A stretch of 64,000 bases of DNA, from contig NZ_CP097384.1 of assembly GCF_024584705.1 (NCBI RefSeq), positions 2,418,001-2,482,000 on the forward strand, in the 5' to 3' direction. Origin of the DNA: Blastopirellula sp. J2-11 (GTDB lineage Bacteria; Planctomycetota; Planctomycetia; Pirellulales; Pirellulaceae). The position numbers were made by a program, and so were the translations under genes. The notes beneath the pieces are model-generated. The model was given only the letters and a program-made list of their open reading frames with translations, was not told the DNA's origin and ran no database searches. This document shows, piece after piece, positions 1 to 64,000 of this stretch (position 1 is the first letter of the stretch; every line of letters starts with the position of its first letter).

Positions 1-1
1 G

Positions 2-409
2 GTCGAAATCGGCGCCAAATGGGATTCGCCGACCGACGTGCAAATTCGGACCTCGAAGCAACAGTTGAAGAAGGTGAAGACGCGGCAGCTGTTCACCCTT
101 GAGACGGTTTCCAACGGCGTTGCGACGATCGACATGAAGACGCAGATCTTGACCCCGATCGAAAACCCGGAAATCAAGGTCGAGCTGATTCAGCAGTTGG
201 CCAACGGCAAGATCAAGTTTGACATCGACAAGGGACGCATCATTCGCCAAGACCTGGAAATGGACGAAACCGTCATCGGCTTCCAAGGCGAAGCGAGCAT
301 GATGAAGTTCCTGGGCCGCATGCAGGAAGAACTGCTGACCGAACCGGTCCGCACCGCCGGCGTGCCGACCCCGGCGAAACCGAAGCATGAGAAATCGGTC
401 TTGGAATAG
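2..409 (+). CDS. DUF6263 family protein, 5' truncated
   Basis: The reading frame is open from base 2 to a TAG at 407-409 and the start lies before the window, so only the C-terminal 135 residues are seen. The piece has alternating beta-strand character, with phrases such as VRQLF-type strands followed by ILTPIENPEIK and FDIDKGRIIRQDLEMD. This matches my memory of the C-terminal half of DUF6263, a secreted or periplasmic family of unknown function common in planctomycetes. The apparent GTG at base 38 is an internal valine, not a start. A strong terminator follows 32 bases after the stop. No function can be given beyond the family. Confidence 0.7.
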   Translation, partial: VEIGAKWDSPTDVQIRTSKQQLKKVKTRQLFTLETVSNGVATIDMKTQILTPIENPEIKVELIQQLANGKIKFDIDKGRIIRQDLEMDETVIGFQGEASMMKFLGRMQEELLTEPVRTAGVPTPAKPKHEKSVLE

Positions 410-440
410 TTGGGTTCTGAAGAACGAATGTCGAATTCCA

Positions 441-466
441 GGGGGCGTTTCTACGCTCCCTTTTTT
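441..466 (+). terminator. Rho-independent terminator of the DUF6263 gene
   Basis: GGGGGCG and CGCTCCC form a 7-bp stem with one G-T pair around a 6-base loop, followed directly by six T residues. It lies 32 bases after the stop codon. Confidence 0.8.
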
Positions 467-550
467 ATGCGCTGGCCATTCGTTCCGTGCGAATGAATCC
501 TCACCGTAGTCCGCGGCGCAAGTTTTGAAGGCGCTATTTGCAGGAAGATT

Positions 551-718
551 AGAACACGACCAGGCCCCGGATGAAGAACGGAAAAACGGGGTCGGAATCA
601 ATGAGAAATCGTCACATTAGCCCGTTGCGCGAGCGAGGGAATACGCTTGGTGATACCAACTCGGAGTGAAGTAGCGAGCATATTCCCTCGCTGGCGCAGC
701 GGGCTAGTGTTCTGTCAC
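551..718 (+). repeat. Palindromic repeat family A, copy 1 (long form)
   Basis: Imperfect inverted arms at 619-643 and 681-705 (23 of 25 positions pair; core GAGGGAATA / TATTCCCTC) flank a loop containing GATACCAACTCGGAGTGAAGT. A 50-base lead-in at 551-600 aligns without gaps with 30521-30570 (39 of 50 identical, the last ten identical). The right end CTAGTGTTCTGTCA is shared with copy 3. No protein is encoded. It is probably a mobile or structured intergenic element. Confidence 0.75.
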
Positions 719-878
719 GCGACAATTTTCAGGCGCCATGATTTTATTAGCCGTAGTGCGTTAGCACCGGTTTCTGAAGGGAACTCATTTGCGAAAGACA
801 ATTGGTAACAGAAACCGCGGCTAACGCCGTGCGGCTGATTTCGTGGAAGCCGAAAATAGCGGTTTGACAGAACACTAG
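704..878. repeat. Nested element bounded by a 14-bp inverted repeat
   Basis: CTAGTGTTCTGTCA at 704-717 recurs as its exact reverse complement at 865-878. The first is also the right end of repeat A copy 1. Repeat B copy 1 lies inside. The arrangement looks like one repeat lodged inside, or between two ends of, the other. Confidence 0.6.
748..836 (-). repeat. Palindromic repeat family B, copy 1 (degenerate)
   Basis: Arms at 748-776 and 809-836 pair at about 23 of 28 positions. The right arm is the standard family sequence (AACCGCGGCTAACGCCGTGC), while the left arm has drifted. The loop is the reverse complement of the loop in the copies at 8312 and 61329, so this copy is inverted. Confidence 0.75.
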
Positions 879-976
879 TGTTGAATCGATTTGAAAAAAC
901 GCAACTTCGACTTCGACTTTAAAAATATCGCCGCGGGCTATGGTGTTCATCGTGAAATTTGTTGGGACGCGTTCTA

Positions 977-1522
977 CTACGCTTTCACCACAATCGTCCC
1001 CGCGATGTAATCGTGCATGCAGCGTTTCTCGGCGTTAAAGATCATCAGTACGTCCACCAGCGTGAAGACGATGCCGATGTAGGGGATCTGTCCGAGCAGC
1101 GTCATCGGCATATAACGCAGCAACATCAGATGGCCGAGCGTCGTCAGCTCTTGATCTTCGTAGCGAACAATCTTGATTCCGCAGGCATACTTGCCGACCG
1201 TTTGCCCATAATAAGCGAGCAAATATCCGTTCACCAGCAAATGCCCCATCACGCCGATCACAAAGCCGATAATGCTGCTGAGGATCTGAATCAACCACGC
1301 ATTCGCGTCTCCTAAGCTGCCAAGGATCAAGATCATGACGATCGCGGCAGGCATGCAAATAACTAGCAGGATGATCGAGTCGATCAGCGCTGCGCCAAGC
1401 CGGAGCCAACGCGACGGCAGTTCGTCATGGTGGACCGCTTTCGGCGTCTGCGAGACGACGGTCATCGGCTCGGTGATCTGCGGCGACGCAAAGGGATTTT
1501 CGTCTTGATCGAAGTCGGCCAT
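977..1522 (-). CDS. RDD family membrane protein
   Basis: A 181-residue protein starting at the ATG at 1522; the TTG one codon earlier is less likely. After a polar N-terminal tail of about 38 residues comes RWLRLGAALIDSIIL, the Arg-Asp signature region of the RDD domain. Three hydrophobic segments follow at roughly residues 40-70, 77-100 and 133-160, and the final stretch is MHDYIAGTIVV, typical of the family's C-terminal end. RDD proteins are small inner-membrane proteins, some tied to ion or compatible-solute transport, but no substrate can be deduced here. The gene is read in the same direction as the methyltransferase 58 bases upstream, so the two may be co-transcribed. No good ribosome-binding site is visible. 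Confidence 0.85.
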   Translation of the reverse strand: MADFDQDENPFASPQITEPMTVVSQTPKAVHHDELPSRWLRLGAALIDSIILLVICMPAAIVMILILGSLGDANAWLIQILSSIIGFVIGVMGHLLVNGYLLAYYGQTVGKYACGIKIVRYEDQELTTLGHLMLLRYMPMTLLGQIPYIGIVFTLVDVLMIFNAEKRCMHDYIAGTIVVKA

Positions 1523-1580
1523 CAACGCGTCAGAGCTCCATGGACTGTCCTATATCCGTAGGCACAAAGTATAGACAGAC

Positions 1581-2759
1581 TCAAACTCGGTCGCAAAGAA
1601 TGGCCCGATTGCCGCTGGCGGTCGGCGTCAGAATGATGGTCGCCACACTGTCGCCTGCTAGTTTTAGCTTTTTCAGAAACGATTCGGGGCGAATGTCGAG
1701 CCCGCGGACTTTCAATTCGACGCGGCCAATCCCCTGCTCTCGCAGCTTTTTGGTGAGCGATTTGCGATCGATCGGCAACAACTCGCGGACGCGGAACTGC
1801 GCGACGAGCGAAGTCGCCAGCGGCGCGTCTCCGGTCAAATAAACGCTGCGCGGTAAGAGGCGTCCCAGTTGGTGCTCGATTGCGAAATGGTCGACCAGTT
1901 CCGCCGCCAACAGCGCCGGGCCAGGCTCCATCACATACGCGCCGACCTCCGCCGCAACTTGCAACGCTGTTTCGCCTGATGCGACAAAGCTGTGCGCGAC
2001 GCCGTCGCGATCAACATGCGTAGCGCGGCGTGAGCCTGGCTGCGGAGTCAAGTCGCCAAACCAGGCGACCAACTGCCGGCACTCGCGACGACTGCTGATC
2101 CATTCGAGTTCGGCCGCAGCAAGCCAGGCCTCGGGCGCATGCGTCGCCGGCGCCAACTTGATCGCCGCGTTCGGGTTCTGCTGCAGCATTCCGACCAGTT
2201 GTTCGGTCGAGGGAGAAAACGAATCCAATTGCGTGGTCCGTCGGTCGGTCGCTCGGCGATCGGGATCACCGTGCCAAGCGTCATAGGTCGCCAGATCTAC
2301 TGCGGCCGCATCGGCGCTCTCGGTGGTGATCCGCTGACCATACGCGGCGCAGTTGGCTTGCGCCAACAAGGCTAACTGCGGCGAATGATCGACGCCGGTT
2401 GCTGTGCGGCCCGCGGCCAGGGCCAACAGATCGCCGCCAACGCCGCAGCACAGATCGGCGATTTGAATGCCTGCGGCAAAACGCTTGGCTTTGTACCGCG
2501 CGAGAACTTCGTCAGTCGCTTGTTCGAGCCCGACGCGCGTGAAAAACATCTCGTCGGCTCGGGAGAACTTCGTTTGGCCGCGCTGGCGCAGCTCAAGCTG
2601 TTCGGCGATCAGCGTGGCGCGTTCGGCGCCAAGCTCGCGGCGAAGTTGCGACAACTGCGGCAGCGAGAGTTCCGGCTTGGGGAACGTCGCGAGGATTTCG
2701 GCCGCCTCTTCACGGACGAGCCAGTGAAGATCCTCGATTTCAGCAGATTCGGCGGACAT
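1581..2759 (-). CDS. SAM-dependent methyltransferase with THUMP-like C-terminal region
   Basis: A 392-residue protein if started at the ATG at 2759 (MSAESAEIEDLHWLV); the open frame runs on to 2858 but those 33 residues look non-coding. The N-terminal hundred residues are helical. Motif I of a class I methyltransferase, ADLCCGVGGD, is at 101-110, followed by GVDHS, the usual acidic SAM-ribose strand. DPDRR near residue 175 resembles the motif IV region of related proteins. The last third, with GIGRVELKVRG, resembles the THUMP-like domain found after such methyltransferases in planctomycetes and actinobacteria. The substrate is probably nucleic acid, but this is inference. RDD gene downstream; the DUF6690 gene is divergent. 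Confidence 0.8.
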   Translation of the reverse strand: MSAESAEIEDLHWLVREEAAEILATFPKPELSLPQLSQLRRELGAERATLIAEQLELRQRGQTKFSRADEMFFTRVGLEQATDEVLARYKAKRFAAGIQIADLCCGVGGDLLALAAGRTATGVDHSPQLALLAQANCAAYGQRITTESADAAAVDLATYDAWHGDPDRRATDRRTTQLDSFSPSTEQLVGMLQQNPNAAIKLAPATHAPEAWLAAAELEWISSRRECRQLVAWFGDLTPQPGSRRATHVDRDGVAHSFVASGETALQVAAEVGAYVMEPGPALLAAELVDHFAIEHQLGRLLPRSVYLTGDAPLATSLVAQFRVRELLPIDRKSLTKKLREQGIGRVELKVRGLDIRPESFLKKLKLAGDSVATIILTPTASGNRAILCDRV

Positions 2760-2914
2760 GACGCTTGGTGGGGATAACGAAAGAAACGAACATTCTAGCC
2801 TGGAAAGCTTCGCCGGGAATGACGGTCGCGCGCTCGGGCGGCGTTCGTGTGGGGGCAATCGCTAGCAAATGTCGATACCGAAGGAGGAACCGCTCTGCGA
2901 GAGGAGAGAATCGA

Positions 2915-3685
2915 ATGATCCGCCGCAATTTGACTTACGCCGCGATTATGGCCGCGTGCTTCGGCGGCCCCTATTCGTTTTACAATCCCGAAGCCCGTAA
3001 AACGGTCGAGTCGATCTGGACGCAAGCGAGCGGCTATCTCCCGTCGGGCGAACAAGGGGGAACCGCCGAGAAGCCGGTCGCGTCGATCGAAGCTCCGGCG
3101 TCGCACGAAATACCGCCCGAGCAGCCGAACCCATTCATGACGCCGTCGCTGACCGGCAGCGATGCGCTGAACGCGCCAGTCGCCGGCCCGCCGGTGCAAG
3201 ACTTTATGGAAGTCTTCAACTTCAACGCGGACTCGCGTTGGGTAGCGACGCGTTGGCCCCGGGTTTCCACCGCGCTGGCCGATTTGAATTTGGAAGGGCT
3301 TCGCGCGCCGTTGGTGACCGGATCGCAGTACGATGACTTGGCCGGCTCGATCACCTATTACTTTGATCGAGATGGACATGTGCAGCGAATTACGTTTCAT
3401 GGAACGACCGGCGATGAGCGTCGTTTGGTCGAGATGCTGACCCGGCACTTTGGCTTTAAGCACGAACCAACGCTCGACGCCGGGCTTTACCTGGTGAAAT
3501 GGAACGGTGATCCGACCAGCGTTTTGATGCTGCGTAACGCGACCGTCATCAACGCGTCGCAGCCGCATACGCGTTTGAATGTGGCGCTCGAGATCAATCG
3601 CCCGTCACGCTACTATGGACTGAGCCCGCAGATGACCGAAACGGTCGAAGAGGCGAAGAACTCGCAGCGTTGGGGGAAACCGTAG
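2915..3685 (+). CDS. DUF6690 family protein, probably membrane-anchored
   Basis: The open frame starts at 2765, but the ATG at 2915 follows a purine-rich GAGGAGAG at the right distance and gives a protein of 256 residues beginning MIRRNLTYAAIMAACFGG, a short hydrophobic signal or anchor. A proline-rich linker (residues about 30-85) leads to a compact domain with RWPRVSTALADLNLEGLRAP, GSITYYFDRDGHVQRITFHG and PHTRLNVALEINRPS. I recognise this as DUF6690, a planctomycete family without known function. It is divergent from the methyltransferase and convergent with the PDZ gene, separated from the latter by a long hairpin. Confidence 0.75.
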   Translation: MIRRNLTYAAIMAACFGGPYSFYNPEARKTVESIWTQASGYLPSGEQGGTAEKPVASIEAPASHEIPPEQPNPFMTPSLTGSDALNAPVAGPPVQDFMEVFNFNADSRWVATRWPRVSTALADLNLEGLRAPLVTGSQYDDLAGSITYYFDRDGHVQRITFHGTTGDERRLVEMLTRHFGFKHEPTLDAGLYLVKWNGDPTSVLMLRNATVINASQPHTRLNVALEINRPSRYYGLSPQMTETVEEAKNSQRWGKP

Positions 3686-3713
3686 GACGCCGAAAAACTT
3701 CGCCATCCGCATT

Positions 3714-3757
3714 CGTGACATGCTCTTGCGACGAAGACGCCGCAAGAGCATGTCACG
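3714..3757. terminator. Long perfect hairpin between convergent genes
   Basis: CGTGACATGCTCTTGCG at 3714-3730 and its exact reverse complement at 3741-3757 form a 17-bp stem with a 10-base loop. It sits between the stops of two convergent genes, as a bidirectional terminator would, but neither side has a clear T-run. Confidence 0.55.
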
Positions 3758-3763
3758 ATTGGT

Positions 3764-4831
3764 TTAGAGCCCGTTGTTTTCGGTTTGTAGTTGATTGACC
3801 AGTCGTTGCAGTCGCGCGACTTCCGCTTCCAGCTCAGCGACGCGGTTGCGCAGTTGAACGTTTTCGGTTTGATCTTGAACCGACGGAATCGGGTTCGCGC
3901 CCAATTCCGACAGCGCTCGGTTCAGCATCTGCATCGCTGGTCGATTGGAGAATGGGCCAACCTGCGGCGAATTGGGGGTCTCATTGACCAGGGTCGGCGG
4001 CTGACCGTCCAGGCGAACGTTTGATTGCAGCATCCGATTGCCGACGTAGTAGTTGATCGGCACATCACGATCGGCGGGCATCGTCGACAAGATCGAAAGT
4101 AGATCTTGCGGCTCATTCACGCGGCGATTGTTGAGCGCCACAATGACCGAACCGACCGGAATTCCGGCGAACGCCGCGGCGCCGCCAGGCGATACGCTTT
4201 CGACCACGGCTCCTCGTCGAACCGCCGTGCCGGTCGCTTCTCGATACTGATCAGTCACCGGAACGACCCGCACCCCCAATTTGCCGCGCTGGGCCGGTCG
4301 CGGGTTCGCCGGAGGCGGAAGCGGGTTGCTGTTCTCTTCTAGGCCGAGCGGATCAAGCGGATTGTTGTTGTTGCCGGTCGCGGGAGGATTGCTGCTGGCC
4401 GGGGGCGGCAACATTTCTGGAGCGGCGGGGCGTTTGCCCAGCGTGACCAGGATCGCCTGCGGCTCTCCGTTTCGCTCGACCGTGATCTTGATTCGCGAGC
4501 CGGGAACCTGATTGCGCATCAAGCGCGCGAACTGATCGAGACTTGTGACCGCCACGGTTTCGAGCGAAACGACGCGATCGCCGGCTTCCAGGCCGGCTTG
4601 TTCAGCTGGACCGCCTGGATTGACTTTCAAGACGATGATGCCGGAGCCTGGGGCGTTGTCAGGAAGATTATCGAGCGTCGCGCCCAGGTAACCAGGATTG
4701 GCGGGCGCCGGAGTTGGCGCCGGATCGCCCGGGGGGCGAATCAGATTTTGGAGTTGGTCCAAGGCCGTTTGGGCGTGCCCGAAGCTGGGAATCGCCAACA
4801 GGGCCGCTAAGGTCAAAATGAGGGTTCGCAT
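3764..4831 (-). CDS. Secreted protein with two PDZ domains and C-terminal coiled coil
   Basis: A 355-residue protein. Residues 1-20 (MRTLILTLAALLAIPSFGHA) form a signal peptide with an Ala-x-Ala type end. PDZ 1 spans about 45-135, with LGATLD, a GGPAEQAGLEAGD ligand-groove and loop region, and IKITVERNGEP. PDZ 2 spans about 180-275, with KLGVRVVPV and GGAAAFAGIPVGSVIVALN. A Pro/Asn-rich linker joins them. The last 35 residues form leucine heptads (VAELEAEVARLQRLVNQL), suggesting oligomers. No protease domain of the DegP or CtpA type is present, so it probably acts as a periplasmic scaffold. The acetyltransferase gene at 4990 is divergent. Confidence 0.85.
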   Translation of the reverse strand: MRTLILTLAALLAIPSFGHAQTALDQLQNLIRPPGDPAPTPAPANPGYLGATLDNLPDNAPGSGIIVLKVNPGGPAEQAGLEAGDRVVSLETVAVTSLDQFARLMRNQVPGSRIKITVERNGEPQAILVTLGKRPAAPEMLPPPASSNPPATGNNNNPLDPLGLEENSNPLPPPANPRPAQRGKLGVRVVPVTDQYREATGTAVRRGAVVESVSPGGAAAFAGIPVGSVIVALNNRRVNEPQDLLSILSTMPADRDVPINYYVGNRMLQSNVRLDGQPPTLVNETPNSPQVGPFSNRPAMQMLNRALSELGANPIPSVQDQTENVQLRNRVAELEAEVARLQRLVNQLQTENNGL

Positions 4832-4989
4832 AGGTGACTCCCCACCGCTAGAGTCGATCGAAAGGGGTAATATTGGTACTGCTTATCCCCTATTGTTACC
4901 TACAAGCCCTGGTTGCGGCAAAGTATTTCCTGCTTCTTCCGCCGAAACCGATAATGACTCACTCGGGCCATTTGGGGTATTCTGCACCG

Positions 4990-5946
4990 ATGCAAAGAAT
5001 TTCTACAGACATGCTGACCGTCGAAGTTGCTGATCCTGCCTGCTATGGCGCCGCCATCTGGATGGTGTTTGGGGGGGGAATGCGCCGAGCGATGGCAGGT
5101 CGATTGGCGGCGATTCTCCAGTCCCAGCGGCAGGGAAAAGTAAGCTTTGACGGTTTATTTGTCGCTCGCCGTGGGGAGAGAATTGTTGGCGCCGTCTGGG
5201 GGACCGAACAGCCGGGGCGTTTTGCGACCGTTTGGCCTGCTCGCGTGATGCCAAGCGAATCGCCTGCCGTGGCGAAATTGTTGCAACAGTCGGTCGCCAA
5301 ATATCTAGCTGGTCTTGATATCTCCATTGCTCAAAGCCTCATTGCAACAGATGCGATTAGCGACCAACGTTTGCTGGAAGAAGCCGGTTTCCAGTCGGTC
5401 ACCAATCTCGAGTATCTGTTTCTCCAGACAGCCCAGTCTCGTGCCGATTTAGCGCAGCCAGAGTTAAATGGCGTTCCGTTTGCTCAAACCGAAGACGCGG
5501 CGCCCGACTTAATCGCTACCTATCCAGGCACGCTCGATTGCCCCGAGTTTGACGGTTTGCGCCCGATTCAGGATGTGATTGCCGGATATCGCGACACGGG
5601 CGCGTTTGAGTTGTCACTTTGGCAACGACTGGAGTTCAACGGACAACCGATCGGCGTCATGATTCTGGCTCCTACTCCCGACTTCCAACATTTGGAAATC
5701 GTCTACTTGGGGCTACGCCCTGAAATGCGTAACCGTGGTCTTGGGAAAGCGGCGGTGCAACTGGCGCTTGCCGAGGCCCAGAAGCGTGGGATTGATCGCT
5801 TGGTTTTAGCGGTCGACCAACGGAACGAGCCGGCGATCCGCAGCTATTCGGCTTGCGGTTTTCTCGGCTATGAAACGCGGCGATTGATGGTTGGCCGCAT
5901 GAGGGATGCGGCTCTAATTTCTGAAACTGCGCCTACTGCGACGTAA
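4990..5946 (+). CDS. GNAT family acetyltransferase, probably tandem GNAT folds
   Basis: A 318-residue protein from the ATG at 4990 (MQRISTDML); in-frame ATGs at 4954 and 5011 are alternatives, and the upstream part of the frame looks non-coding. The C-terminal half is a clear GNAT domain: HLEIVYLGLRPEMRNRGLGKAAVQ contains the acetyl-CoA pyrophosphate loop R-N-R-G-L-G-K, followed by VDQRNEPAIRSYSACGFLGYE, the usual beta5-alpha4 end. The first 150 residues (EVADPACYGAAIW to LLEEAGFQSV) resemble a degenerate first GNAT copy. Substrate unknown. It precedes dnaA with a 349-base gap, so it is probably transcribed separately. Confidence 0.8.
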   Translation: MQRISTDMLTVEVADPACYGAAIWMVFGGGMRRAMAGRLAAILQSQRQGKVSFDGLFVARRGERIVGAVWGTEQPGRFATVWPARVMPSESPAVAKLLQQSVAKYLAGLDISIAQSLIATDAISDQRLLEEAGFQSVTNLEYLFLQTAQSRADLAQPELNGVPFAQTEDAAPDLIATYPGTLDCPEFDGLRPIQDVIAGYRDTGAFELSLWQRLEFNGQPIGVMILAPTPDFQHLEIVYLGLRPEMRNRGLGKAAVQLALAEAQKRGIDRLVLAVDQRNEPAIRSYSACGFLGYETRRLMVGRMRDAALISETAPTAT

Positions 5947-6029
5947 GTCGCGACTCTTGCAGACGTTGGAACCGAGTAAAAATCGGCGCTGCATTTTCTG
6001 CGGCTCGCCGCCGGTCGATCTTTAACAAG

Positions 6030-6038
6030 TTATCCACG
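6030..6038 (+). promoter_or_regulatory. DnaA-box-like site
   Basis: TTATCCACG differs from the consensus TTATCCACA only at the last base and lies about 130 bases before the dnaA promoter. It may allow autoregulation. A single site cannot be told from chance without a binding test. Confidence 0.4.
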
Positions 6039-6165
6039 CAACCGCGAAAAAAAGATGTTCGGTTCCAGCGGCGCGTGGATCGTCAAAACTGCGGAAAAAA
6101 ACGACCGCAGGAATCGCTCGACCTAGGTTCCTCTCTTTTTTATCTCGAAGCAGCCGTTCAGTGGT

Positions 6166-6193
6166 TTGACACTCGTGCTAGCAGCTTTAAAAT
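6166..6193 (+). promoter_or_regulatory. Sigma-70-type promoter of dnaA
   Basis: A perfect -35 TTGACA (6166-6171), a 16-base spacer and a -10 TAAAAT (6188-6193). Transcription would begin near 6200, giving a leader of about 95 bases. Confidence 0.65.
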
Positions 6194-6295
6194 CGTGCTC
6201 CAGTCAATGTTAAGAGTTCCGACCAATGGTCGTGGAATCCCCGTCGTGCAAACTGCTTTGGTTTGCAGCTAGTAGCCTGCTGAAAGAGTCAGCCT

Positions 6296-7684
6296 GTGGT
6301 CATGGAAGACATCGATCTCGACACCCTGTCCGCTTTGCGCATCTCGCTAGTCGAGCGCATTGGGCAGGAACGATTCGATCTTTGGTTCAATTCGAGTGCG
6401 CAGCTCCGATTGGATCGCGACCAGCTTTTCATCGAAGCGGCGAGTCAGTTTACGATTGATTTTCTCCGTCGTAATTTCCGCGAACAGATTGATGCTGCAG
6501 TCGCCGCTACGATGCCCGGCTCCACTGTGATTCAATATCGCGTCTCGGCGGACACGTCTGGTCAACGACCCGGAAAAAAAGTTGGCTCGTCCGTCGCAGG
6601 GGCCGCTCCGGTCAGTAAGGTCGAAGCTCGCCAAGAGCTGAGCCGCCGTCGCAAATTTTCTTCGCTCGAACAGCTGATCGTCGGCGAGTGCAACAAGTTC
6701 GCGTCGACCGCCGCGTCGATGATCATGAACCGCCCCGGCGAGATCAATCCGCTGTTCATCTGCGGACCGCAAGGCTCAGGCAAGACGCACCTGTTAGAAG
6801 GAATCTACGGCGAGGCGCGCCGCAGCAAGAAGTTTGAACGGGTCGTTTATCTCTCGGCCGAACAATTTACGACCTATTTTCTCGACGCTTTGAACGGTTC
6901 TGGCGTGGCGAACTTCCGCCGCAAGTATCGTGACGCCGACTTGTTGATTATCGATGACGTGCAGTTCTTCGCCGGCAAACGCGCCACGCGGACCGAACTG
7001 CTGCATACGCTTGATTCGATTACGCGTCGCGGCGGACAGTTGGTGCTGGCCGCTGACAAACGCCCGACCGAACTTTCAGCCCTTGGCCCCGAGTTGATCG
7101 CTCGCTTCTCTGGCGGTCTGGTTTGCGAAGTCCACGAGATCGATCGTGACACGCGCCGCAAGATGGCCGAGAAGCTGTGCGCCGCTCGCGATATGAACGC
7201 TTCGCGCGGTTTGCTGGATTGGCTGGCCGATCATTTGCCGGGCGACGCCCGCTTGATGTCGGGCGCGATGAATCGGCTATGGGCGACTGCGATGTCTTTG
7301 GACCGCCCTGTAGATGTCGCAATGGCCGAGAATGCGTTGGCCGACATGGTGCGAGCCTGCACGCCGATCGTGCGTCTGGCCGATATCGAAGAGGTGGTTT
7401 GCAAGTCGTTCGGGATCGACGCTAAAATACTGCGTAGCCCCAGTAAATCACGCAAGGCAAGTCATCCCCGGATGTTGGCGATGTGGTTGGCCCGTAAATA
7501 TACGAAGGCCGCGTTGTCAGACATCTGTCAGTTCTTTCATCGGAAGAGTCACAGCACGGTGATCTCGGCCGAGAAAAAAGTGAACCTGTGGATCAAAGAA
7601 TCGAAGAGCTTGCAGCTTTCCGATTCTGCGATTCATGTGAGCGATGCGATCCGCCGCTGCGAGTCGGAATTAAAGCTGGGCTAG
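6296..7684 (+). CDS. dnaA: Chromosomal replication initiator DnaA
   Basis: A 462-residue protein. Domain I is recognisable at 1-85 (RIGQERFDLWFNSS), then a short linker, then the AAA+ core with Walker A GPQGSGKT (157-164), Walker B LLIIDD (216-221), sensor region and ELIARFSGGLV box. Domain IV (about 355-462) has the helix-turn-helix, but the signature that is usually GGRDHTTV reads HRKSHSTV (415-422), with serine for the DNA-contacting aspartate. Start is GTG 6296 or ATG 6302: the only SD-like purine run (GAAAGAG, 6282-6288) is better spaced for GTG. No dnaN or recF adjoins. It may be the main DnaA or one of several paralogues. Confidence 0.88.
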   Translation: MVMEDIDLDTLSALRISLVERIGQERFDLWFNSSAQLRLDRDQLFIEAASQFTIDFLRRNFREQIDAAVAATMPGSTVIQYRVSADTSGQRPGKKVGSSVAGAAPVSKVEARQELSRRRKFSSLEQLIVGECNKFASTAASMIMNRPGEINPLFICGPQGSGKTHLLEGIYGEARRSKKFERVVYLSAEQFTTYFLDALNGSGVANFRRKYRDADLLIIDDVQFFAGKRATRTELLHTLDSITRRGGQLVLAADKRPTELSALGPELIARFSGGLVCEVHEIDRDTRRKMAEKLCAARDMNASRGLLDWLADHLPGDARLMSGAMNRLWATAMSLDRPVDVAMAENALADMVRACTPIVRLADIEEVVCKSFGIDAKILRSPSKSRKASHPRMLAMWLARKYTKAALSDICQFFHRKSHSTVISAEKKVNLWIKESKSLQLSDSAIHVSDAIRRCESELKLG

Positions 7685-7725
7685 AGTTCCCCCGGTCCGA
7701 TACTCTTGTCAGTGGAGACGCAGCC

Positions 7726-8250
7726 ATGGCCCTGGAAGAGATTCTCAACTTCATTCCACCTCCGGCCGCAGCGGTCGATACCTCAGGCGATTGGGCAATC
7801 GCCGAACAGCAGTTTGGTTTGACGTTTCCGACCGACTACAAACAGTTTATCGAGACTTACGGTTCGGGCGAGTTCCAGCGAGGTCTCGTCGTCGCGAATC
7901 TGCTGACCCAGGAAGGTCGAGACAAGGTCTGCGCAGATCTGTCACGCTATGCCGAACTGCAAGCAGCTTGTGAACACGAGTATATTCTGCACCCCGAGCG
8001 CCCTGGTTTGTTTCCCTGGGGAAGCGACGAAAATGGGCATCTTTACTGTTGGTGGACCGAGGGAGAACCGGACCAGTGGGGAATCGTCCAACTTTATCAC
8101 CGTTGCGAGGACGCCCCTTTGAAGATTTTCCCCGGGCCGCTCACCAGCTTTTTCGTCCGCTTTATGAGCAACGCCTACACGAACATGCTGGGGGGAATCG
8201 AGTTTGAGCCGGACCAGCTTCGCTTTACCCGCGGCCGCCAGCCGGTCTAG
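7726..8250 (+). CDS. SMI1/KNR4 family protein
   Basis: A 174-residue protein starting at ATG 7726 (MALEEILNF), 42 bases after the dnaA stop; the frame is open further upstream but overlaps dnaA. The N-terminal core IAEQQFGLTFPTDYKQFIETYGSGEF is the hallmark of the SMI1/KNR4 (SUKH) fold, and GLFPWGSDENGHLYCWWTEG is the second conserved block. Members serve as immunity proteins against contact-dependent toxins or have unknown housekeeping roles. No toxin gene adjoins, so a toxin-immunity role is not supported here. It may share the dnaA transcript. Confidence 0.8.
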   Translation: MALEEILNFIPPPAAAVDTSGDWAIAEQQFGLTFPTDYKQFIETYGSGEFQRGLVVANLLTQEGRDKVCADLSRYAELQAACEHEYILHPERPGLFPWGSDENGHLYCWWTEGEPDQWGIVQLYHRCEDAPLKIFPGPLTSFFVRFMSNAYTNMLGGIEFEPDQLRFTRGRQPV

Positions 8251-8311
8251 AGCGTTTTTCAGCAAGCTGAACAAATCGTCCCCTTTCGCTCCGGCTTCCT
8301 CCCCCCACAAA

Positions 8312-8406
8312 ATCAGCCGCACGGCGTTAGCCGCGGTTTTTTGTCTCCAATTTTCCGTCGACAATGAGTTCCTGTCAGAAACCGCGGCTAACGCCGTGCG
8401 GCTGAT
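8312..8406 (+). repeat. Palindromic repeat family B, copy 2 (perfect 28-bp arms)
   Basis: Arms at 8312-8339 and 8379-8406 are exact reverse complements over 28 bases (core GCCGCACGGCGTTAGCCGCG) around a 39-base loop. It fills most of the 343-base gap between the SMI1/KNR4 gene and the LOG gene; no gene is seen there. The apparent ORFs crossing it share the phrase ISRTALAAV with those over the other copies, which is only the repeat translated. Confidence 0.85.
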
Positions 8407-8593
8407 GTCGATATGGGCCGCGACATGTCTCACCGTCTCCGCTTCCGGTCTAGCCGAAACGCTTGTTCTGTTCTATTAATTTCTGATTCGGCCCGCAGAA
8501 ATGAAAGCCGACTGCTGTTATCTTGATCTCTAGCGTTATCAAGTGACATTGAGGTCCGGTGAGGTCCCCCCTCGCCCAGAAAGCATTTAGCGT

Positions 8594-9208
8594 ATGAGTA
8601 GCAGTGACGGAAGAGGACGAATCCCGGTTGTCGGCGTGATGGGATCGGGGAAAAAAGTGCACGGAGATCTGGCCAAAGAATTGGGCGCCTGGATTGCCGC
8701 AGCCGGATACAACTTGCTGACCGGCGGCGGCGGTGGAGAGATGAAAGCGGTCAGCGAATCGTTTTATCACGTCGAAGATCGTGCAGGCCGCGTGATCGGC
8801 ATCATCCCCGGCGACGCATCCGGCGGATCTTACTCGCGCCGTCTCCACTACCCCAACGAGTTTGTCGAAATCCCGATCTACACCCATCTGCCGCAAACCG
8901 GTTACGAGGGAATGCAGGTCGCCAGCCGCAACCATGTCAACATCCTCAGCTCTGATATCGTCGTCGCGCTTCCCGGCACCAAAGGAACCGCCGCCGAAGT
9001 CTGTCTGGCGCTGCGATATGGTCGTCCAGTGATTGCGCTGCTGGGAGGTCGCTTCAAGATCCCCGGTCTGCCTGCCGAAGTGAAAACCGTGACGACGGTT
9101 GAAGAAGTCGCCGAGTGGATTGCCGATCTCGAGCCGAAACCGCTGCCGTCTAGCTGCCGACTGAAGAAGGTCGTGCCGCCGGATGAGATCTTGACGCCGG
9201 ATTTTTAA
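8594..9208 (+). CDS. LOG/SLOG family Rossmann-fold protein (TIGR00725-like)
   Basis: A 204-residue protein starting MSSSDGRGRIPVVGVMGSGK. The first strand and glycine loop (VVGVMGSGKK) and YNLLTGGGGGEM near residue 40 are nucleotide-binding elements of the SLOG superfamily. The signature PGTKGTAAEV near residue 133 replaces the PGGxGTxxE motif of LOG cytokinin-activating phosphoribohydrolases and keeps its glutamate. This subgroup is often annotated as a molybdenum-cofactor-carrier-like protein. An enzymatic phosphoribohydrolase role is possible but not shown. It stands alone, between a family B and a family A repeat. Confidence 0.8.
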   Translation: MSSSDGRGRIPVVGVMGSGKKVHGDLAKELGAWIAAAGYNLLTGGGGGEMKAVSESFYHVEDRAGRVIGIIPGDASGGSYSRRLHYPNEFVEIPIYTHLPQTGYEGMQVASRNHVNILSSDIVVALPGTKGTAAEVCLALRYGRPVIALLGGRFKIPGLPAEVKTVTTVEEVAEWIADLEPKPLPSSCRLKKVVPPDEILTPDF

Positions 9209-9280
9209 GATCGCTGGTGCAACTTTTGGCGTTAAGCGAAAGAGGGCACTCAAAAAATTTGGCTGGCATCTTTCTTCGTG

Positions 9281-9367
9281 GCCCGCTGCGCATGCGAGGG
9301 AAATATGGTTGACTACTTCGATCCACCTTGGAATCGCCGAGCGATTTTCCCTCGCTTGCGCAGCGGG
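9281..9367 (-). repeat. Palindromic repeat family A, copy 2 (hairpin only)
   Basis: Arms at 9281-9304 and 9344-9367 pair almost fully (core GCCCGCTGCGC and GCGCAGCGGGC). The loop is the reverse complement of the family loop, so this copy is inverted. The 50-base lead-in of copies 1 and 3 is missing. Confidence 0.7.
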
Positions 9368-9405
9368 CTAAGAAGAAAGATAGGGGGGATGCGTGAGGGA
9401 TGTCT

Positions 9406-9642
9406 TTAGCAACTCCGCTCTTCAAACTCCAGCAAGTTCTCCCCTTCCTGCATCGCGTTAATCTCTTCGAAGCTCAGGAAGCGGACGTCAGATTGATCGG
9501 CAAGTTCGACTTTGTAGTGGTCGCCGGGGCGGACTTTCTTCCACAGGCGAACGCGGCTCACGCCGTTTTTGCGGGCCACTTTGATGCAGTCATCCGACTT
9601 ACGTTCGACGACGAGCGTCACCTTGTGATTGATTTGCGCCAT
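9406..9642 (-). CDS. Small conserved-looking hypothetical protein
   Basis: A 78-residue protein, MAQINHKVTLVVERKSDDC..., acidic at the C-terminus (FEEINAMQEGENLLEFEE). I do not recognise the family. Predicted strands at residues 5-15 and 28-48 with VRPGDHYKVEL suggest a small beta-barrel-like fold. A purine stretch (AGCAGAGAA) lies 5-13 bases before the ATG. It stands alone between repeat A copy 2 and the Gfo/Idh/MocA terminator. Confidence 0.6.
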   Translation of the reverse strand: MAQINHKVTLVVERKSDDCIKVARKNGVSRVRLWKKVRPGDHYKVELADQSDVRFLSFEEINAMQEGENLLEFEERSC

Positions 9643-9782
9643 AACGATTTCTCTGCTCTGCTAGACGTTTCCGGAGGGCCTTCTACTACAAACCTAGATT
9701 GCGAATCCCTCGGATTGCGGCCACGAATTATGCAGAGTAGCGAGAAGTTGGCATTCTCGACAGCATTTGGGGCGATATGCAT

Positions 9783-9815
9783 AAAAAAAGCGGACCCGAG
9801 GGCCCGCTTTTCTTT
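9783..9815 (-). terminator. Rho-independent terminator of the Gfo/Idh/MocA gene
   Basis: Read on the minus strand, AGCGGGCC and GGTCCGCT form an 8-9-bp stem with one G-T pair and a tiny loop, followed by seven T residues. It lies 25 bases past the stop of the gene at 9840. Confidence 0.85.
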
Positions 9816-9839
9816 TCGTGGAGTTTTGCTGGAAGACTG

Positions 9840-11135
9840 TTAGACGAATTTCGTCTTGCCCGGCATGGCGACGACCGGAGTCGGAGCATCGCCCCATTCG
9901 TACGCCTTCGGGGTCATGTCTTCCTGCGAGTTGAGCGCCATGTCCCAAGTGATCTTTTGGCCGGTGTAAGCGGCCATGCGGCCCATGATGGCCATCAACG
10001 TGCTGCGGGTCATGTAGACGCCGTTGTTGATAACGTTGCCAGAGCGCATTCCTTCGTACAGCGCTTTGTGCTCTAGGTCATACATGTTGCCCCCTTTGCC
10101 GCTGTACTTCCAGGCTTCGCCTTCGTTCGGCGTGACCGTGCCGCTGAGGATTTGCGCCTTGCCTTTGGTGCCATAGACGTAGTCGTTGACGTCGTTGTGG
10201 CAACCGGCCATCTGGCGGCAGTAAGAGAAGGTCTTCACATCATTGGGGAACTCGTACGAGACGCCAAAGTGATCGTAGACGTTGCCCCATTTCTCTTCGG
10301 TGCGAACCTGGCGTCCGCCGACCGCTTCGCAAGCGAGCGGCGCCGCATCGTCGTTCAACCAGAGCGCCTTGTCGAGACTATGGATGTGCTGCTCGGCGAT
10401 GATGTCGCCGGCGAGCCAAGTGTAATAGGTCCAGTTGCGAACCTGATTTTCCATCTCGGTCCATTCCGACGTCGGTTGGCGATACCAGAGCGTGCCGGTC
10501 AGATAGGTCTCGTGAATCGAGACGATATCGCCGATCGCGCCTTCTTTGATTTTGGCGACGGTCTCTTGGACCATCGGAGCGTAACGCCAACAAAGTCCGC
10601 TCACGATGCTCAGGTCTTTCTGACGCGCCATTTCAACCGTCTCAAACACATGGCGACAACCAGGGCCGTCGACGGCGACCGGCTTTTCGCAAAAAACATG
10701 CTTGCCTGCTTCGATCGCGGCTCGCAGATGGGCCGGACGGAAGTGAGGCGGCGTGCAGAGCAACACGGCGTCGACATCGGTTTCCATCACTTGCTTGTAG
10801 CCGTCAAAGCCAGAGAAGCAAGTGTCGTCGGTCACTTCCAAGCGATCGCCCAAGGCGCGGGTCAGACGTTCGCGCGCTTGCGTCAGAACATCGGGGAAGA
10901 TATCGCACAGCGCGGTGACCTTCAAATTGGGGTCGCCCATCGTCGCATTTTTGGCGGCGCCGCTACCACGACCACCGCAACCGATCAACGCAACTTTGAT
11001 CGTGTCATCGCCGGCGGCGTGAACGCTACGAGCCAGGCTCAAGCTGCCGACCGCGGCGGCGCCGCTGATCGCGGCCGATTTGCGGAGAAACTCACGACGC
11101 GTATCGGAGTTGGGAGTGCTGTTTTCATTCGGCAT
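9840..11135 (-). CDS. Tat-exported Gfo/Idh/MocA family oxidoreductase
   Basis: A 431-residue protein from ATG 11135, chosen because AAAGGAGC lies at the right distance; the frame is open to 11189. Residues 11-45 form a twin-arginine signal (RREFLRKSAAISGAAAVGS ending ARSVHAAG). The Rossmann NAD(P) site is IKVALIGCGGRGSG near 49-62, and CEKPVAVDG near 155 is the conserved lysine-containing EKP motif of the family. Such secreted oxidoreductases are very numerous in planctomycetes and probably act on sugars or sugar derivatives in the periplasm. The substrate is unknown. A strong terminator follows and no partner gene is adjacent. Confidence 0.9.
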   Translation of the reverse strand: MPNENSTPNSDTRREFLRKSAAISGAAAVGSLSLARSVHAAGDDTIKVALIGCGGRGSGAAKNATMGDPNLKVTALCDIFPDVLTQARERLTRALGDRLEVTDDTCFSGFDGYKQVMETDVDAVLLCTPPHFRPAHLRAAIEAGKHVFCEKPVAVDGPGCRHVFETVEMARQKDLSIVSGLCWRYAPMVQETVAKIKEGAIGDIVSIHETYLTGTLWYRQPTSEWTEMENQVRNWTYYTWLAGDIIAEQHIHSLDKALWLNDDAAPLACEAVGGRQVRTEEKWGNVYDHFGVSYEFPNDVKTFSYCRQMAGCHNDVNDYVYGTKGKAQILSGTVTPNEGEAWKYSGKGGNMYDLEHKALYEGMRSGNVINNGVYMTRSTLMAIMGRMAAYTGQKITWDMALNSQEDMTPKAYEWGDAPTPVVAMPGKTKFV

Positions 11136-11318
11136 AAAAAGAAGCTCCTTTGGCAGGCGACGGCGTCTCATGAGGTGAGAACGCTTCATTCGGTTGGAGA
11201 CGCAGGGTATGGGTAAGTTTCGATTCTAGATCGATACGCCAGAAATCGCTATTCGATTTTGGGTGGGTGGGGGGCGTTTTTCCGCGTTTCTTTTCACGGC
11301 GCGCACAAACGACAGGCC

Positions 11319-12473
11319 CTAGCGCAAACCAGCGATAAATTTACGGAACTCCGCTTCGAATGCGGTCAAGTCGCTCGCGACGAATTTTTGGAACTCGGCA
11401 ATGCGTTCTTCGCGTGGAGGATCGTACAAAGGGCGACGCTGGGACAGATGTTTCAGATAGTTGACATACGCGTCGGGATATCGCTTGAGTAGGAAGTAGT
11501 TGAGCGCCCAGCTAAGCGCGTAGGCGTCGAGCGCCGTTTCGGCTTTCCGAAATTGATCATCATTGACCAACAGATCCGCGACGATTTGACCGCCGGGACG
11601 CTGGACCAGGCGTTTGGCTTGCGGCAGGCGAATCCGATTGACTTCGCCGATGCCGCGCCAACCCCGAGAGCTCGATAGGTCAGGCGTCTCAAAATAGATC
11701 GCCAGCCCTTCGCTGACCCAGACCGGATTGTCGGCCAGGCGGATCTGTAGCCCGCAGTTGTAAGCGAGTTGATGCGTCGCTTCGTGCACGATGGTCGCCA
11801 CCAGCCAGGTCGCTTCGGGACGTGCGAGAATGTTGTTGATCCGCGCGATGTCGCGTTGGCTGGAGCCGACCGAGCGCACCGCGTCGACGCCGGTCAGGTC
11901 ATACATCGCAACGCGATTGGTATGCATGCTGTAGTAACCGATGATCGAGCCGGCCGCGTCTCCCAACTCCGCTTTGCCGTAGGCGGCGTAGTTTTGTTTG
12001 TTGTCAAAGATGACGGCAACCAGCGGTTGCGTCGGTTCGACCAGGCTGACGCCGCGCTGTTTCCAATAGTTGACGAAGCCGCGATAGAGACGTTCGTAAA
12101 GCGAGCCGCACCAGTAGGCGTACGCTCGCGACGTGTTGTAGCAGATCAGATAGTGCGCGGTTTCATGCACCTCGAAACCAGCAGGCAACTCGGCCAACAG
12201 TTGCTCGGTCAACGCTTTCTTCTCAAGCAACGCAAACTCGCCGGGGTCTTGCTTCGCCGTGATCAGATCGTCGGCCAAGATCGGCCACATCATGCCGTCT
12301 GGCGTTTCAAGAATAACGCCGCTATCGGCGTTTGCGATCACGCGCCCGGTCTTGGTGACCTCTACTTCATTTTGACGAAAAGTGAGCGTATCTTCCGCCG
12401 AAGCAGAAATGCCGCCGGCCGAAATGAAGACGAGCAGCACCAGAACAGGTGATAAGTTGCGTGCGAAGTTCAT
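11319..12473 (-). CDS. Secreted DUF1570 metallopeptidase-like protein
   Basis: A 384-residue protein from the ATG at 12473 (MNFARNLSPVLVLLVFISAGG), which gives a clean signal peptide; the open frame reaches 12533. A short domain with VEVTKTGRVIANADSGVILETPDG comes first. The DUF1570 domain follows and contains HEATHQLAYN around residue 235, an HExxH zinc-binding motif, with WVSEGLAIYFE about 25 residues on, supplying a possible third ligand glutamate. This pattern suggests a zinc peptidase of the gluzincin type, though activity is unproven for the family. It lies 63 bases downstream of the ABC permease on the same strand. Confidence 0.85.
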   Translation of the reverse strand: MNFARNLSPVLVLLVFISAGGISASAEDTLTFRQNEVEVTKTGRVIANADSGVILETPDGMMWPILADDLITAKQDPGEFALLEKKALTEQLLAELPAGFEVHETAHYLICYNTSRAYAYWCGSLYERLYRGFVNYWKQRGVSLVEPTQPLVAVIFDNKQNYAAYGKAELGDAAGSIIGYYSMHTNRVAMYDLTGVDAVRSVGSSQRDIARINNILARPEATWLVATIVHEATHQLAYNCGLQIRLADNPVWVSEGLAIYFETPDLSSSRGWRGIGEVNRIRLPQAKRLVQRPGGQIVADLLVNDDQFRKAETALDAYALSWALNYFLLKRYPDAYVNYLKHLSQRRPLYDPPREERIAEFQKFVASDLTAFEAEFRKFIAGLR

Positions 12474-12536
12474 CGTTTCAGTATAAGCAAAGATCGCTGC
12501 GAAACGTCGGTTTTGACGACGATTACTTCTCACTCG

Positions 12537-14117
12537 TCATGACTGAGCCGAGCGAAATGCAGGTCTGAGCAGCATAATCGTTATCACCGCCAGCGTCGCC
12601 GAGAAGGCCAGATTGATCAGACACAAGCTGGCGACGTTATCCTCGGCGCCGTAGTGCAGCATCTCGAAGATCGTGCGCGAGAGAGTGTCAACGCCCGGCG
12701 GAGTGACCAGGTACGAAGCGGTGACATCGCTGGTCGCCAGCGCAAAAGCCAACAAAAACGTCGCGGCCAACACCGCCGGGCGTCGCATTACGCCGACGCG
12801 CCAGAGTCGCCGCCAAGGGCCGTAACCTTCGAGCTGAGCCGCTTCGTCCAAGTCGCCGGCATCGACGCGAAAAAGATGCCACAGCAGTAACATGCAAATC
12901 GGCAGGCTGATGATCACCAGCGCAATCGCCGGAGCCAGAATCGTGCGATCGTAAAAATAAATCAACAGCGGCGACTCGCGACGATTCAACAGCCAAATCA
13001 GCGAGAGTGCGATGATCGGACCAGGAATACCAAACAAGATGCCGGCGATGGTTGCGATCATGCCCTGGCCAAACGGACGACGTGATGCGAACCAGGCCAA
13101 GCTGACGCTGATCAACAGCGTCGCCGCGGCGCTGACGGCCCCCAGGGCGAACGTCCATTGAAACAACCCCGAGTATTTGTCGACAGACGCGAAAACTAAT
13201 TCTACAAGTTTTGCGGCGGACCAACTGCGGAGCACATGGCCGTTCGTGACGTCGACGATCAGGCCCGCTTTGTAGACAAAAGCGCCGATCGGCAATCCAA
13301 ACAGCAGAGCGACCGCTAGCCAGGCGATCGTAGAGACGACGAACTTGGAAGCGGGACGCAACGGAAACGTGGGCGGCCTGGTCGGCATGCTGGTCGTAGC
13401 GGCAGGCGTCAATTGCGCGGCCAAGGAGGTTGCGACGAGCGTCATCAGCAACGTGATTAACACCGCCGGCCAGACCGGCAGCGACGTTTGATCGACTGCT
13501 TCGCCCAAGGTGATGCCGGTAAAGAGGACCTCGGCGTAAGTTCGCACGTTGCAGATGCTGGTGACGGTCATCTCACCAAACGCTACGACGCCGATCCACA
13601 GCGCCGCGATCAAAACGCCGGGAGCAGCGCGGCGCAGCGTCACATTCAGCAGCGTCGAAGTGGTGGAGCTATCGAGCAACGCATCTTCTTCCAATTCCGG
13701 CGCGCTGGTCGCCAATTGCATCCTAACAAAGAAGAAGGTCCACGGGATCGCCGCGATCCCATGCAGGACGATCGCGCCGAGCCAACCATCCAGCAAATAG
13801 GGATTTGCGGCCGAGCCGATTTGATCCTGCAGCCAACCTTGCGGGCCGAACGCGGCGCGCCAGGCGCCGCAAGTGAGATAGAGCGGTTGAAACAACAGCA
13901 GCGTCAGCAGCCCTTGGGCGAGCCAACGGCCGGGAATTGCGAGTCGCGCCAATACGATCGCCAGCAGCGATCCGATCGGCAACGCGATCACTGCGGCGCC
14001 GATCGCCAACCATGCGGAAGCGCCCACCAGGCGTAACGTCAGACGATCGCCGCCGACCGCAAGCAGTCCAGCGGCGATCAATAGCACCAAGACGATAACA
14101 AGGAGACGGAACTTCAC
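12537..14117 (-). CDS. ABC transporter permease with two fused permease domains (Fe3+/thiamine type)
   Basis: A 526-residue, very hydrophobic protein with about 12 membrane segments in two similar halves. The second half carries the coupling loop DEAAQLEGYGPWRRLWRV (EAA motif), with a degenerate counterpart LEEDALLDSSTTSTLLNV in the first half. This architecture matches the FbpB/AfuB/ThiP group that imports ferric iron, thiamine or similar small solutes. No ATPase or binding-protein gene is within reach, so these must be elsewhere, perhaps just a different operon. The stop of the SPFH gene is 30 bases upstream, so this gene may be read through from that operon. Confidence 0.85.
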   Translation of the reverse strand: MKFRLLVIVLVLLIAAGLLAVGGDRLTLRLVGASAWLAIGAAVIALPIGSLLAIVLARLAIPGRWLAQGLLTLLLFQPLYLTCGAWRAAFGPQGWLQDQIGSAANPYLLDGWLGAIVLHGIAAIPWTFFFVRMQLATSAPELEEDALLDSSTTSTLLNVTLRRAAPGVLIAALWIGVVAFGEMTVTSICNVRTYAEVLFTGITLGEAVDQTSLPVWPAVLITLLMTLVATSLAAQLTPAATTSMPTRPPTFPLRPASKFVVSTIAWLAVALLFGLPIGAFVYKAGLIVDVTNGHVLRSWSAAKLVELVFASVDKYSGLFQWTFALGAVSAAATLLISVSLAWFASRRPFGQGMIATIAGILFGIPGPIIALSLIWLLNRRESPLLIYFYDRTILAPAIALVIISLPICMLLLWHLFRVDAGDLDEAAQLEGYGPWRRLWRVGVMRRPAVLAATFLLAFALATSDVTASYLVTPPGVDTLSRTIFEMLHYGAEDNVASLCLINLAFSATLAVITIMLLRPAFRSAQS

Positions 14118-14147
14118 GCGAGGGCCGAGAGCAAAGGGCGGAACGCG

Positions 14148-15560
14148 TTAATTTTCGTCAGTGCCAAGCAGTTTTTCTTCGACCTTGTCGGCTTGCCACG
14201 CGATGGCGGTGACGACGCGCGTCAGTCCGAACACGTCGGCCGTATCGGCCAACTCGTTCGCTTGGACCGTGATCATCTCACCGGCCGGCGTCGTGACAAA
14301 GGCGAAAGCGCCATGAATCATCTTCGTGTTATAGCGGAGCAACGCAACGGCGTTACGTTCGGTCGCCGGGCCGCAATACGACTGGAACGTGATCAGGCTT
14401 TGCCCGTCATCATCTTTTCGGTCGAACGAGATATGGACGTTTTGTTTTCGCAGACTGCCGATCGGGACGGTGACCACGTAAGCATCGCCATCTTCGGCCA
14501 TGCTCCACGAGTTAGACTGCGCGACCGCTTGAACCAGTTGCTGCGGGTCGACCTTGTGGGCCGCTGCCGCCGGAGCCAAATCGTCAAATGATAGGGCGCT
14601 TCCCATCGCGGCGCCGGCGCCGGAAGCGGCCATCATCGACGCGGCTTGTTGCGGTTGCTGGGGGTGCTGCGGCGTCGTCGGACCAGACGGCGGCGCCATC
14701 GGCGGCTGCCCCTGACCTTGCATCGATTGCTGGATCATTCCGGGCATCATCATGCCGAAACCGGCGCCCATGCCCATTCCCATCGCGTTGTTTCCGGTTC
14801 CCCCCCCCTGCTCCGCCATCTTCGACATGCTGTTGGCGGCCTGGTACATGGTGAAGGCGCGCAAGTCGCCGATCGCGCCCATGCTGCTGCGCGCGTCGAT
14901 CGCCTTTTGCACTTCTTCCGGCGGCGTGATTGCGTTGATGAAGAAGTCGGCCAGTTCCAGCCCATATTTGGCGAAGTCTTCCGCGACTTTGATGCGCGTG
15001 CCGGCGGCGATCTCATCAAACTTGGCCGGCAAATCGAGCATGCTGATCTTCGACGTGCCGAGCAGATCGGTCAGCCGCGCGACGATCACATCTTTCAAAA
15101 ATGACGTCACCTCGTCGGTCGTATATTTTCCTTGCGTACCGACCAGCGTGTTCAGCAACAGCGCCGCATCTTTAATGCGGTACGAGAACTTGCCGAAGCT
15201 GCGCAGACGGACCATGCCAAAGTCGGCGTCGCGGACCGTGATCGGTTGACGCGTCCCCCATTTTTGATCCAGGAAGGTCTGTTTGCCAAAGAAGTAGACT
15301 TGGCACTGAAACGGCGACTTCTCCCACGGAATCGTGAGAATGCTGGTGATCAGCGGCAGGTTCTGCGTCGTCAGCGTATAGCGACCGGGGGCGAAGGTAT
15401 CCATCGCCTTGCCGTCGCGGAAGAAGATCGCTTCCTGATTTTGGGAAACAATCAGCTGCGCGCCGTACTTAATGTCGGCCGAACCGCTGGGCGGTTCGCG
15501 ATGGACGAGCGAGCGATTCGTTTCGTCAAAATATTGAATGACTTCTAGTCGGATACCCAT
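14148..15560 (-). CDS. SPFH-domain protein with C-terminal YbjN/secretion-chaperone-like domain
   Basis: A 470-residue protein with no signal peptide. Residues 1-260 are the SPFH/virion-core-like domain ([28 protein letters not shown], then [24 protein letters not shown] and a coiled segment ending [12 protein letters not shown]). A low-complexity Gly/Met/Gln/Pro linker covers about 260-320. The last 140 residues ([14 protein letters not shown] to KVEEKLLG) look like the YbjN or type III chaperone fold, with [16 protein letters not shown] as the central strand and helix. This domain assignment is my reading, not a search. The gene at 15616 is 55 bases upstream and is probably its partner. Confidence 0.75.
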
Positions 15561-15615
15561 TGCGTTTCCCCCTCGTGTTGCTTATTCCGTCGAAGTGCTC
15601 GGCGCCGAGGATCCC

Positions 15616-16143
15616 TTACTGGGCCGGCGGCTCTGTTCCGATTCCCTTCAGGATGTTTTCGCGTTCGTCCAGTTTCGCTAGCATCGAGTCGACCGCGGCG
15701 ATCAGCGGCGGCAGCGCAACGGCTGGCGGTTCGCTGGAGGCCGGCAATTTTTCGATCGTGCCGGCGACGGTATCGGCTGTGGTGATCAAACTGCCGTCGT
15801 AGTCGTAGAGATCATCCAATTGATCTTCGCCGATTTGAACAAAGTCAAAGAAACCGCTGTAGCCCGGCATCGCGCCGCGCAGGCGACCAATCGCCGTGTC
15901 AAGTTTGGCGCGAAGACGGTCAATCATGGGGAGCTGGTCAATCTGGCCGAGATCGACAAGCATGCGTCCATACGTATCCAGCGGCGATTTCGCTCGATCC
16001 AGGCGATCAGCGAGCCATTTTCGGGTGAGAGTATCCGCATCGCGCCGATACTCTTTTTCTAGGTAACCGCTAAAACCGGGAATGTAGCGCAGGATCGTTT
16101 CGATCGCGCCCCGATTGCTTGCATGTTGTTTGGGATCGACCAA
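15616..16143 (-). CDS. Hypothetical protein, partner of the SPFH gene
   Basis: A 175-residue, mostly helical, soluble protein. I do not recognise a named family. It contains two related phrases, YIPGFSGYLEKEYRRDAD near residue 20 and AMPGYSGFFDFVQIGED near residue 90, suggesting an internal duplication of an (I/M)PGxSG(Y/F) hairpin-helix unit. The last 30 residues form a helix with acidic and basic residues alternating (VDSMLAKLDERENIL). It is transcribed 55 bases before the SPFH gene in the same direction, so a membrane-microdomain or complex partner role is a reasonable inference. Confidence 0.7.
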   Translation of the reverse strand: MVDPKQHASNRGAIETILRYIPGFSGYLEKEYRRDADTLTRKWLADRLDRAKSPLDTYGRMLVDLGQIDQLPMIDRLRAKLDTAIGRLRGAMPGYSGFFDFVQIGEDQLDDLYDYDGSLITTADTVAGTIEKLPASSEPPAVALPPLIAAVDSMLAKLDERENILKGIGTEPPAQ

Positions 16144-16420
16144 TTGAACTCCCCCCGGCAGATGAGCGAATAAGGCGGTAACGTCGTATGGTATTCGTCG
16201 CCGAATCGGGAATATTGTCCCTTTCGACTTTGCTGCAAGCCCTAAGTGGAAAGCCTACCACGTTTTGACGGGGGATGCGAAGCGTGGAAAAGAACAATTT
16301 TCACGCTTGGGTAGCGGTTTTAGCGGTAGTTGGATTCGTCTAGGCGACTCCTCCTCAATTTGCTATCGTCTCGCGTCCCTGCGACCTAAAAATAGCTAGA
16401 AAATCCTTCGAAGGGCAACG

Positions 16421-17113
16421 ATGAAGTCGGCCAGTTTTGCAATCTGTCTATTAATACTCGTGCTCGGTTGCACCAAAAACGGCGCTATTCGCAGCCCTTT
16501 CGGCTGGGGAATCAAAGATGACCCCGCCGAACTGGCGAAATATGGACCGAATCCCACGCAGCGTCGTGACGAAATTCGTCGGATGACGCGTTATGCCGAG
16601 GAAATGAGTGACTCCGAAAAACAGCTGACCGCGAATAAGCTGACGCAGCAGATCAAAGACGAGCAAGATCCGCTGCTGCGGATTGAAATTCTGAAAGCGC
16701 TCGCGACGCTCCAGACGCCTGCGGCTCATGAAGGTTTGCGCAGCGGCCTTTATGATTCGGAAACGCGCGTGCGTGTAATGGCGGTCGAAACGATGGTGGT
16801 CGGCAAAGATCCGACAGCCATCGCAGAGTTGGGAGACTTGATCGTCCGCGATCGCGAGCTGGACGTCCGACTTGCCGCCGCTAAAGCGCTCGAACAATTT
16901 GATTCGCCGGAAGCTCGCAAGGCATTGTTGCCGGCGGTGCAGGATCGTGATCCGGCGCTCCGCTATGTGGCGATCCAGTCGCTGCGCGAGCATAGCCAAG
17001 TCGACTATGGTGGTGACGCGTCAAAATGGGAGGCTTATGCGATGGGCGAAAATCCAGCCCCTCCTGAGGACGTCAGCATGACAAGTTGGTTGATTCCCTC
17101 CTTTATGCGGTAG
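16421..17113 (+). CDS. HEAT-repeat lipoprotein
   Basis: A 230-residue protein. MKSASFAICLLILVLGC is a lipoprotein signal with Cys17 as the acylated residue. After a short spacer come helical pairs of about 31 residues: EIRRMTRYAEEM, ILKALATLQTPAAHEGLRSGL, ETRVRVMAVETMVVGKDPTAIAELGDLI and DVRLAAAKALEQFDSPEARKALLP, which are typical HEAT/PBS-lyase-like repeats. Such repeats bind proteins, so it is probably a periplasm-facing scaffold. It is divergent from the SPFH operon and lies 248 bases before the next gene. Confidence 0.85.
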   Translation: MKSASFAICLLILVLGCTKNGAIRSPFGWGIKDDPAELAKYGPNPTQRRDEIRRMTRYAEEMSDSEKQLTANKLTQQIKDEQDPLLRIEILKALATLQTPAAHEGLRSGLYDSETRVRVMAVETMVVGKDPTAIAELGDLIVRDRELDVRLAAAKALEQFDSPEARKALLPAVQDRDPALRYVAIQSLREHSQVDYGGDASKWEAYAMGENPAPPEDVSMTSWLIPSFMR

Positions 17114-17361
17114 CCCGGCTTCGGGACATGCTGATTCGTTCGCTCATTCGGACTTCGGCAACCTTGCCTGCCAGGCCCGGATGTGTGGTTTCTGCGGACG
17201 AAGGTCCCCTCGATTGTGAAAAGGATTGGCGCGGCGCGAATCGACCTGATTTCAATTCGCGGTTGCGTCCGAAAACTGCGTATGCCAAGCTGCAATAAGG
17301 CGATTGCAGCAAAGCGTAGTTTGCCCCATCGGCAAACTTTCGACAGATACTCAGGGCACGG

Positions 17362-18891
17362 ATGATGCGACAACCTTTGACGTTATTTACACTTCTGGCA
17401 ATTTTTTGCTTTTGCGCGCCCTGCTGGGCGGCGGACGGTCCGGGACTGCAAGCGCCAGCTAACTCGGATGGGTCGGTGACAGAAATCTCAGTTCCGACGC
17501 TGCGTCTGGATGCTCCAGTGCTGCGAATCGCTTTGCGATTTGGCGCGGAGAAAGCTGCTCCTCCGCTTAATAACACTCCCGCTCCCATCGCTCCGCTGAC
17601 GGCAGAAGAACAACGCGCAGCGAAAGCCGCCGAAGAGCCGATGCTCAAACTGTTGCCGTTGAACCAGCAGCCGAGCGAGATTGGGACAGGCGTCGCCGAA
17701 TCGATGAAAAGCGAGCCCAAAGCATCCGAGCCCAAAGCATCGTCGCGCTCGATCGAGCCGATGGAAATTCCGCTCGATATGCCGATGACCGAAATGGAGC
17801 CCAAAAAGCTGTCGGACACGGCTCCCGCCAAAGATTTGGTCCCCACAGAAAAAGAGATGCCGGCCGAAGAATCGCCGGAAGCTCCCCCGCGGAAAAAGCT
17901 TACCGCCGAACAAGTCCGTTTGCGGAGCAAAATCCACCGCGTGCTGGACTACTACTACAAGAAGCCGATCGACGTCGCGAAAGAAAACGTCTGGGCGACG
18001 ATGCACGGCATGTTGCCGTATGGCGTGGACGCGCATGTCCGCACCGGCGGTCGTGAAAACCGCTCGGTCAACGCAATCGGCTGGCTCTGCTGGAACGGCA
18101 AATGCAAGGGCTACGATCTGTTCTATGTTGACCGAGGACGTTTGGGGGCTCGCCAAGGGCCCGGCGTGCAAGGGCATCATGGTCAATTTTTAGCGATGCT
18201 CGCCCAAAGCTATGTTACGCCGTCGTATGAAGTTCGCGTTGGCAACGAGGTTTTTCATATCTCCGATCTGATCGAGTTTGAAAAGGAGACGTGCCGTCCT
18301 GCTAGTGAATTGACCTTCAAGCTGATTTCGTTGGCCTACTATTTGCCGGTGGACGCTACGTGGAAGAGTGACGACGGCCAAACCTGGACGATTGAACGCC
18401 TGATTGACGAGGAATTGCGTCAGCCGGTGATCGGCGCCGCGTGTGGCGGAACGCATCGGCTGATGGGATTTTCCTACGCGGTTCGCAAACGAGAACTCTC
18501 GGGTGAGCCGATGGACGGGCACTGGAAGCGAGCCAAGGTTTTTCTGGACGACTACTACGCTTACACGTTTCGGTTGCAAAATCCGGACGGCAGTTTCAGC
18601 ACGGAGTGGTTTGAAGGTCGCGCCGCGAAGCCCGATTTGCAGCGTCGACTGCAAACGACAGGGCATATCGCCGAATGGCTCGCCTATTCGCTGACCGACG
18701 AAGAACTGACCACGCCCAAAATGCAAAAAGCGATTGACTACTTGGCCACGATCCTCGAGAAAAATCCTCGAATGGACTGGAGCATTGGACCGCTCGGACA
18801 CGGATTGCACGCTCTGGCGATCTATGACCAACGCGTCTTCAACACGCCTCCAGGGCATCGCAGCGCCGAAGTCGCGACGAAATTGCCTTAA
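17362..18891 (+). CDS. Large secreted protein, unknown function, possible alpha/alpha-toroid domain
   Basis: A 509-residue protein. MMRQPLTLFTLLAIFCFCAPCWA is a signal peptide. Residues about 25-185 are low-complexity, rich in Pro, Glu, Lys and Ala, and contain a tandem SEPKASEPKAS from a near-exact 15-base duplication. The conserved part begins at RSKIHRVLDYYYKKPIDVAKENVWATMHGML and continues with GHHGQFLAMLAQ, AACGGTHRLMGFSYAV and RLQTTGHIAEWLAYSL, spaced helices that recall prenyltransferase/terpene-cyclase-like toroids. I recall a planctomycete family of this shape without firm function. The reading is my own inference. No operon partner is obvious. Confidence 0.75.
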   Translation: MMRQPLTLFTLLAIFCFCAPCWAADGPGLQAPANSDGSVTEISVPTLRLDAPVLRIALRFGAEKAAPPLNNTPAPIAPLTAEEQRAAKAAEEPMLKLLPLNQQPSEIGTGVAESMKSEPKASEPKASSRSIEPMEIPLDMPMTEMEPKKLSDTAPAKDLVPTEKEMPAEESPEAPPRKKLTAEQVRLRSKIHRVLDYYYKKPIDVAKENVWATMHGMLPYGVDAHVRTGGRENRSVNAIGWLCWNGKCKGYDLFYVDRGRLGARQGPGVQGHHGQFLAMLAQSYVTPSYEVRVGNEVFHISDLIEFEKETCRPASELTFKLISLAYYLPVDATWKSDDGQTWTIERLIDEELRQPVIGAACGGTHRLMGFSYAVRKRELSGEPMDGHWKRAKVFLDDYYAYTFRLQNPDGSFSTEWFEGRAAKPDLQRRLQTTGHIAEWLAYSLTDEELTTPKMQKAIDYLATILEKNPRMDWSIGPLGHGLHALAIYDQRVFNTPPGHRSAEVATKLP

Positions 18892-19027
18892 TCACAGCGC
18901 AGATCATGATTTCCGACGGTCGACGTAGTTGCCTAGGTCTGCGATCTTTTCTACCATGCTTTCACGATCGCACTTGGCCTTGGGCCTGCACATCTCACTC
19001 GGCGAATTGCCGAACTGACCGCCACGG

Positions 19028-19954
19028 ATGAAGCAACAGAAATTCACCAAGCAATTCGCAGAGTTTCTCCGGATCGGCGCTGCGCTGGTGAAGCAAGCCG
19101 AAGCCGACGCATTGCTCATTTTCGCAGAGGGCGTTTGCGAATGGGATCAAATCAAAGCCGGCGTCGGCGATACCAAGACGATTATCGCCGCCGATAACGA
19201 GGAGGCCCTCGAAGGCGCCAAAGAAGCAGGCCTGATGCCGATCGTCGTCGAATTGGACGAAAGTCCGATTCTGGAAAAGCTGACCCACGCGCTGGTTGAA
19301 TCGGTCGCCGACGATATTATCGCGACAGGCGCGTCGGTCGTGGCGCTCTACAGCGGGTTCGACGAGTCGCGGTTGGACACGATCAGCCTGGTTCGTCTGT
19401 CTGAGCATCTCGGCCGCCTGACTTCGCGCGATCTCCGCCGCTTGGAGACCAGCGTGCCGCTGGAGACGCTCAAGCATGTGATCGATCTGGCGGTCGACAT
19501 CGGCCGCGAAGGCCGCGAGGGGAAACCGGTCGGCACCATGTTTGTGGTGGGCGACCATCGCAAAGTGCTGCATCACAGCGTTGCGAGCGGTTTCGATCCG
19601 ATCAAAGGTTACAATCGCAAAGAACGCAGCATTTTTGACGGACGCGTCCGCGAGGGGATCAAAGAGATCGCCCAGTTGGACGGCGCATTTATCATCAACG
19701 CCGACGGCGTGGTCGAAGCGGCTTGCCGCTTGGTCGACGTCTCTTCCGCCAGCGTGACCCTTTCCAAAGGACTGGGCGCCCGACATTGGGCCGGCGCCGC
19801 AATTAGCAAAAAGACGAAGTCGATCGCGATCGTGGTCAGCGAATCGAACGGCACGGTTCGCGTCTTCCAGAACGGCGAAGTAATGCTTCGTATCGAGCCT
19901 TTCCGTCGTGCGATGAAGTGGAAGGATCTCGACTTCGACAACGCGGGAGAGTAA
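19028..19954 (+). CDS. Diadenylate-cyclase (DisA_N/DAC)-like protein
   Basis: A 308-residue protein from ATG 19028. The C-terminal half holds the DAC fold: DGAFIINADGVV begins with the catalytic DGA motif at 218-220, and GLGARHWAGAAISKKTKSIAIVVSE carries the RHR motif position at 252-254, here Arg-His-Trp. The first 150 residues are an alpha/beta domain (ADALLIFAEGVCEWDQI ... ATGASVVALYSGF) with no DisA helix-hairpin-helix and no CdaA membrane helices. It would make c-di-AMP in the cytoplasm if active. The last arginine of the motif is replaced, so activity needs testing. The acetyltransferase start is 3 bases past the stop, so the two are translationally coupled. Confidence 0.8.
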   Translation: MKQQKFTKQFAEFLRIGAALVKQAEADALLIFAEGVCEWDQIKAGVGDTKTIIAADNEEALEGAKEAGLMPIVVELDESPILEKLTHALVESVADDIIATGASVVALYSGFDESRLDTISLVRLSEHLGRLTSRDLRRLETSVPLETLKHVIDLAVDIGREGREGKPVGTMFVVGDHRKVLHHSVASGFDPIKGYNRKERSIFDGRVREGIKEIAQLDGAFIINADGVVEAACRLVDVSSASVTLSKGLGARHWAGAAISKKTKSIAIVVSESNGTVRVFQNGEVMLRIEPFRRAMKWKDLDFDNAGE

Positions 19955-19957
19955 TCG

Positions 19958-20458
19958 ATGCCCGCTGCTTCATCTCCGGCGCCGTTCGCTGGCAAGGTCC
20001 ATGTCGTTGACCTGCACAACGATCAGCACGCCGCCGCGCTGATGCGCCTGCTCGAGCAATACGCGCTCGACGTCATGGGGGGCGGCAAGCCGCTGCTGGT
20101 CGAAGTCCACGACCACCTGATCGAGCGTCTGAAAAACTTTCCCACCTTCGTCGGTCTCTTGGCCGAAGAGAATGGTCAATACGTCGGTCTGGCCAACGGC
20201 TTCTACAACTTCTCGACCTTCTCAGCTTGCCCGGTGATTAATGTCCATGACTTGGCGGTTGATCCCGACCATCGCGGGCGCGGCGTTGGCCAGGCTTTGC
20301 TCGACGAAATGACGCGCATCGCCAAACAGAATGACTGCTCGTATCTAACCTTAGAAGTCCGCTACGACAACCCGGCGCGGCGACTCTACCGGCGCTGCGG
20401 GTTTGTAGGGGGAGATCCGCAGACGGATGAGATGGCATTCTGGAAGAAGCGGCTCTAG
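19958..20458 (+). CDS. GNAT family N-acetyltransferase
   Basis: A 166-residue protein starting 3 bases after the diadenylate-cyclase-like gene. VHDLAVDPDHRGRGVGQALLDEM is the classic GNAT motif A with R-G-R-G-V-G for acetyl-CoA, followed by CSYLTLEVRYDNPARRLYRRCGFVG, motif B. A leading helix-rich segment (HAAALMRLLEQYALDVMGGGKP) is typical of the small GNAT enzymes that act on amino-group metabolites or antibiotics, but the substrate cannot be read. Tight coupling to the c-di-AMP-type gene suggests a shared process or just co-expression. Confidence 0.85.
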   Translation: MPAASSPAPFAGKVHVVDLHNDQHAAALMRLLEQYALDVMGGGKPLLVEVHDHLIERLKNFPTFVGLLAEENGQYVGLANGFYNFSTFSACPVINVHDLAVDPDHRGRGVGQALLDEMTRIAKQNDCSYLTLEVRYDNPARRLYRRCGFVGGDPQTDEMAFWKKRL

Positions 20459-20588
20459 CGACTTCTTTTAAAAATAAAGAGCATGTTTTTCTGCAAATAT
20501 CGGGAGAATCGTCGCGTCTCTCTGAAGTAACTATTAAAATGCGCCTTCTGCGCCCTCCCTAAATACTTCGCATGCCAAGGATCTCTTT

Positions 20589-21482
20589 ATGCCTAGCCGC
20601 CCCCGTCGTAAGCTTCTCGGATTCACGTTGGTCGAATTGCTGGTGGTGATCGCCATTATCGGCGTTTTGATTGCGCTGCTGTTGCCGGCGGTTCAGCAGG
20701 CCCGCGAGGCCGCTCGACGGATGCAATGCAGCAACCAACTCAAGCAAATCGGCTTGGCGATGCACAACTATCACGACACGTTTGGAAAGTTTCCCGCCGG
20801 CGCAATGCACATTGGCAACGGCCTGCCGTGGTTGGTGAAGATCTTGCCGTTTATTGAGCAAGGTTCTCTCTACGAGCAATTCAACATGAAAGCCTCGGGC
20901 TGGAGCGGAAATAACAACGCCGGAAAGAATTCGGTTGAAGCCTATTTTTGCCCCAGCTTTGACGAACGCACGGCGCAATATGCGGATCCCGGCGTGTTGA
21001 CGACGCACTACTACGGCGTGGCCGGCCCCAAGGGAACCAACGCCGCTAACGGCGCCGCCTATCGCTATGACGAGAATCCGACTGACGAGCCCGATTTTTA
21101 CGGCGGCTACGCGTTGCAAGGCGTTCTGGGGCTTTATGAAAAGATGGGACATATCGGCTTTCGAGACATCACCGACGGAACTTCGAATACGCTGATGGTG
21201 GGCGAGATCTCGTGGAAAGGGGTCGAAGCCCACTATCGCCCCTGGTACCGCGGCGGGAATGGCGGCATCGTCCGCTCGGCGACCGGCGGTTTCAAGAACA
21301 TTGATGCCGGCATCAATGTTCCCATCGGCCAATGGATGAGCACCAGCTTCGGCAGCAATCACCCCGGCGGCGCCCTCTTCGTGAGTTGCGATGGCTCGGT
21401 CAGCTTTTATAGCGAAACGATCGACATCGCGACGTACAAAGCGGCCGCTAGTCGTGACGGCGGCGAGGTGCTTTCGGAATAA
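20589..21482 (+). CDS. DUF1559 pseudopilin-like protein 1
   Basis: A 297-residue protein. A short basic leader ends at Gly11, then [20 protein letters not shown] forms the type IV pilin-like cleavage site and helix, with the glutamate at position 5 of the processed protein. The DUF1559 (SBP_bac_10) body follows, including [21 protein letters not shown] and ITDGTSNTLMVGE, and the C-terminal tag HPGGALFVSCDG fits the H-X9-DG motif. These proteins are presumed to be processed by prepilin peptidase and assembled or anchored at the envelope. Its likely partner is the lipoprotein gene 75 bases downstream. The terminator at 22049 ends the pair. Confidence 0.92.
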   Translation: MPSRPRRKLLGFTLVELLVVIAIIGVLIALLLPAVQQAREAARRMQCSNQLKQIGLAMHNYHDTFGKFPAGAMHIGNGLPWLVKILPFIEQGSLYEQFNMKASGWSGNNNAGKNSVEAYFCPSFDERTAQYADPGVLTTHYYGVAGPKGTNAANGAAYRYDENPTDEPDFYGGYALQGVLGLYEKMGHIGFRDITDGTSNTLMVGEISWKGVEAHYRPWYRGGNGGIVRSATGGFKNIDAGINVPIGQWMSTSFGSNHPGGALFVSCDGSVSFYSETIDIATYKAAASRDGGEVLSE

Positions 21483-21557
21483 CATTCCGTCGCGCCCTCT
21501 GCTGTTGTGATGGCTTCATCCCCTCCTGCTTCATTCCTCAACGGAAACCCCGCCCCA

Positions 21558-21989
21558 ATGTCTCCTCACCTATCGATACGCCGCTTGACCTGTTGGCTCG
21601 GTCTCGCCGTCGCCGTTACTTTCACCCTGGGTTGCAGTAGAAGTAGCCGCATCCCGGGCCTGATCGAGGTTACCGGCAACGTCACCTTCAACGGCCAACC
21701 GGTGTCGGGAGGCATGATTTATTTCGAGCCCGACGTGAGAGCCGGCAACAACGGTCCGCAAGGCTTCGCCGAGATTATTGACGGTCGCTACAGCACCCTA
21801 AAAGGCGGCCGCGGCGTCAAGTCGGGGCCGAACATGGTGCGGATCGAAGAAATACAGCCGATCGAAGGGGAGAAATCACGCGCGATGCTGTTCTACGAGC
21901 ATCATACCGAGGCCGTACTGACTGCCGACAACACGGAACAAGACTTCGAGATTCCCGCAGATACCGCCAAGCGGAAGGGGCGGCGCTAG
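21558..21989 (+). CDS. Lipoprotein with TTR/carboxypeptidase-regulatory-like domain (partner of DUF1559 1)
   Basis: A 143-residue protein from ATG 21558 (MSPHLSIRRLTCWLG); a GTG-ATG pair at 21507 is an alternative but would give a poor signal. The lipobox is TLGC with Cys26. The mature part is a small beta-sandwich: VTGNVTFNGQPVSGGMIYFEP is the family core seen in all five such lipoproteins of this window, followed by GRYSTLKGGRGVKSGPNMVRIEEI. It lacks the KYN segment found in three of the other copies. It probably sits at a membrane surface beside the DUF1559 product. Confidence 0.82.
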   Translation: MSPHLSIRRLTCWLGLAVAVTFTLGCSRSSRIPGLIEVTGNVTFNGQPVSGGMIYFEPDVRAGNNGPQGFAEIIDGRYSTLKGGRGVKSGPNMVRIEEIQPIEGEKSRAMLFYEHHTEAVLTADNTEQDFEIPADTAKRKGRR

Positions 21990-22048
21990 ATCGCCCGAGT
22001 CGCAGAGATGACGCCGTGGAAGCGGCGGCTTTTACGCTCAAAATCAGG

Positions 22049-22086
22049 AAAGCCCCAGAAAGAGACAGAACTCTTTCTGGGGCTTT
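22049..22086. terminator. Bidirectional terminator between two DUF1559 modules
   Basis: AAAGCCCCAGAAAGAG and its exact reverse complement (22071-22086) form a 16-bp stem with a 6-base loop, followed on the plus strand by T residues. It sits between the convergent lipoprotein genes. Confidence 0.9.
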
Positions 22087-22091
22087 TTCGC

Positions 22092-22505
22092 TTAGTTGGA
22101 GTGAAGCGTAAAGTCGATCGTGTTGGAGCCTCGCTGCACGTCAGCGGTGAGCTCCGATTCACTGTTGTACTTGGACGGCAGCGGCGGAATCTTGGCGGTC
22201 TTCTTCGGCGGTCCTTCTCCCGACTGCACCCCAACTTCAACTTTGACGCGATGAGCGCCGACCGGGGCTCCATCCTTGCTGCCGGTATAACGAAGTTGAT
22301 ATCGGCCAGCGGCGTCGGTAACTCCGTGAGCCGATCTGCCGCCTACTTCGGGATAGTAACTCACCATCGCGTCTGGCAGCGGTTTTCCGTCCAGGGTGAC
22401 GGTTCCGGTTACTTCTCCCAAAATCATTCCTCCACTTTGCCAGCAGCCAGACAGAGAGCAAAGGACGATTCCTAGGAACAGCATGATTGAACGACAACGA
22501 TGCAT
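22092..22505 (-). CDS. Lipoprotein with TTR/carboxypeptidase-regulatory-like domain (partner of DUF1559 2)
   Basis: A 137-residue protein from ATG 22505, preceded by TAGGAGAG at good distance; the frame is open to 22550. Lipobox LSGC with Cys21. The core reads VTGTVTLDGKPLPDAMVSYYP, then GVTDAAGRYQLRYTG, the SdrD/peptidase-regulatory B-like turn, and PSKYNSESELTADVQRG near the end. Secreted, lipid-anchored, 59 bases downstream of the DUF1559 gene at 22565 on the same strand. Confidence 0.85.
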   Translation of the reverse strand: MHRCRSIMLFLGIVLCSLSGCWQSGGMILGEVTGTVTLDGKPLPDAMVSYYPEVGGRSAHGVTDAAGRYQLRYTGSKDGAPVGAHRVKVEVGVQSGEGPPKKTAKIPPLPSKYNSESELTADVQRGSNTIDFTLHSN

Positions 22506-22564
22506 CTTTGGTTCTCTCCTAAGGTATGAATTTGAAGATCGACTCGCCAAGTAAAAGTCAGAGA

Positions 22565-23488
22565 CTAATAGGCGCCGACGACTTCTCCTCCATTCAGGGT
22601 GCCTAGCGCGGAATAGGTCTGGACATCGATTGTCTCGCTAAGAAAGTGAGCTGAGCCGTCCCCGAACAAAAATTGAGCGCCGCCCGGGTGTAGACTACTG
22701 GCCGCTTGCCGAAGAATCCCGTTGATCGCATAGTCGGTGTCGTTGGATTTACGATTGATCCGCACGCGAATCATATACTCATGACTATCGGTAACGGGGC
22801 CCGTCAATTTGTGCCATCCGATCCACATGGAGCCGTCATACGGGGCGGCGGCCGCTCGCTCAACGACAATCAGCGTATTGCTGGTTCCATCGATGATGTC
22901 GCGGAATTTGACGTTTGAGTTTTCGTAGAATGTCGCTTTGACGTCGTCTGTTTTGGCGCCTGCACTATTGTAAAGTGCTGCCGTATAGGCGCCGACATAG
23001 TTCGATTTGGCGTAGGTTCCAGGGTAGGTCGTGTCGGTCGATTTGAGACGTTCGTTCAGATCGCCGGATGGATCAGACGGGCAGACGTAAGCAGAAATCA
23101 CGGTTTTGGCCAATGGGGTCGTACCGTCCGAGATAATCGCTGGGTTGTTGTGCCACAGCGGAAAGTCGGTCGTGTTTCTTGCAGTGAAGGCCCCCTCGTC
23201 GCTCAACTTGTCATGCAGTGCGCTTTGTTCCAGCATCGGCAAAATTAGCGCTTGCCAGCTGATGCGGCTGAGCGTCAGCTCTCCCGGCGGAAACGAACCG
23301 AAGGTGTCGTGGTAGGTGTGCAGCGCCAGTCCCTGTTGTTTCAGGCCATTGCTGCATTGCATTCGCCGAGCTGCTTCGCGCGCTTGTTGCACCGCAGGAA
23401 GCAGCAGCGCGATTAAAACTCCAATGATGGCGATCACCACCAGAAGTTCGACTAACGTAAATCCGAAACGATTAGTGCTGATACGCAT
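22565..23488 (-). CDS. DUF1559 pseudopilin-like protein 2
   Basis: A 307-residue protein with an 8-residue leader (MRISTNRFG) before [14 protein letters not shown]. The body has NGLKQQGLALHTYHDTFGSFP, a cysteine-containing YVCPSDPSGDLNERL, IDGTSNTLIVVERAA and the C-terminal HPGGAQFLFGDG (H-X9-DG). GAGG lies about 10 bases before the ATG. It forms a mirror-image pair with DUF1559 protein 1: the two modules converge on the shared hairpin at 22049. Divergence between the two bodies is high, so this is not a recent duplication. Confidence 0.92.
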   Translation of the reverse strand: MRISTNRFGFTLVELLVVIAIIGVLIALLLPAVQQAREAARRMQCSNGLKQQGLALHTYHDTFGSFPPGELTLSRISWQALILPMLEQSALHDKLSDEGAFTARNTTDFPLWHNNPAIISDGTTPLAKTVISAYVCPSDPSGDLNERLKSTDTTYPGTYAKSNYVGAYTAALYNSAGAKTDDVKATFYENSNVKFRDIIDGTSNTLIVVERAAAAPYDGSMWIGWHKLTGPVTDSHEYMIRVRINRKSNDTDYAINGILRQAASSLHPGGAQFLFGDGSAHFLSETIDVQTYSALGTLNGGEVVGAY

Positions 23489-23912
23489 GACATGCCTCGA
23501 AAGAAGTTACAATAAAACTAGATGTTCTTGCGATAATTAGATGTGGAGCATGCGCGTGGTTCCAGTCAGAATCTGCCTATAAGTAGCCAAATATGTGCGC
23601 AAAGCGAAGCTGATTTCATTATTTTGAGAGACGCATAATAAGCCCGAAAATATTGACGGTCAGACTTGGTTTCTTTGCGGCCATCGGTCGCCTGCAAAGC
23701 AAAAATGCTGATGGCGTACCCACGGCGAGTAACGCTAATTTAGATTTCTAAATTCGTGGCGCGCCCCGAACGCCAGTTCTTCTGACAGTTACACTATCGC
23801 GGTGGCGCCTCTGTTTGCAGAAAGCAGTGAGTAGGGATTCTCGATCCCTTTCGATTGCACTAACAACCGATCGGCCGCCAATCGTAATGAGGTCCGCTGA
23901 CGGACATTTCTG
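23489..23912. other. Gap with no recognised gene
   Basis: This 424-base stretch is upstream of DUF1559 gene 2 and downstream of the membrane-protein gene, both on the minus strand. I see no convincing ORF, hairpin or promoter pair. It presumably holds the DUF1559 promoter. Confidence 0.5.
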
Positions 23913-24569
23913 CTAGCCTCCCAAGATGCCGCCCAGTAGTTGCACAAACAGTTGTAGGATTCCTAGGACCAGGTGAACGGCAAATTCCAGCACGCCTGGC
24001 AAGATGTTCAGCGCGAAGTAGCGTGCAGGGCGAGTCATCTTTTCTCCCAGCTTTGGCAAACCAAAGCCGATCGCGCCGGCCATCAATGAGAGCCATTGAA
24101 TCTCATAACCCGCCAAAGTGAAAATCGCATTGCCATCAAACCAATGGAGCCCGGTGGTGGCGAGCAAATTCGTCACAAATAGTGTCAGTACGACCATTCC
24201 CAACGAGCAGGTGAATCCAAAGACAAAGCTGATCAAACTGTATCGCAACCGCATCAGCCAGGCGGTCGGCCAATCGTTTGGCGGCGGAGATTCCTGGGGA
24301 TCGCTCCCTTCTTTCTGATTGGGCCAGCACGAAAGCACGCCGCCGAGCAACAAGGCGATTGCGGATACGATCAGTCCGGTTTTCAGCGACAAGGTCAAAT
24401 AAAGCCACAGCACGACACCGACTGATAGCGGCAGCGCCAGCAAATCGCTCGGCGTTATTTGCACAGGCCGCGGCCGTGGAGGCGCTGGTGAAGGTTGCTC
24501 GGGCGCATCCAGCTTTTCCACTTCCGGTGGTCCGGTGTAACCGACCCCTTCGATGTAGATCCCTTTCAA
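23913..24569 (-). CDS. Hypothetical inner-membrane protein coupled to nnrE
   Basis: A 218-residue protein with a 45-residue, proline-rich, soluble N-terminus (EQPSPAPPRPRPVQ) and then four to five hydrophobic segments: DLLALPLSVGVVLWLYLTL, TGLIVSAIALLLGGVL, ISFVFGFTCSLGMVVLTLFV, a segment around WLSLMAGAIGFGL, and a final VHLVLGILQLFVQLLGG. No family is recognised. Its ATG overlaps the nnrE stop by 4 bases (ATGA), so it is translated with nnrE; a functional link is not evident. Confidence 0.75.
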   Translation of the reverse strand: MKGIYIEGVGYTGPPEVEKLDAPEQPSPAPPRPRPVQITPSDLLALPLSVGVVLWLYLTLSLKTGLIVSAIALLLGGVLSCWPNQKEGSDPQESPPPNDWPTAWLMRLRYSLISFVFGFTCSLGMVVLTLFVTNLLATTGLHWFDGNAIFTLAGYEIQWLSLMAGAIGFGLPKLGEKMTRPARYFALNILPGVLEFAVHLVLGILQLFVQLLGGILGG

Positions 24570-25258
24570 AGTCCCTCTCTCATCGCTTGCTCAATCGCCT
24601 GACGCGGCGCGCCAATACCAACCGTGACCACTTCTCCCAGGTAAGGTTTCGCAGTTTCCGTTGCGAAGCCGATCTTGGGCGCTACGAATGTCACCGTTAC
24701 TGTCGCTTGGACTGTCGGATCGCCCGGTGTGCCGGCGTCGCAGTCGAGTCCGCTGGGCAGGTCGACCGCCATGCGTTGGGCTTTGCTGCGATTGATCGCA
24801 CGGATCACGCGATCCATGGGGGCACGCGGGTTTCCCTTGATTCCGGTTCCTAGCAGTGCGTCGACAATCCAATCGGCGTCGAGCAACAACCGATCGAGCG
24901 CCTCGTCCGTCACGTTGGCGGGGATGATCTCTAGCGGCAGTCCGCTCTTCTGCAGGATGTTTAATTGGATCGCCGCGTCGCCGGTGATTTCCCCTGCCGG
25001 GCAGAAGAGCAGCGTCTGGGTTGGTATCCCCAACAGTTCTAAGTGCCGGGCCATCGCCAGCCCGTCGCCGCCGTTATTCCCTTTTCCACAGCAGATTCGG
25101 ACGCATTGGGCCGAGCGCGCGGCTAGAATATCAACGCACCCCAAAGCTGCATTTTCCATAAGAACGACGCCGGGGACGCCGAATTGCTCGATCGCGATCT
25201 GGTCGACGGCGCGGACCTGCTGCCGAGTGATTTGCGGAAAACTGGTAGGTTTGGGCAT
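24566..25258 (-). CDS. nnrE: NAD(P)H-hydrate epimerase
   Basis: A 230-residue protein from ATG 25258 (MPKPTSFPQITRQQVRAVDQ); the longer frame to 25588 runs over the FmdB gene in antisense and is not credible. YjeF N-terminal domain throughout: GVPGVVLMENAALGCVDIL, the glycine-rich CCGKGNNGGDGLAMARHL that binds the nucleotide, WIVDALLGTGIKGNPR with the catalytic aspartate, and AVDLPSGLDCDAGTPG. It epimerises damaged (R)-NAD(P)HX to the S form in the cytoplasm. The C-terminal dehydratase domain (NnrD) found in fused homologues is absent. Confidence 0.92.
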   Translation of the reverse strand: MPKPTSFPQITRQQVRAVDQIAIEQFGVPGVVLMENAALGCVDILAARSAQCVRICCGKGNNGGDGLAMARHLELLGIPTQTLLFCPAGEITGDAAIQLNILQKSGLPLEIIPANVTDEALDRLLLDADWIVDALLGTGIKGNPRAPMDRVIRAINRSKAQRMAVDLPSGLDCDAGTPGDPTVQATVTVTFVAPKIGFATETAKPYLGEVVTVGIGAPRQAIEQAMREGL

Positions 25259-25360
25259 AATAGCGGCGGTCGGTTTGGCGTATTCGAGAGCAAGCCCCGA
25301 CCTGTATGATAAGACAAACCCCCCGCGCTGGGAAATCGATCCCGAAGGAGCCGTACGACG

Positions 25361-25597
25361 ATGCCGCTGTTTGAATACGTTTGCACCGAGTGTAATTGTG
25401 AGTTTGAGACGCTGGTCCGCGGCGACGAGTCGGCCGCGTGCCCCCAGTGCGGTGCGACTAAGCTCGAAAAAGCATGGAGCGTGCCGGCCGCGCATACCAG
25501 CGGAGCTTCGCAAAGCTTGCCGATGACGGCTCCGCCGAGTTCCATGGGCGGCTGCGGCGCTCCGCAGTGTGGCGGCGGCGGCTGCCATCTCGACTAG
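25361..25597 (+). CDS. FmdB-like zinc-ribbon protein
   Basis: A 78-residue protein with GAAGGAGCC 8 bases before the ATG. MPLFEYVCTECNCEFETLV and CPQCGATKLEK supply two Cys-x2-Cys knuckles at 8/11 and 28/31, the FmdB/CxxC zinc-ribbon pattern. The tail is Gly/Cys-rich (GGCGAPQCGGGGCH) and could bind another metal. The family is regulatory or of unknown role. It is divergent from nnrE. Confidence 0.88.
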   Translation: MPLFEYVCTECNCEFETLVRGDESAACPQCGATKLEKAWSVPAAHTSGASQSLPMTAPPSSMGGCGAPQCGGGGCHLD

Positions 25598-25662
25598 TTA
25601 AGTTGTTTGCCCCCTCCCTCCCCCTTCCCTTCCGCTGTCTACCTAAAAAAGGTTCGCCCACG

Positions 25663-26991
25663 ATGACCTTCCGAAATCGACTGGCCGCCGCGACATGGTT
25701 TGCGTTGGTCAGCTGTTCGCTTGCTTGGGCTGGAGATTCATGGCCGAGCTTTCGCGGCCCGTCAGGCGACGGCGTCAGCGAAGCGACCAACGTACCGCTG
25801 AAGTGGTCAGAAGAAGAAAACATCGCGTGGAAAACGCCGATCGAAGGGAAAGGATGGTCCTCGCCGGTTTTGGCCAACGGCAAGCTTTGGCTGACCACCG
25901 CGATCACGACGAAAGCTACGCCGGAAGCGTATGAGGAAAAGCTGCGTGGGAAACCGAAGTTTCAACAGAACACCAGCGAACTAGCGGCGTCGGTGCAATT
26001 GCGGGCGATTGAAATCGACTACGCTACCGGCAAGATTGGCAAGCAAGTCGATCTCTTTTACATCGACGATCCCGATCCGATTCATTCGACCAACAGCTAC
26101 GCGTCGCCGACGCCTGTGCTCGCAGGGGATCGTTTGTATTGCCACTTTGGGACCTATGGCACTTGCTGCGTCGATACGATCAAAGGAGAGCTCGTCTGGA
26201 AGAATCAACTGCCGCTGCAACATAACGTGGGGCCCGGCAGTTCGCCGGTGCTGCATGACGGAGTGATGATCTTGACCTGTGACGGCGCCGACCAGCAGTA
26301 CGTCTGCGGGCTCGACGCGAACACCGGCAAGCAAATGTGGAAGACCGATCGTCCCCCGCATCGCAAAGAAGATGGCGACATGCAAAAGGCGTACGCGACG
26401 CCGCTGATCGTCACTTGGGAAGGTCGCACGATGGCGATCATTCCCGGCGCTCAGTGGGACTGCGCCTACGATCCACTCTCGGGCGAAGAACTGTGGCGCG
26501 TCGATCACGGCGACGGATTCTCGAACGTGCCGTGTCCCGTCTTCAAAGATGGGGTTGTCTACATCTGCACCGGTTTCACCCGAGCCGAACTTTGGGCGAT
26601 GAGCGTGAATGGCCACGGCGACGTGACCGATTCGCACGTTGGTTGGACGATGAACAAACAAGTGCCGACCAAGCCCTCTCCGGTAGTTTGGAAAAACTTG
26701 TTGTTCATGGTTTCGGACCGCGGCGTCGCAACCTGCGTTGATACCGATAACGGCGAAACCGTTTGGATCGAGCGACTGGGGGGCAACTATTCGGCCTCGC
26801 CGGCGATCGCCGAAGAGCGGATCTACTTTTGCAATGAAGACGGCAAAACGATCGTGGTCGCCCCGAGTCGCGAATTCAAAGTGCTTGCCGAAAACCAAAT
26901 CGCCGGCCAAATCATGGCCTCGCCGCTGCTGCTAGACGGCGCGATTGTGCTGCGTACCGAAGGCAATCTGTATCGGATTGGGAAGAAGTAG
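25663..26991 (+). CDS. Secreted PQQ-like beta-propeller protein 1
   Basis: A 442-residue protein from ATG 25663; the open frame before it overlaps the zinc-ribbon gene. MTFRNRLAAATWFALVSCSLAWA is a signal peptide. The mature start WPSFRGPSGDGVSEATNVPLKW is the typical entry of the planctomycete PQQ-like family, and each blade ends in W-type strands (LWLTTAIT, ELVWKNQLPL, QMWKTDRPPHR, ELWRVDHGD, ETVWIERLGG). There are about seven blades. Such propellers bind partners or a quinone cofactor, but no catalytic group can be assigned. It shares the same architecture as the gene at 59895. Confidence 0.88.
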   Translation: MTFRNRLAAATWFALVSCSLAWAGDSWPSFRGPSGDGVSEATNVPLKWSEEENIAWKTPIEGKGWSSPVLANGKLWLTTAITTKATPEAYEEKLRGKPKFQQNTSELAASVQLRAIEIDYATGKIGKQVDLFYIDDPDPIHSTNSYASPTPVLAGDRLYCHFGTYGTCCVDTIKGELVWKNQLPLQHNVGPGSSPVLHDGVMILTCDGADQQYVCGLDANTGKQMWKTDRPPHRKEDGDMQKAYATPLIVTWEGRTMAIIPGAQWDCAYDPLSGEELWRVDHGDGFSNVPCPVFKDGVVYICTGFTRAELWAMSVNGHGDVTDSHVGWTMNKQVPTKPSPVVWKNLLFMVSDRGVATCVDTDNGETVWIERLGGNYSASPAIAEERIYFCNEDGKTIVVAPSREFKVLAENQIAGQIMASPLLLDGAIVLRTEGNLYRIGKK

Positions 26992-27029
26992 AGGAAAAGC
27001 GGAAAGCGGAAACGGGAAAGCGGATATAG

Positions 27030-27172
27030 GTCAGGCCTTTGGCCTGACGATGTCCGGCGCCGGTAAGCAAAGAACGATCTGATGTCTTCAGCCCCGAAGG
27101 GGCGGCGCTAAAGTAGCCCAGGGCGAAGCCCTGGGTTTTCGTCCGCGAAATTACGCAGCCCCAACGGGGCGA
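27030..27172. repeat. Cluster of short palindromes (planctomycete GCCCC/GGGGC type)
   Basis: Four small hairpins lie side by side: GTCAGGCC-GGCCTGAC (27030-27048), GCCCCGAAGGGGC (27091-27103), CCCAGGG-CCCTGGG (27118-27135) and GCCCCAACGGGGC (27158-27170). The series with AAGCCCTGGG resembles a REP-like repeat common in planctomycete and verrucomicrobial genomes. No gene lies between 26992 and 27211. Confidence 0.65.
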
Positions 27173-27211
27173 TCTTGCCGAACATCATTGGGCAAGGACT
27201 GACGTACCAGC

Positions 27212-27697
27212 TCAGATGTCCCCTTCGCGATAGCCCGGGTAACCGCCGGGACCATAGCCCGGTCCTCCTCCAGCACCAGGTCCGTAGCCGCCGCCGGGAC
27301 CGTAGGGTTGGGGAAAGCCGCCAAAATTGTTGTTGAAGGTCGGCCCCAAGCCTTGGTAGGGGGCGCCCCACAATTGATACGGGACCGAGTAAGGGCGATA
27401 CGGATGCAACCATTCGCCGTAAGGTCGAACGGGTCGCCCCCATTCTTGGACGATGTGGTAGTTGTCAACGCTGCCGCCGGTGCCGATTCGGCTGCGGAAC
27501 TGGCGATAGCCAGAGCTCATGTAGCTGGGGTTGTACGGTTGATTGACGGTCGGGTCAGGCGAGTACTGCGCAACGCGGTCCCCTGTCTCTTGACTATGGC
27601 TATAGAAGCTGGGCGAGGTTAGCCAATCTTGTGCATAGGCGGAGGATACGGCAGCAAATACCAGGCACAGGCCGGTAATAACGCGGCATACGTTCAT
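27212..27697 (-). CDS. Secreted Gly/Pro/Tyr-rich hypothetical protein
   Basis: A 161-residue protein from ATG 27697 (MNVCRVITGLCLVFAAVSSAYA), a clean signal peptide; the frame extends to 27790. The mature protein is rich in Tyr, Pro, Gly and Asn, with PYRPYSVPYQLWGAPYQGLG and a C-terminal GPGGG(Y)GPG repeat series. I recognise no domain, and it may be an envelope or adhesive structural protein. SurE lies upstream on the same strand, 140 bases away. Confidence 0.65.
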   Translation of the reverse strand: MNVCRVITGLCLVFAAVSSAYAQDWLTSPSFYSHSQETGDRVAQYSPDPTVNQPYNPSYMSSGYRQFRSRIGTGGSVDNYHIVQEWGRPVRPYGEWLHPYRPYSVPYQLWGAPYQGLGPTFNNNFGGFPQPYGPGGGYGPGAGGGPGYGPGGYPGYREGDI

Positions 27698-27837
27698 GGT
27701 TCGAACAGGGAGTTCGGCGCATCGCCGCGCGCGTCCGTTACGACTTGCGGCGATCAAATCAGAGAGCCGTCGCTTCAATTGCGACAACATACGGCATGAC
27801 GAAATTCGCCATGCAGAACTGGGGGGTAACTTCCAGT

Positions 27838-28602
27838 CTAGTCAGCGATTTGCAAATCCCAAGACTTCATTCGGTCAAGATAAGCACTCTCGGTCAAATT
27901 AAAGTGGAGCGGAGTGAGGGTGATGTCCCCCTTCTCGAGCGCCGAAAGATCAGTTTCTTCCGAGCCGTGCTCTGGTTTGGGATCGCCGGTCGACCAGTAA
28001 TAGTCGCGGCCGCGGGGGTCTTTTCGCTTGATAAAATGTTCGCCGTAGCGGGCCAGACCCATCGGTACGACCTGCACAATCGATTTTTTCCGCAGCGCGG
28101 CGGTCGGAAAATTAAGGTTGAACAGCTGCGCCGGCTCTCCTTTTTGAGCCAGAATCTTCTCGATGATCTCGCGTCCTTTGAGTGCGGCGACGTCAAACTG
28201 CGGGTTTTCGTCCCATTCCAGCGAGACCGCGACGCTGGTGATGCCAAAGAAGGCGCCTTCGATCGCGGCGGCGACTGTGCCGGAGTAGAGAACGTTGATC
28301 CCGGCGTTTAGCCCGCCGTTGATGCCGCTGACGATCAAATCAGGGCGTTTTTTGCAAAACTCGAAAACGCCAATCTTGACGCAGTCGGCCGGGCTCCCTT
28401 CGACGGCGTAACCGCGGAGCCGATCGCCGTCGTACGCTTCTTTGCAGACCAGGGGGCTGAGAAAAGTAATGGAGTGCCCGACGCCGCTTTGTTCAGTCGC
28501 GGGAGCAACCACGGTGACATTTCCCAGTTTTTGCAGTTGGCGCTCCATCGCGGCCAATCCGGGGGCGTAAATTCCGTCATCGTTCGTCAGCAAGATTTCC
28601 AT
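27838..28602 (-). CDS. surE: 5'/3'-nucleotidase SurE
   Basis: A 254-residue protein from ATG 28602 (MEILLTNDDGIYAPG). The metal-binding NDD motif is at residues 7-9, and the ATEQSGVGHSITF loop and SGINGGLNAGINVLYSGTVAAAIEG complete the active site of this acid-phosphatase-like family. The length matches the usual 250-260. It dephosphorylates nucleoside monophosphates, and often acts in stationary phase. It is divergent from guaA, and their shared gap carries the guaA promoter. The longer frame to 28644 has no support. Confidence 0.95.
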   Translation of the reverse strand: MEILLTNDDGIYAPGLAAMERQLQKLGNVTVVAPATEQSGVGHSITFLSPLVCKEAYDGDRLRGYAVEGSPADCVKIGVFEFCKKRPDLIVSGINGGLNAGINVLYSGTVAAAIEGAFFGITSVAVSLEWDENPQFDVAALKGREIIEKILAQKGEPAQLFNLNFPTAALRKKSIVQVVPMGLARYGEHFIKRKDPRGRDYYWSTGDPKPEHGSEETDLSALEKGDITLTPLHFNLTESAYLDRMKSWDLQIAD

Positions 28603-28776
28603 TGTTCCATCCAATAGAGCGCAGGGAAGGCCGATTGAGCGCAAAGATCCGATTTGGTCTTCATGCTAGGCGGGGCCGCGGCAGGGGTAAACCGGGGAAG
28701 AACCAACGAGGGAGACGTGTTGGGCAATCTTCATGAATCGCGCCTTTCCGCAGTCGGGCGCTAGCGGCGGAGCTAG

Positions 28777-28805
28777 TTTGCAGCATTTGGCGATCGCGAT
28801 ATAAT
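28777..28805 (+). promoter_or_regulatory. Promoter of guaA
   Basis: A -35-like TTTGCA (28777-28782), 17-base spacer and a perfect -10 TATAAT (28800-28805). Transcription would start near 28812, only about 10 bases before the leader hairpin. Confidence 0.6.
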
Positions 28806-28820
28806 ACGCGGTTTCCTTCA

Positions 28821-28846
28821 CCCGCCGGTTTCTGGGCGGGCTTTTT
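28821..28846 (+). terminator. Terminator-like hairpin in the guaA leader
   Basis: CCCGCC and GGCGGG form a 6-bp GC stem with a loop of 8, followed by C and five T residues. It lies between the guaA promoter and the guaA start, with no other plus-strand gene upstream, so it is a candidate attenuator. Confidence 0.55.
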
Positions 28847-28875
28847 CGTTTTCCGGTTTCGACGGAAGGATGACG

Positions 28876-30459
28876 ATGACGGCTCCTGCGCCTGATCACA
28901 ACTCTGACGCCTCTCGCATCTCTGACGAAAAGATACTCGTCCTCGACTTTGGTTCGCAGTACGCCCAGCTAATTGCTCGCCGCGTACGAGAGCAAAACGT
29001 CTATTGCGAAATCGTGCGGCATGACATCTCGGTCGAGCGGATCGCGGCGCATAACCCGCGCGGCATCATTCTCTCTGGCGGGCCCTCCAGCGTTTATGAA
29101 GAAGGAGCGCCGCAGTGCGATCCGGGGCTGTTTGCGATGGGGATTCCGGTGCTCGGCATCTGCTACGGCATGCAACTGATCTGCCAGGCGTTCGGCGGTC
29201 AGGTGAAAAACACGTCGCAACGTGAATATGGTCACGCCAAGATCAGCATTACTCCGAATGAGGACCTGTTTGGCGGTTTGCCCAGCGAGACCGACGTTTG
29301 GATGAGTCACGGCGATCAGGTCACCAATGTGACCGAATCGTTTGAATCGTTGGCCAGCACGTCGACCTGTCCGATCGCCGCGATGCGACACAAAGAACTG
29401 CCGCTCTACGCGATGCAGTTTCATCCGGAAGTGACCCACACGCCGCTGGGATTCCAGATTCTCCGCAACTTTGTCATTTCGGTTTGCCAGTGCGAAGGTC
29501 GTTGGAAGCTGCACGACTTCGCCCAGCAGACGATCGCCGAAATTCGCGAGCGTGTCGGCGGCAATCGCGTGATTTGCGGCCTCTCTGGCGGCGTTGATTC
29601 GGCCGTGGTCGCTGCCCTGCTCTATCAAGCGATTGGCCCGCAATTGTCCTGTATCTTGGTCGATAACGGCTTGTTGCGGAAGCAAGAGGCCGAGTCGGTA
29701 ATCGCCGAGTTTACGAAGCATTTTAAGACCGACTTGCATGTGGTCGCCGCCAAAGACGATTTCCTGAAAGAACTGGCCGGGATCACCGAGCCGCAGGAGA
29801 AACGTCGCCGCATCGGCTACCAGTTTGTCGAATGTTTCAAGGCCGAAGCGCGCAAGATCAAAGACGCCAAGTTTCTGGCGCAAGGGACTCTCTATCCCGA
29901 CGTGATTGAAAGCGGCGCCGCGCTCGACGGCCCGGCGGCGACGATCAAGTTGCACCATAATGTCGGCGGATTGCCGAAAGAGCTCGGCTTTGAGCTGATC
30001 GAGCCGCTGCGTGATTTGTTCAAAGACGAAGTTCGCAAGCTGGGGCTGGAATTGGGGCTGCCGGAAGATCTGGTCTGGCGACATCCGTTCCCCGGTCCCG
30101 GTCTGGCGGTTCGCTGCTTGAGCGACGTGACCGAAGAAAAATTGTCCGTGCTGCGTGAGGCCGACTCGATCGTCGTCAGCGAGATCAAAGCAGCCGGCCT
30201 GTATCGTCAAACGTCGCAAGCGTTCGCCGTGTTATTGCCGGTGCAAAGCGTCGGCGTGATGGGCGACGCACGCACCTACGAAAATGCGGTCGCCGTCCGT
30301 TGCGTCAACACCGACGACTTTATGACCGCTACCTGGAGCTACCTGCCGTACGAAGTGCTGGCGCGGATTTCGACGCGAATCATCAACGAAGTCAAAGGGG
30401 TCAACCGCGTCTGTTACGACATCAGTACGAAACCGCCGGCGACGATCGAGTGGGAATAA
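28876..30459 (+). CDS. guaA: GMP synthase (glutamine-hydrolysing)
   Basis: A 527-residue protein. The ATG at 28876 is preferred to 28870 because GGAAGG at 28864-28869 abuts the earlier ATG but is spaced correctly for the later one. Class I glutamine amidotransferase domain: [19 protein letters not shown], nucleophile GICYGMQLI, and [10 protein letters not shown] with the catalytic His-x-Glu. ATP-pyrophosphatase domain: [18 protein letters not shown] with the SGGxDS PP-loop. The C-terminal dimerisation domain ends [15 protein letters not shown]. It converts XMP to GMP. Possible attenuation in its leader; guaB lies 20 kb downstream. Confidence 0.98.
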
Positions 30460-30520
30460 CCGGCTATTCGTGAAGAACGCGGCGCCGGCAATGACAGAGC
30501 CGGCGGCTAGCCCTTACAAT

Positions 30521-30686
30521 AGAACGCGGCGAAGCCACGGATGAAGAGCGGTATAATACGGTCGGAATCAAGTCGACCGCCGTACTAGCCCGCAGCGCCA
30601 GCGAGGGAATGCGGTCGGCGATACCAACACGGATTGAAGTGGCGACCGCATTCCCTCGCTGGCGCTGCGGGCTAGTGTTTTGTCAC
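30521..30686 (+). repeat. Palindromic repeat family A, copy 3 (perfect 33-bp arms)
   Basis: Arms 30585-30617 and 30643-30675 are exact reverse complements over 33 bases (core GCCAGCGAGGGAATGCGG), with a 25-base loop. A 50-base lead-in (30521-30570) matches that of copy 1. It ends CTAGTGTTTTGTCAC, as copy 1 does with one change. Confidence 0.85.
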
Positions 30687-30847
30687 CATTAAGATTTCGG
30701 TCGCCACTGTCTGGCTTGCCCAGCAGTGCCGCCCTGCTCTTGTGGACCTGGATTTAACGATCCGACGGAAGTCGATGGCGAACGCGAAAAGAGTTGGGCA
30801 GGACTGCTGCTGATGCAGCCGGAGTTATCGAGCAATGCCGGCAGCGC

Positions 30848-30883
30848 AAAAAAACAGGCGCGACTGTTGGGAACAGTCGCGCC
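30848..30883 (-). terminator. Orphan rho-independent terminator on the minus strand
   Basis: GGCGCGACTGTT and its exact complement form a 12-bp stem with a 3-base loop, followed on the minus strand by TG and seven T residues. No minus-strand gene is recognised upstream of it (30884-31191). Confidence 0.75.
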
Positions 30884-31191
30884 CATGAACGGGATCATCG
30901 CTCGTATTACAGTCTCGACAGGCGGGGCGAGCTGGTGGGTGCTCGAAGTCGAGGCCGCTAACGATCGCGTGGAGTTAAGATAAGAGTCTTTGCCCGAACT
31001 AATGTTCGTTGGCATCATGATATCACGCTATTTCGATCTTACAACCCTTAATTCGCTCCTTCGGGAAGAATTCTTCCTGTCGATATTCAGCGGGCAGATT
31101 GATTGCCTAAAATCGTTATAATCGGTTGCGATTCTACATTACCCGCATCACCACTAAACGCTAGCTACGAAAGACGTTAGAGAGTTCCTGC

Positions 31192-32865
31192 ATGGGTAAA
31201 AAACATATCTTCACGATTGAGAATTTGAACAAAAAGTTCGGCCAGCGCGAGATCCTCAAAGAGATGTGGCTCGCTTTCTACCCCGGCGCCAAGATCGGCG
31301 TGCTGGGGCGGAACGGCGCCGGAAAGAGCACCATTCTCAAGATCATGGCAGGCATCGATAAGGAGTTTGATGGCGTTGCGCAGTTAACTCCCGGTTTTAC
31401 GGTCGGTTATCTGTCGCAAGAGCCGCAACTCAATCCCGAAAAAGATGTGTATGGAAACGTCGAAGAGGCGGTCGCCCATCGACGGGACCTGCTCGTGCGG
31501 TTCAACGAAATCAGCATGAAGCTGGGAGAACCGCTCGAAGACGATGAGATGAACGCGCTCTACGAAGAGATGGGCAAATTGCAGGACGAGATCGAAGCGA
31601 CCAACAGTTGGGAGCTTGATCGCGAGATTGAGATCGCGATGGACGCGATGAACCTGCCTCCCGGCGACGCTGACGTCTCCAAGCTCTCCGGCGGTGAGCG
31701 CCGCCGCGTCGCTCTCTGTCAGCTGCTGCTGAAAAAACCGGATCTGTTGCTGCTAGACGAACCGACCAACCATCTCGACGCCGAATCGATCTTGTGGCTC
31801 GAGCATCACCTGCAGGCCTATCACGGCACGATTGTCGCGATCACCCATGATCGCTACTTCCTGGACAATGTCGCCGGTTGGATTCTCGAAATCGAGCATG
31901 GCCGCAGCTATCCGTACGAAGGGAACTATTCGGCTTGGCTTGAGCAGAAGCAGAAACGACTGGCGCTGGAAGAAAAGCAGTCTGAGGCGCGTCAGAAATT
32001 TCTGGCTAACGAGTTGGAATGGATTCGCAGTTCGCAGAAAGCGAAGCAGTCGAAAGGTAAGGCGCGGATCAACGCCTACGAGAAACTGTCGGCCGAGCAA
32101 TTTGAAGAACGCAACGACGAGTTCGAGATCCAGATCCCGCCGGGCAAGCACTTGGGCGATCTGGTTATCGAGGCCAAGAACGTCACCAAAGCGTATGGCG
32201 ACAACGTCTTGATCGACAATCTCAGTTTTCATCTCCCGGCTGGCGGCATCATCGGCGTGGTTGGCCCCAACGGCGCCGGCAAGACCACCCTGTTCCGCAT
32301 GTTGACCGGCCAGACCGAACCTGACTCCGGCGAATTCCGGATCGGTACGACGGTCGAGATGGGTTACGTCGATCAGTCGCGTGACGCGCTCGATCCCGAG
32401 AAGACAGTCTTTCAGGAAATCTCAGGCGGGCACGACACCATCGTGATGGGCAATCGCAAAGTTCATTCACGCGGGTACGTTTCGCGGTTTAACTTCCGCG
32501 GCCCGGACCAAGAGAAGAAGGTGGGCGTGCTCTCTGGCGGTGAGCGGAATCGCGTCCATTTGGCGGCGCTGTTGCGTCGTGGCTCGAATGTTCTACTGTT
32601 GGACGAACCGACGAATGACTTGGATGTCGACACGTTGCGAGCACTCGAAGAAGCGATCATGAACTATGCTGGATGCGTTGTGGTGGTTAGCCACGATCGT
32701 TGGTTCCTCGACCGTCTGGCGACCCATATCCTGGCGTTTGAGGGAGATGGGTACGTTCACTGGTGCGAAGGAAACTTCAGCACGTACGAAGGTCAGCGAA
32801 AAGAACGTCTCGGCATCAATCCTGATCAGCCGCCGCGATTCAAGTACAAAAAGCTGCAACATTAA
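31192..32865 (+). CDS. ettA: Energy-dependent translational throttle protein EttA (ABC-F)
   Basis: A 557-residue soluble ABC-F protein with two ATPase domains. Domain 1: Walker A GRNGAGKST near 39-47, signature LSGGERRRVALCQLLL, Walker B LLLLDEPTNHLD. The interdomain P-site tRNA-interaction linker includes WIRSSQKAKQSKGKARINAYEKL and is distinctive of EttA, as is the N-terminal FTIENLNKKFGQREIL. Domain 2: GPNGAGKTT, LSGGERNRVHLAALLRRGSN, LLLDEPTNDLD, ending RFKYKKL. It binds the ribosomal E site and gates the first elongation steps by ATP/ADP ratio. The arm insertion between Walker A and signature in domain 1 is present. Confidence 0.96.
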   Translation: MGKKHIFTIENLNKKFGQREILKEMWLAFYPGAKIGVLGRNGAGKSTILKIMAGIDKEFDGVAQLTPGFTVGYLSQEPQLNPEKDVYGNVEEAVAHRRDLLVRFNEISMKLGEPLEDDEMNALYEEMGKLQDEIEATNSWELDREIEIAMDAMNLPPGDADVSKLSGGERRRVALCQLLLKKPDLLLLDEPTNHLDAESILWLEHHLQAYHGTIVAITHDRYFLDNVAGWILEIEHGRSYPYEGNYSAWLEQKQKRLALEEKQSEARQKFLANELEWIRSSQKAKQSKGKARINAYEKLSAEQFEERNDEFEIQIPPGKHLGDLVIEAKNVTKAYGDNVLIDNLSFHLPAGGIIGVVGPNGAGKTTLFRMLTGQTEPDSGEFRIGTTVEMGYVDQSRDALDPEKTVFQEISGGHDTIVMGNRKVHSRGYVSRFNFRGPDQEKKVGVLSGGERNRVHLAALLRRGSNVLLLDEPTNDLDVDTLRALEEAIMNYAGCVVVVSHDRWFLDRLATHILAFEGDGYVHWCEGNFSTYEGQRKERLGINPDQPPRFKYKKLQH

Positions 32866-32984
32866 ACGTGCGATATCCGGATTCGCATTGCCGCAGAGTC
32901 TTGACCTTGCGGCGGCGATCCGTTAACAACAAATGCTTACCCCAAGCAATTCAAAGAATCTGTTTAACTACGAGGTATTGAGCC

Positions 32985-33155
32985 GTGTCCATTATTCGCC
33001 TTGGTTCCAATCAAAAGTATTCCAGCGGTTGGGAATCTGCGTTCGGCAAAGAGCCTGCGAAGAAGAGCGACACTTCCGCCAAGAAGACCGCTAAAACCGC
33101 CAAAAAGAAATCGGCCAAAGCGGCCGTAAAAAAAACGGCGAAGAAAAAGAAGTAG
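32985..33155 (+). CDS. Lysine-rich basic 56-residue protein, histone-H1-like tail
   Basis: A small gene starting at GTG 32985 with GAGGT (32972-32976) at 8-base spacing. The protein begins VSIIRLGSNQKYSSGWESAFG, then becomes a Lys/Ala-rich tail with repeats of the type K-K-x-A-K-(T/A). This resembles the C-terminal tail of histone H1 or Hc1-like bacterial proteins. TTGACC (32901) and TAACAA (32924), 17 bases apart, form a plausible promoter, and a terminator follows at 33201. Whether it binds DNA or RNA is inference. The N-terminal 20 residues may be a short docking motif. Confidence 0.75.
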   Translation: MSIIRLGSNQKYSSGWESAFGKEPAKKSDTSAKKTAKTAKKKSAKAAVKKTAKKKK

Positions 33156-33200
33156 CGACGTCGCCGCTTGATCGGCGCTCAGAATCAAGCGAACGAAAAA

Positions 33201-33239
33201 CGGCCGTCGCGATCACTCGCTGCGGCCGAATTTTATTTC
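33201..33239. terminator. Bidirectional terminator between the lysine-rich gene and the next gene
   Basis: CGGCCGTCGCGA and TCGCTGCGGCCG pair except for a small internal mismatch, with T-rich sequence on the plus-strand side and five T residues on the minus-strand side. Confidence 0.65.
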
Positions 33240-33273
33240 TTGCCGATTGCCGGCGCGACATTTCAAAAAAACG

Positions 33274-33522
33274 CTAGTCCCAGGGTTCTTCCCCTTCGAC
33301 ATCGTCAAAGTCATCTCCCGCATGCCAGCGCTCGAGCGCAGCGATGACGGTGTCCCGTTCTTCGCGGTTCGTCCATAGGGACTCGCCTTGTTCCAGCCGG
33401 ACTTCGTACTGACCTTCGCACAAGCAATCTTCAGCGCCGCAAAAGTGCGGCACGTCCGCGATCCATAGGATCCGGTAAAGGGGAACGTGCTTGTCGTCAA
33501 TCATGCAAAACAACGAAGACAT
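33274..33522 (-). CDS. Small acidic hypothetical protein
   Basis: An 82-residue protein with GAGGAG 7 bases before the ATG at 33522. It is acidic, particularly at the end (DDFDDVEGEEPWD), with three cysteines clustered at FCGAEDCLCEGQ. I do not recognise a family. The cysteine cluster could bind a metal, but no second pair supports a zinc ribbon. It is convergent with the lysine-rich gene and located 83 bases downstream of proC on the same strand. Confidence 0.7.
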   Translation of the reverse strand: MSSLFCMIDDKHVPLYRILWIADVPHFCGAEDCLCEGQYEVRLEQGESLWTNREERDTVIAALERWHAGDDFDDVEGEEPWD

Positions 33523-33604
33523 TTCAACATCTCCTCAAGGCGCTGGTCGCCTGGTAACCGCCTGCAGTAAATTATAGTTTCGCGGGAAAGGGGCGCCCGC
33601 AGAA

Positions 33605-34408
33605 TTATTCCGCCCCTAATTCCTTTGACCTGGCGGTGGCCGCCATCACCGCATCATACGCCGCCGACCGAAATCCGCCTGCCTCCAGCGCTTGTAATCC
33701 GGCGATCGTCGTCCCACCGGGACTAGCGACGCGATCTTTGAGCACGCCGGGGTGATCGCCGGTCTGCAGCACCATGCCGGCGGCGCCGCGCACCGTTTGG
33801 GCCGCTAGTTGCAACGCCGCATCGCGCGGCAAGCCGACCCGAACTCCGGCGTCGGCGAGCGCCTCAATCAGCACGTACACATAGGCCGGACCCGAGCCTG
33901 ATAGCCCCGTAACCGCGTCCATCAGCTTTTCGTCGACTTTCCGCACTACGCCGACGGCGCTCAGCAATTTCTCGACCAGTGCGACATCGTCGGACGTCGC
34001 GCCTTCCGCCGTGCAAAAGGCCGAGGCGCTTTCGCCGATCAGGCACGGCGTATTCGGCATCACGCGGATGATCCGCGTGGACCGGGTCCATTCGGCCAAG
34101 CGGGCCAGTGACGTACCGGCTGCGATCGAGACCAGCAGCACGTTATCGCCGATCACGCCGAGCCCAGCGATCGCCGCTTGCAGCATCTGCGGCTTGACCG
34201 CCAAGACGATCACATCGACTTCGGCCGCTAGTTTCGCGGCGCTGTCACTAACACTGGCGCCGGGAACCAATTGACCAAAACTGGCCCGAGCCGCCGGAAA
34301 CGGGTCGACCGCGATTATATCGGCCGGGTGGACCAGATCGGCTCGCACGAAGCCGCTGGCAAGGGCTTGCGCCATCTGGCCGGCGCCTAGGAAACCGATT
34401 TTGCTCAT
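33605..34408 (-). CDS. proC: Pyrroline-5-carboxylate reductase
   Basis: A 267-residue protein from ATG 34408 (MSKIGFLGAGQMAQALASG). The Rossmann glycine motif GAGQMA is at 8-13. The C-terminal dimerisation part has VTGLSGSGPAYVYVLIEALADAGVRVGLPRDAAL and LKDRVASPGGTTIAGLQALE, the proC signature. It catalyses the last step of proline synthesis with NAD(P)H. The length agrees with the family. The 7-residue extension of the frame upstream of the ATG is ignored. Confidence 0.96.
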   Translation of the reverse strand: MSKIGFLGAGQMAQALASGFVRADLVHPADIIAVDPFPAARASFGQLVPGASVSDSAAKLAAEVDVIVLAVKPQMLQAAIAGLGVIGDNVLLVSIAAGTSLARLAEWTRSTRIIRVMPNTPCLIGESASAFCTAEGATSDDVALVEKLLSAVGVVRKVDEKLMDAVTGLSGSGPAYVYVLIEALADAGVRVGLPRDAALQLAAQTVRGAAGMVLQTGDHPGVLKDRVASPGGTTIAGLQALEAGGFRSAAYDAVMAATARSKELGAE

Positions 34409-34607
34409 TTTCAGCCGACTTTCTGGCAAGTTGAGTGCAGGAAACGCTCAATGCTAAAGAATTGCCCCCTAGTGGACAATGCGTCAGCGGTCCGTCGTCA
34501 GCGGATTACGACCTTGCGGTTTCCCCTGGATTGCTCTAGACGCCGACTGGCCTTTTTGACAAAGTCTGCGCCGCAAGTCTCAACACACTGCGGAAGGAGA
34601 GCGAGTC

Positions 34608-34979
34608 ATGTATCGGAAATGGATGAATTTAGCGCTGTTGGGCCTGTTTCTGCTAGCGCTAACCAGCAGTCCGGCCCAGGCCGATTGGGGAGACTATAAC
34701 CCGTTCGCCAGCAAGCCGGCCAAAAGGACGGCCAAAAAAGAACCGAGCACGCTATCGAAGATGGGGTCGAGCACGCAGCAGTTCTTCAGCAAAACGGCCG
34801 ATTTTTTGAACCCGTTTGATGACGCCAGCGACAAGCCGAAGAAGAAAGTAATTCCGAGCCTGAAGAAGCCGAAGAAAACTTCGAGCAACTCTTGGTGGGG
34901 CTCGATGTTCGGGAGCAGCGAGCCGGAACCGCCCGAAACGGTCGATCAGTTCATGTCATTGGATCGCCCGAAGTTTTAG
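34608..34979 (+). CDS. Secreted lysine/serine-rich hypothetical protein
   Basis: A 123-residue protein with GGAAGGAGAG before the ATG. MYRKWMNLALLGLFLLALTSSPAQA is a signal peptide. The mature protein is positively charged and low in complexity (KPAKRTAKKEPS, PKKKVIPSLKKPKK), with DYNPFASKPA and FLNPFDDASDKP sharing the phrase NPF. It ends PETVDQFMSLDRPKF. I recall short planctomycete proteins with this ending, but assign no function. Confidence 0.75.
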   Translation: MYRKWMNLALLGLFLLALTSSPAQADWGDYNPFASKPAKRTAKKEPSTLSKMGSSTQQFFSKTADFLNPFDDASDKPKKKVIPSLKKPKKTSSNSWWGSMFGSSEPEPPETVDQFMSLDRPKF

Positions 34980-35038
34980 GCTGCAGGATACGAGTAGAAT
35001 TCTGGGACGCACGTCTGATTGTCCGTCCCCTCGCAATA

Positions 35039-36214
35039 TTATTGCCAATTCGACCGATATGCGCCCGGCGTAACGCCGGTAATCCGTTTGAACGCTGAGA
35101 CCAGTTTCGCGGCCGAAGAGTATGCCGTGTGGTGAGCGATGGCGATCAGCTTTAAATCGGTGTATCGCAGCAGCGCCTTGGCGTGATCAATTCTCACGCG
35201 GTCGATCTCTGATTTGATGCCGCGCCCCAATTCCTGTTGAAAGCGGCGATCCAGCGAGGAGCGGCTTAAGTGGAATTGGTTGGCGATCATTTCGACCGAT
35301 AGCCCGCTACAAGCATGCTCGTTGATATAGTGCACGATCGCGGCGACTTCACGATCAGCGATCGCCATCACGTCAGAGGAGCCGCGGACGATGATTCCCT
35401 TGGGTGGAATCAAAACGTGTTTCTCGACCTTCTCGTTCTTCATTAGCCGATCCAGGCTCGCGGCGCCTTCGTAACCGATGCGATGCGCATCGGGTTCGAT
35501 GCTGCTGAGCAGCGGCGTCACCAGATTGCAGATCGTCAGGTCGTTGTCGATTCCTAGCAGCGCGATATCTTCTGGAACAGCGACGCCGGCAAGTTTGCAA
35601 CTCATCAGGACTTGCCGCGCGCGAACGTCGTTGCAGCCGAGAATGCCGCAGGGACGCGGGAGACCTTGAACCCATTGGCCAAGTTCGTTGATTTCCGATT
35701 CTCCCAGCAGTTCACGAACCATCGCATCCCGATCCGCCTGGCCGCCGACAAAGCTATGCGTACGGCAACCATGTTGGTGGGCGATCTGCTCAAATGGCGC
35801 CGCTCGCAGGTCGGAAAAGTCGATTCCTGGATACCCGCAATAGGCGATATCTCGCAAACCTCGTTCGACAAAATGTTCGACAGCCATCTCGGCGCATGCG
35901 ACATGATCGGTATCAAAAGTCGCTCCCTGTTGGGGGAAGTAAGAGCCGCGCAGATCGACGGTCGGCTTGCCGAGCCGGTCAATCGTCTCCATTACGTCAT
36001 CCGTTTCGATGCGCGTGATGACGCCGTCGATATTCCAATGCTGAATTGCCTCGGGAAGCGCTTCATTCAAGCGCCGCTCGACATGCAGGATCTGCCAATT
36101 TCGGTGAATACGACAATAGTCGGCGACCCCTTGGAGGCACGCGCGACCATAGCCGCGCGACGATTCGATCAGCAGGAGCACAACTTGAGATCGTGGTAGC
36201 TTGCTCCGATTCAC
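35039..36214 (-). CDS. XylR-like AraC-family transcriptional regulator
   Basis: A 391-residue protein. The N-terminal 275 residues are a periplasmic-binding-like sensor (VVLLLIESSRGYGRACLQGVADYCR, DGVITRIETDD, CGILGCNDVRARQVL, PEDIALLGIDND), as in XylR. The C-terminal 100 residues form the AraC-type double helix-turn-helix with SVEMIANQFHLSRSSLDRRFQQELGRG and AYSSAAKLVSAFKRITGVTPGAYR. Its start codon overlaps the GH36 stop (ATGA), so it is the last gene of the operon that starts at the DUF1559 gene at 40410. It probably senses a sugar produced by the alpha-galactosidase and controls the operon. Confidence 0.9.
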   Translation of the reverse strand: MNRSKLPRSQVVLLLIESSRGYGRACLQGVADYCRIHRNWQILHVERRLNEALPEAIQHWNIDGVITRIETDDVMETIDRLGKPTVDLRGSYFPQQGATFDTDHVACAEMAVEHFVERGLRDIAYCGYPGIDFSDLRAAPFEQIAHQHGCRTHSFVGGQADRDAMVRELLGESEINELGQWVQGLPRPCGILGCNDVRARQVLMSCKLAGVAVPEDIALLGIDNDLTICNLVTPLLSSIEPDAHRIGYEGAASLDRLMKNEKVEKHVLIPPKGIIVRGSSDVMAIADREVAAIVHYINEHACSGLSVEMIANQFHLSRSSLDRRFQQELGRGIKSEIDRVRIDHAKALLRYTDLKLIAIAHHTAYSSAAKLVSAFKRITGVTPGAYRSNWQ

Positions 36215-38790
36215 GTTGCGTCATTCGCCGTAAATTCGAGGATCGTCGCTTGGATCGCTGCAGAAGTCGACAAGCGGACTCCCTGCTCCATCCATTCTTT
36301 TCCTAGCTTGGAGACGCCTGCTTCGGCCAGCGGCGGGCGTCCGGTCTGCGGATGGCGCTCGGTTAGGTGATAGCTTTTATGCGGATCGAGCCCTTGCGGC
36401 TTGGCCACGCGGGGCGTTTCTTCCGCCAGTTGATAGACAAAGAGGATTGCTCGGTCTTGTCCCTGCGCCACAAAGTTCACCACGCTACGTTTGCCATCAT
36501 GCGGCGATTCGATGCGGTACTGGTCGCCTAGATGAATGACGTCGCGGAACTTTTTATAGCTGGAAATCGCACTACGACAAGTTTCAATTTCTTCAGGAGA
36601 AAGAGCCGCCAGGTCGATATCCATTCCCATGCGGGCGCTCATCGAAACGGCGGTCGCAAAATGGAGCGGGCGCTCCCCCATTTTCGACGTATGACTGCAG
36701 ATCGAGATTGCCGGAAAGAAATAGGAATAATCCCATTGCAGCGCCACGCGACGCACGGCGTCCGTATTATCGCTCGGCCAAAACTCATGGAAATATCGCA
36801 ATGCGCCGTAGTCGACGCGACCGCCTCCGCCGGCGCATAGCATCAGTTCCGTGTGAGGGAATTCAACAGCCGTTTGCTGCATTAATTGGTAAAGGTTGTT
36901 CGTGTAGTCGATCCATAAATGGGTCTGTTTCCCCGACGTTAAAAAAGCGGATCCGGGCTGCGTAACATAGCGATTGGCGTCCCACTTGGCGCAGCTTACG
37001 CCACGAGTCTTTAGCGTCTCCTGAATCGCACTGTGCTCAAACTGTTGGACCTCGGGGCGCGTTAAATCGAGCACCAACTGCGTCCGCTGGTAGTCGAGTT
37101 CTCGCTGAGGCTGACGAATGACCCAGTCGGGATGCTGCTCGTACAGCACGCTCTGAGGATTTACCATCTCCGGTTCAATCCAAATCCCAAACCGCATGCC
37201 ATGTTGGATCGCCGATTGTGCGATCGGCTCCATTCCCTGCGGAAAACGGTTGGGGTTCGGTCGCCAGTCTCCTAGCCCGGCGCGATCATTGACACGCGGA
37301 TACTTGTCGCCAAACCAGCCGTCGTCGAGCAGGAAGAGCTCGAAGCCGACATCCGCCGCCGGCTGGAATAGGCTTTCGATCCGCTGTTGGTCAAAGTCAA
37401 AACCGGTCGCCTCCCAGTTGTTGAGCATTGTGTCACGCGGCTTGTCTCCGTCGCGAATCGCATGCTCCCGCGCCCAGCGATGAAATTTGCGGCTCATTTC
37501 GCCTAAGCCGTGATTGCTGCTCACCCAGATCATCGTCGGCGTTTGAAAGCTTTCGCCGGCGGACAAATGGTAGGTAGATCCTAGCGGATGGAGACCGCAG
37601 AGGGCTCGTACTTGCGAACCGTTATGCTCAAACGCCGCTCGAAAATTTCCGGACCAGGCCAGCGAACCGGCGATGACGCGGCCTCGATTTTCTTGCGGTT
37701 GGCCATCCAAGGAGAGCACCAACGAGGGGGCGACAAACTGAGTTGCACGGGTCCCCAGTAGCGATTCGATCGATTTGACGCCGGGAGTCAATTTCTCGGC
37801 GATCGGATTCATTTCGTCGGCCCAATCGCCGTGGAAATGTAATAGATGCAAATCGGGGGCGTTGAACAACCAGCTAGAGGACGCCATCCGCTCGAGCGCG
37901 ATCTCGCCTTCCCCCTGATGATGAATATGGCGCCATTCCTCGATCACGTCGTGGGCCGGATCAAGACGAAAATAGAGCTCAACCAATAGTGGGTAAACGT
38001 CATCTTGCAGGCGGATGCGAATCTGCTGACGTTCGTCATCAAGACTTGTGCGCTCAACATCCACAAAGCGGAGCGAGGTTGAGCGGTCGCCGTTTGCGTG
38101 GACCACTTGCAGCGCCGGCTCCCACACATACCCATCCCCACCCTGAGGATAGGCGACCTGGTTGCGGTTGGACGGTGATTTCTCTTCCGCTGCGCCAATG
38201 GGAGACTGGTAGAGCCGTCCATCTTCTCCCACGATAAAGCGGAGTTGAAACGACGCGGTTTTCAGATCGATCGTTTCGAACGGGGCAAGAACCTGCGGCA
38301 GAGGTTGGTCGTTGCGCAGCGTCAACTTTGCGTCAGCCCAATCGGCGTGATCGTGAGAACTGCCGTCGCCATTATCATCAACGACAAGTTCCAAGACGCT
38401 TACGTTGGCGACATCTAGATCAATCCGCTGGGCGGGGCTCTTTCCGGTGACTGGACCACTGTGAAAAATCAGTTTGCGATCCGCGAAGACTCGAAATTGT
38501 GCAGCGCCTTGCCCGCCAGCGCTATCGTCAATGCCGATGACGCTGCGAAATCGGAGTGCGTTCCGTTTAAGCTGCAGTCGTAGTCGACTAGATGCGTGCG
38601 TACCAATTCCTTGTGCGAATTTTTCGCCGCGGATCGAAAGCGCTTCGCCCATGATGTTGGCGTTCGCTTTCGGTACGCTCCATCCAGACGACATTTGTGA
38701 AAGATCTAAGGTCGACAGCGGAACGGTTTCGTTCGCCGCCGCAATATCTCCAAGACAAATCAGCCCAATAACAAGGCACAATTCACGCAT
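36211..38790 (-). CDS. Secreted GH36 alpha-galactosidase with N-terminal NPCBM domain
   Basis: An 859-residue protein with signal peptide MRELCLVIGLICLGDIAAA. Residues about 25-165 are a NPCBM carbohydrate-binding domain (KANANIMGEALSIRGEKFAQGIGTH ... LELVVDDNGDG). The GH36 beta-supersandwich and catalytic barrel follow, with MLNNWEATGFDF, WFGDKYPRVNDRAGLGDW, CAKWDANRYV (nucleophile Asp604) and FWPSDNTDA (acid/base Asp674). It cleaves terminal alpha-galactosides outside the cytoplasm. The gene is read from the same operon as the lipoprotein 17 bases upstream and overlaps the XylR regulator. Confidence 0.93.
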   Translation of the reverse strand: MRELCLVIGLICLGDIAAANETVPLSTLDLSQMSSGWSVPKANANIMGEALSIRGEKFAQGIGTHASSRLRLQLKRNALRFRSVIGIDDSAGGQGAAQFRVFADRKLIFHSGPVTGKSPAQRIDLDVANVSVLELVVDDNGDGSSHDHADWADAKLTLRNDQPLPQVLAPFETIDLKTASFQLRFIVGEDGRLYQSPIGAAEEKSPSNRNQVAYPQGGDGYVWEPALQVVHANGDRSTSLRFVDVERTSLDDERQQIRIRLQDDVYPLLVELYFRLDPAHDVIEEWRHIHHQGEGEIALERMASSSWLFNAPDLHLLHFHGDWADEMNPIAEKLTPGVKSIESLLGTRATQFVAPSLVLSLDGQPQENRGRVIAGSLAWSGNFRAAFEHNGSQVRALCGLHPLGSTYHLSAGESFQTPTMIWVSSNHGLGEMSRKFHRWAREHAIRDGDKPRDTMLNNWEATGFDFDQQRIESLFQPAADVGFELFLLDDGWFGDKYPRVNDRAGLGDWRPNPNRFPQGMEPIAQSAIQHGMRFGIWIEPEMVNPQSVLYEQHPDWVIRQPQRELDYQRTQLVLDLTRPEVQQFEHSAIQETLKTRGVSCAKWDANRYVTQPGSAFLTSGKQTHLWIDYTNNLYQLMQQTAVEFPHTELMLCAGGGGRVDYGALRYFHEFWPSDNTDAVRRVALQWDYSYFFPAISICSHTSKMGERPLHFATAVSMSARMGMDIDLAALSPEEIETCRSAISSYKKFRDVIHLGDQYRIESPHDGKRSVVNFVAQGQDRAILFVYQLAEETPRVAKPQGLDPHKSYHLTERHPQTGRPPLAEAGVSKLGKEWMEQGVRLSTSAAIQATILEFTANDAT

Positions 38791-38807
38791 TAAATCGTCT
38801 GTTTCTG

Positions 38808-39260
38808 CTAATTCGACGACAGCTCAAAACGTAGATCATCTCGCGGCTCATCAATCATGACGTTGAGATCGGACGTAGCGACGCTGTTGTACTTTTTCGG
38901 AACGATGTAAGTCATCTTCGGACCCGGCGCCGGCCGACCCGTCCGCTCGTAGTAAGCTTGGGGATCGGTGACCTGATTCGAAGGATCGACCTCGGTCTTG
39001 GCGATCGTAACATTATAGTTTGCACAGACGACTCCGTCATTTATAGCGAGGGTGCCCATCGAAAAACGGCCCGCTTCATCGGTCATTGACGTCGCCGATC
39101 GTCCGACTGCGTCCTCCGGTGCGAACGCGATCGTCGCTCCTTCAAGCGGAGCGCCGTCAAGCGTCACAATTCCGGCGACATGAACAGAATTGGGCAATTG
39201 GGAGCCGCCGTAACATCCGGCGAAAAGGAGCATGAACGCTCCTAGTTGAAAATATCGCAT
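38808..39260 (-). CDS. Lipoprotein with TTR-like domain (partner of DUF1559 3)
   Basis: A 150-residue protein, MRYFQLGAFMLLFAGC with Cys16 as lipobox cysteine. Core VAGIVTLDGAPLEGATIAFAP followed by SMTDEAGRFSMGTL and VPKKYNSVATSDLNVMID, the same layout as the lipoprotein at 22092. It is placed between DUF1559 gene 3 and the alpha-galactosidase in one operon, so it probably acts with the pseudopilin-like protein in a structure used during glycan breakdown or capture; this is inference. Confidence 0.85.
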   Translation of the reverse strand: MRYFQLGAFMLLFAGCYGGSQLPNSVHVAGIVTLDGAPLEGATIAFAPEDAVGRSATSMTDEAGRFSMGTLAINDGVVCANYNVTIAKTEVDPSNQVTDPQAYYERTGRPAPGPKMTYIVPKKYNSVATSDLNVMIDEPRDDLRFELSSN

Positions 39261-39369
39261 CGTATCGGTTCCAAATCACTGATGGGGAAAGAACAACTGC
39301 GATGCGCCCCAGTTATACGGACGCGCCGAATTGCATCAACAGGACGCAAATAGTTGAGAAGATCCGTGG

Positions 39370-40410
39370 TTAGGAGCGATTCACTTCGCCGCCGCTCACC
39401 GTTCCGAGGCCTCCCCAAACTCCGTAGTTGGATGCCCCATTGGAAGGGGCCAGCGATTGATTCCCTGCATCGATGGTATCCGTAAAGAAACGAACCGATC
39501 CGTCTCCCATCGCACCGTTCACTCCGCCTGGGTGATAACTGGTCGCCGAAATAATCGCCTGGCGTCCGTCCCAGTCGTCCAGCAAGCACGACGGACTGTT
39601 TGGCGGCAAGATCGCTAGAACTCCGGAATAAAGGGGCGCTCCGTCCGCCCAGCGACGTCCAGGGTATTCTTTCACCGTCACGCTGCTCAGATAGTTTCCG
39701 CTCTGTCCCCGTTTGGCGGCGCAGCTGGCAGGGGTAACGTCATATTCCGATCCGCTGTTCCACACGTCCGAAGCGATCGCGACGCCTCCCCGGATTTTCA
39801 TCGTGCTCACTTCACCGACGGCTCGTTCTCCGAGGGCCAGCGTATTGCTCAATCCATCGGTGACGCTGGCGAAATTCTTCCAGCTATGGAAGCCGAACAT
39901 GCCGCTCGTTGGGTTGGTCGAGCCTGCCCATGCCGGCCGGTCTCCCATGCTGAACGCATAGTTCGAGAATCCAAAGTCACTCTCGGCCGGAGTCGCCGGA
40001 TCGGACGGACAGCGGAGAAACGAAAGCTTGGTCAGCCATGGCGTATAGCTGCTGTTCCACGGATTGTCGCCATATGGCGGATAGGTGGTCGAATCGATCG
40101 TCAGCGATGACGTGATTTGGTTGTACAGTGATCCTTGTTCGACAAACGGCAGCAGCGCAACCCAGCCGCCTAGGCGATTGTCATTGTGGATCGGACCATT
40201 GCCGGTGCCGCCGCACATCGCCGGCAGCTTGCCGAAGGTGTCATGGTAGTTGTGCAGCGCCAGGCCCGCTTGCTTCAGATTGTTGGTGCATTGCATGCGG
40301 CGAGCGGCCTCGCGGGCTTGTTGAACCGCCGGCAGCAACAAAGCAATCAAAACGCCGATGATCGCAATGACGACCAGGAGTTCGACGAGAGTGAAAGCAT
40401 TCTTTCTCAT
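39370..40410 (-). CDS. DUF1559 pseudopilin-like protein 3
   Basis: A 346-residue protein from ATG 40410, with a very short leader, MRKNA, before [14 protein letters not shown]. It lacks the usual glycine just before FTLVE (alanine is present), so processing by the prepilin peptidase, which prefers Gly, may be slower or altered. Body: [50 protein letters not shown] and [12 protein letters not shown] (H-X9-DG). First gene of the GH36/XylR operon. The frame upstream to 40500 is not supported. Confidence 0.9.
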
Positions 40411-41035
40411 GATTTTTCTCGGTAATGAATGAGTGCCAAAATTTGGGAATGAAATGCCAATCGGCGTTCTGGATAGATGTTTCTGGGGGATTTTGCCCAC
40501 GTAAAATACGTCTTTACGGAAGTCTATCTAGGGTATCGCGGAAGAATCAACTAATCCGCGACCCCACCACTGAGCGTAAGTAGAGGTCATTCGAGACTCC
40601 ATTAAGCTGGTTTTATCGAATGGGAACTTCCATTGAGGATTTCGACGGAAGTGAATAGTCGTTCGTAAGTTATTTGTTTGTAAGTGATTACAGAGATTGT
40701 TCGCTAGCCACGTTCTGATGAGAAACTTCTACAACGGTAGCGCACCATTTTTTTGCCCTCTCGCAAGACTTCGGAAACCCGTGACGAAAAAGGGAAAGAT
40801 GTTGACGATTTTCGGACACAGGTATCCCGCTGCCTATCGTCCTTGGATCAAGGCGAAGAAGAATTTGACCGCGCGCCGTCGAGCGAAACGGGCGATCCAT
40901 TCATGTCGCGTAGAACACCCAACGTTTTAAGCTTTGGCGCTTCTGGATCTCTTGGCGCACGCTAACTCGGTCCGCTCTTTTGAAACTGCGATATTTGCCA
41001 ACCTGGAAATCGCGTTTCAAAACTGGCGGCTTACG
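40411..41035. other. Gap with no recognised gene
   Basis: This 625-base gap precedes the DUF1559/GH36 operon and follows the uvsE fusion gene (both minus strand). It has an imperfect hairpin at 40978-41022 (TTTTGAAAC / GTTTCAAAA plus GCGAT / ATCGC), a possible terminator without a T-run. ORFs at 40697-40965 look random. Confidence 0.5.
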
Positions 41036-42202
41036 CTACGAGAGAAGTCTGTTGGTGATCAACGACTCTTTCGCCGCCCGCGACAACGCTTTGATCGCCA
41101 ACTCGCGCTTCAGCGCCGCGCTTTGATTCGGCTGCGACTCTTGATAGACCACCACGACCGGCAGTCGGCTGCGCGTGTATCGGGCGCCTGTGCCGGCGTT
41201 GTGTTTGGCGATGCGCTGCGGCAGGTCGTTGGTGACGCCGGTATAAAGGGATTGGTCGGCGCATTGCAGGATGTAGACGGTCCAGGGGCGCGCTAGTTGC
41301 TTCATCAGCTTCAGCACGGCGACTTCTTTCGCCTTGGCTTCGACTTCGACGGTCAATGTCCGCTCGCGCCAGCAGTCGGGAAAATCGACGATGTTGATAA
41401 AGTCATGGTGGCGACCCGGCTTCGGCCCTTTCCAGCCTTCCAGCGGACTAGAGAGATGAAACAGCGGCTCGCGATCCCAGGTCTCGATCGCCTGCTCGGT
41501 CGCTGCTTCGATCGACAAATCGTCACGATTGCAGCGATGATGGTGAACATCATAGACCAACGGAATGCCGGTCGACTGGCAAAGCGGCAGCAGATCCGCA
41601 GGCGTATAGGTGACGTCATCATTTTCGACCGTCAAGCGGCTGCGAGCTCGCTGCGAAAGACGCGACAACGACTTTGCGAACCGCGACAGGGCCGCAGGTT
41701 TGTCTCCATACGCACCGCCACCATGGATGTTGACGACATCGGCCCTGACCCACTCTGCGACTTCGGCTTGATATTCCAGCTCTGCAAGCGAGCGATCGAC
41801 GACTTCCGGCCGCGGCGAATTGAGCACCACAAATTGATCGGGATGAAAACAGGTGCGAATATCGTTTGACTTCGCGAACGCGCCGCAGGCTTGAAATTGC
41901 CGGACGATCTCGTCACCATCGGGAAGCTCGCTCACATCGTACCCGCATTCCGCATGCGTCTTCAGCGGCAAGATCTGGCTATTGATCCGAAACGAGCCGA
42001 TCCCCTGCTCTGCACAAAACTGCAACGCCAAAAGCAACGCATCGGCGTTCGCCAGGCAAAGCCCAGACAACTTGGCCAAGCCGGCGTCCCGCGGCATGGC
42101 GCTGATCGATTTGACAGTGGTGTTGCGAAACTTGATCGGCTGCTCGAGAAAAATGCAGCAGAGACCGAGGCGAATGTTTGTGGTGGAAGACGAGGCTGAC
42201 AT
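41036..42202 (-). CDS. UV damage endonuclease (UvsE/UVDE) fused to a GIY-YIG nuclease domain
   Basis: A 388-residue protein from ATG 42202 (MSASSSTTNIRLGLC). Residues 10-300 are the UvsE TIM barrel: FRNTTVKSIS and LALQFCAEQGIGSFRINSQILPL, then metal-site residues in CFHPDQF (His120), VVNIHGGG (His160), TVENDD (Glu193), YDVHHHR (Asp218, His220/221), GRHHDFIN (His265/266) and VEVEAKAKE (Glu286/288). Residues 307-388 are a complete UPF0213/YhbQ-like GIY-YIG domain: WTVYILQC, LYTGVTND, Arg330, and LKREL with Glu367. The joint at about 300-306 has almost no linker. The two domains would nick 5' of UV lesions and elsewhere. The gene stands alone. Confidence 0.88.
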   Translation of the reverse strand: MSASSSTTNIRLGLCCIFLEQPIKFRNTTVKSISAMPRDAGLAKLSGLCLANADALLLALQFCAEQGIGSFRINSQILPLKTHAECGYDVSELPDGDEIVRQFQACGAFAKSNDIRTCFHPDQFVVLNSPRPEVVDRSLAELEYQAEVAEWVRADVVNIHGGGAYGDKPAALSRFAKSLSRLSQRARSRLTVENDDVTYTPADLLPLCQSTGIPLVYDVHHHRCNRDDLSIEAATEQAIETWDREPLFHLSSPLEGWKGPKPGRHHDFINIVDFPDCWRERTLTVEVEAKAKEVAVLKLMKQLARPWTVYILQCADQSLYTGVTNDLPQRIAKHNAGTGARYTRSRLPVVVVYQESQPNQSAALKRELAIKALSRAAKESLITNRLLS

Positions 42203-42332
42203 TGCGAATGTGGGGCTGCAAGTGATCGATGTTGGCAACATGGCCAACAAACGGGCGCCACATCAATCGGATAAGAGTATAGCCGGTGAAATTCGACGAG
42301 ATAACCGGCCTCACTCTTCCATCGAGACGGCG

Positions 42333-43568
42333 CTAAGGCGCAGCGTTAGGCTTCGACCATTGGATGCGCGAAAGATAGAGACTCGGTTCTCCTGATTTGG
42401 CCCTGCTGCGGCCGGCGACCACCCAAGTCTCCTCCGGCGAGATGTTGGACAAGCCAAAGTTGCCGAAGCCGTCCTTTAGTTTCGGCAAGAGCGTCTGTTC
42501 GGTCTGGCGAAGTACGACCAGCTTTTGGGGGTCGACTTGCGCGATGAATAGCGGAGCCCGGTGGCGAAAGATGTCATCGTTGTCCGCGCCTTTTCTGGTG
42601 TAGGCGAGAAACAGGCCATCCGAATGGGTCACCCAATGTTGTTGTGTGTTGTAACTTCCGAGCGGTTGACCGTCGTCAAAGGCCCACGGCTTGGGCTTAT
42701 CGAAGTGAAGCCCGTCTTGGCTGGTCGTGACATAGGCTCCACGGTCATTGCGCAGCGTGAGAAAAAAAGTCTCCCCAAACTTGGTGAGCGAAGGCTCGAC
42801 AAAGCCTCGGTCGATGTCAATGGATAGCGCATTTCCTTGTTCTTCGACGCGAAGCGTTTTCCCATCAAACTGACAGCGAAGCACCATCGCAAAGTGGCGG
42901 CTATCGTTTCCTGCGCCTCCAAAATAGATCGGTAGCAAGATGTCGCCATTCGGAAGATCGTAACGCTGCGAGCAGCCGGAGCGAGCGAAATGGAACTGGG
43001 GCGAATCTGGTAGCTCGACTTTTTTCCACGGAGCCCATTGATGCGTGCGGGGATCATAGGCCGAATAAGCGATGTCGCTGCCGCCGTTAGGAGCATGTTT
43101 CTTCAGCTTGGGATCAAGCCAAAACGTTGCGCCAGTTAGTAGCAACTTGCCTGACTTTGCGTGCCACTGTGGGGTCATGTCGACCGGAACCTCAATCAAC
43201 CCGTTCGCCATGGTGCGACGATCCAGCGCCGGATCTTGTTGCGGACCTTGCCAGGAGTTGCCGTGATCGTCGGACCACATGCTGCTCATGCCGTGGTACA
43301 TGTGCGTGCCGTTTCCATCAATCGCTTGCAGCGTGATGACCTCCAGGGGCTGATCTGCGCTGGGTTCGCCTGGGCGCTTTGGTATCTTGCCTGGGCGAGC
43401 TTGCATCCAGTAAGTGCCATCGTCCGGCGCATTCAAGGGAGTTTCGACCGTGATCGATTTGATAAGCAGTTCCTCGGCCTGGCTAACAGCCGGCAGCAAT
43501 GCCAGGCAAAGGAGAACGGCGCAGAATTTATTGCCCAAGAGGGCAATTTGATGAAACGGAATCGGCAT
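42333..43568 (-). CDS. Secreted sialidase/neuraminidase-like BNR protein
   Basis: A 411-residue protein starting MPIPFHQIALLGNKFCAVLLCLALLPAVSQAEE, a signal peptide. It has Asp-box style turns (SMWSDDHGNSWQGP, TTSQDGLHF) and the phrases SDIAYSAYDPRTHQWAPWKKV and GDILLPIYFGGAGND typical of six-bladed sialidase-fold proteins. The arginine triad is not convincingly identifiable, so activity on sialic acid is not certain; related planctomycete proteins act on other glycans. It is the last gene of the operon that runs from DUF1559 gene 4 through the aldolase. Confidence 0.78.
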   Translation of the reverse strand: MPIPFHQIALLGNKFCAVLLCLALLPAVSQAEELLIKSITVETPLNAPDDGTYWMQARPGKIPKRPGEPSADQPLEVITLQAIDGNGTHMYHGMSSMWSDDHGNSWQGPQQDPALDRRTMANGLIEVPVDMTPQWHAKSGKLLLTGATFWLDPKLKKHAPNGGSDIAYSAYDPRTHQWAPWKKVELPDSPQFHFARSGCSQRYDLPNGDILLPIYFGGAGNDSRHFAMVLRCQFDGKTLRVEEQGNALSIDIDRGFVEPSLTKFGETFFLTLRNDRGAYVTTSQDGLHFDKPKPWAFDDGQPLGSYNTQQHWVTHSDGLFLAYTRKGADNDDIFRHRAPLFIAQVDPQKLVVLRQTEQTLLPKLKDGFGNFGLSNISPEETWVVAGRSRAKSGEPSLYLSRIQWSKPNAAP

Positions 43569-43692
43569 CGATGAATACTCTGCGACTGCGATGAATGGTG
43601 AGGGTGATGGGGATCAGCGGGTTGGCCTGGTTGCACGGAAGGAGATTGCCGCCCAGGCGAGCGAACGTCGCTTCATCTTCTCGCGCGCCGAA

Positions 43693-44511
43693 TTAAGCGA
43701 TCATGCCTTGCGTTTCTGGTTTTCGCTTTTTGTCGTTCGGTTTGAGTTCGGATTGAATGTGAGTTAGCTCAGCACGAAGTTGCTTGACGAACAGGGAAAT
43801 GTCGGCGCTATGGATCAGCATGTTGAGTCCCTCGCGCAGCCAGTCCACCTCTTGCGCGACGTCGCCCCAGAAATGAATTCCGGCGCCAATCTGGCAAGCG
43901 CGTGCTTTGCGGATGATCGTCTGTATCGCCTGGTCAAATCGCGGATGATCGTACTGTTCAGGGATCCCCAGACTGCAGGAGAGGTCATGGGGGCCTACTA
44001 AAACGGCGTCTAGTCCTTTGACGGCCAGCATGTCGTCGAGCGCCGCGATCGCAGGCGTGCTTTCGACGTTGATGACCAGCGAATGTTGCGAATTATGCTG
44101 TTCGATATATGTCTGCAATTCGGGCTCCAACGCCTCCCCCTGCAGGTAGCGTTTTAGTCGCTCTCCTTTCAGCGGGCGACACTTGACAGCGCCAACCAAT
44201 GCGCGGACCTGATCTGCGGTCTCAACATAAGGAGCAATGACGCCCGCTGCGCCTCCATCCAGAACCATCGTCGCGAGATTCGGATTGGGCTCGGGAATAC
44301 GGACCAACGGCGCCATGCCAAGCTGTTGATAAGTCTGGCACATCCAGGAAAGCTCGGCGCGATCCAAGGCGATATGCTCGGTATCGATGAAGACAAAATC
44401 GAGCCCGCTGTCGGCTAGTGCCGCCGGTAAGCGGGGAGAAGGTGATGTAATCAACGTGCCATACGTCGGGCCTGCAAGCCGCAGCGCCGCCGCCAACTCT
44501 TTTCCGTTCAT
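43693..44511 (-). CDS. HpcH/HpaI family aldolase
   Basis: A 272-residue protein from ATG 44511 (MNGKELAAALRLAG); the frame to 44730 overlaps the lipoprotein gene and has no support. Class II pyruvate-aldolase features: FVFIDTEHIALDRAELSWM with the metal-adjacent glutamate, APLVRIPEPNP, DGGAAGVIAPYVETADQ and DAVLVGPHDLSCSLGIP. It splits 2-keto-3-deoxy sugar acids or similar into pyruvate and an aldehyde. It is cytoplasmic, between the sialidase and the lipoprotein, suggesting catabolism of the sugar released outside. Confidence 0.9.
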   Translation of the reverse strand: MNGKELAAALRLAGPTYGTLITSPSPRLPAALADSGLDFVFIDTEHIALDRAELSWMCQTYQQLGMAPLVRIPEPNPNLATMVLDGGAAGVIAPYVETADQVRALVGAVKCRPLKGERLKRYLQGEALEPELQTYIEQHNSQHSLVINVESTPAIAALDDMLAVKGLDAVLVGPHDLSCSLGIPEQYDHPRFDQAIQTIIRKARACQIGAGIHFWGDVAQEVDWLREGLNMLIHSADISLFVKQLRAELTHIQSELKPNDKKRKPETQGMIA

Positions 44512-44692
44512 GCATTCTCTGCTGTTGATGGAACGTCTGCATTTCGCATGTATCGCGATCGTATCGTCGAAGGCGACGTCAGGCCGTTTTGAAGTGATGC
44601 GACTAAAGATCGCGGCTCGACCATTTACGCCGTCGCTCACAGCGCACGAGGGGAACTTGTTTCCTGCGCCGTTGCGAACTCTTCCCTTTGTG

Positions 44693-45091
44693 CTATTCCA
44701 GGTCGAAGTTTTGCTGCGTCCCTTCCGCATCCTTAGTGATTTCGATTTCTAGCGAGGTCCGATCGTTGTATTTGGCAGGGATATACTGATCCATTGGCTG
44801 GATATCCCCTTCTGGGACTGGCTGGCCGCTGGGGCGGAATCCGGAAATCTTCACCAAAAACTTACCGATTGGTACGCCTCCCTTGTTGTTCGCCAGGTAG
44901 TTGCCGTTTTCGATAATAGCGCCTGAAGCGGGATTCGAGCTTCCAGCAGCCGGCGTAAAAAGGATGTCTCCGTTTTCGATGGGAGCGCCTTGATAGGTGA
45001 CCTTTCCCGAAACGATCACTCGTTCGGGGCCGCTTTGAACGCCGCCGCAGCCGGCGAGAAGCATCGCAGCAACAACAAACCATCGTTTCAT
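44693..45091 (-). CDS. Lipoprotein with TTR-like domain (partner of DUF1559 4)
   Basis: A 132-residue protein from ATG 45091, MKRWFVVAAMLLAGC with Cys15. Core VSGKVTYQGAPIENGDILFTP, then PIGKFLVKISGFRPSG and YIPAKYNDRTSLEIEITKD. The C-terminus ends at QQNFDLE. It lies 192 bases past the DUF1559 gene at 45284 and 181 bases before the aldolase, on one strand. The longer frame to 45268 has no signal peptide. Confidence 0.85.
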   Translation of the reverse strand: MKRWFVVAAMLLAGCGGVQSGPERVIVSGKVTYQGAPIENGDILFTPAAGSSNPASGAIIENGNYLANNKGGVPIGKFLVKISGFRPSGQPVPEGDIQPMDQYIPAKYNDRTSLEIEITKDAEGTQQNFDLE

Positions 45092-45283
45092 TTTGAACTC
45101 ACTTCTGTTGCAGATGCGCTTGTCGTGGGGATCGCATCCGCTTGGTAGGGGCCTGGGATGTAGTGGGCGATGACCAGGGGCAAGTTGGTCGAGTGCAGTC
45201 CCTGCCGCGAATTGGTTGACTTGCATCCACCATTCTCTGACGCTGCGGGGACAGCATTCGCAACTCACGTAGAAACATGTGGC

Positions 45284-46210
<927 letters not shown>

Positions 46211-46587
46211 GACGAACCTCCAGAAGGGGCGGAATAAAGAGATAAGGGAATAGGCGTACGAAGGGGGATTTTTGGAGCAACGTCGATCGGCGCCAGCGGT
46301 ATTTTCGCGGTGCTTGGGCCATCTCTCCCCAAGCGTCGACTCGCGACGCAGTTGCGCCGGTTCAGCGTTGCAATAAAAGGAATGTAAAGGATTTATTATT
46401 CGAGGTCAATTAAAATGACTTTGCCCCAGAAATATATTGGAACAACTCCTTTAATGGGGATAAAACATTGAAATGCTGCCGTATCCGGCGTCATGATTCG
46501 GCCGAGAAGCGTCCATGCCGCAGGAAATAAAACCGCAGACTGGAAATAATAATTGCTGGCGAGTTCTTTTTCTGCTAATCTCATCGC
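46211..46587. other. Divergent control region between DUF1559 gene 4 and the regulator
   Basis: This 377-base gap is AT-rich near 46380-46470. No clear operator or promoter could be picked out. The 62-residue minus ORF at 46396-46584 is not convincing. Confidence 0.4.
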
Positions 46588-47688
46588 ATGTCAAACATCC
46601 AGCAATCCGCCACGATCGCAGAACTCGCCGGTAAAATTGAAGCCGACATACGCCAACGCGGTCTGAGATCTGGAGACCATTATCTAACGACGGCGGAAAC
46701 GGCGCGGATGCTGCATGCGGGAACCGCGCCGACGACGCAGGCGTTGCAATTGCTGGTCAAACGCCGAGTGATTCAGCGGAAACAACGTGTCGGCACCGTG
46801 GTAGGGAAAGATTTTGACGCCGAGAGCGAGGGGCCAGAACTCAAGCGAGTTCATGTGTTGATGTACGATCATCACCTGATCGAAGAAGGTATTTTCACCA
46901 CCGATTCGCTCTTTGGGCTTCAGAACGCTCTGCCGGGTACGCATGTAACGTTCGATTTCGTTCCCCTTTCGGCCCACGAAGAGGAACGCTATCTCCGTGA
47001 GATCATTAGCGAAGCGATGGGGAGACGCCGGAGCGAAGGATTTATCCTGTTCAATTCGACGGTTCAAATCCAAATGGCGTTTCGCGATACCGGTTTGCCG
47101 ACTGTCGTCGCCGGCAGTCTCTATGCATCGAGCCAAGGGCTCTCGTGCATCGATCGCGACCAATTGCAGCTGGGGCGTTTGCTAGCCAATTACCTGCTCT
47201 CCAAAGGGCATCGCAAGATTCTGATGATCACTCGCCAGCGTCCTGGGTTGGGAGCGGGGGATTATCGGGTTGCGGATGCGATCGCAGAAATTGCTTCCAG
47301 CGCCGGACTTTCGGCAAACGCGCTGATCGTACGCAGCTTGCCGCATGATCCGAAAATTGTACGCGGAGAGATTCAGCACTTTCTCGAGACGTGTGATGAT
47401 CTGCCGGGGATCTTGCTGCGACCATGGCAAATGATCGAACCCATTTATGAGGCAATTGAAGCCGCCGGCCTCACGCCGCAAAAGGACGTCGCCGTCGCCG
47501 TCGCCGATTACTTTCAGGGACCTTCTTCCAAGCCGCTTCCCTATCCAGCGATTCGATCGACCATGACCCCCGAGGATCAAGGTTTTCAATGGGGGCAGCT
47601 ACTTCTCGAGAGTTCCAGAAGCGGAAGCTCCAACTCCAAGTCCGTGCTCGTCCCGGTGCGGCTTGAGATTCCTGACGAACTGAGCTGA
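46588..47688 (+). CDS. GntR-type winged-helix regulator with LacI-like sugar-binding domain
   Basis: A 366-residue protein. Residues 1-75 form a winged helix (AELAGKIEADIRQRGLRSGDHYLTTAETARML ... ALQLLVKRRVIQRKQRVGTVV), the GntR pattern. Residues 85-366 are a periplasmic-binding-like sensor, including GFILFNSTVQIQMAFRDTGLPTVVAGS, SCIDRDQLQLGRLLANYLLSKGHRKILMI and PEDQGFQWGQLLLE. It is divergent from the DUF1559/lipoprotein/aldolase/sialidase operon, which it probably represses until its sugar is present. Confidence 0.85.
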   Translation: MSNIQQSATIAELAGKIEADIRQRGLRSGDHYLTTAETARMLHAGTAPTTQALQLLVKRRVIQRKQRVGTVVGKDFDAESEGPELKRVHVLMYDHHLIEEGIFTTDSLFGLQNALPGTHVTFDFVPLSAHEEERYLREIISEAMGRRRSEGFILFNSTVQIQMAFRDTGLPTVVAGSLYASSQGLSCIDRDQLQLGRLLANYLLSKGHRKILMITRQRPGLGAGDYRVADAIAEIASSAGLSANALIVRSLPHDPKIVRGEIQHFLETCDDLPGILLRPWQMIEPIYEAIEAAGLTPQKDVAVAVADYFQGPSSKPLPYPAIRSTMTPEDQGFQWGQLLLESSRSGSSNSKSVLVPVRLEIPDELS

Positions 47689-47921
47689 AAAGCAAAGTCT
47701 GGCGGATGCGGCTGAGACAATCTGTCGCATCGGAAACCCACGCACTCAGACCCAACGGGCCCCCTCGGTGCTCCCGACGGTCCGGCCAGAAAAAATGATG
47801 CGGTCCTATCCGATTGTTCCACATCCGAGTGTGGGTAAGTGAACAACTCGCCAGGGTAGCGCCTTTCCCGCAACTCCCGTAGGGACGATAATTGAAGAAA
47901 AGCCCCCCCGGGAGAAAACCG

Positions 47922-49316
47922 ATGCCCACAAATCTCTTCGGCAAATTGCCGACTGTTAGTGAATTGCTCGAACGGCCGCCGCTGAAGAAATTGCGAGAGA
48001 CGATGAACCCGCAGGCGCTGGTAAGCAGCGTCGGCGCTTATTTGGATCGGTATCAGCGCGACTTCAAAACGCGCGTCGCCGATTTTCCGGCGCCCAAGCT
48101 GCATCATTTGGCCGAGTCGATCTCGCGTTGGCTCTCAGGCGACGCGCCTCCTGGGATTCGTGCGGCGATCAATGCGACCGGCGTGGTGCTGGCTCCAGAG
48201 CTGGGCAAATGTGCGCTTCCCGAACGCGCGATCCAAGGGGCGTATGCTCGTCTGCGGGATTATCACACGACGCAGTTCGCTGTGGAGACCGCCAAGTCCG
48301 GCGTATCGCAAGCCGAGACGGCCAAGCTGATCGCCGAGTTAGCGGTTGCCGCTGAAGCGGCGATCGTCAACTCTCGGATGGCCGCGCTCCACTTGGCGCT
48401 GAACGAATTAGCGGTGGGTCGCAAGTTGATTGTGGCTCGCGGGCAATTGGGCGAGACGTTCGATGCGATTCATTTGCCTCATCTAATCGCCGGCGCTGGA
48501 GTTCGCTTGGTGGAAGTGGGCGCGAGCAACAGCGCCACGATCGCCGACTACGAAAATGCGATCGATGACGAAACGGCGGCGATCCTCTCGATTGACGCGA
48601 GTAACTTTGCCGGCGTTACGACCTCGACGCAACCGAGCCTGGTCGAACTAGCGGCGCTGGCCAAGTCGCGCCGCATTCCGCTGCTGCATGACGTGGGAGT
48701 CGGCGGATTGCAGAATCGCGACGAGTATCGCGAACTAGGCGTAGATAGCGTGCAGGCCGCGATCTCGCTGGGCGCTGACCTGGTGATCGCCGCTGGCAAT
48801 CACTTGCTGGGCGGCCCCGATGCGGGACTGCTGGTGGGTCAACGGAAGTTGATCGAACAGATTCGTCAGTCGGCTCTCTTTCCGCTGGTCGCTTCTTCTC
48901 CCCTTTCGTTGGCCGCGTTGACCGAGACTTTGGAAATCTATCGAATGGGAGAGTTGGTCAACGACGAGATCCCCCTGCTCTCGTTGCTGACGACCTCGCA
49001 GGCGAATCTGGAACTGCGGGCCAATCGTTTGGCCGAGCAGATCATCGCATCGCCGCTGGTCGAATCGGTCGCGGTCGAGCCGTGTAAGGCGCATCTGATC
49101 CCGGGAAGCATGCCGATCGATTCGGTTTGCGTTTCGATTGTGCCTGCCGATGGCGATGTGCCGGCGTTCTGTGCGCGTTTGCAGGAGAGTTTGTATCCAC
49201 TTTTTGTCCGCTCGACGGCGGGTCATCTTGAGATCGACTTGCGCACGATTTTCCCGAGACAGGACTTTTTGATCGTCGGAATGTTCCCATTGGGACTGGA
49301 AGAACCCTCCCAATAG
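47922..49316 (+). CDS. SelA homologue (L-seryl-tRNA(Sec) selenium transferase-like) without the PLP lysine
   Basis: A 464-residue protein from ATG 47922, with GGGAG 8 bases before; a TTG at 47892 is in frame but unlikely. The length and fold match SelA: N-terminal SVGAYLDRYQRDFK region, IRAAINATGVVLAPELGKCALPERAI, VNSRMAALHLALNELAVGRKLIVARGQ, LLHDVGVGGLQNRDEY. The place where SelA has the PLP-binding lysine in a SGDKLLGGPQAG motif reads AGNHLLGGPDAG: His294 (codon 48801-48803) replaces lysine. Aspartate before it is Asn. It is therefore probably not a selenium transferase. No selB, selD or tRNA-Sec is nearby. Confidence 0.85.
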   Translation: MPTNLFGKLPTVSELLERPPLKKLRETMNPQALVSSVGAYLDRYQRDFKTRVADFPAPKLHHLAESISRWLSGDAPPGIRAAINATGVVLAPELGKCALPERAIQGAYARLRDYHTTQFAVETAKSGVSQAETAKLIAELAVAAEAAIVNSRMAALHLALNELAVGRKLIVARGQLGETFDAIHLPHLIAGAGVRLVEVGASNSATIADYENAIDDETAAILSIDASNFAGVTTSTQPSLVELAALAKSRRIPLLHDVGVGGLQNRDEYRELGVDSVQAAISLGADLVIAAGNHLLGGPDAGLLVGQRKLIEQIRQSALFPLVASSPLSLAALTETLEIYRMGELVNDEIPLLSLLTTSQANLELRANRLAEQIIASPLVESVAVEPCKAHLIPGSMPIDSVCVSIVPADGDVPAFCARLQESLYPLFVRSTAGHLEIDLRTIFPRQDFLIVGMFPLGLEEPSQ

Positions 49317-49427
49317 GCCGTTTGGCGGCCAACATTGCTGGGATTCATTGCGAAAGCCGCTTCCTCAGCGTAGTTTAAGGAGAATTCATCGCCTTTGGGC
49401 TTTCGGTAATTTAGATCAGTGGGTGAG

Positions 49428-50255
49428 ATGTTACGACTTGCGATTTTGATCTGGCTGGCCAGCGTCACATTTTGTGCGGCGCAGGATGCTCCGGATCTGC
49501 TCACTCCCCATGACCACCACGAATGGGCGCGCTTTGCCCCTGGCTCATGGAAGAAGCTGCGTCATACGACACAGGTCTATAAGGATGGCGTGGCCGGCGC
49601 AACCAACGTGTCGACGCAGACGATCCGTCTGAAAGAAGTGGGAGACAACTATGTGGTGTTGGAAACAACCTCGCAGTCGGAAGTGGGGGGGCAAGTCTTC
49701 GATAAGCCGACGCTCTCGTTTCGTAGCGGTCTCAGCGGCGAGCCTGATCGCTATACGGCGACAGTAACCCCAGGCGAGCAAGAGGCGCTGTCGGTCAACG
49801 GCGTGACCTATCCCTGCCAGTTACGAAAAGTGGTGATTACCGGTCCATCGGAAGAAATCAGCGGCAGCATTCTGTATTGTCCGCAGACCGCGCCGTGGGT
49901 ATTGCGGCGGCGATTTGAAGCGAAAGCGATCGGCGGGGATGTGGTCACCAAAACGATCGCGACCGACCCAATCGCACTGGAAATGCCGTTCCCGGTGTTG
50001 GCCGAGAGCAAAACGGTCGCCTTTTTTCGGACGCGGATTATTATTCCGGAGAAAACTTCGACAACTTCGGTAGAAATTCATTGCGCTGATGTCCCTGGCT
50101 TTGTCGTTTCCAGCTCGAGCACGACGGTCGACTCGTCCGGAAAGACGATTAACCGCACGACGACCAATCTAATCAGCTACGAAGCGACCCCGGCCGAGCA
50201 GACATCGGCTACCGCGATTCGCCGCCGCGGGCTGTTTAGCCGCCGCAATCGCTAA
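49428..50255 (+). CDS. Secreted hypothetical protein
   Basis: A 275-residue protein; the ATG at 49428 gives MLRLAILIWLASVTFCAAQ, a signal peptide; GTG 49419 is an alternative. The mature part is mostly beta, with TLSFRSGLSGEPDRYTATVTPGEQEALSVNG and GSILYCPQTAPWVLRRRFEAKA, and ends in a basic stretch RRRGLFSRRNR. I know no family, though similar single-domain secreted proteins are common in planctomycetes. It lies between the SelA-like gene and guaB on the same strand; a common operon is uncertain. Confidence 0.7.
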   Translation: MLRLAILIWLASVTFCAAQDAPDLLTPHDHHEWARFAPGSWKKLRHTTQVYKDGVAGATNVSTQTIRLKEVGDNYVVLETTSQSEVGGQVFDKPTLSFRSGLSGEPDRYTATVTPGEQEALSVNGVTYPCQLRKVVITGPSEEISGSILYCPQTAPWVLRRRFEAKAIGGDVVTKTIATDPIALEMPFPVLAESKTVAFFRTRIIIPEKTSTTSVEIHCADVPGFVVSSSSTTVDSSGKTINRTTTNLISYEATPAEQTSATAIRRRGLFSRRNR

Positions 50256-50347
50256 GCGGCCCGGTGAGGGAAAGTCAGTAAATAGTCGGCTTTCCTGCCT
50301 GCGACTCCCCGTGAGAGCGTTGCCAGCAGTCGCGTTGGCCGCAATAA

Positions 50348-53111
<2,764 letters not shown>

Positions 53112-53146
53112 GAACTACGAAGCTTGCTACTTGGGAGCGATTGGTA

Positions 53147-53184
53147 AAAGCGGCGGGATCGTCTGATCTCGCCGCTTTATTTTC
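53147..53184 (+). terminator. Rho-independent terminator after the SHD1-like gene
   Basis: AAAGCGGCG...GATC and GATC...CGCCGCTTT pair over 14 bp (one G-T), with a 4-base loop and TTTATTTTC downstream. It lies 35 bases after the stop. Confidence 0.85.
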
Positions 53185-53263
53185 TTGGGAGAATTCTTGC
53201 TGCGTTCTCTAATAGTCTCGTCTGACTGACGAATGGATAGACGAACCCCCAGGAGAACGAGTC

Positions 53264-53677
53264 ATGCGTCGCGCTTATCGATATCAGCCATACCGCTACC
53301 AATCTGAATTGAAGTTCTTCGGTCTGCCGATCGTCAGCATCGCCTATGGGCCGAAAGGCGTCGAGCCGATGGGCGTCGCGCGGGGAGTTTTCGCCTTTGG
53401 CGATGTCGCGATCGGCATGTTCGCCTCTGGCGGAATCTCGATTGGACTCATTTCTTTTGGCGGTCTATCGATCGGAGCGATTGGGCTGGGAGGAGTCGGG
53501 ATCGGCATCCTCGCTGCCGGCGGCCTGGCGATAGGGATTTTAGGCGCAGCCGGCGGCTGCGCGATCGGCGCCATTGCGGTCGGAGGGTGCGCCATTGGCT
53601 GGCAAGCCTTTGGCGGAACGGCGATTCGGATTCCCGAGTTGTTCTCGACGGCGATCGCCTATCTACCCTGGCGATAG
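53264..53677 (+). CDS. Gly/Ile-rich repetitive protein
   Basis: A 137-residue protein with AGGAGAACGAGTC before the ATG. After 38 ordinary residues (YRYQSELKFFGLPIVSIAYG) the chain becomes a regular series of about ten units of the type GG-(V/L/I)-x-I-G-x-(I/L)-x-x-x-G-G, e.g. ASGGISIGLISFGGLSIGAIG. The periodicity of roughly 8 and the small side chains suggest a beta-solenoid or a stacked beta-roll with glycine turns; alternatively, a membrane-embedded helix-hairpin. It ends FSTAIAYLPWR. I recall no family name. It stands alone, after the terminator. Confidence 0.75.
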   Translation: MRRAYRYQPYRYQSELKFFGLPIVSIAYGPKGVEPMGVARGVFAFGDVAIGMFASGGISIGLISFGGLSIGAIGLGGVGIGILAAGGLAIGILGAAGGCAIGAIAVGGCAIGWQAFGGTAIRIPELFSTAIAYLPWR

Positions 53678-53712
53678 GCGGCCTATCGTTGCTTATCGAT
53701 TCACGCCGCAAA

Positions 53713-55731
53713 TCATTTCCACGAGGTTTCTCCTGCGGTGAACGGCAGCGCATCCTGCGTATCGGCGATTCCGTCTCCATCCGCATCATCGGGCGACTTG
53801 CGATCATACGCTGGGATGGGTTGCGACTGAATCGCTTTCCAAAGCGCGATTGCCGTTTCGCGACGCGTCTGGGGCGGCGTTGTCGCGGTCACGGCGCAAT
53901 CATATCCCTTCGATTGAATATGCTTCACCACCGCGGTCACCCATTCTGCTTCCGCCGGCGCGTCGGGTCGAAAGCTGGTCTCATTCGGCGCGAGAGGAAA
54001 CAAACGACGAAGAGCCAATTGTTGAATCGCAACAAATCCATCCTCGTAGGGATCAACATCATTGAAAGGCCAGATGACCATCGCGGCAGCCTCTTTCTGG
54101 CTGAGCAAACCGGTCCAGATTTCCGCTAGCCATTGCGGATCCTGCCACATCTCGCGCGGAGAAACTTCCTTCAGCAAACTGACCGCAGCGACCGCTCCGC
54201 ATGCCTGACCGGCCGCCATCGATTGGTCGTGCAAGCGGCAAGAGGAGCTGACGATGCTGGAGTATCCCAAATTCTTTTGAGCTCCCAGCAAGCCGTCCAG
54301 CTTTTGCGGTACAAAGCTGCGTAGGGGAAAAATCGCGAGTCCTGTTCCTCCCACGCCGAATCTTCGCTTGCCGCGAAAACTCGCATCCCAGGGGCCCTCT
54401 GCGCCTTCTGGGCTGAGCCACTTCCGCGCGGTCGGATGAAAATCGAGTTCAAACTGCCAAGAGAAGACTCCATCTGCAAACATCGTCTGCGCGTAGTTGG
54501 ACTGTGCTCCCGCTCCAACCACTTCCTGTTCCTTGAGCATGTGCAGCGCTTTCAGTCGCAGACTCTCTCTTACATAGGGTTTGGGAGGAAGTTTGTCGGC
54601 AGTGCCAAACTCATCGCTCATCGCCATCGTGCGGAAAGAGGGGTATTTCTGCTGCATGAAATACAGATATTGCAAGGTGCGCAGACGCGCGTCTTGAAAG
54701 ACGATTTCTCGCTGCTGCGGCGTCAAAGCGACAAACTGCTTTGTAGATGCGCCTGGTTCCGTCGCTTCCAGCGAGGCGGCTACGTCGTCCGTGAAGACAT
54801 CCAGCGGATAATCGACCTGCGGATTATTAATCAGATAGATGTCGGCCTGTTGGCGATCCTGAAGCGCTTTGCCGTCGACGAGTCGCCGCGAAGCGAAATT
54901 GAACTTGTCATCGATCCATTTCCACTGTCCTAAAAAATCGCGTTCATCGTAGCCAGCCGGCTGAGGAATCAAAGCTTCTTCCGCCTGGGCGACGAGAATC
55001 ATGCACCACGTAATTGGATTCACATCGGTGTTTGGCTCGGGAGATTCCTGCGCTCGCGGTTCTCCATATTTGGAACGAGCGTCCAGGCCGAAATCATAAG
55101 GAGCGCCGGAAAGCTTGATGACGTCGCCCCAGTCGCTGGCGTCGATCGTCATCTTGGCCTGCACTGTCAACGGAGTCGCGGCTGCTGCGAGCGGTTCAAA
55201 GGCGACGTCCTTTACGCGGTTGTCTTGCACCGTGACAGACTTTACCCGCAGATTAGAAAAACGTTGAATTTGCCCAGACGCTTCGTACGGTTGAAGTAAT
55301 GCTGCGAAGATCTCATGCGCGATCACGGGGCGACAAGTCGTAATCACACGCGTATTTCCAGGACGGCGCACTCCGTACAGTTCTTCGTTCTTGTCTTCAA
55401 TCGCGTCGATCACTTCTCGAAATAGTCCGGAGCGAGGGATCGGGACTTTGCCGTTGTATTCATGGGCGCGATTCTCATCGATCGCTCCCAGAGCTTCGGA
55501 AGAGAACTGACCGCCGACCCAATCGGTGTCGTTGACCAGCACGATTCGCTTGACGCCCATCCGCGCCGCTTGGACCGCGGCGGCGCAGCCTGACTCGGTC
55601 CCCCCCACGACCAGCAAGTCCGTTTCGATGATCGACGGAGTTACGGCATCAACCGCCCAAGCAGCGCCGACATTCCATAATACGATCGCTGCGATCAAGC
55701 CATTCAAGCGAAGCCGTGTGGTGGGCGACAT
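53713..55731 (-). CDS. Secreted FAD-dependent oxidoreductase
   Basis: A 672-residue protein with signal peptide MSPTTRLRLNGLIAAIVLWNVGAAWA. Dinucleotide-binding start ETDLLVVGGTESGCAAAVQAARMG with GGTESG in place of GxGxxG (FAD_oxidored/PF12831-like group), then VNDTDWVGGQFSSEALGAIDENR. ITTCRPVIAHEIFAALLQP and MTIDASDWGDVIKLSGAPYDFG follow the family. C-terminus DADGDGIADTQDALPF is a thrombospondin type 3-like calcium-binding repeat and may tether it. Substrate unknown, perhaps a sugar or sugar alcohol. It is divergent from the IclR regulator, which probably controls it. Confidence 0.88.
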   Translation of the reverse strand: MSPTTRLRLNGLIAAIVLWNVGAAWAVDAVTPSIIETDLLVVGGTESGCAAAVQAARMGVKRIVLVNDTDWVGGQFSSEALGAIDENRAHEYNGKVPIPRSGLFREVIDAIEDKNEELYGVRRPGNTRVITTCRPVIAHEIFAALLQPYEASGQIQRFSNLRVKSVTVQDNRVKDVAFEPLAAAATPLTVQAKMTIDASDWGDVIKLSGAPYDFGLDARSKYGEPRAQESPEPNTDVNPITWCMILVAQAEEALIPQPAGYDERDFLGQWKWIDDKFNFASRRLVDGKALQDRQQADIYLINNPQVDYPLDVFTDDVAASLEATEPGASTKQFVALTPQQREIVFQDARLRTLQYLYFMQQKYPSFRTMAMSDEFGTADKLPPKPYVRESLRLKALHMLKEQEVVGAGAQSNYAQTMFADGVFSWQFELDFHPTARKWLSPEGAEGPWDASFRGKRRFGVGGTGLAIFPLRSFVPQKLDGLLGAQKNLGYSSIVSSSCRLHDQSMAAGQACGAVAAVSLLKEVSPREMWQDPQWLAEIWTGLLSQKEAAAMVIWPFNDVDPYEDGFVAIQQLALRRLFPLAPNETSFRPDAPAEAEWVTAVVKHIQSKGYDCAVTATTPPQTRRETAIALWKAIQSQPIPAYDRKSPDDADGDGIADTQDALPFTAGETSWK

Positions 55732-55920
55732 GTTTTTTCTCCAGGGGTTTCAACAAAGGCTCGACCGGCGAGGACAAAGTCCGGCGTGCGAAAGGTGCTC
55801 AAGGAAATGATTTGTAAAAAAACGAGAAATTCTGTTGCTGTTTGTTATATGAAACGGTAGTTTAAATGTCAAACAAGTAATTACTGACTAGCAGCGAAGC
55901 TCAACCGTTTGGGAAGTTCC

Positions 55921-56736
55921 ATGGCTACCGCGAAAACGCAGGATGTCGTTGTCGAAAACGATCGTTATCACGTTCCCAGCCTGGTGCGTGCGTTGCAGAT
56001 TTTGGAACTGATCGCCGGCGCCCCTTCGGCGCTTGGGGTTTCCGAAATGGCGGCGCGGCTCGGTATTCCCAAGAACAGCATCTTTCGGATCGTCACCACG
56101 CTGGCGGATTACGGATATCTCAATCGAGAGCCGATTCTCAAGCTGTACAGCACTTCAACCAAACTGCTGGCGCTGGGATATGCGGCGGTCAATGAGTCGC
56201 AATTGCTGGAAAAGGCGTTGGGGCCGATGCGCTGTTTGCGGGACGCGACGCAAGAAACCGTCTTGCTGGGCGTCCTCAGCGGAGGCCACGGCGTGGTCGT
56301 CGAGCAGTTGCTCAGCCCCCAGGCGGTCAAAGTCATGGTCGAGATTGGCCACCAGTTTCCGTTGCACACGTCGGCGCCGGGAAAAGTGATGGTGGCGCAT
56401 TTGCCTGCGGCGGAAATGGACGTGATCGTCGAGCAGATTGATTTCGTTCGCTATACCAACCGCACGATTACCGATCGTGCCGCCTACTTCCAAGAGTTGG
56501 AACGGGTTCGCGAGCATGGTTTCGCCGTCGATCGCGAAGAACAAGTCGAAGGGGTCAACTGCATCGCGGCCCCCATTCGAAATCGGAGAAATGAAGTGAT
56601 CGCAGCGATTTGGGTGACCGGCCCTAGCGCTCGTTTCAAGAAAGCGTCGCTAGAAACGATTCGACGCAAGACGATTGAACAGGCGAATGTCATTTCAGGC
56701 CGCATCGGCTGGAGTCCTTCCAACTCTGCGGACTGA
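55921..56736 (+). CDS. IclR family transcriptional regulator
   Basis: A 271-residue protein from ATG 55921; a TTG at 55909 is also in frame. Winged-helix region LVRALQILELIAGAPSALGVSEMAARLGIPKNSIFRIVTTL, then the IclR effector domain with GYAAVNESQLLEKALGPM, GHQFPLHTSAPGKVMVAHLP, REHGFAVDREEQVEGVNCIAAPI and VIAAIWVTGPSARF. Effector unknown. AAAC-N4-GTTT at 55852-55863 between this gene and the divergent FAD oxidoreductase is a candidate operator, though weak. The DUF1559 gene 5 lies 150 bases downstream on the same strand. Confidence 0.92.
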   Translation: MATAKTQDVVVENDRYHVPSLVRALQILELIAGAPSALGVSEMAARLGIPKNSIFRIVTTLADYGYLNREPILKLYSTSTKLLALGYAAVNESQLLEKALGPMRCLRDATQETVLLGVLSGGHGVVVEQLLSPQAVKVMVEIGHQFPLHTSAPGKVMVAHLPAAEMDVIVEQIDFVRYTNRTITDRAAYFQELERVREHGFAVDREEQVEGVNCIAAPIRNRRNEVIAAIWVTGPSARFKKASLETIRRKTIEQANVISGRIGWSPSNSAD

Positions 56737-56886
56737 TTGATTTAAGACCGGTCATTTCCCCCCCAGAACAGAAATCGAGGAGTCATTTCGATCGTAGCCA
56801 AGTTGCAGCGAACGCCATTTCCATAGATCAACAGCAGAGCTTATCTCGCATCTTTTCCATCTCATCCTATTCGCAGGAAATTTGCC

Positions 56887-57918
56887 ATGAATATTCATTT
56901 CAATCGAGGCGATCAATATCGACGCCGCGGTTTTACGCTTGTCGAGTTATTGGTGGTCATCGCGATCATCGGCGTATTGATCGCTTTGCTTTTGCCGGCG
57001 GTCCAGCAAGCGCGCGAAGCGGCTCGTCGCATGAGTTGCACCAACAAGTTGAAACAGTTGGGGCTGGCGCTGCATAACTATCACGACACGTTCAGCGTCT
57101 TTCCGCCAGGCAACGTAATGTCGGCAAAGCGAGAGACCTATCCGACAAATTGGTGCAGATGGCCCGCTTCCACTGCTTATAACGGCGCTCCTTGGTCGGT
57201 GCTGATTCTGCCGCAATTGGAACAAGGCAATCTCCATTCGCGGGTCGAAATGGGCTCGCGTTTTACCGGCATGACCGATCATAGTCCGACGGATGACCCG
57301 AATGGTTCCGCGGCCAATCATGCGGTTTTTTTGACGCCCAATCCCGCTTATCAATGCCCCAGCGATCCGAACTCGGCGTCGGACGCCAACAACAGCACCT
57401 ACTTTGGAGTCATGGGCGGGGCCATCGGTAACGTCGCGACGCAAAAGCCAGATATCTGCGCGTCGGCGACCGATCGTTACTTTTTTACCGAAGGCATTCT
57501 CTTTGTCGATTCCAGGATTAGCTTTCGCGATATCCTCGATGGATCGACAAATACCTATCTTGTCGGCGAAACGAAGTATCAGTTGCGTCCAGGCGGACGA
57601 GCGGCGGCCTCCTCCACTTATCCCAACGCCTATTTTGGCTGGGCGTCGAGCGTTCGTAGCGTGGACGCTGGCGGCGCCGTCGCCGGCGTGATGACCGCGT
57701 CCCGTTGGCAGATCAATTCGCTCGCCCAAGATGGATCGAAGATCGACACCGCTTTCTCGAATCGCGGCGCACAAAACGGAACGATGGGCAGCTTTCACCC
57801 CGGCGGCTGCAATGCGAATTTTGCGGATGGTTCCGTTCGATTCATGAGCCAGACGATGGACTTGGAAACGCATCGCGTGTTGGGGAGTCGCGATGAAGGG
57901 GTTGTCGCGAGCTTTTAG
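56887..57918 (+). CDS. DUF1559 pseudopilin-like protein 5
   Basis: A 343-residue protein, leader MNIHFNRGDQYRRRG then [37 protein letters not shown], the longer insert NAPWSVLILPQLEQGN-type region, CPSDPNSASDANNST, ILDGSTNTYLVGETKYQ and HPGGCNANFADG (H-X9-DG). It lies 150 bases after the IclR gene and 108 before the lipoprotein, so it may share the IclR transcript. Confidence 0.9.
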   Translation: MNIHFNRGDQYRRRGFTLVELLVVIAIIGVLIALLLPAVQQAREAARRMSCTNKLKQLGLALHNYHDTFSVFPPGNVMSAKRETYPTNWCRWPASTAYNGAPWSVLILPQLEQGNLHSRVEMGSRFTGMTDHSPTDDPNGSAANHAVFLTPNPAYQCPSDPNSASDANNSTYFGVMGGAIGNVATQKPDICASATDRYFFTEGILFVDSRISFRDILDGSTNTYLVGETKYQLRPGGRAAASSTYPNAYFGWASSVRSVDAGGAVAGVMTASRWQINSLAQDGSKIDTAFSNRGAQNGTMGSFHPGGCNANFADGSVRFMSQTMDLETHRVLGSRDEGVVASF

Positions 57919-58026
57919 TGGGAAACCGACGATTCGTCAATCTGCAAGGCAGGCGTTTCACGTACGAATCATTCGGCGGAATCGGAGCGCATCCATCATC
58001 ATTTTATCTCTAGCGAGTTTATTGGA

Positions 58027-58437
58027 ATGAGAAATTCTCACGCAAACACATTATCTCTTGCCGCCCTCCTCTTTCCCTGTTTGATTGGCGTCGGCTGTTT
58101 TTCGGATCCATCCAGCTTGCGCACCTACCAATGTTCCGGCATGGTCACCTTTGACGGCAAGCCGGTGGAGTTGGGCTACATTAGTTTTGAGCCCAACACC
58201 GCCGCCGGAAACTCGGGACCAGGCGCCAGTGTAAAAATTACGCAAGGGCGATATGTGACTGAATCTGGTAAAGGAGTCGTCGGAGGGCCCTATCGCGTCG
58301 TTATCGTCGGCTACGACGGCAAGTCGCCGGATGGTTTGGGTGACGGAAATCCGCTCTTTCCCGAGATCGTCATCGAACGCGATTTGCCGCAAGATGACTC
58401 GGTGCAAGACTTCGAGGTTCCGCGCGGTAAGCGATAG
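58027..58437 (+). CDS. Lipoprotein with TTR-like domain (partner of DUF1559 5)
   Basis: A 136-residue protein, MRNSHANTLSLAALLFPCLIGVGC with Cys24. Core CSGMVTFDGKPVELGYISFEP followed by ASVKITQGRYVTESGKGVVGGPYRVVIVGYDG. It shares the missing KYN segment and the GKGVVGGP-type turn with the lipoprotein at 21558, so those two form a subgroup. Convergent with the UVR-motif gene. Confidence 0.83.
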   Translation: MRNSHANTLSLAALLFPCLIGVGCFSDPSSLRTYQCSGMVTFDGKPVELGYISFEPNTAAGNSGPGASVKITQGRYVTESGKGVVGGPYRVVIVGYDGKSPDGLGDGNPLFPEIVIERDLPQDDSVQDFEVPRGKR

Positions 58438-58489
58438 AGCAAGCTCGCCTTGCGGGCGGAGTAGACGCGGCGTCAGCAGTCGGCCTGTA

Positions 58490-59221
58490 CTACCGTTCCC
58501 GTTTCGAGATGCGATCGCGGATTTGGGCGGCGCGTTCGTATTCTTCTTGGGCGACCGCTTCGGACAGTTGTTCTTGCAGCGTCTGTCCGACTTCGTATTG
58601 GCTGCGTAGTTGTTCGCGCAGTTCGATCAAGCGTTTGACCAGTTCGTCGTTATCGTATTCGTCTTCCAGTTCGAATTCGGCGAAGACTTCGCGCATTTCT
58701 TCCAGCCCGAGATTGATCACTTCAATCGCGCGCTCCGGCGTCAGGTCAGTGAGCGTCGCCAGCGCGGCGGCTTGAATTCGATGGAAGAGTACGAAGGGGC
58801 GAAACTGTTCGTGCGAGTCGATCCACTCGTCATCGTCCGAGTGGTCGCGGCAAATGTCCATCAACAGCAGAGTTTGATCGGCGTCACGTACGGCCCGTTG
58901 ATACTCTCGCAGACCGAGCCAGCAAATCCGGCGGTGATAGAACTGGATGAACTCCCGATCGATTTCGGTGCAATCGCCGTCGGTCAGGATGTAATCAGGA
59001 TCCTCGTCGATCCGCTGTTGCAGGTAGTCGGCGTAGGTGACAAAACCAAACGGCTCGCCCCCGTCGGGACGCCCGTCGACTTCCATTTGCATCAACCCCA
59101 TTTCGATTCGCATCTGAACCACATCACGACCGTCGTCGCCTGACACGATCCGCGCGCTAAGGTGCCCGTTTTCAAAGGGCCAATCATTTAAGATGGAGTC
59201 GATATGCTCGGGATTTTCCAT
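58490..59221 (-). CDS. UvrB/UvrC-motif protein
   Basis: A 243-residue protein from ATG 59221 (MENPEHIDSILNDWPFENG). Acidic throughout, with IVSGDDGRDVVQMRIEMGLMQMEVDGRPDG as its recognisable N-terminal block. The last 45 residues, LREQLRSQYEVGQTLQEQLSEAVAQEEYERAAQIRDRI, are the UVR motif (alpha hairpin) also found in UvrB and ClpC-adaptor McsA. It may be a partner or adaptor rather than a nuclease. It stands between the DUF1559/lipoprotein pair and arfB. Confidence 0.8.
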   Translation of the reverse strand: MENPEHIDSILNDWPFENGHLSARIVSGDDGRDVVQMRIEMGLMQMEVDGRPDGGEPFGFVTYADYLQQRIDEDPDYILTDGDCTEIDREFIQFYHRRICWLGLREYQRAVRDADQTLLLMDICRDHSDDDEWIDSHEQFRPFVLFHRIQAAALATLTDLTPERAIEVINLGLEEMREVFAEFELEDEYDNDELVKRLIELREQLRSQYEVGQTLQEQLSEAVAQEEYERAAQIRDRISKRER

Positions 59222-59369
59222 AGCCAAATTATAGCGCACGCTGCGTGTTTTGAGCTAGGCGGCGCGAATTTATCGAATGCTCGGATCTTGCCGCCGATTG
59301 GTAGTGCTAATAGAGCCTGCACGTGCCCCCCCGACGAAATGCGAATGAACGGTTGCGGTTCGACGCGAC

Positions 59370-59801
59370 TTATTCAGGCGGAGCGCCCGGCGGACGTCGC
59401 ATTTTTTTCGTTTCGCCCCGCTGTTTCTTGTTGGTGATTCGCCGTTCTACAGAACCGCGACTGGGGCGCGTGGCGCGACGCGGTTTCTCTCGCGCCGCCG
59501 AATCAAGCAAAATGACGCGCAACTTTTCTAGGCAACTGTCGATGTTGGCTCGTTGATCGCGGCTATTATCATCACTGATAATGATCTCGCCGTTTTTATT
59601 GATGCGCCCTCCCCAGCGAGTTCGCAGGCGTTCTTTCACGCGATCGTCGATATGCTCGGATTCGTCAAAGGCCCAGCGCAGCATCGCCTTGGAGTTGACC
59701 TTGTTCACGTTTTGGCCGCCGGGGCCGCTGCTGCGTGAGAAGGTAAACTTCAATTCCGCCAAGGGAATCTGGATCGAGTTGTTGACGCGTAAAACGGGCA
59801 T
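59370..59801 (-). CDS. arfB: Alternative ribosome-rescue factor B
   Basis: A 143-residue protein from ATG 59801 (MPVLRVNNSIQIPLAELKFTFSRSS), preceded by AGGTG 5 bases before; a second start 10 codons upstream is less likely. SSGPGGQNVNKVNSKAMLRW contains the GGQ catalytic motif at 28-30. The C-terminal tail is positively charged (RRATRPSRGSVERRITNKKQRGETKKMRR), as needed to enter the mRNA channel of stalled ribosomes. It hydrolyses peptidyl-tRNA on non-stop complexes. The sequence has normal length. Confidence 0.95.
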   Translation of the reverse strand: MPVLRVNNSIQIPLAELKFTFSRSSGPGGQNVNKVNSKAMLRWAFDESEHIDDRVKERLRTRWGGRINKNGEIIISDDNSRDQRANIDSCLEKLRVILLDSAAREKPRRATRPSRGSVERRITNKKQRGETKKMRRPPGAPPE

Positions 59802-59894
59802 GGGAGCACCTGGGACAGCAATCGTCTGCATGACATTGTAGACTGGTAGTCAATCTCTCGCTTCGTATGGACCTACCTATCGAATTATCCTGCC

Positions 59895-61295
59895 ATGAAA
59901 AACAGAAAAAACGCCGCACTCGCGGCTTTCGTGCTTGGTGCTCTCATTTGCGTCACCCCATCCGCCGTGCAAGGGAACGAAACGCTTCCGCCGGATCTGG
60001 CGACGCGACGCTCAGGCAGCGACTGGCCGATCTTTTTGGGGCCAACGCGCGACAGTAAGTCGCCAGAGACCGGTTTGACGACACCTTGGCCGGCTGCGGG
60101 ACCGCGCGTTGTTTGGCAGCGCGAACTGGGGACCAGCTACGGGATTGGTTCGGTCAGCCGCGGTCGCTTTTTTCAATTCGATCGGTATGACGATGTCGAA
60201 CGACTGAGCGTCCTCCACGCCGAGACCGGCGAGTTGCTCTGGAAGTTTGAATATCCGACCGCCTACGAAGATTCGCTTGGCTACAACAATGGCCCGCGCA
60301 CATCGCCGATTGTCGATGGGGATCGGGTCTATCTCTACGGCGCCGAGGGAAAACTGCATTGCCTGCAGATATCGACGCAGAAATTATTATGGAAGGTCGA
60401 TCTCAACGAAAAGTTCGCGGTTGTGCAAAACTTTTTTGGCGTCGGCAGCTCGCCGGTGATCTATGGCGACCTGCTATTGGTGATGGTCGGCGGCAGTCCG
60501 CCGGAGTCGCACAATTTTGGCCGCTTTGATTTGGATCGCGTCATCGGCAAAGATAGCTGCGTGGTCGCTTTGAACAAGCGAACTGGTGAAGTGGTCTATC
60601 ACATTAGCGACGACCTGGCGAGTTACGCCGGCATCAATTGGGCCCAGATCGGCGACCGACCGTACGCTTTCGCGTTCGCCCGCTCAGGGCTGCTGGCCTT
60701 TCAGCCAGAAACCGGCGTCATCGATTTCCAGTTTCCCTGGCGCGCCAGAATTCGGGACAGCGTCAACGCCAGCACGCCGGTGATTGTGGGGGACGAAGTA
60801 TTTATTTCCGAAACGTATGGTCCCGGCAGCGCTCTGTTAAAGGTGAAGACCGGCGGATACGACGTCGTCTGGCAAGATGATGAGAAAAAGCGGGACAAGG
60901 CGATGCAGACCCACTGGAATACCGCAATCCATCATCAGGGTTACTTGTACGGATCAAGCGGTCGGCACAGCAACAACGCCGAGCTGCGCTGCATCGATTG
61001 GAAGACCGGCAAAGTGCAATGGAGCGTCGCCGGGCTCACGCGATCTTCGCTGTTATACGTCGACGGTCATTTCGTCTGTCTCAGCGAAGATGGCGTCTTG
61101 CGGCTGATCAAAGCGAACCCCGAGAAGTACGAGATGGTGTCGGAGGTCAACTTGCTGCAGGCAACCAAGCCTGGCCAGCGTGAGCGTCCCCTACTCAAAT
61201 ATCCCGCTTGGGCGGCGCCGATCTTGTCGCACGGTTTGATGTACGTCCGCGGTGATGATCGGTTGGTTTGTCTGGAAGTCATTCCCGAAAAATAG
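59895..61295 (+). CDS. Secreted PQQ-like beta-propeller protein 2
   Basis: A 466-residue protein with signal peptide MKNRKNAALAAFVLGALICVTPSAVQG. The family entry WPIFLGPTRDSKSPETGLTTPWP is followed by blades with YGIGSVSRGRFFQFDRYD, LLWKFEYPTAYEDS, KLLWKVDLNEKF, EVVYHISDDLASY and KVQWSVAGLTRSSLL. Similar in size and fold to the protein at 25663, though the blades are not close copies. No catalytic role assigned. Repeat B copy 3 follows its stop. Confidence 0.88.
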   Translation: MKNRKNAALAAFVLGALICVTPSAVQGNETLPPDLATRRSGSDWPIFLGPTRDSKSPETGLTTPWPAAGPRVVWQRELGTSYGIGSVSRGRFFQFDRYDDVERLSVLHAETGELLWKFEYPTAYEDSLGYNNGPRTSPIVDGDRVYLYGAEGKLHCLQISTQKLLWKVDLNEKFAVVQNFFGVGSSPVIYGDLLLVMVGGSPPESHNFGRFDLDRVIGKDSCVVALNKRTGEVVYHISDDLASYAGINWAQIGDRPYAFAFARSGLLAFQPETGVIDFQFPWRARIRDSVNASTPVIVGDEVFISETYGPGSALLKVKTGGYDVVWQDDEKKRDKAMQTHWNTAIHHQGYLYGSSGRHSNNAELRCIDWKTGKVQWSVAGLTRSSLLYVDGHFVCLSEDGVLRLIKANPEKYEMVSEVNLLQATKPGQRERPLLKYPAWAAPILSHGLMYVRGDDRLVCLEVIPEK

Positions 61296-61328
61296 TCATC
61301 CGACTGGAGCGGTTTCCTGCTTATCGAC

Positions 61329-61423
61329 ATCAGCCGCACGGCCTTAGCCGCGGTTTTTTGTCTCCAATTTACTGTTGACAATAGGTTCCTGCCAGAAACC
61401 GCGGCTAAGGCCGTGCGGCTGAT
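61329..61423 (+). repeat. Palindromic repeat family B, copy 3 (perfect 28-bp arms)
   Basis: Arms 61329-61356 and 61396-61423 are exact reverse complements over 28 bases, with a 39-base loop. Compared with the copy at 8312, one position in each arm has changed together (G to C on the left, C to G on the right), keeping the pairing. It lies between convergent genes. Confidence 0.85.
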
Positions 61424-61447
61424 TTTGTGAGAGAAGCCGACGCCAAA

Positions 61448-61484
61448 CAAAAAAACGGCGCCCCGCAAGGGACGCCGTTTTATT
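61448..61484 (-). terminator. Terminator of the second Gfo/Idh/MocA gene
   Basis: AAACGGCGTCCC and GGGGCGCCGTTT pair over 12 bp (one G-T) on the minus strand with a 4-base loop, followed by seven T residues. The plus-strand side is also T-rich, so it may work for the propeller gene as well. Confidence 0.85.
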
Positions 61485-61507
61485 TCGGCAGTTAAGTCAG
61501 GTTCACT

Positions 61508-62992
61508 CTACTTCGCAGGATCCTTGCCGTTGATCCAGGGACCTTCCAGACTTTGGTGGTCGGGATCGTTGATGGTTGAGCCGGTGTCGCCGGCTTTCCA
61601 ACCGGGGACATGTTCGGGCTTGCCGCGCTCTTTGGAGATCTTCTCCCACTTCTTCGACCATGAGCCGTCCGCTTCGCTGACCGTCATCTTCTCGTCGTCG
61701 AAGCGATAGATCTTGCCTTCACGGTGGCTGCGAGCGCCGAGATTCACCAATACGATCGCCGCAGCGCCCAAGTCGGGCGGATTGTTCACCGACTGCGGCT
61801 TGTTCTCTTGGATCGCGGTGATCCAGTTCTCGAAGTGCGCTTTGGTTTGATCCTTGGGCGCTTCCTTTTCGCTCTTGATGATCTGCTTTTCGTAAGGGAG
61901 TTCGGTCGGGCTGATGTGCGTGACCTGCGGACGTTCGGGAACGAACGTGAATTCTCCGGAAGTGTCGGGGCGATCAAAGACGATCGAGCCGTTGTGACCG
62001 CGGACCAGTTGCGAAATCGGAGTCTCCGAAGCGGCCATCGTCGCGGTGACCAGGCCTTGGCAACCTTCGTTGAACTCCGCGACCACCGTCGCGACATCCG
62101 GCACTTCGCGGCCGTCGTATTCCAAGTACAAGCCGCCGCTGCCGGTAACCCGAGCCGGGAACCGCAGTCCGGTCGCTTTCATCATCTGCGTCGTGCGGTG
62201 GACGAACAAGTCAGTGAACATGCCGCTGCCGAACTGCCAGAAGCGACGCCACTGAGCGAACACGGCGCGATCGAACGGTTGATCTTCGGCCAGGCCTTCA
62301 TCGACCCCTAGAAAACGCTTCCAGTCGATCGTCTTGGGAGTCATCTCTTTCGACAGTTTATAGTAACGCCATTGGCCGATGTCCGAGTTGCGGAAGTACT
62401 CGGTCTGATACATCAGCACTTTGCCTAGCAGGCCTGCGTCAATCTTCTCGCGAGCGGCGTCCCAGATCGGCAGACTGGTTCCCTGCACGCCGACCTGCAT
62501 CACTTTGCCAGAGTCTTTCCAGACGCTGACCAGTTCGATCGCTTCTTCGACTTGCTTGACCATCGGCTTTTCGCAATAGACGTGCATGCCGCCCTTCATC
62601 GCTTCGATGGCCTGAATCGCATGCCAATGGTCGGGCGTACCGATGCTCACCGCATCCAGGTTTTCTTTCTCGTACATGTCGCGAAAGTCGACGTAGCGCG
62701 CGACCTTGCCGCCGTTCTCTTTTTCGATGTAGTCGGCCGCGCGATTGCGATTGTGTTCGTAAACGTCGCAAACGGCGACCAATTCGATATTGGATCCTTC
62801 TTTCGCGAGAGCCGAAAGGCTCTTCACATGCGCGCCGAAGCCGCGTCCGCCGACGCCAACAAAGCCGATCCGAAGTTTTGAGTTAGCGTCGGCAGCTTGC
62901 GATCGATGGGCTTGCACGGCGAGGGAGGTCGCGGCAACGCCTGCGGCGGTCGTCTTCAGAAAAGTTCGACGCGAAGCATCGAAAGAATTCAT
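61508..62992 (-). CDS. Tat-exported Gfo/Idh/MocA family oxidoreductase 2
   Basis: A 494-residue protein from ATG 62992, with GGAG 8 bases before; the frame to 63025 is not used. Twin-arginine signal SRRTFLKTTAAGVAATSLAVQ near residues 7-30. Rossmann motif LRIGFVGVGGRGFG, the NAD-site aspartate in VCDVYEHNRNRAA, and YCEKPMVKQVEEAIEL (EKP motif, residues about 155). The C-terminal lid has GGLYLEYDGREVPDVATVVAEF. Unlike the protein at 9840 it is longer by about 60 residues, mostly at the C-terminus. Substrate unknown. A strong terminator follows. Confidence 0.9.
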   Translation of the reverse strand: MNSFDASRRTFLKTTAAGVAATSLAVQAHRSQAADANSKLRIGFVGVGGRGFGAHVKSLSALAKEGSNIELVAVCDVYEHNRNRAADYIEKENGGKVARYVDFRDMYEKENLDAVSIGTPDHWHAIQAIEAMKGGMHVYCEKPMVKQVEEAIELVSVWKDSGKVMQVGVQGTSLPIWDAAREKIDAGLLGKVLMYQTEYFRNSDIGQWRYYKLSKEMTPKTIDWKRFLGVDEGLAEDQPFDRAVFAQWRRFWQFGSGMFTDLFVHRTTQMMKATGLRFPARVTGSGGLYLEYDGREVPDVATVVAEFNEGCQGLVTATMAASETPISQLVRGHNGSIVFDRPDTSGEFTFVPERPQVTHISPTELPYEKQIIKSEKEAPKDQTKAHFENWITAIQENKPQSVNNPPDLGAAAIVLVNLGARSHREGKIYRFDDEKMTVSEADGSWSKKWEKISKERGKPEHVPGWKAGDTGSTINDPDHQSLEGPWINGKDPAK

Positions 62993-63439
62993 GGGCTGTT
63001 CTCCATTGGAAGGTTGGTGGGACATCGATAGAGGATGTTGTGTGAGGCGCCGATAGATACGGACGAGAAGGCTCGCTACTCCGAAGACGGAAAACGAGCC
63101 GCAGAACTACTTTAGTTGCATTCTCCGGCTTTCTCAATCCTCTCTCCTCTCCGTTTCCTCCAACACGGACCAATAGTCTGTCAAATCGAAGCAAGATTAC
63201 GCTGCGACTAACGAATACCAGCTTGAGCCCAACGGTTCATCGGTTGAAATTCGCCATTGAACGGGTGAAAGCCTTCATCAGAAAAGCGAAACAGCGGCGG
63301 ACTTGCAATTGGTAGAATTGCGTGCGCGGCGTTACTCAACCCTACGGCAGCGATTTCATGAGCAAAGTGGGAGTTATGCCTCGACTCCTCGACTTGCGCC
63401 GAGGGCAGACGCTTAGAGCCATGTTTGAAACGCGCCGAT
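62993..63439. other. Gap with no recognised gene
   Basis: This 447-base gap separates two minus-strand genes. It presumably carries the oxidoreductase promoter. The ORFs at 63056-63194 look random. Confidence 0.5.
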
Positions 63440-64000
63440 CTATTTCAGCGGTTGCGACTGAGGAGTGGTCGTCGCTCCGACGATGTCGTTGAAGTAACCG
63501 CGAGTTTGGGAGATCAATTGGTCGTAGTCGGTATTCTCAATTTCGAGCCCCATCAACTCGACATCGAATGCTCCCTCGTACCCAGCCGATTGCAGCGCCG
63601 TGACAATCTCCCGCAGCGGTAGTTTGCCTGAGCCGAGGGGGCGGCGATCAGGTTCGCCCATCGGCGCTTCGTCGGCGTCGGCTAGCTGGACCAGCGCCAG
63701 GTAAGGAGTCGCTTGCTTCAATTGCTCGATCAGATTCTTTTCGCCGAATAGTTGGTAGACGTCGGCGACGATCTTGAGATGGTCGCTTTCCAACTTCTTG
63801 GTCAGCTCGATCGCATCGGCGAGCGATTGTAGAAAGGTCCACTCGGCGCCTGCGGCGGGGTGCATCGGTTCGACGGCGAGCTGAATGTCATGTTCTTCGG
63901 CCAGCGGCAGCAGTTCACCCAGCGCTGACAGAAATAAGCGGCGCGCGTGATTGACGGTGTGACCACCGCGAGAGCCGCTGTGGACGACGACGATCGGCGC
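63440..64000 (-). CDS. Xylose-isomerase-like sugar phosphate isomerase/epimerase, 5' truncated
   Basis: The frame is open from the window end to a TAG at 63440-63442, giving the C-terminal 186 residues. The apparent ATG at 63865 is internal, since the preceding 45 codons continue the fold (APIVVVHSGSRGGHTVNHARR, then LLPLAEEHDIQLAVEPMHP). It has the AP_endonuc_2/TIM-barrel pattern, with LAVEPMHP supplying the metal-binding glutamate, KIVADVYQLFG the second ligand region, and LVQLADADEAPMGEPDRRPLGSG the aspartate and His-replacing part. A sugar isomerase or epimerase in a metabolic role, as often paired with Gfo/Idh/MocA enzymes. Confidence 0.82.
   Translation of the reverse strand, partial: APIVVVHSGSRGGHTVNHARRLFLSALGELLPLAEEHDIQLAVEPMHPAAGAEWTFLQSLADAIELTKKLESDHLKIVADVYQLFGEKNLIEQLKQATPYLALVQLADADEAPMGEPDRRPLGSGKLPLREIVTALQSAGYEGAFDVELMGLEIENTDYDQLISQTRGYFNDIVGATTTPQSQPLK

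Follow-up and report, generated by a model that had tools for sequence, protein, structure and literature searches.

A single-frame fusion of a UvsE-type barrel and a GIY-YIG domain that recurs among Planctomycetota

The window analyzed here is a stretch of 64,000 nucleotides from the genome of Blastopirellula sp. J2-11 (NZ_CP097384.1, positions 2,418,001 to 2,482,000). It contains a gene whose frame begins with ATG and runs through 388 codons without an internal stop, just as the initial annotation of this DNA had described it (Table 1). An alternative TTG start upstream would give a protein of 404 amino acids. The gene is flanked by those for a BNR-repeat protein (42333–43568) and a DUF1559 protein (39370–40500), all three lying on the minus strand. 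Elsewhere in the window (35039–38790, minus strand), a XylR/AraC-type regulator adjoins a GH36 melibiase-type protein with an NPCBM domain.

Table 1. Coordinates of the fusion gene and its parts within the window
Feature	Position	Strand	Remarks
uvsE–GIY-YIG fusion gene	41036..42202	–	388 aa; range includes the stop codon
UvsE/UvdE TIM-barrel part	41294..42172	–	about residues 11–303; PF03851 31–277, TIGR00629 21–303; invariant residues start at R11
Junction	41285..41293	–	residues 304–306; near the C-terminus of most barrel-only relatives
GIY-YIG domain of Slx1/UPF0213 type	41039..41284	–	residues 307–388; PF01541 307–378; relatives 1zg2/1ywl

Profile searches divide the product into two domains. 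The Pfam UvdE model (PF03851) and the NCBIfam model TIGR00629 (uvde) score 203.5 and 186.9 bits, above their curated cut-offs of 24 and 124.45, which places the barrel in the UvsE/UvdE family. The Pfam GIY-YIG model (PF01541) scores 58.2 bits on the C-terminal part against a cut-off of 22.6. Because 59 of 66 non-fused sequences come to a stop at most 20 residues away from where the barrel match ends, and the Pfam GIY-YIG match starts directly after the junction given in Table 1, the joint comprises only a few residues, in keeping with the short linker first proposed. These data confirm that a UvsE-type barrel and a GIY-YIG domain form a genuine single-frame fusion.

Solved relatives of the barrel are the UV damage endonucleases 3tc3/4gle, 2j6v and 3bzj, of which we take the first pair to be from Sulfolobus acidocaldarius and the other two from Thermus thermophilus. 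We assume the metal ligands of Thermus UvsE to be H69, H101, H143, E175, D200, H203, H231 and H244; these numbers are off from the chain's own count, and one constant shift of 21, chosen post hoc, aligns all eight with identical residues of the query (H83, H120, H160, E193, D218, H221, H249 and H265). Hence the barrel with visible metal ligands that had been noted at the outset is upheld. The Sulfolobus chain has an Asp at the position of H249. K229 of the Thermus enzyme is presumably a modified lysine, and with the same shift of 21 the query has Leu247 at this position. Since 3bzj has Leu there too and the Sulfolobus chain has Met, we do not treat K229 as a strict mark of the UvsE family. Overall, the barrel resembles UvsE/UVDE enzymes of known structure (2j6v/3bzj, 3tc3/4gle) in its fold family, its metal-ligand positions and its TIGR00629 score. 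It differs in Leu247, in the added C-terminal nuclease, and in falling far below the cut-off of the narrower UvsE model NF002640 (176.8 versus 456).

The second domain has the motif of the GIY-YIG superfamily, with YTG instead of YIG in the second box, along with the catalytic Tyr, Arg, His and Glu. Tyr310, Arg330 and Glu367, the residues originally singled out, are invariant in all 31 aligned fusion rows (30 distinct), as are Tyr320, Gly322 and His334. Among solved structures, the domain matches the UPF0213 chains 1zg2 and 1ywl (60.7 and 55.9 bits) and, weakly, an SLX1 chain titled structure-specific nuclease (E 0.034); no UvrC chain is found among these matches up to E 10. In the survey by Dunin-Horkawicz (2006, PMC1564403), 1zg2 and 1ywl are counted in the Slx1 family, apart from UvrC, and a conserved C-terminal Asn is given as a mark of the UvrC+ lineage. 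No such conserved Asn is seen in the fusions, where K371 and K378 are the sole invariant residues past E367 in the 31 rows. These comparisons assign the second domain to the Slx1/UPF0213 type, and a UvrC-type domain was rejected as its closest kin.

The C-terminal domain thus resembles YhbQ-like Slx1/UPF0213 proteins, but 1zg2 and 1ywl are small standalone proteins, whereas the Blastopirellula domain is joined to UvsE. With UvrC/Cho, the fusion would share the use of a GIY-YIG nuclease in damage excision. It differs in its GIY-YIG lineage and in that Pfam finds in it neither an RNase H domain nor a UVR (UvrB-binding) motif, both of which are present in the UvrC that the genome separately encodes. 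Slx1-type enzymes act on branched DNA, and Ssn of Neisseria represents a family of GIY-YIG enzymes specific for single-stranded DNA, to which we give no weight here.

The initial annotation called for a search for homologues with the same C-terminal domain, and the fusion does recur. Among the best 80 of 117 related genome_contigs loci, 29 are fused (L034–L059, L062, L063 and L075), 49 are barrel-only, one has a half-deleted GIY-YIG domain (L068) and one is cut by a contig end before the junction (L110). L052, L063 and L075 lie at contig ends and have no start. The fused protein of Blastopirellula marina (L034) is 89% identical. The distinct fused sequences number 34, namely 30 from the 31 aligned rows, which include one identical pair, plus L052, L063, L075 and L142; L141, L117 and L118 duplicate L039, L038 and L056. 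The presence of the same fusion in separate genomes excludes a sequencing accident or local frameshift, an outcome that would have undone the original claim. In three overlapping genome samples, the fusion was intact in 6 and decayed in one (G021) of 98 relatives searched (the window's own genome included), and was present in 8 of the 33 genomes with any match at E 1e-30 from a sample of 396 of the order and in 5 of the 25 with any match from 392 of the phylum. All fused sequences are from Planctomycetota wherever the phylum can be read from record titles, which for metagenome-assembled genomes may be wrong (L043 is titled just 'bacterium'). Barrel-only relatives come also from Verrucomicrobiota and other phyla. 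The query matched 129 phage records, and none among the 15 matches listed covers 80% of it. Three loci on IMG/VR viral contigs of 68–173 kb (L114, L115 and L116) all encode a barrel-only UvsE of planctomycete type, and in the tree of barrels L114 has the fused rows L040 and L050 as neighbours.

The genome of the window also encodes UvrA (four matches over the cut-off in three open frames), UvrB and UvrC. One 2371-codon open frame contains two UvrA-like units (G000:C1:6383707–6389547), the two other UvrA matches lying elsewhere. UvrC (L003:463–1845, minus strand) has only 460 amino acids, and the domains that Pfam finds in it are limited to its GIY-YIG, RNase H and UVR parts. A photolyase-like open reading frame (L134), which we take by its motifs to be of class II, scores 21.3 bits in Pfam, below the cut-off of 26.6. 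The idea of a self-contained system independent of UvrABC is not supported in the form first put forward: with UvrA, UvrB and UvrC in the same genome, we rejected the fusion as a replacement for UvrABC and regard it as an addition, and together with L134 this makes it an added repair route. Deinococcus radiodurans is likewise described as having UvsE alongside UvrABC (PMC8837605). No conserved repair neighbour or operon was found across 26 fused loci, the commonest neighbour family occurring in 5 of them.

Both domains are constrained. For ten close pairs (nine computable for each domain), dN/dS ranged from 0.07 to 0.12 for the barrel and from 0.06 to 0.34 for the GIY-YIG domain, the value of 0.34 belonging to the pair whose dS is lowest. 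The GIY-YIG value was the higher in 7 of 9 pairs. Median pN/pS across 435 pairs was 0.24 and 0.26, respectively. These values indicate clear purifying selection on the GIY-YIG domain, somewhat weaker than that on the barrel. Across 30 fusions, barrel and GIY-YIG distances are correlated (Mantel r 0.56, with none of 5000 permutations as high), which fits the two domains being mostly inherited together.

In the barrel tree, the 30 fused rows lie within two parts (20 and 31 rows, each weakly supported with an SH-aLRT of 80), with barrel-only rows interspersed among them. The joint is mostly short, as in the window, in one of these parts and 2–6 residues longer in the other, L055 being 8 longer. 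A single origin as one clade was rejected with a p-AU of 0.0003 when the barrel was used (32 rows including L010 and L068 versus 64, in a quick tree without L018). Rejection was weaker with the GIY-YIG domain (p-AU 0.002; 0.012 once a standalone copy in L044 was removed), using 86 columns and leaving out L066, a fragment, and L031 and L032, which have long branches. Since one-clade trees are rejected for both domains, several fusions, losses or transfers lie behind the fused rows, the 86 columns not separating these.

Loss of the GIY-YIG domain is seen directly in two loci. L010 has a stop and altered motif residues just beyond the barrel, and L068 has lost the first half of the domain to a deletion; the barrel frame is open in both. 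Given these two cases and the 49 barrel-only loci among the best 80 of 117, the second domain is dispensable. No GIY-YIG remnant was found by eye past the barrel in L064, L067, L070, L076, L080, L145, L146, L151, L157 or L158. A genome from the same family contains broken UvsE pieces with several stops (L030, G042:C17), one of these pieces extending to query residue 345–350.

A standalone GIY-YIG relative occurs in 14 of 98 genomes. In L044, such an open reading frame (4091–4486, plus strand) precedes the fused gene by about 1.5 kb and groups with the fused rows L048 and L053 (98/84). The lead-in of this frame is similar to the linker of the fused genes (47 bases at 74%, E 0.004, an E value equaled by a 17-base match in another row), and the frame may be a copy that lacks the barrel. 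None of the six genomes with an intact fusion has a second match at E 1e-8, and G021 has one, these numbers being small. Apart from the fusion, GIY-YIG matches in the genome of the window are limited to UvrC and a protein with DUF4357 (L002:1273–2181, plus strand). An operon precursor, with uvsE beside a separate GIY-YIG gene, was also considered and rejected: no GIY-YIG gene lies directly behind the barrel in the 49 barrel-only loci among the best 80 of 117, whose flanks vary in length, some ending soon after the gene. The sole case among them with one nearby is L066, where a partial GIY-YIG lies about 2.7 kb away on the opposite strand. L019 was considered as a standalone GIY-YIG gene that had kept remains of a barrel, and a follow-up check gave this no support.

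UVDE is described as incising 5' of both CPD and 6-4PP (PMC8307549), and of DNA nicked by Uvde in fission yeast it is said that the FEN1 homologue Rad2 'could help to process' it (PMC8620282). Based on these precedents and on the action of Slx1-type enzymes, we tentatively favor, at somewhat short of an even chance, a reading in which a planctomycete UvsE has gained a C-terminal Slx1/UPF0213-type nuclease and works alongside UvrABC. The barrel would bind the photoproduct and nick 5' of it, leaving a 3'-OH. A polymerase or helicase would then displace the lesion-bearing strand 3' of the nick as a flap, and the tethered GIY-YIG domain would cut this branched or single-stranded DNA on the 3' side of the lesion, much as suggested for Rad2. 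We count in favor of this flap removal the fusion in 29 of the best 80 of 117 loci, the invariant catalytic residues of the GIY-YIG domain and its match to UPF0213 chains, the eight metal-ligand positions kept in the barrel, the selection on both domains and their correlated distances. Against it, we count the higher GIY-YIG dN/dS in most pairs and the lack of a conserved repair neighbour across the fused loci. Moreover, the 5' nuclease of Pol I would ordinarily remove such a flap, and coupling of the two domains is not required, as is evident from the decay in L010 and L068 and from the barrel-only loci. The broader proposal that one polypeptide excises the damage, with a UvsE cut 5' and a GIY-YIG cut 3' on the same strand, in duplex or flap and without UvrABC or a separate flap nuclease, likewise has a chance somewhat below even. 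UvsE-started repair produces a nick that leaves the lesion in place, so something must remove the lesion strand, and the recurrent fusion is a candidate for this step. If true, two steps of damage removal may reside in one molecule, and with one two-domain enzyme their coupling is accessible to point mutants.

Several other readings bear on the same data. In closed duplex, UvsE could make a cut 5' and the GIY-YIG domain one 3' of the lesion, so that an oligonucleotide is released as with UvrC. Both domains retain their catalytic residues, and the GIY-YIG domain of UvrC is stated to make its 3' cut (PMC8307549, PMC8837605), but an Slx1/UPF0213-type domain in a fusion for which Pfam reports neither a UVR motif nor an RNase H part, in a genome that has uvrA, uvrB and uvrC, makes such dual incision improbable and less supported than flap removal. 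A serious contender, though we rate it below flap removal, is that the two domains are linked physically but share no reaction: the GIY-YIG domain could have its own job (e.g. on branched or single-stranded DNA elsewhere) or could be a mobile domain inserted in frame. Some GIY-YIG fusions may indeed reflect domain mobility (PMC1564403), and the decayed and half-deleted domains, the standalone L044 copy with its linker-like lead-in, the standalone relatives in other genomes and the rejection of one fused clade for either domain all agree with this; recurrence, purifying selection and correlated domain distances speak against it. End-to-end fusion over a short linker is also compatible with a mere DNA-binding or positioning module for UvsE. 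Invariance of the catalytic Tyr, Arg, His and Glu in all 31 rows is not expected for binding alone, however, which leaves this reading very unlikely. As for a sequencing or gene-calling artefact, nothing was seen in its favor, the same fusion is found in separate assemblies, and the genome of the window and G030 are each a single contig, so its probability is negligible.

The initial annotation knew of no description of this fusion, and we likewise found none in the titles and abstract beginnings listed in searches of open-licence PMC papers; automated annotation may already record this domain combination. The main text of the 2006 survey (PMC1564403) does not mention UvdE/UvsE, and representatives of three UvdE clusters are said to have no remarkable extensions (PMC10140301). 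GIY-YIG fusions to repair proteins are already known, and what appears to be new here is UvsE as the partner. The 2006 survey includes a plant MutS homologue with a C-terminal Slx1-like GIY-YIG domain (CHM locus, Arabidopsis) and archaeal COG1833, in which GIY-YIG is joined to an endonuclease III-type domain (PMC1564403); both pair a repair-type protein with GIY-YIG, as here, but with a different partner. A Vibrio phage encodes both UVDE and a UvrC/Cho-type GIY-YIG domain (ORF 31), which are discussed separately (PMC10152775).
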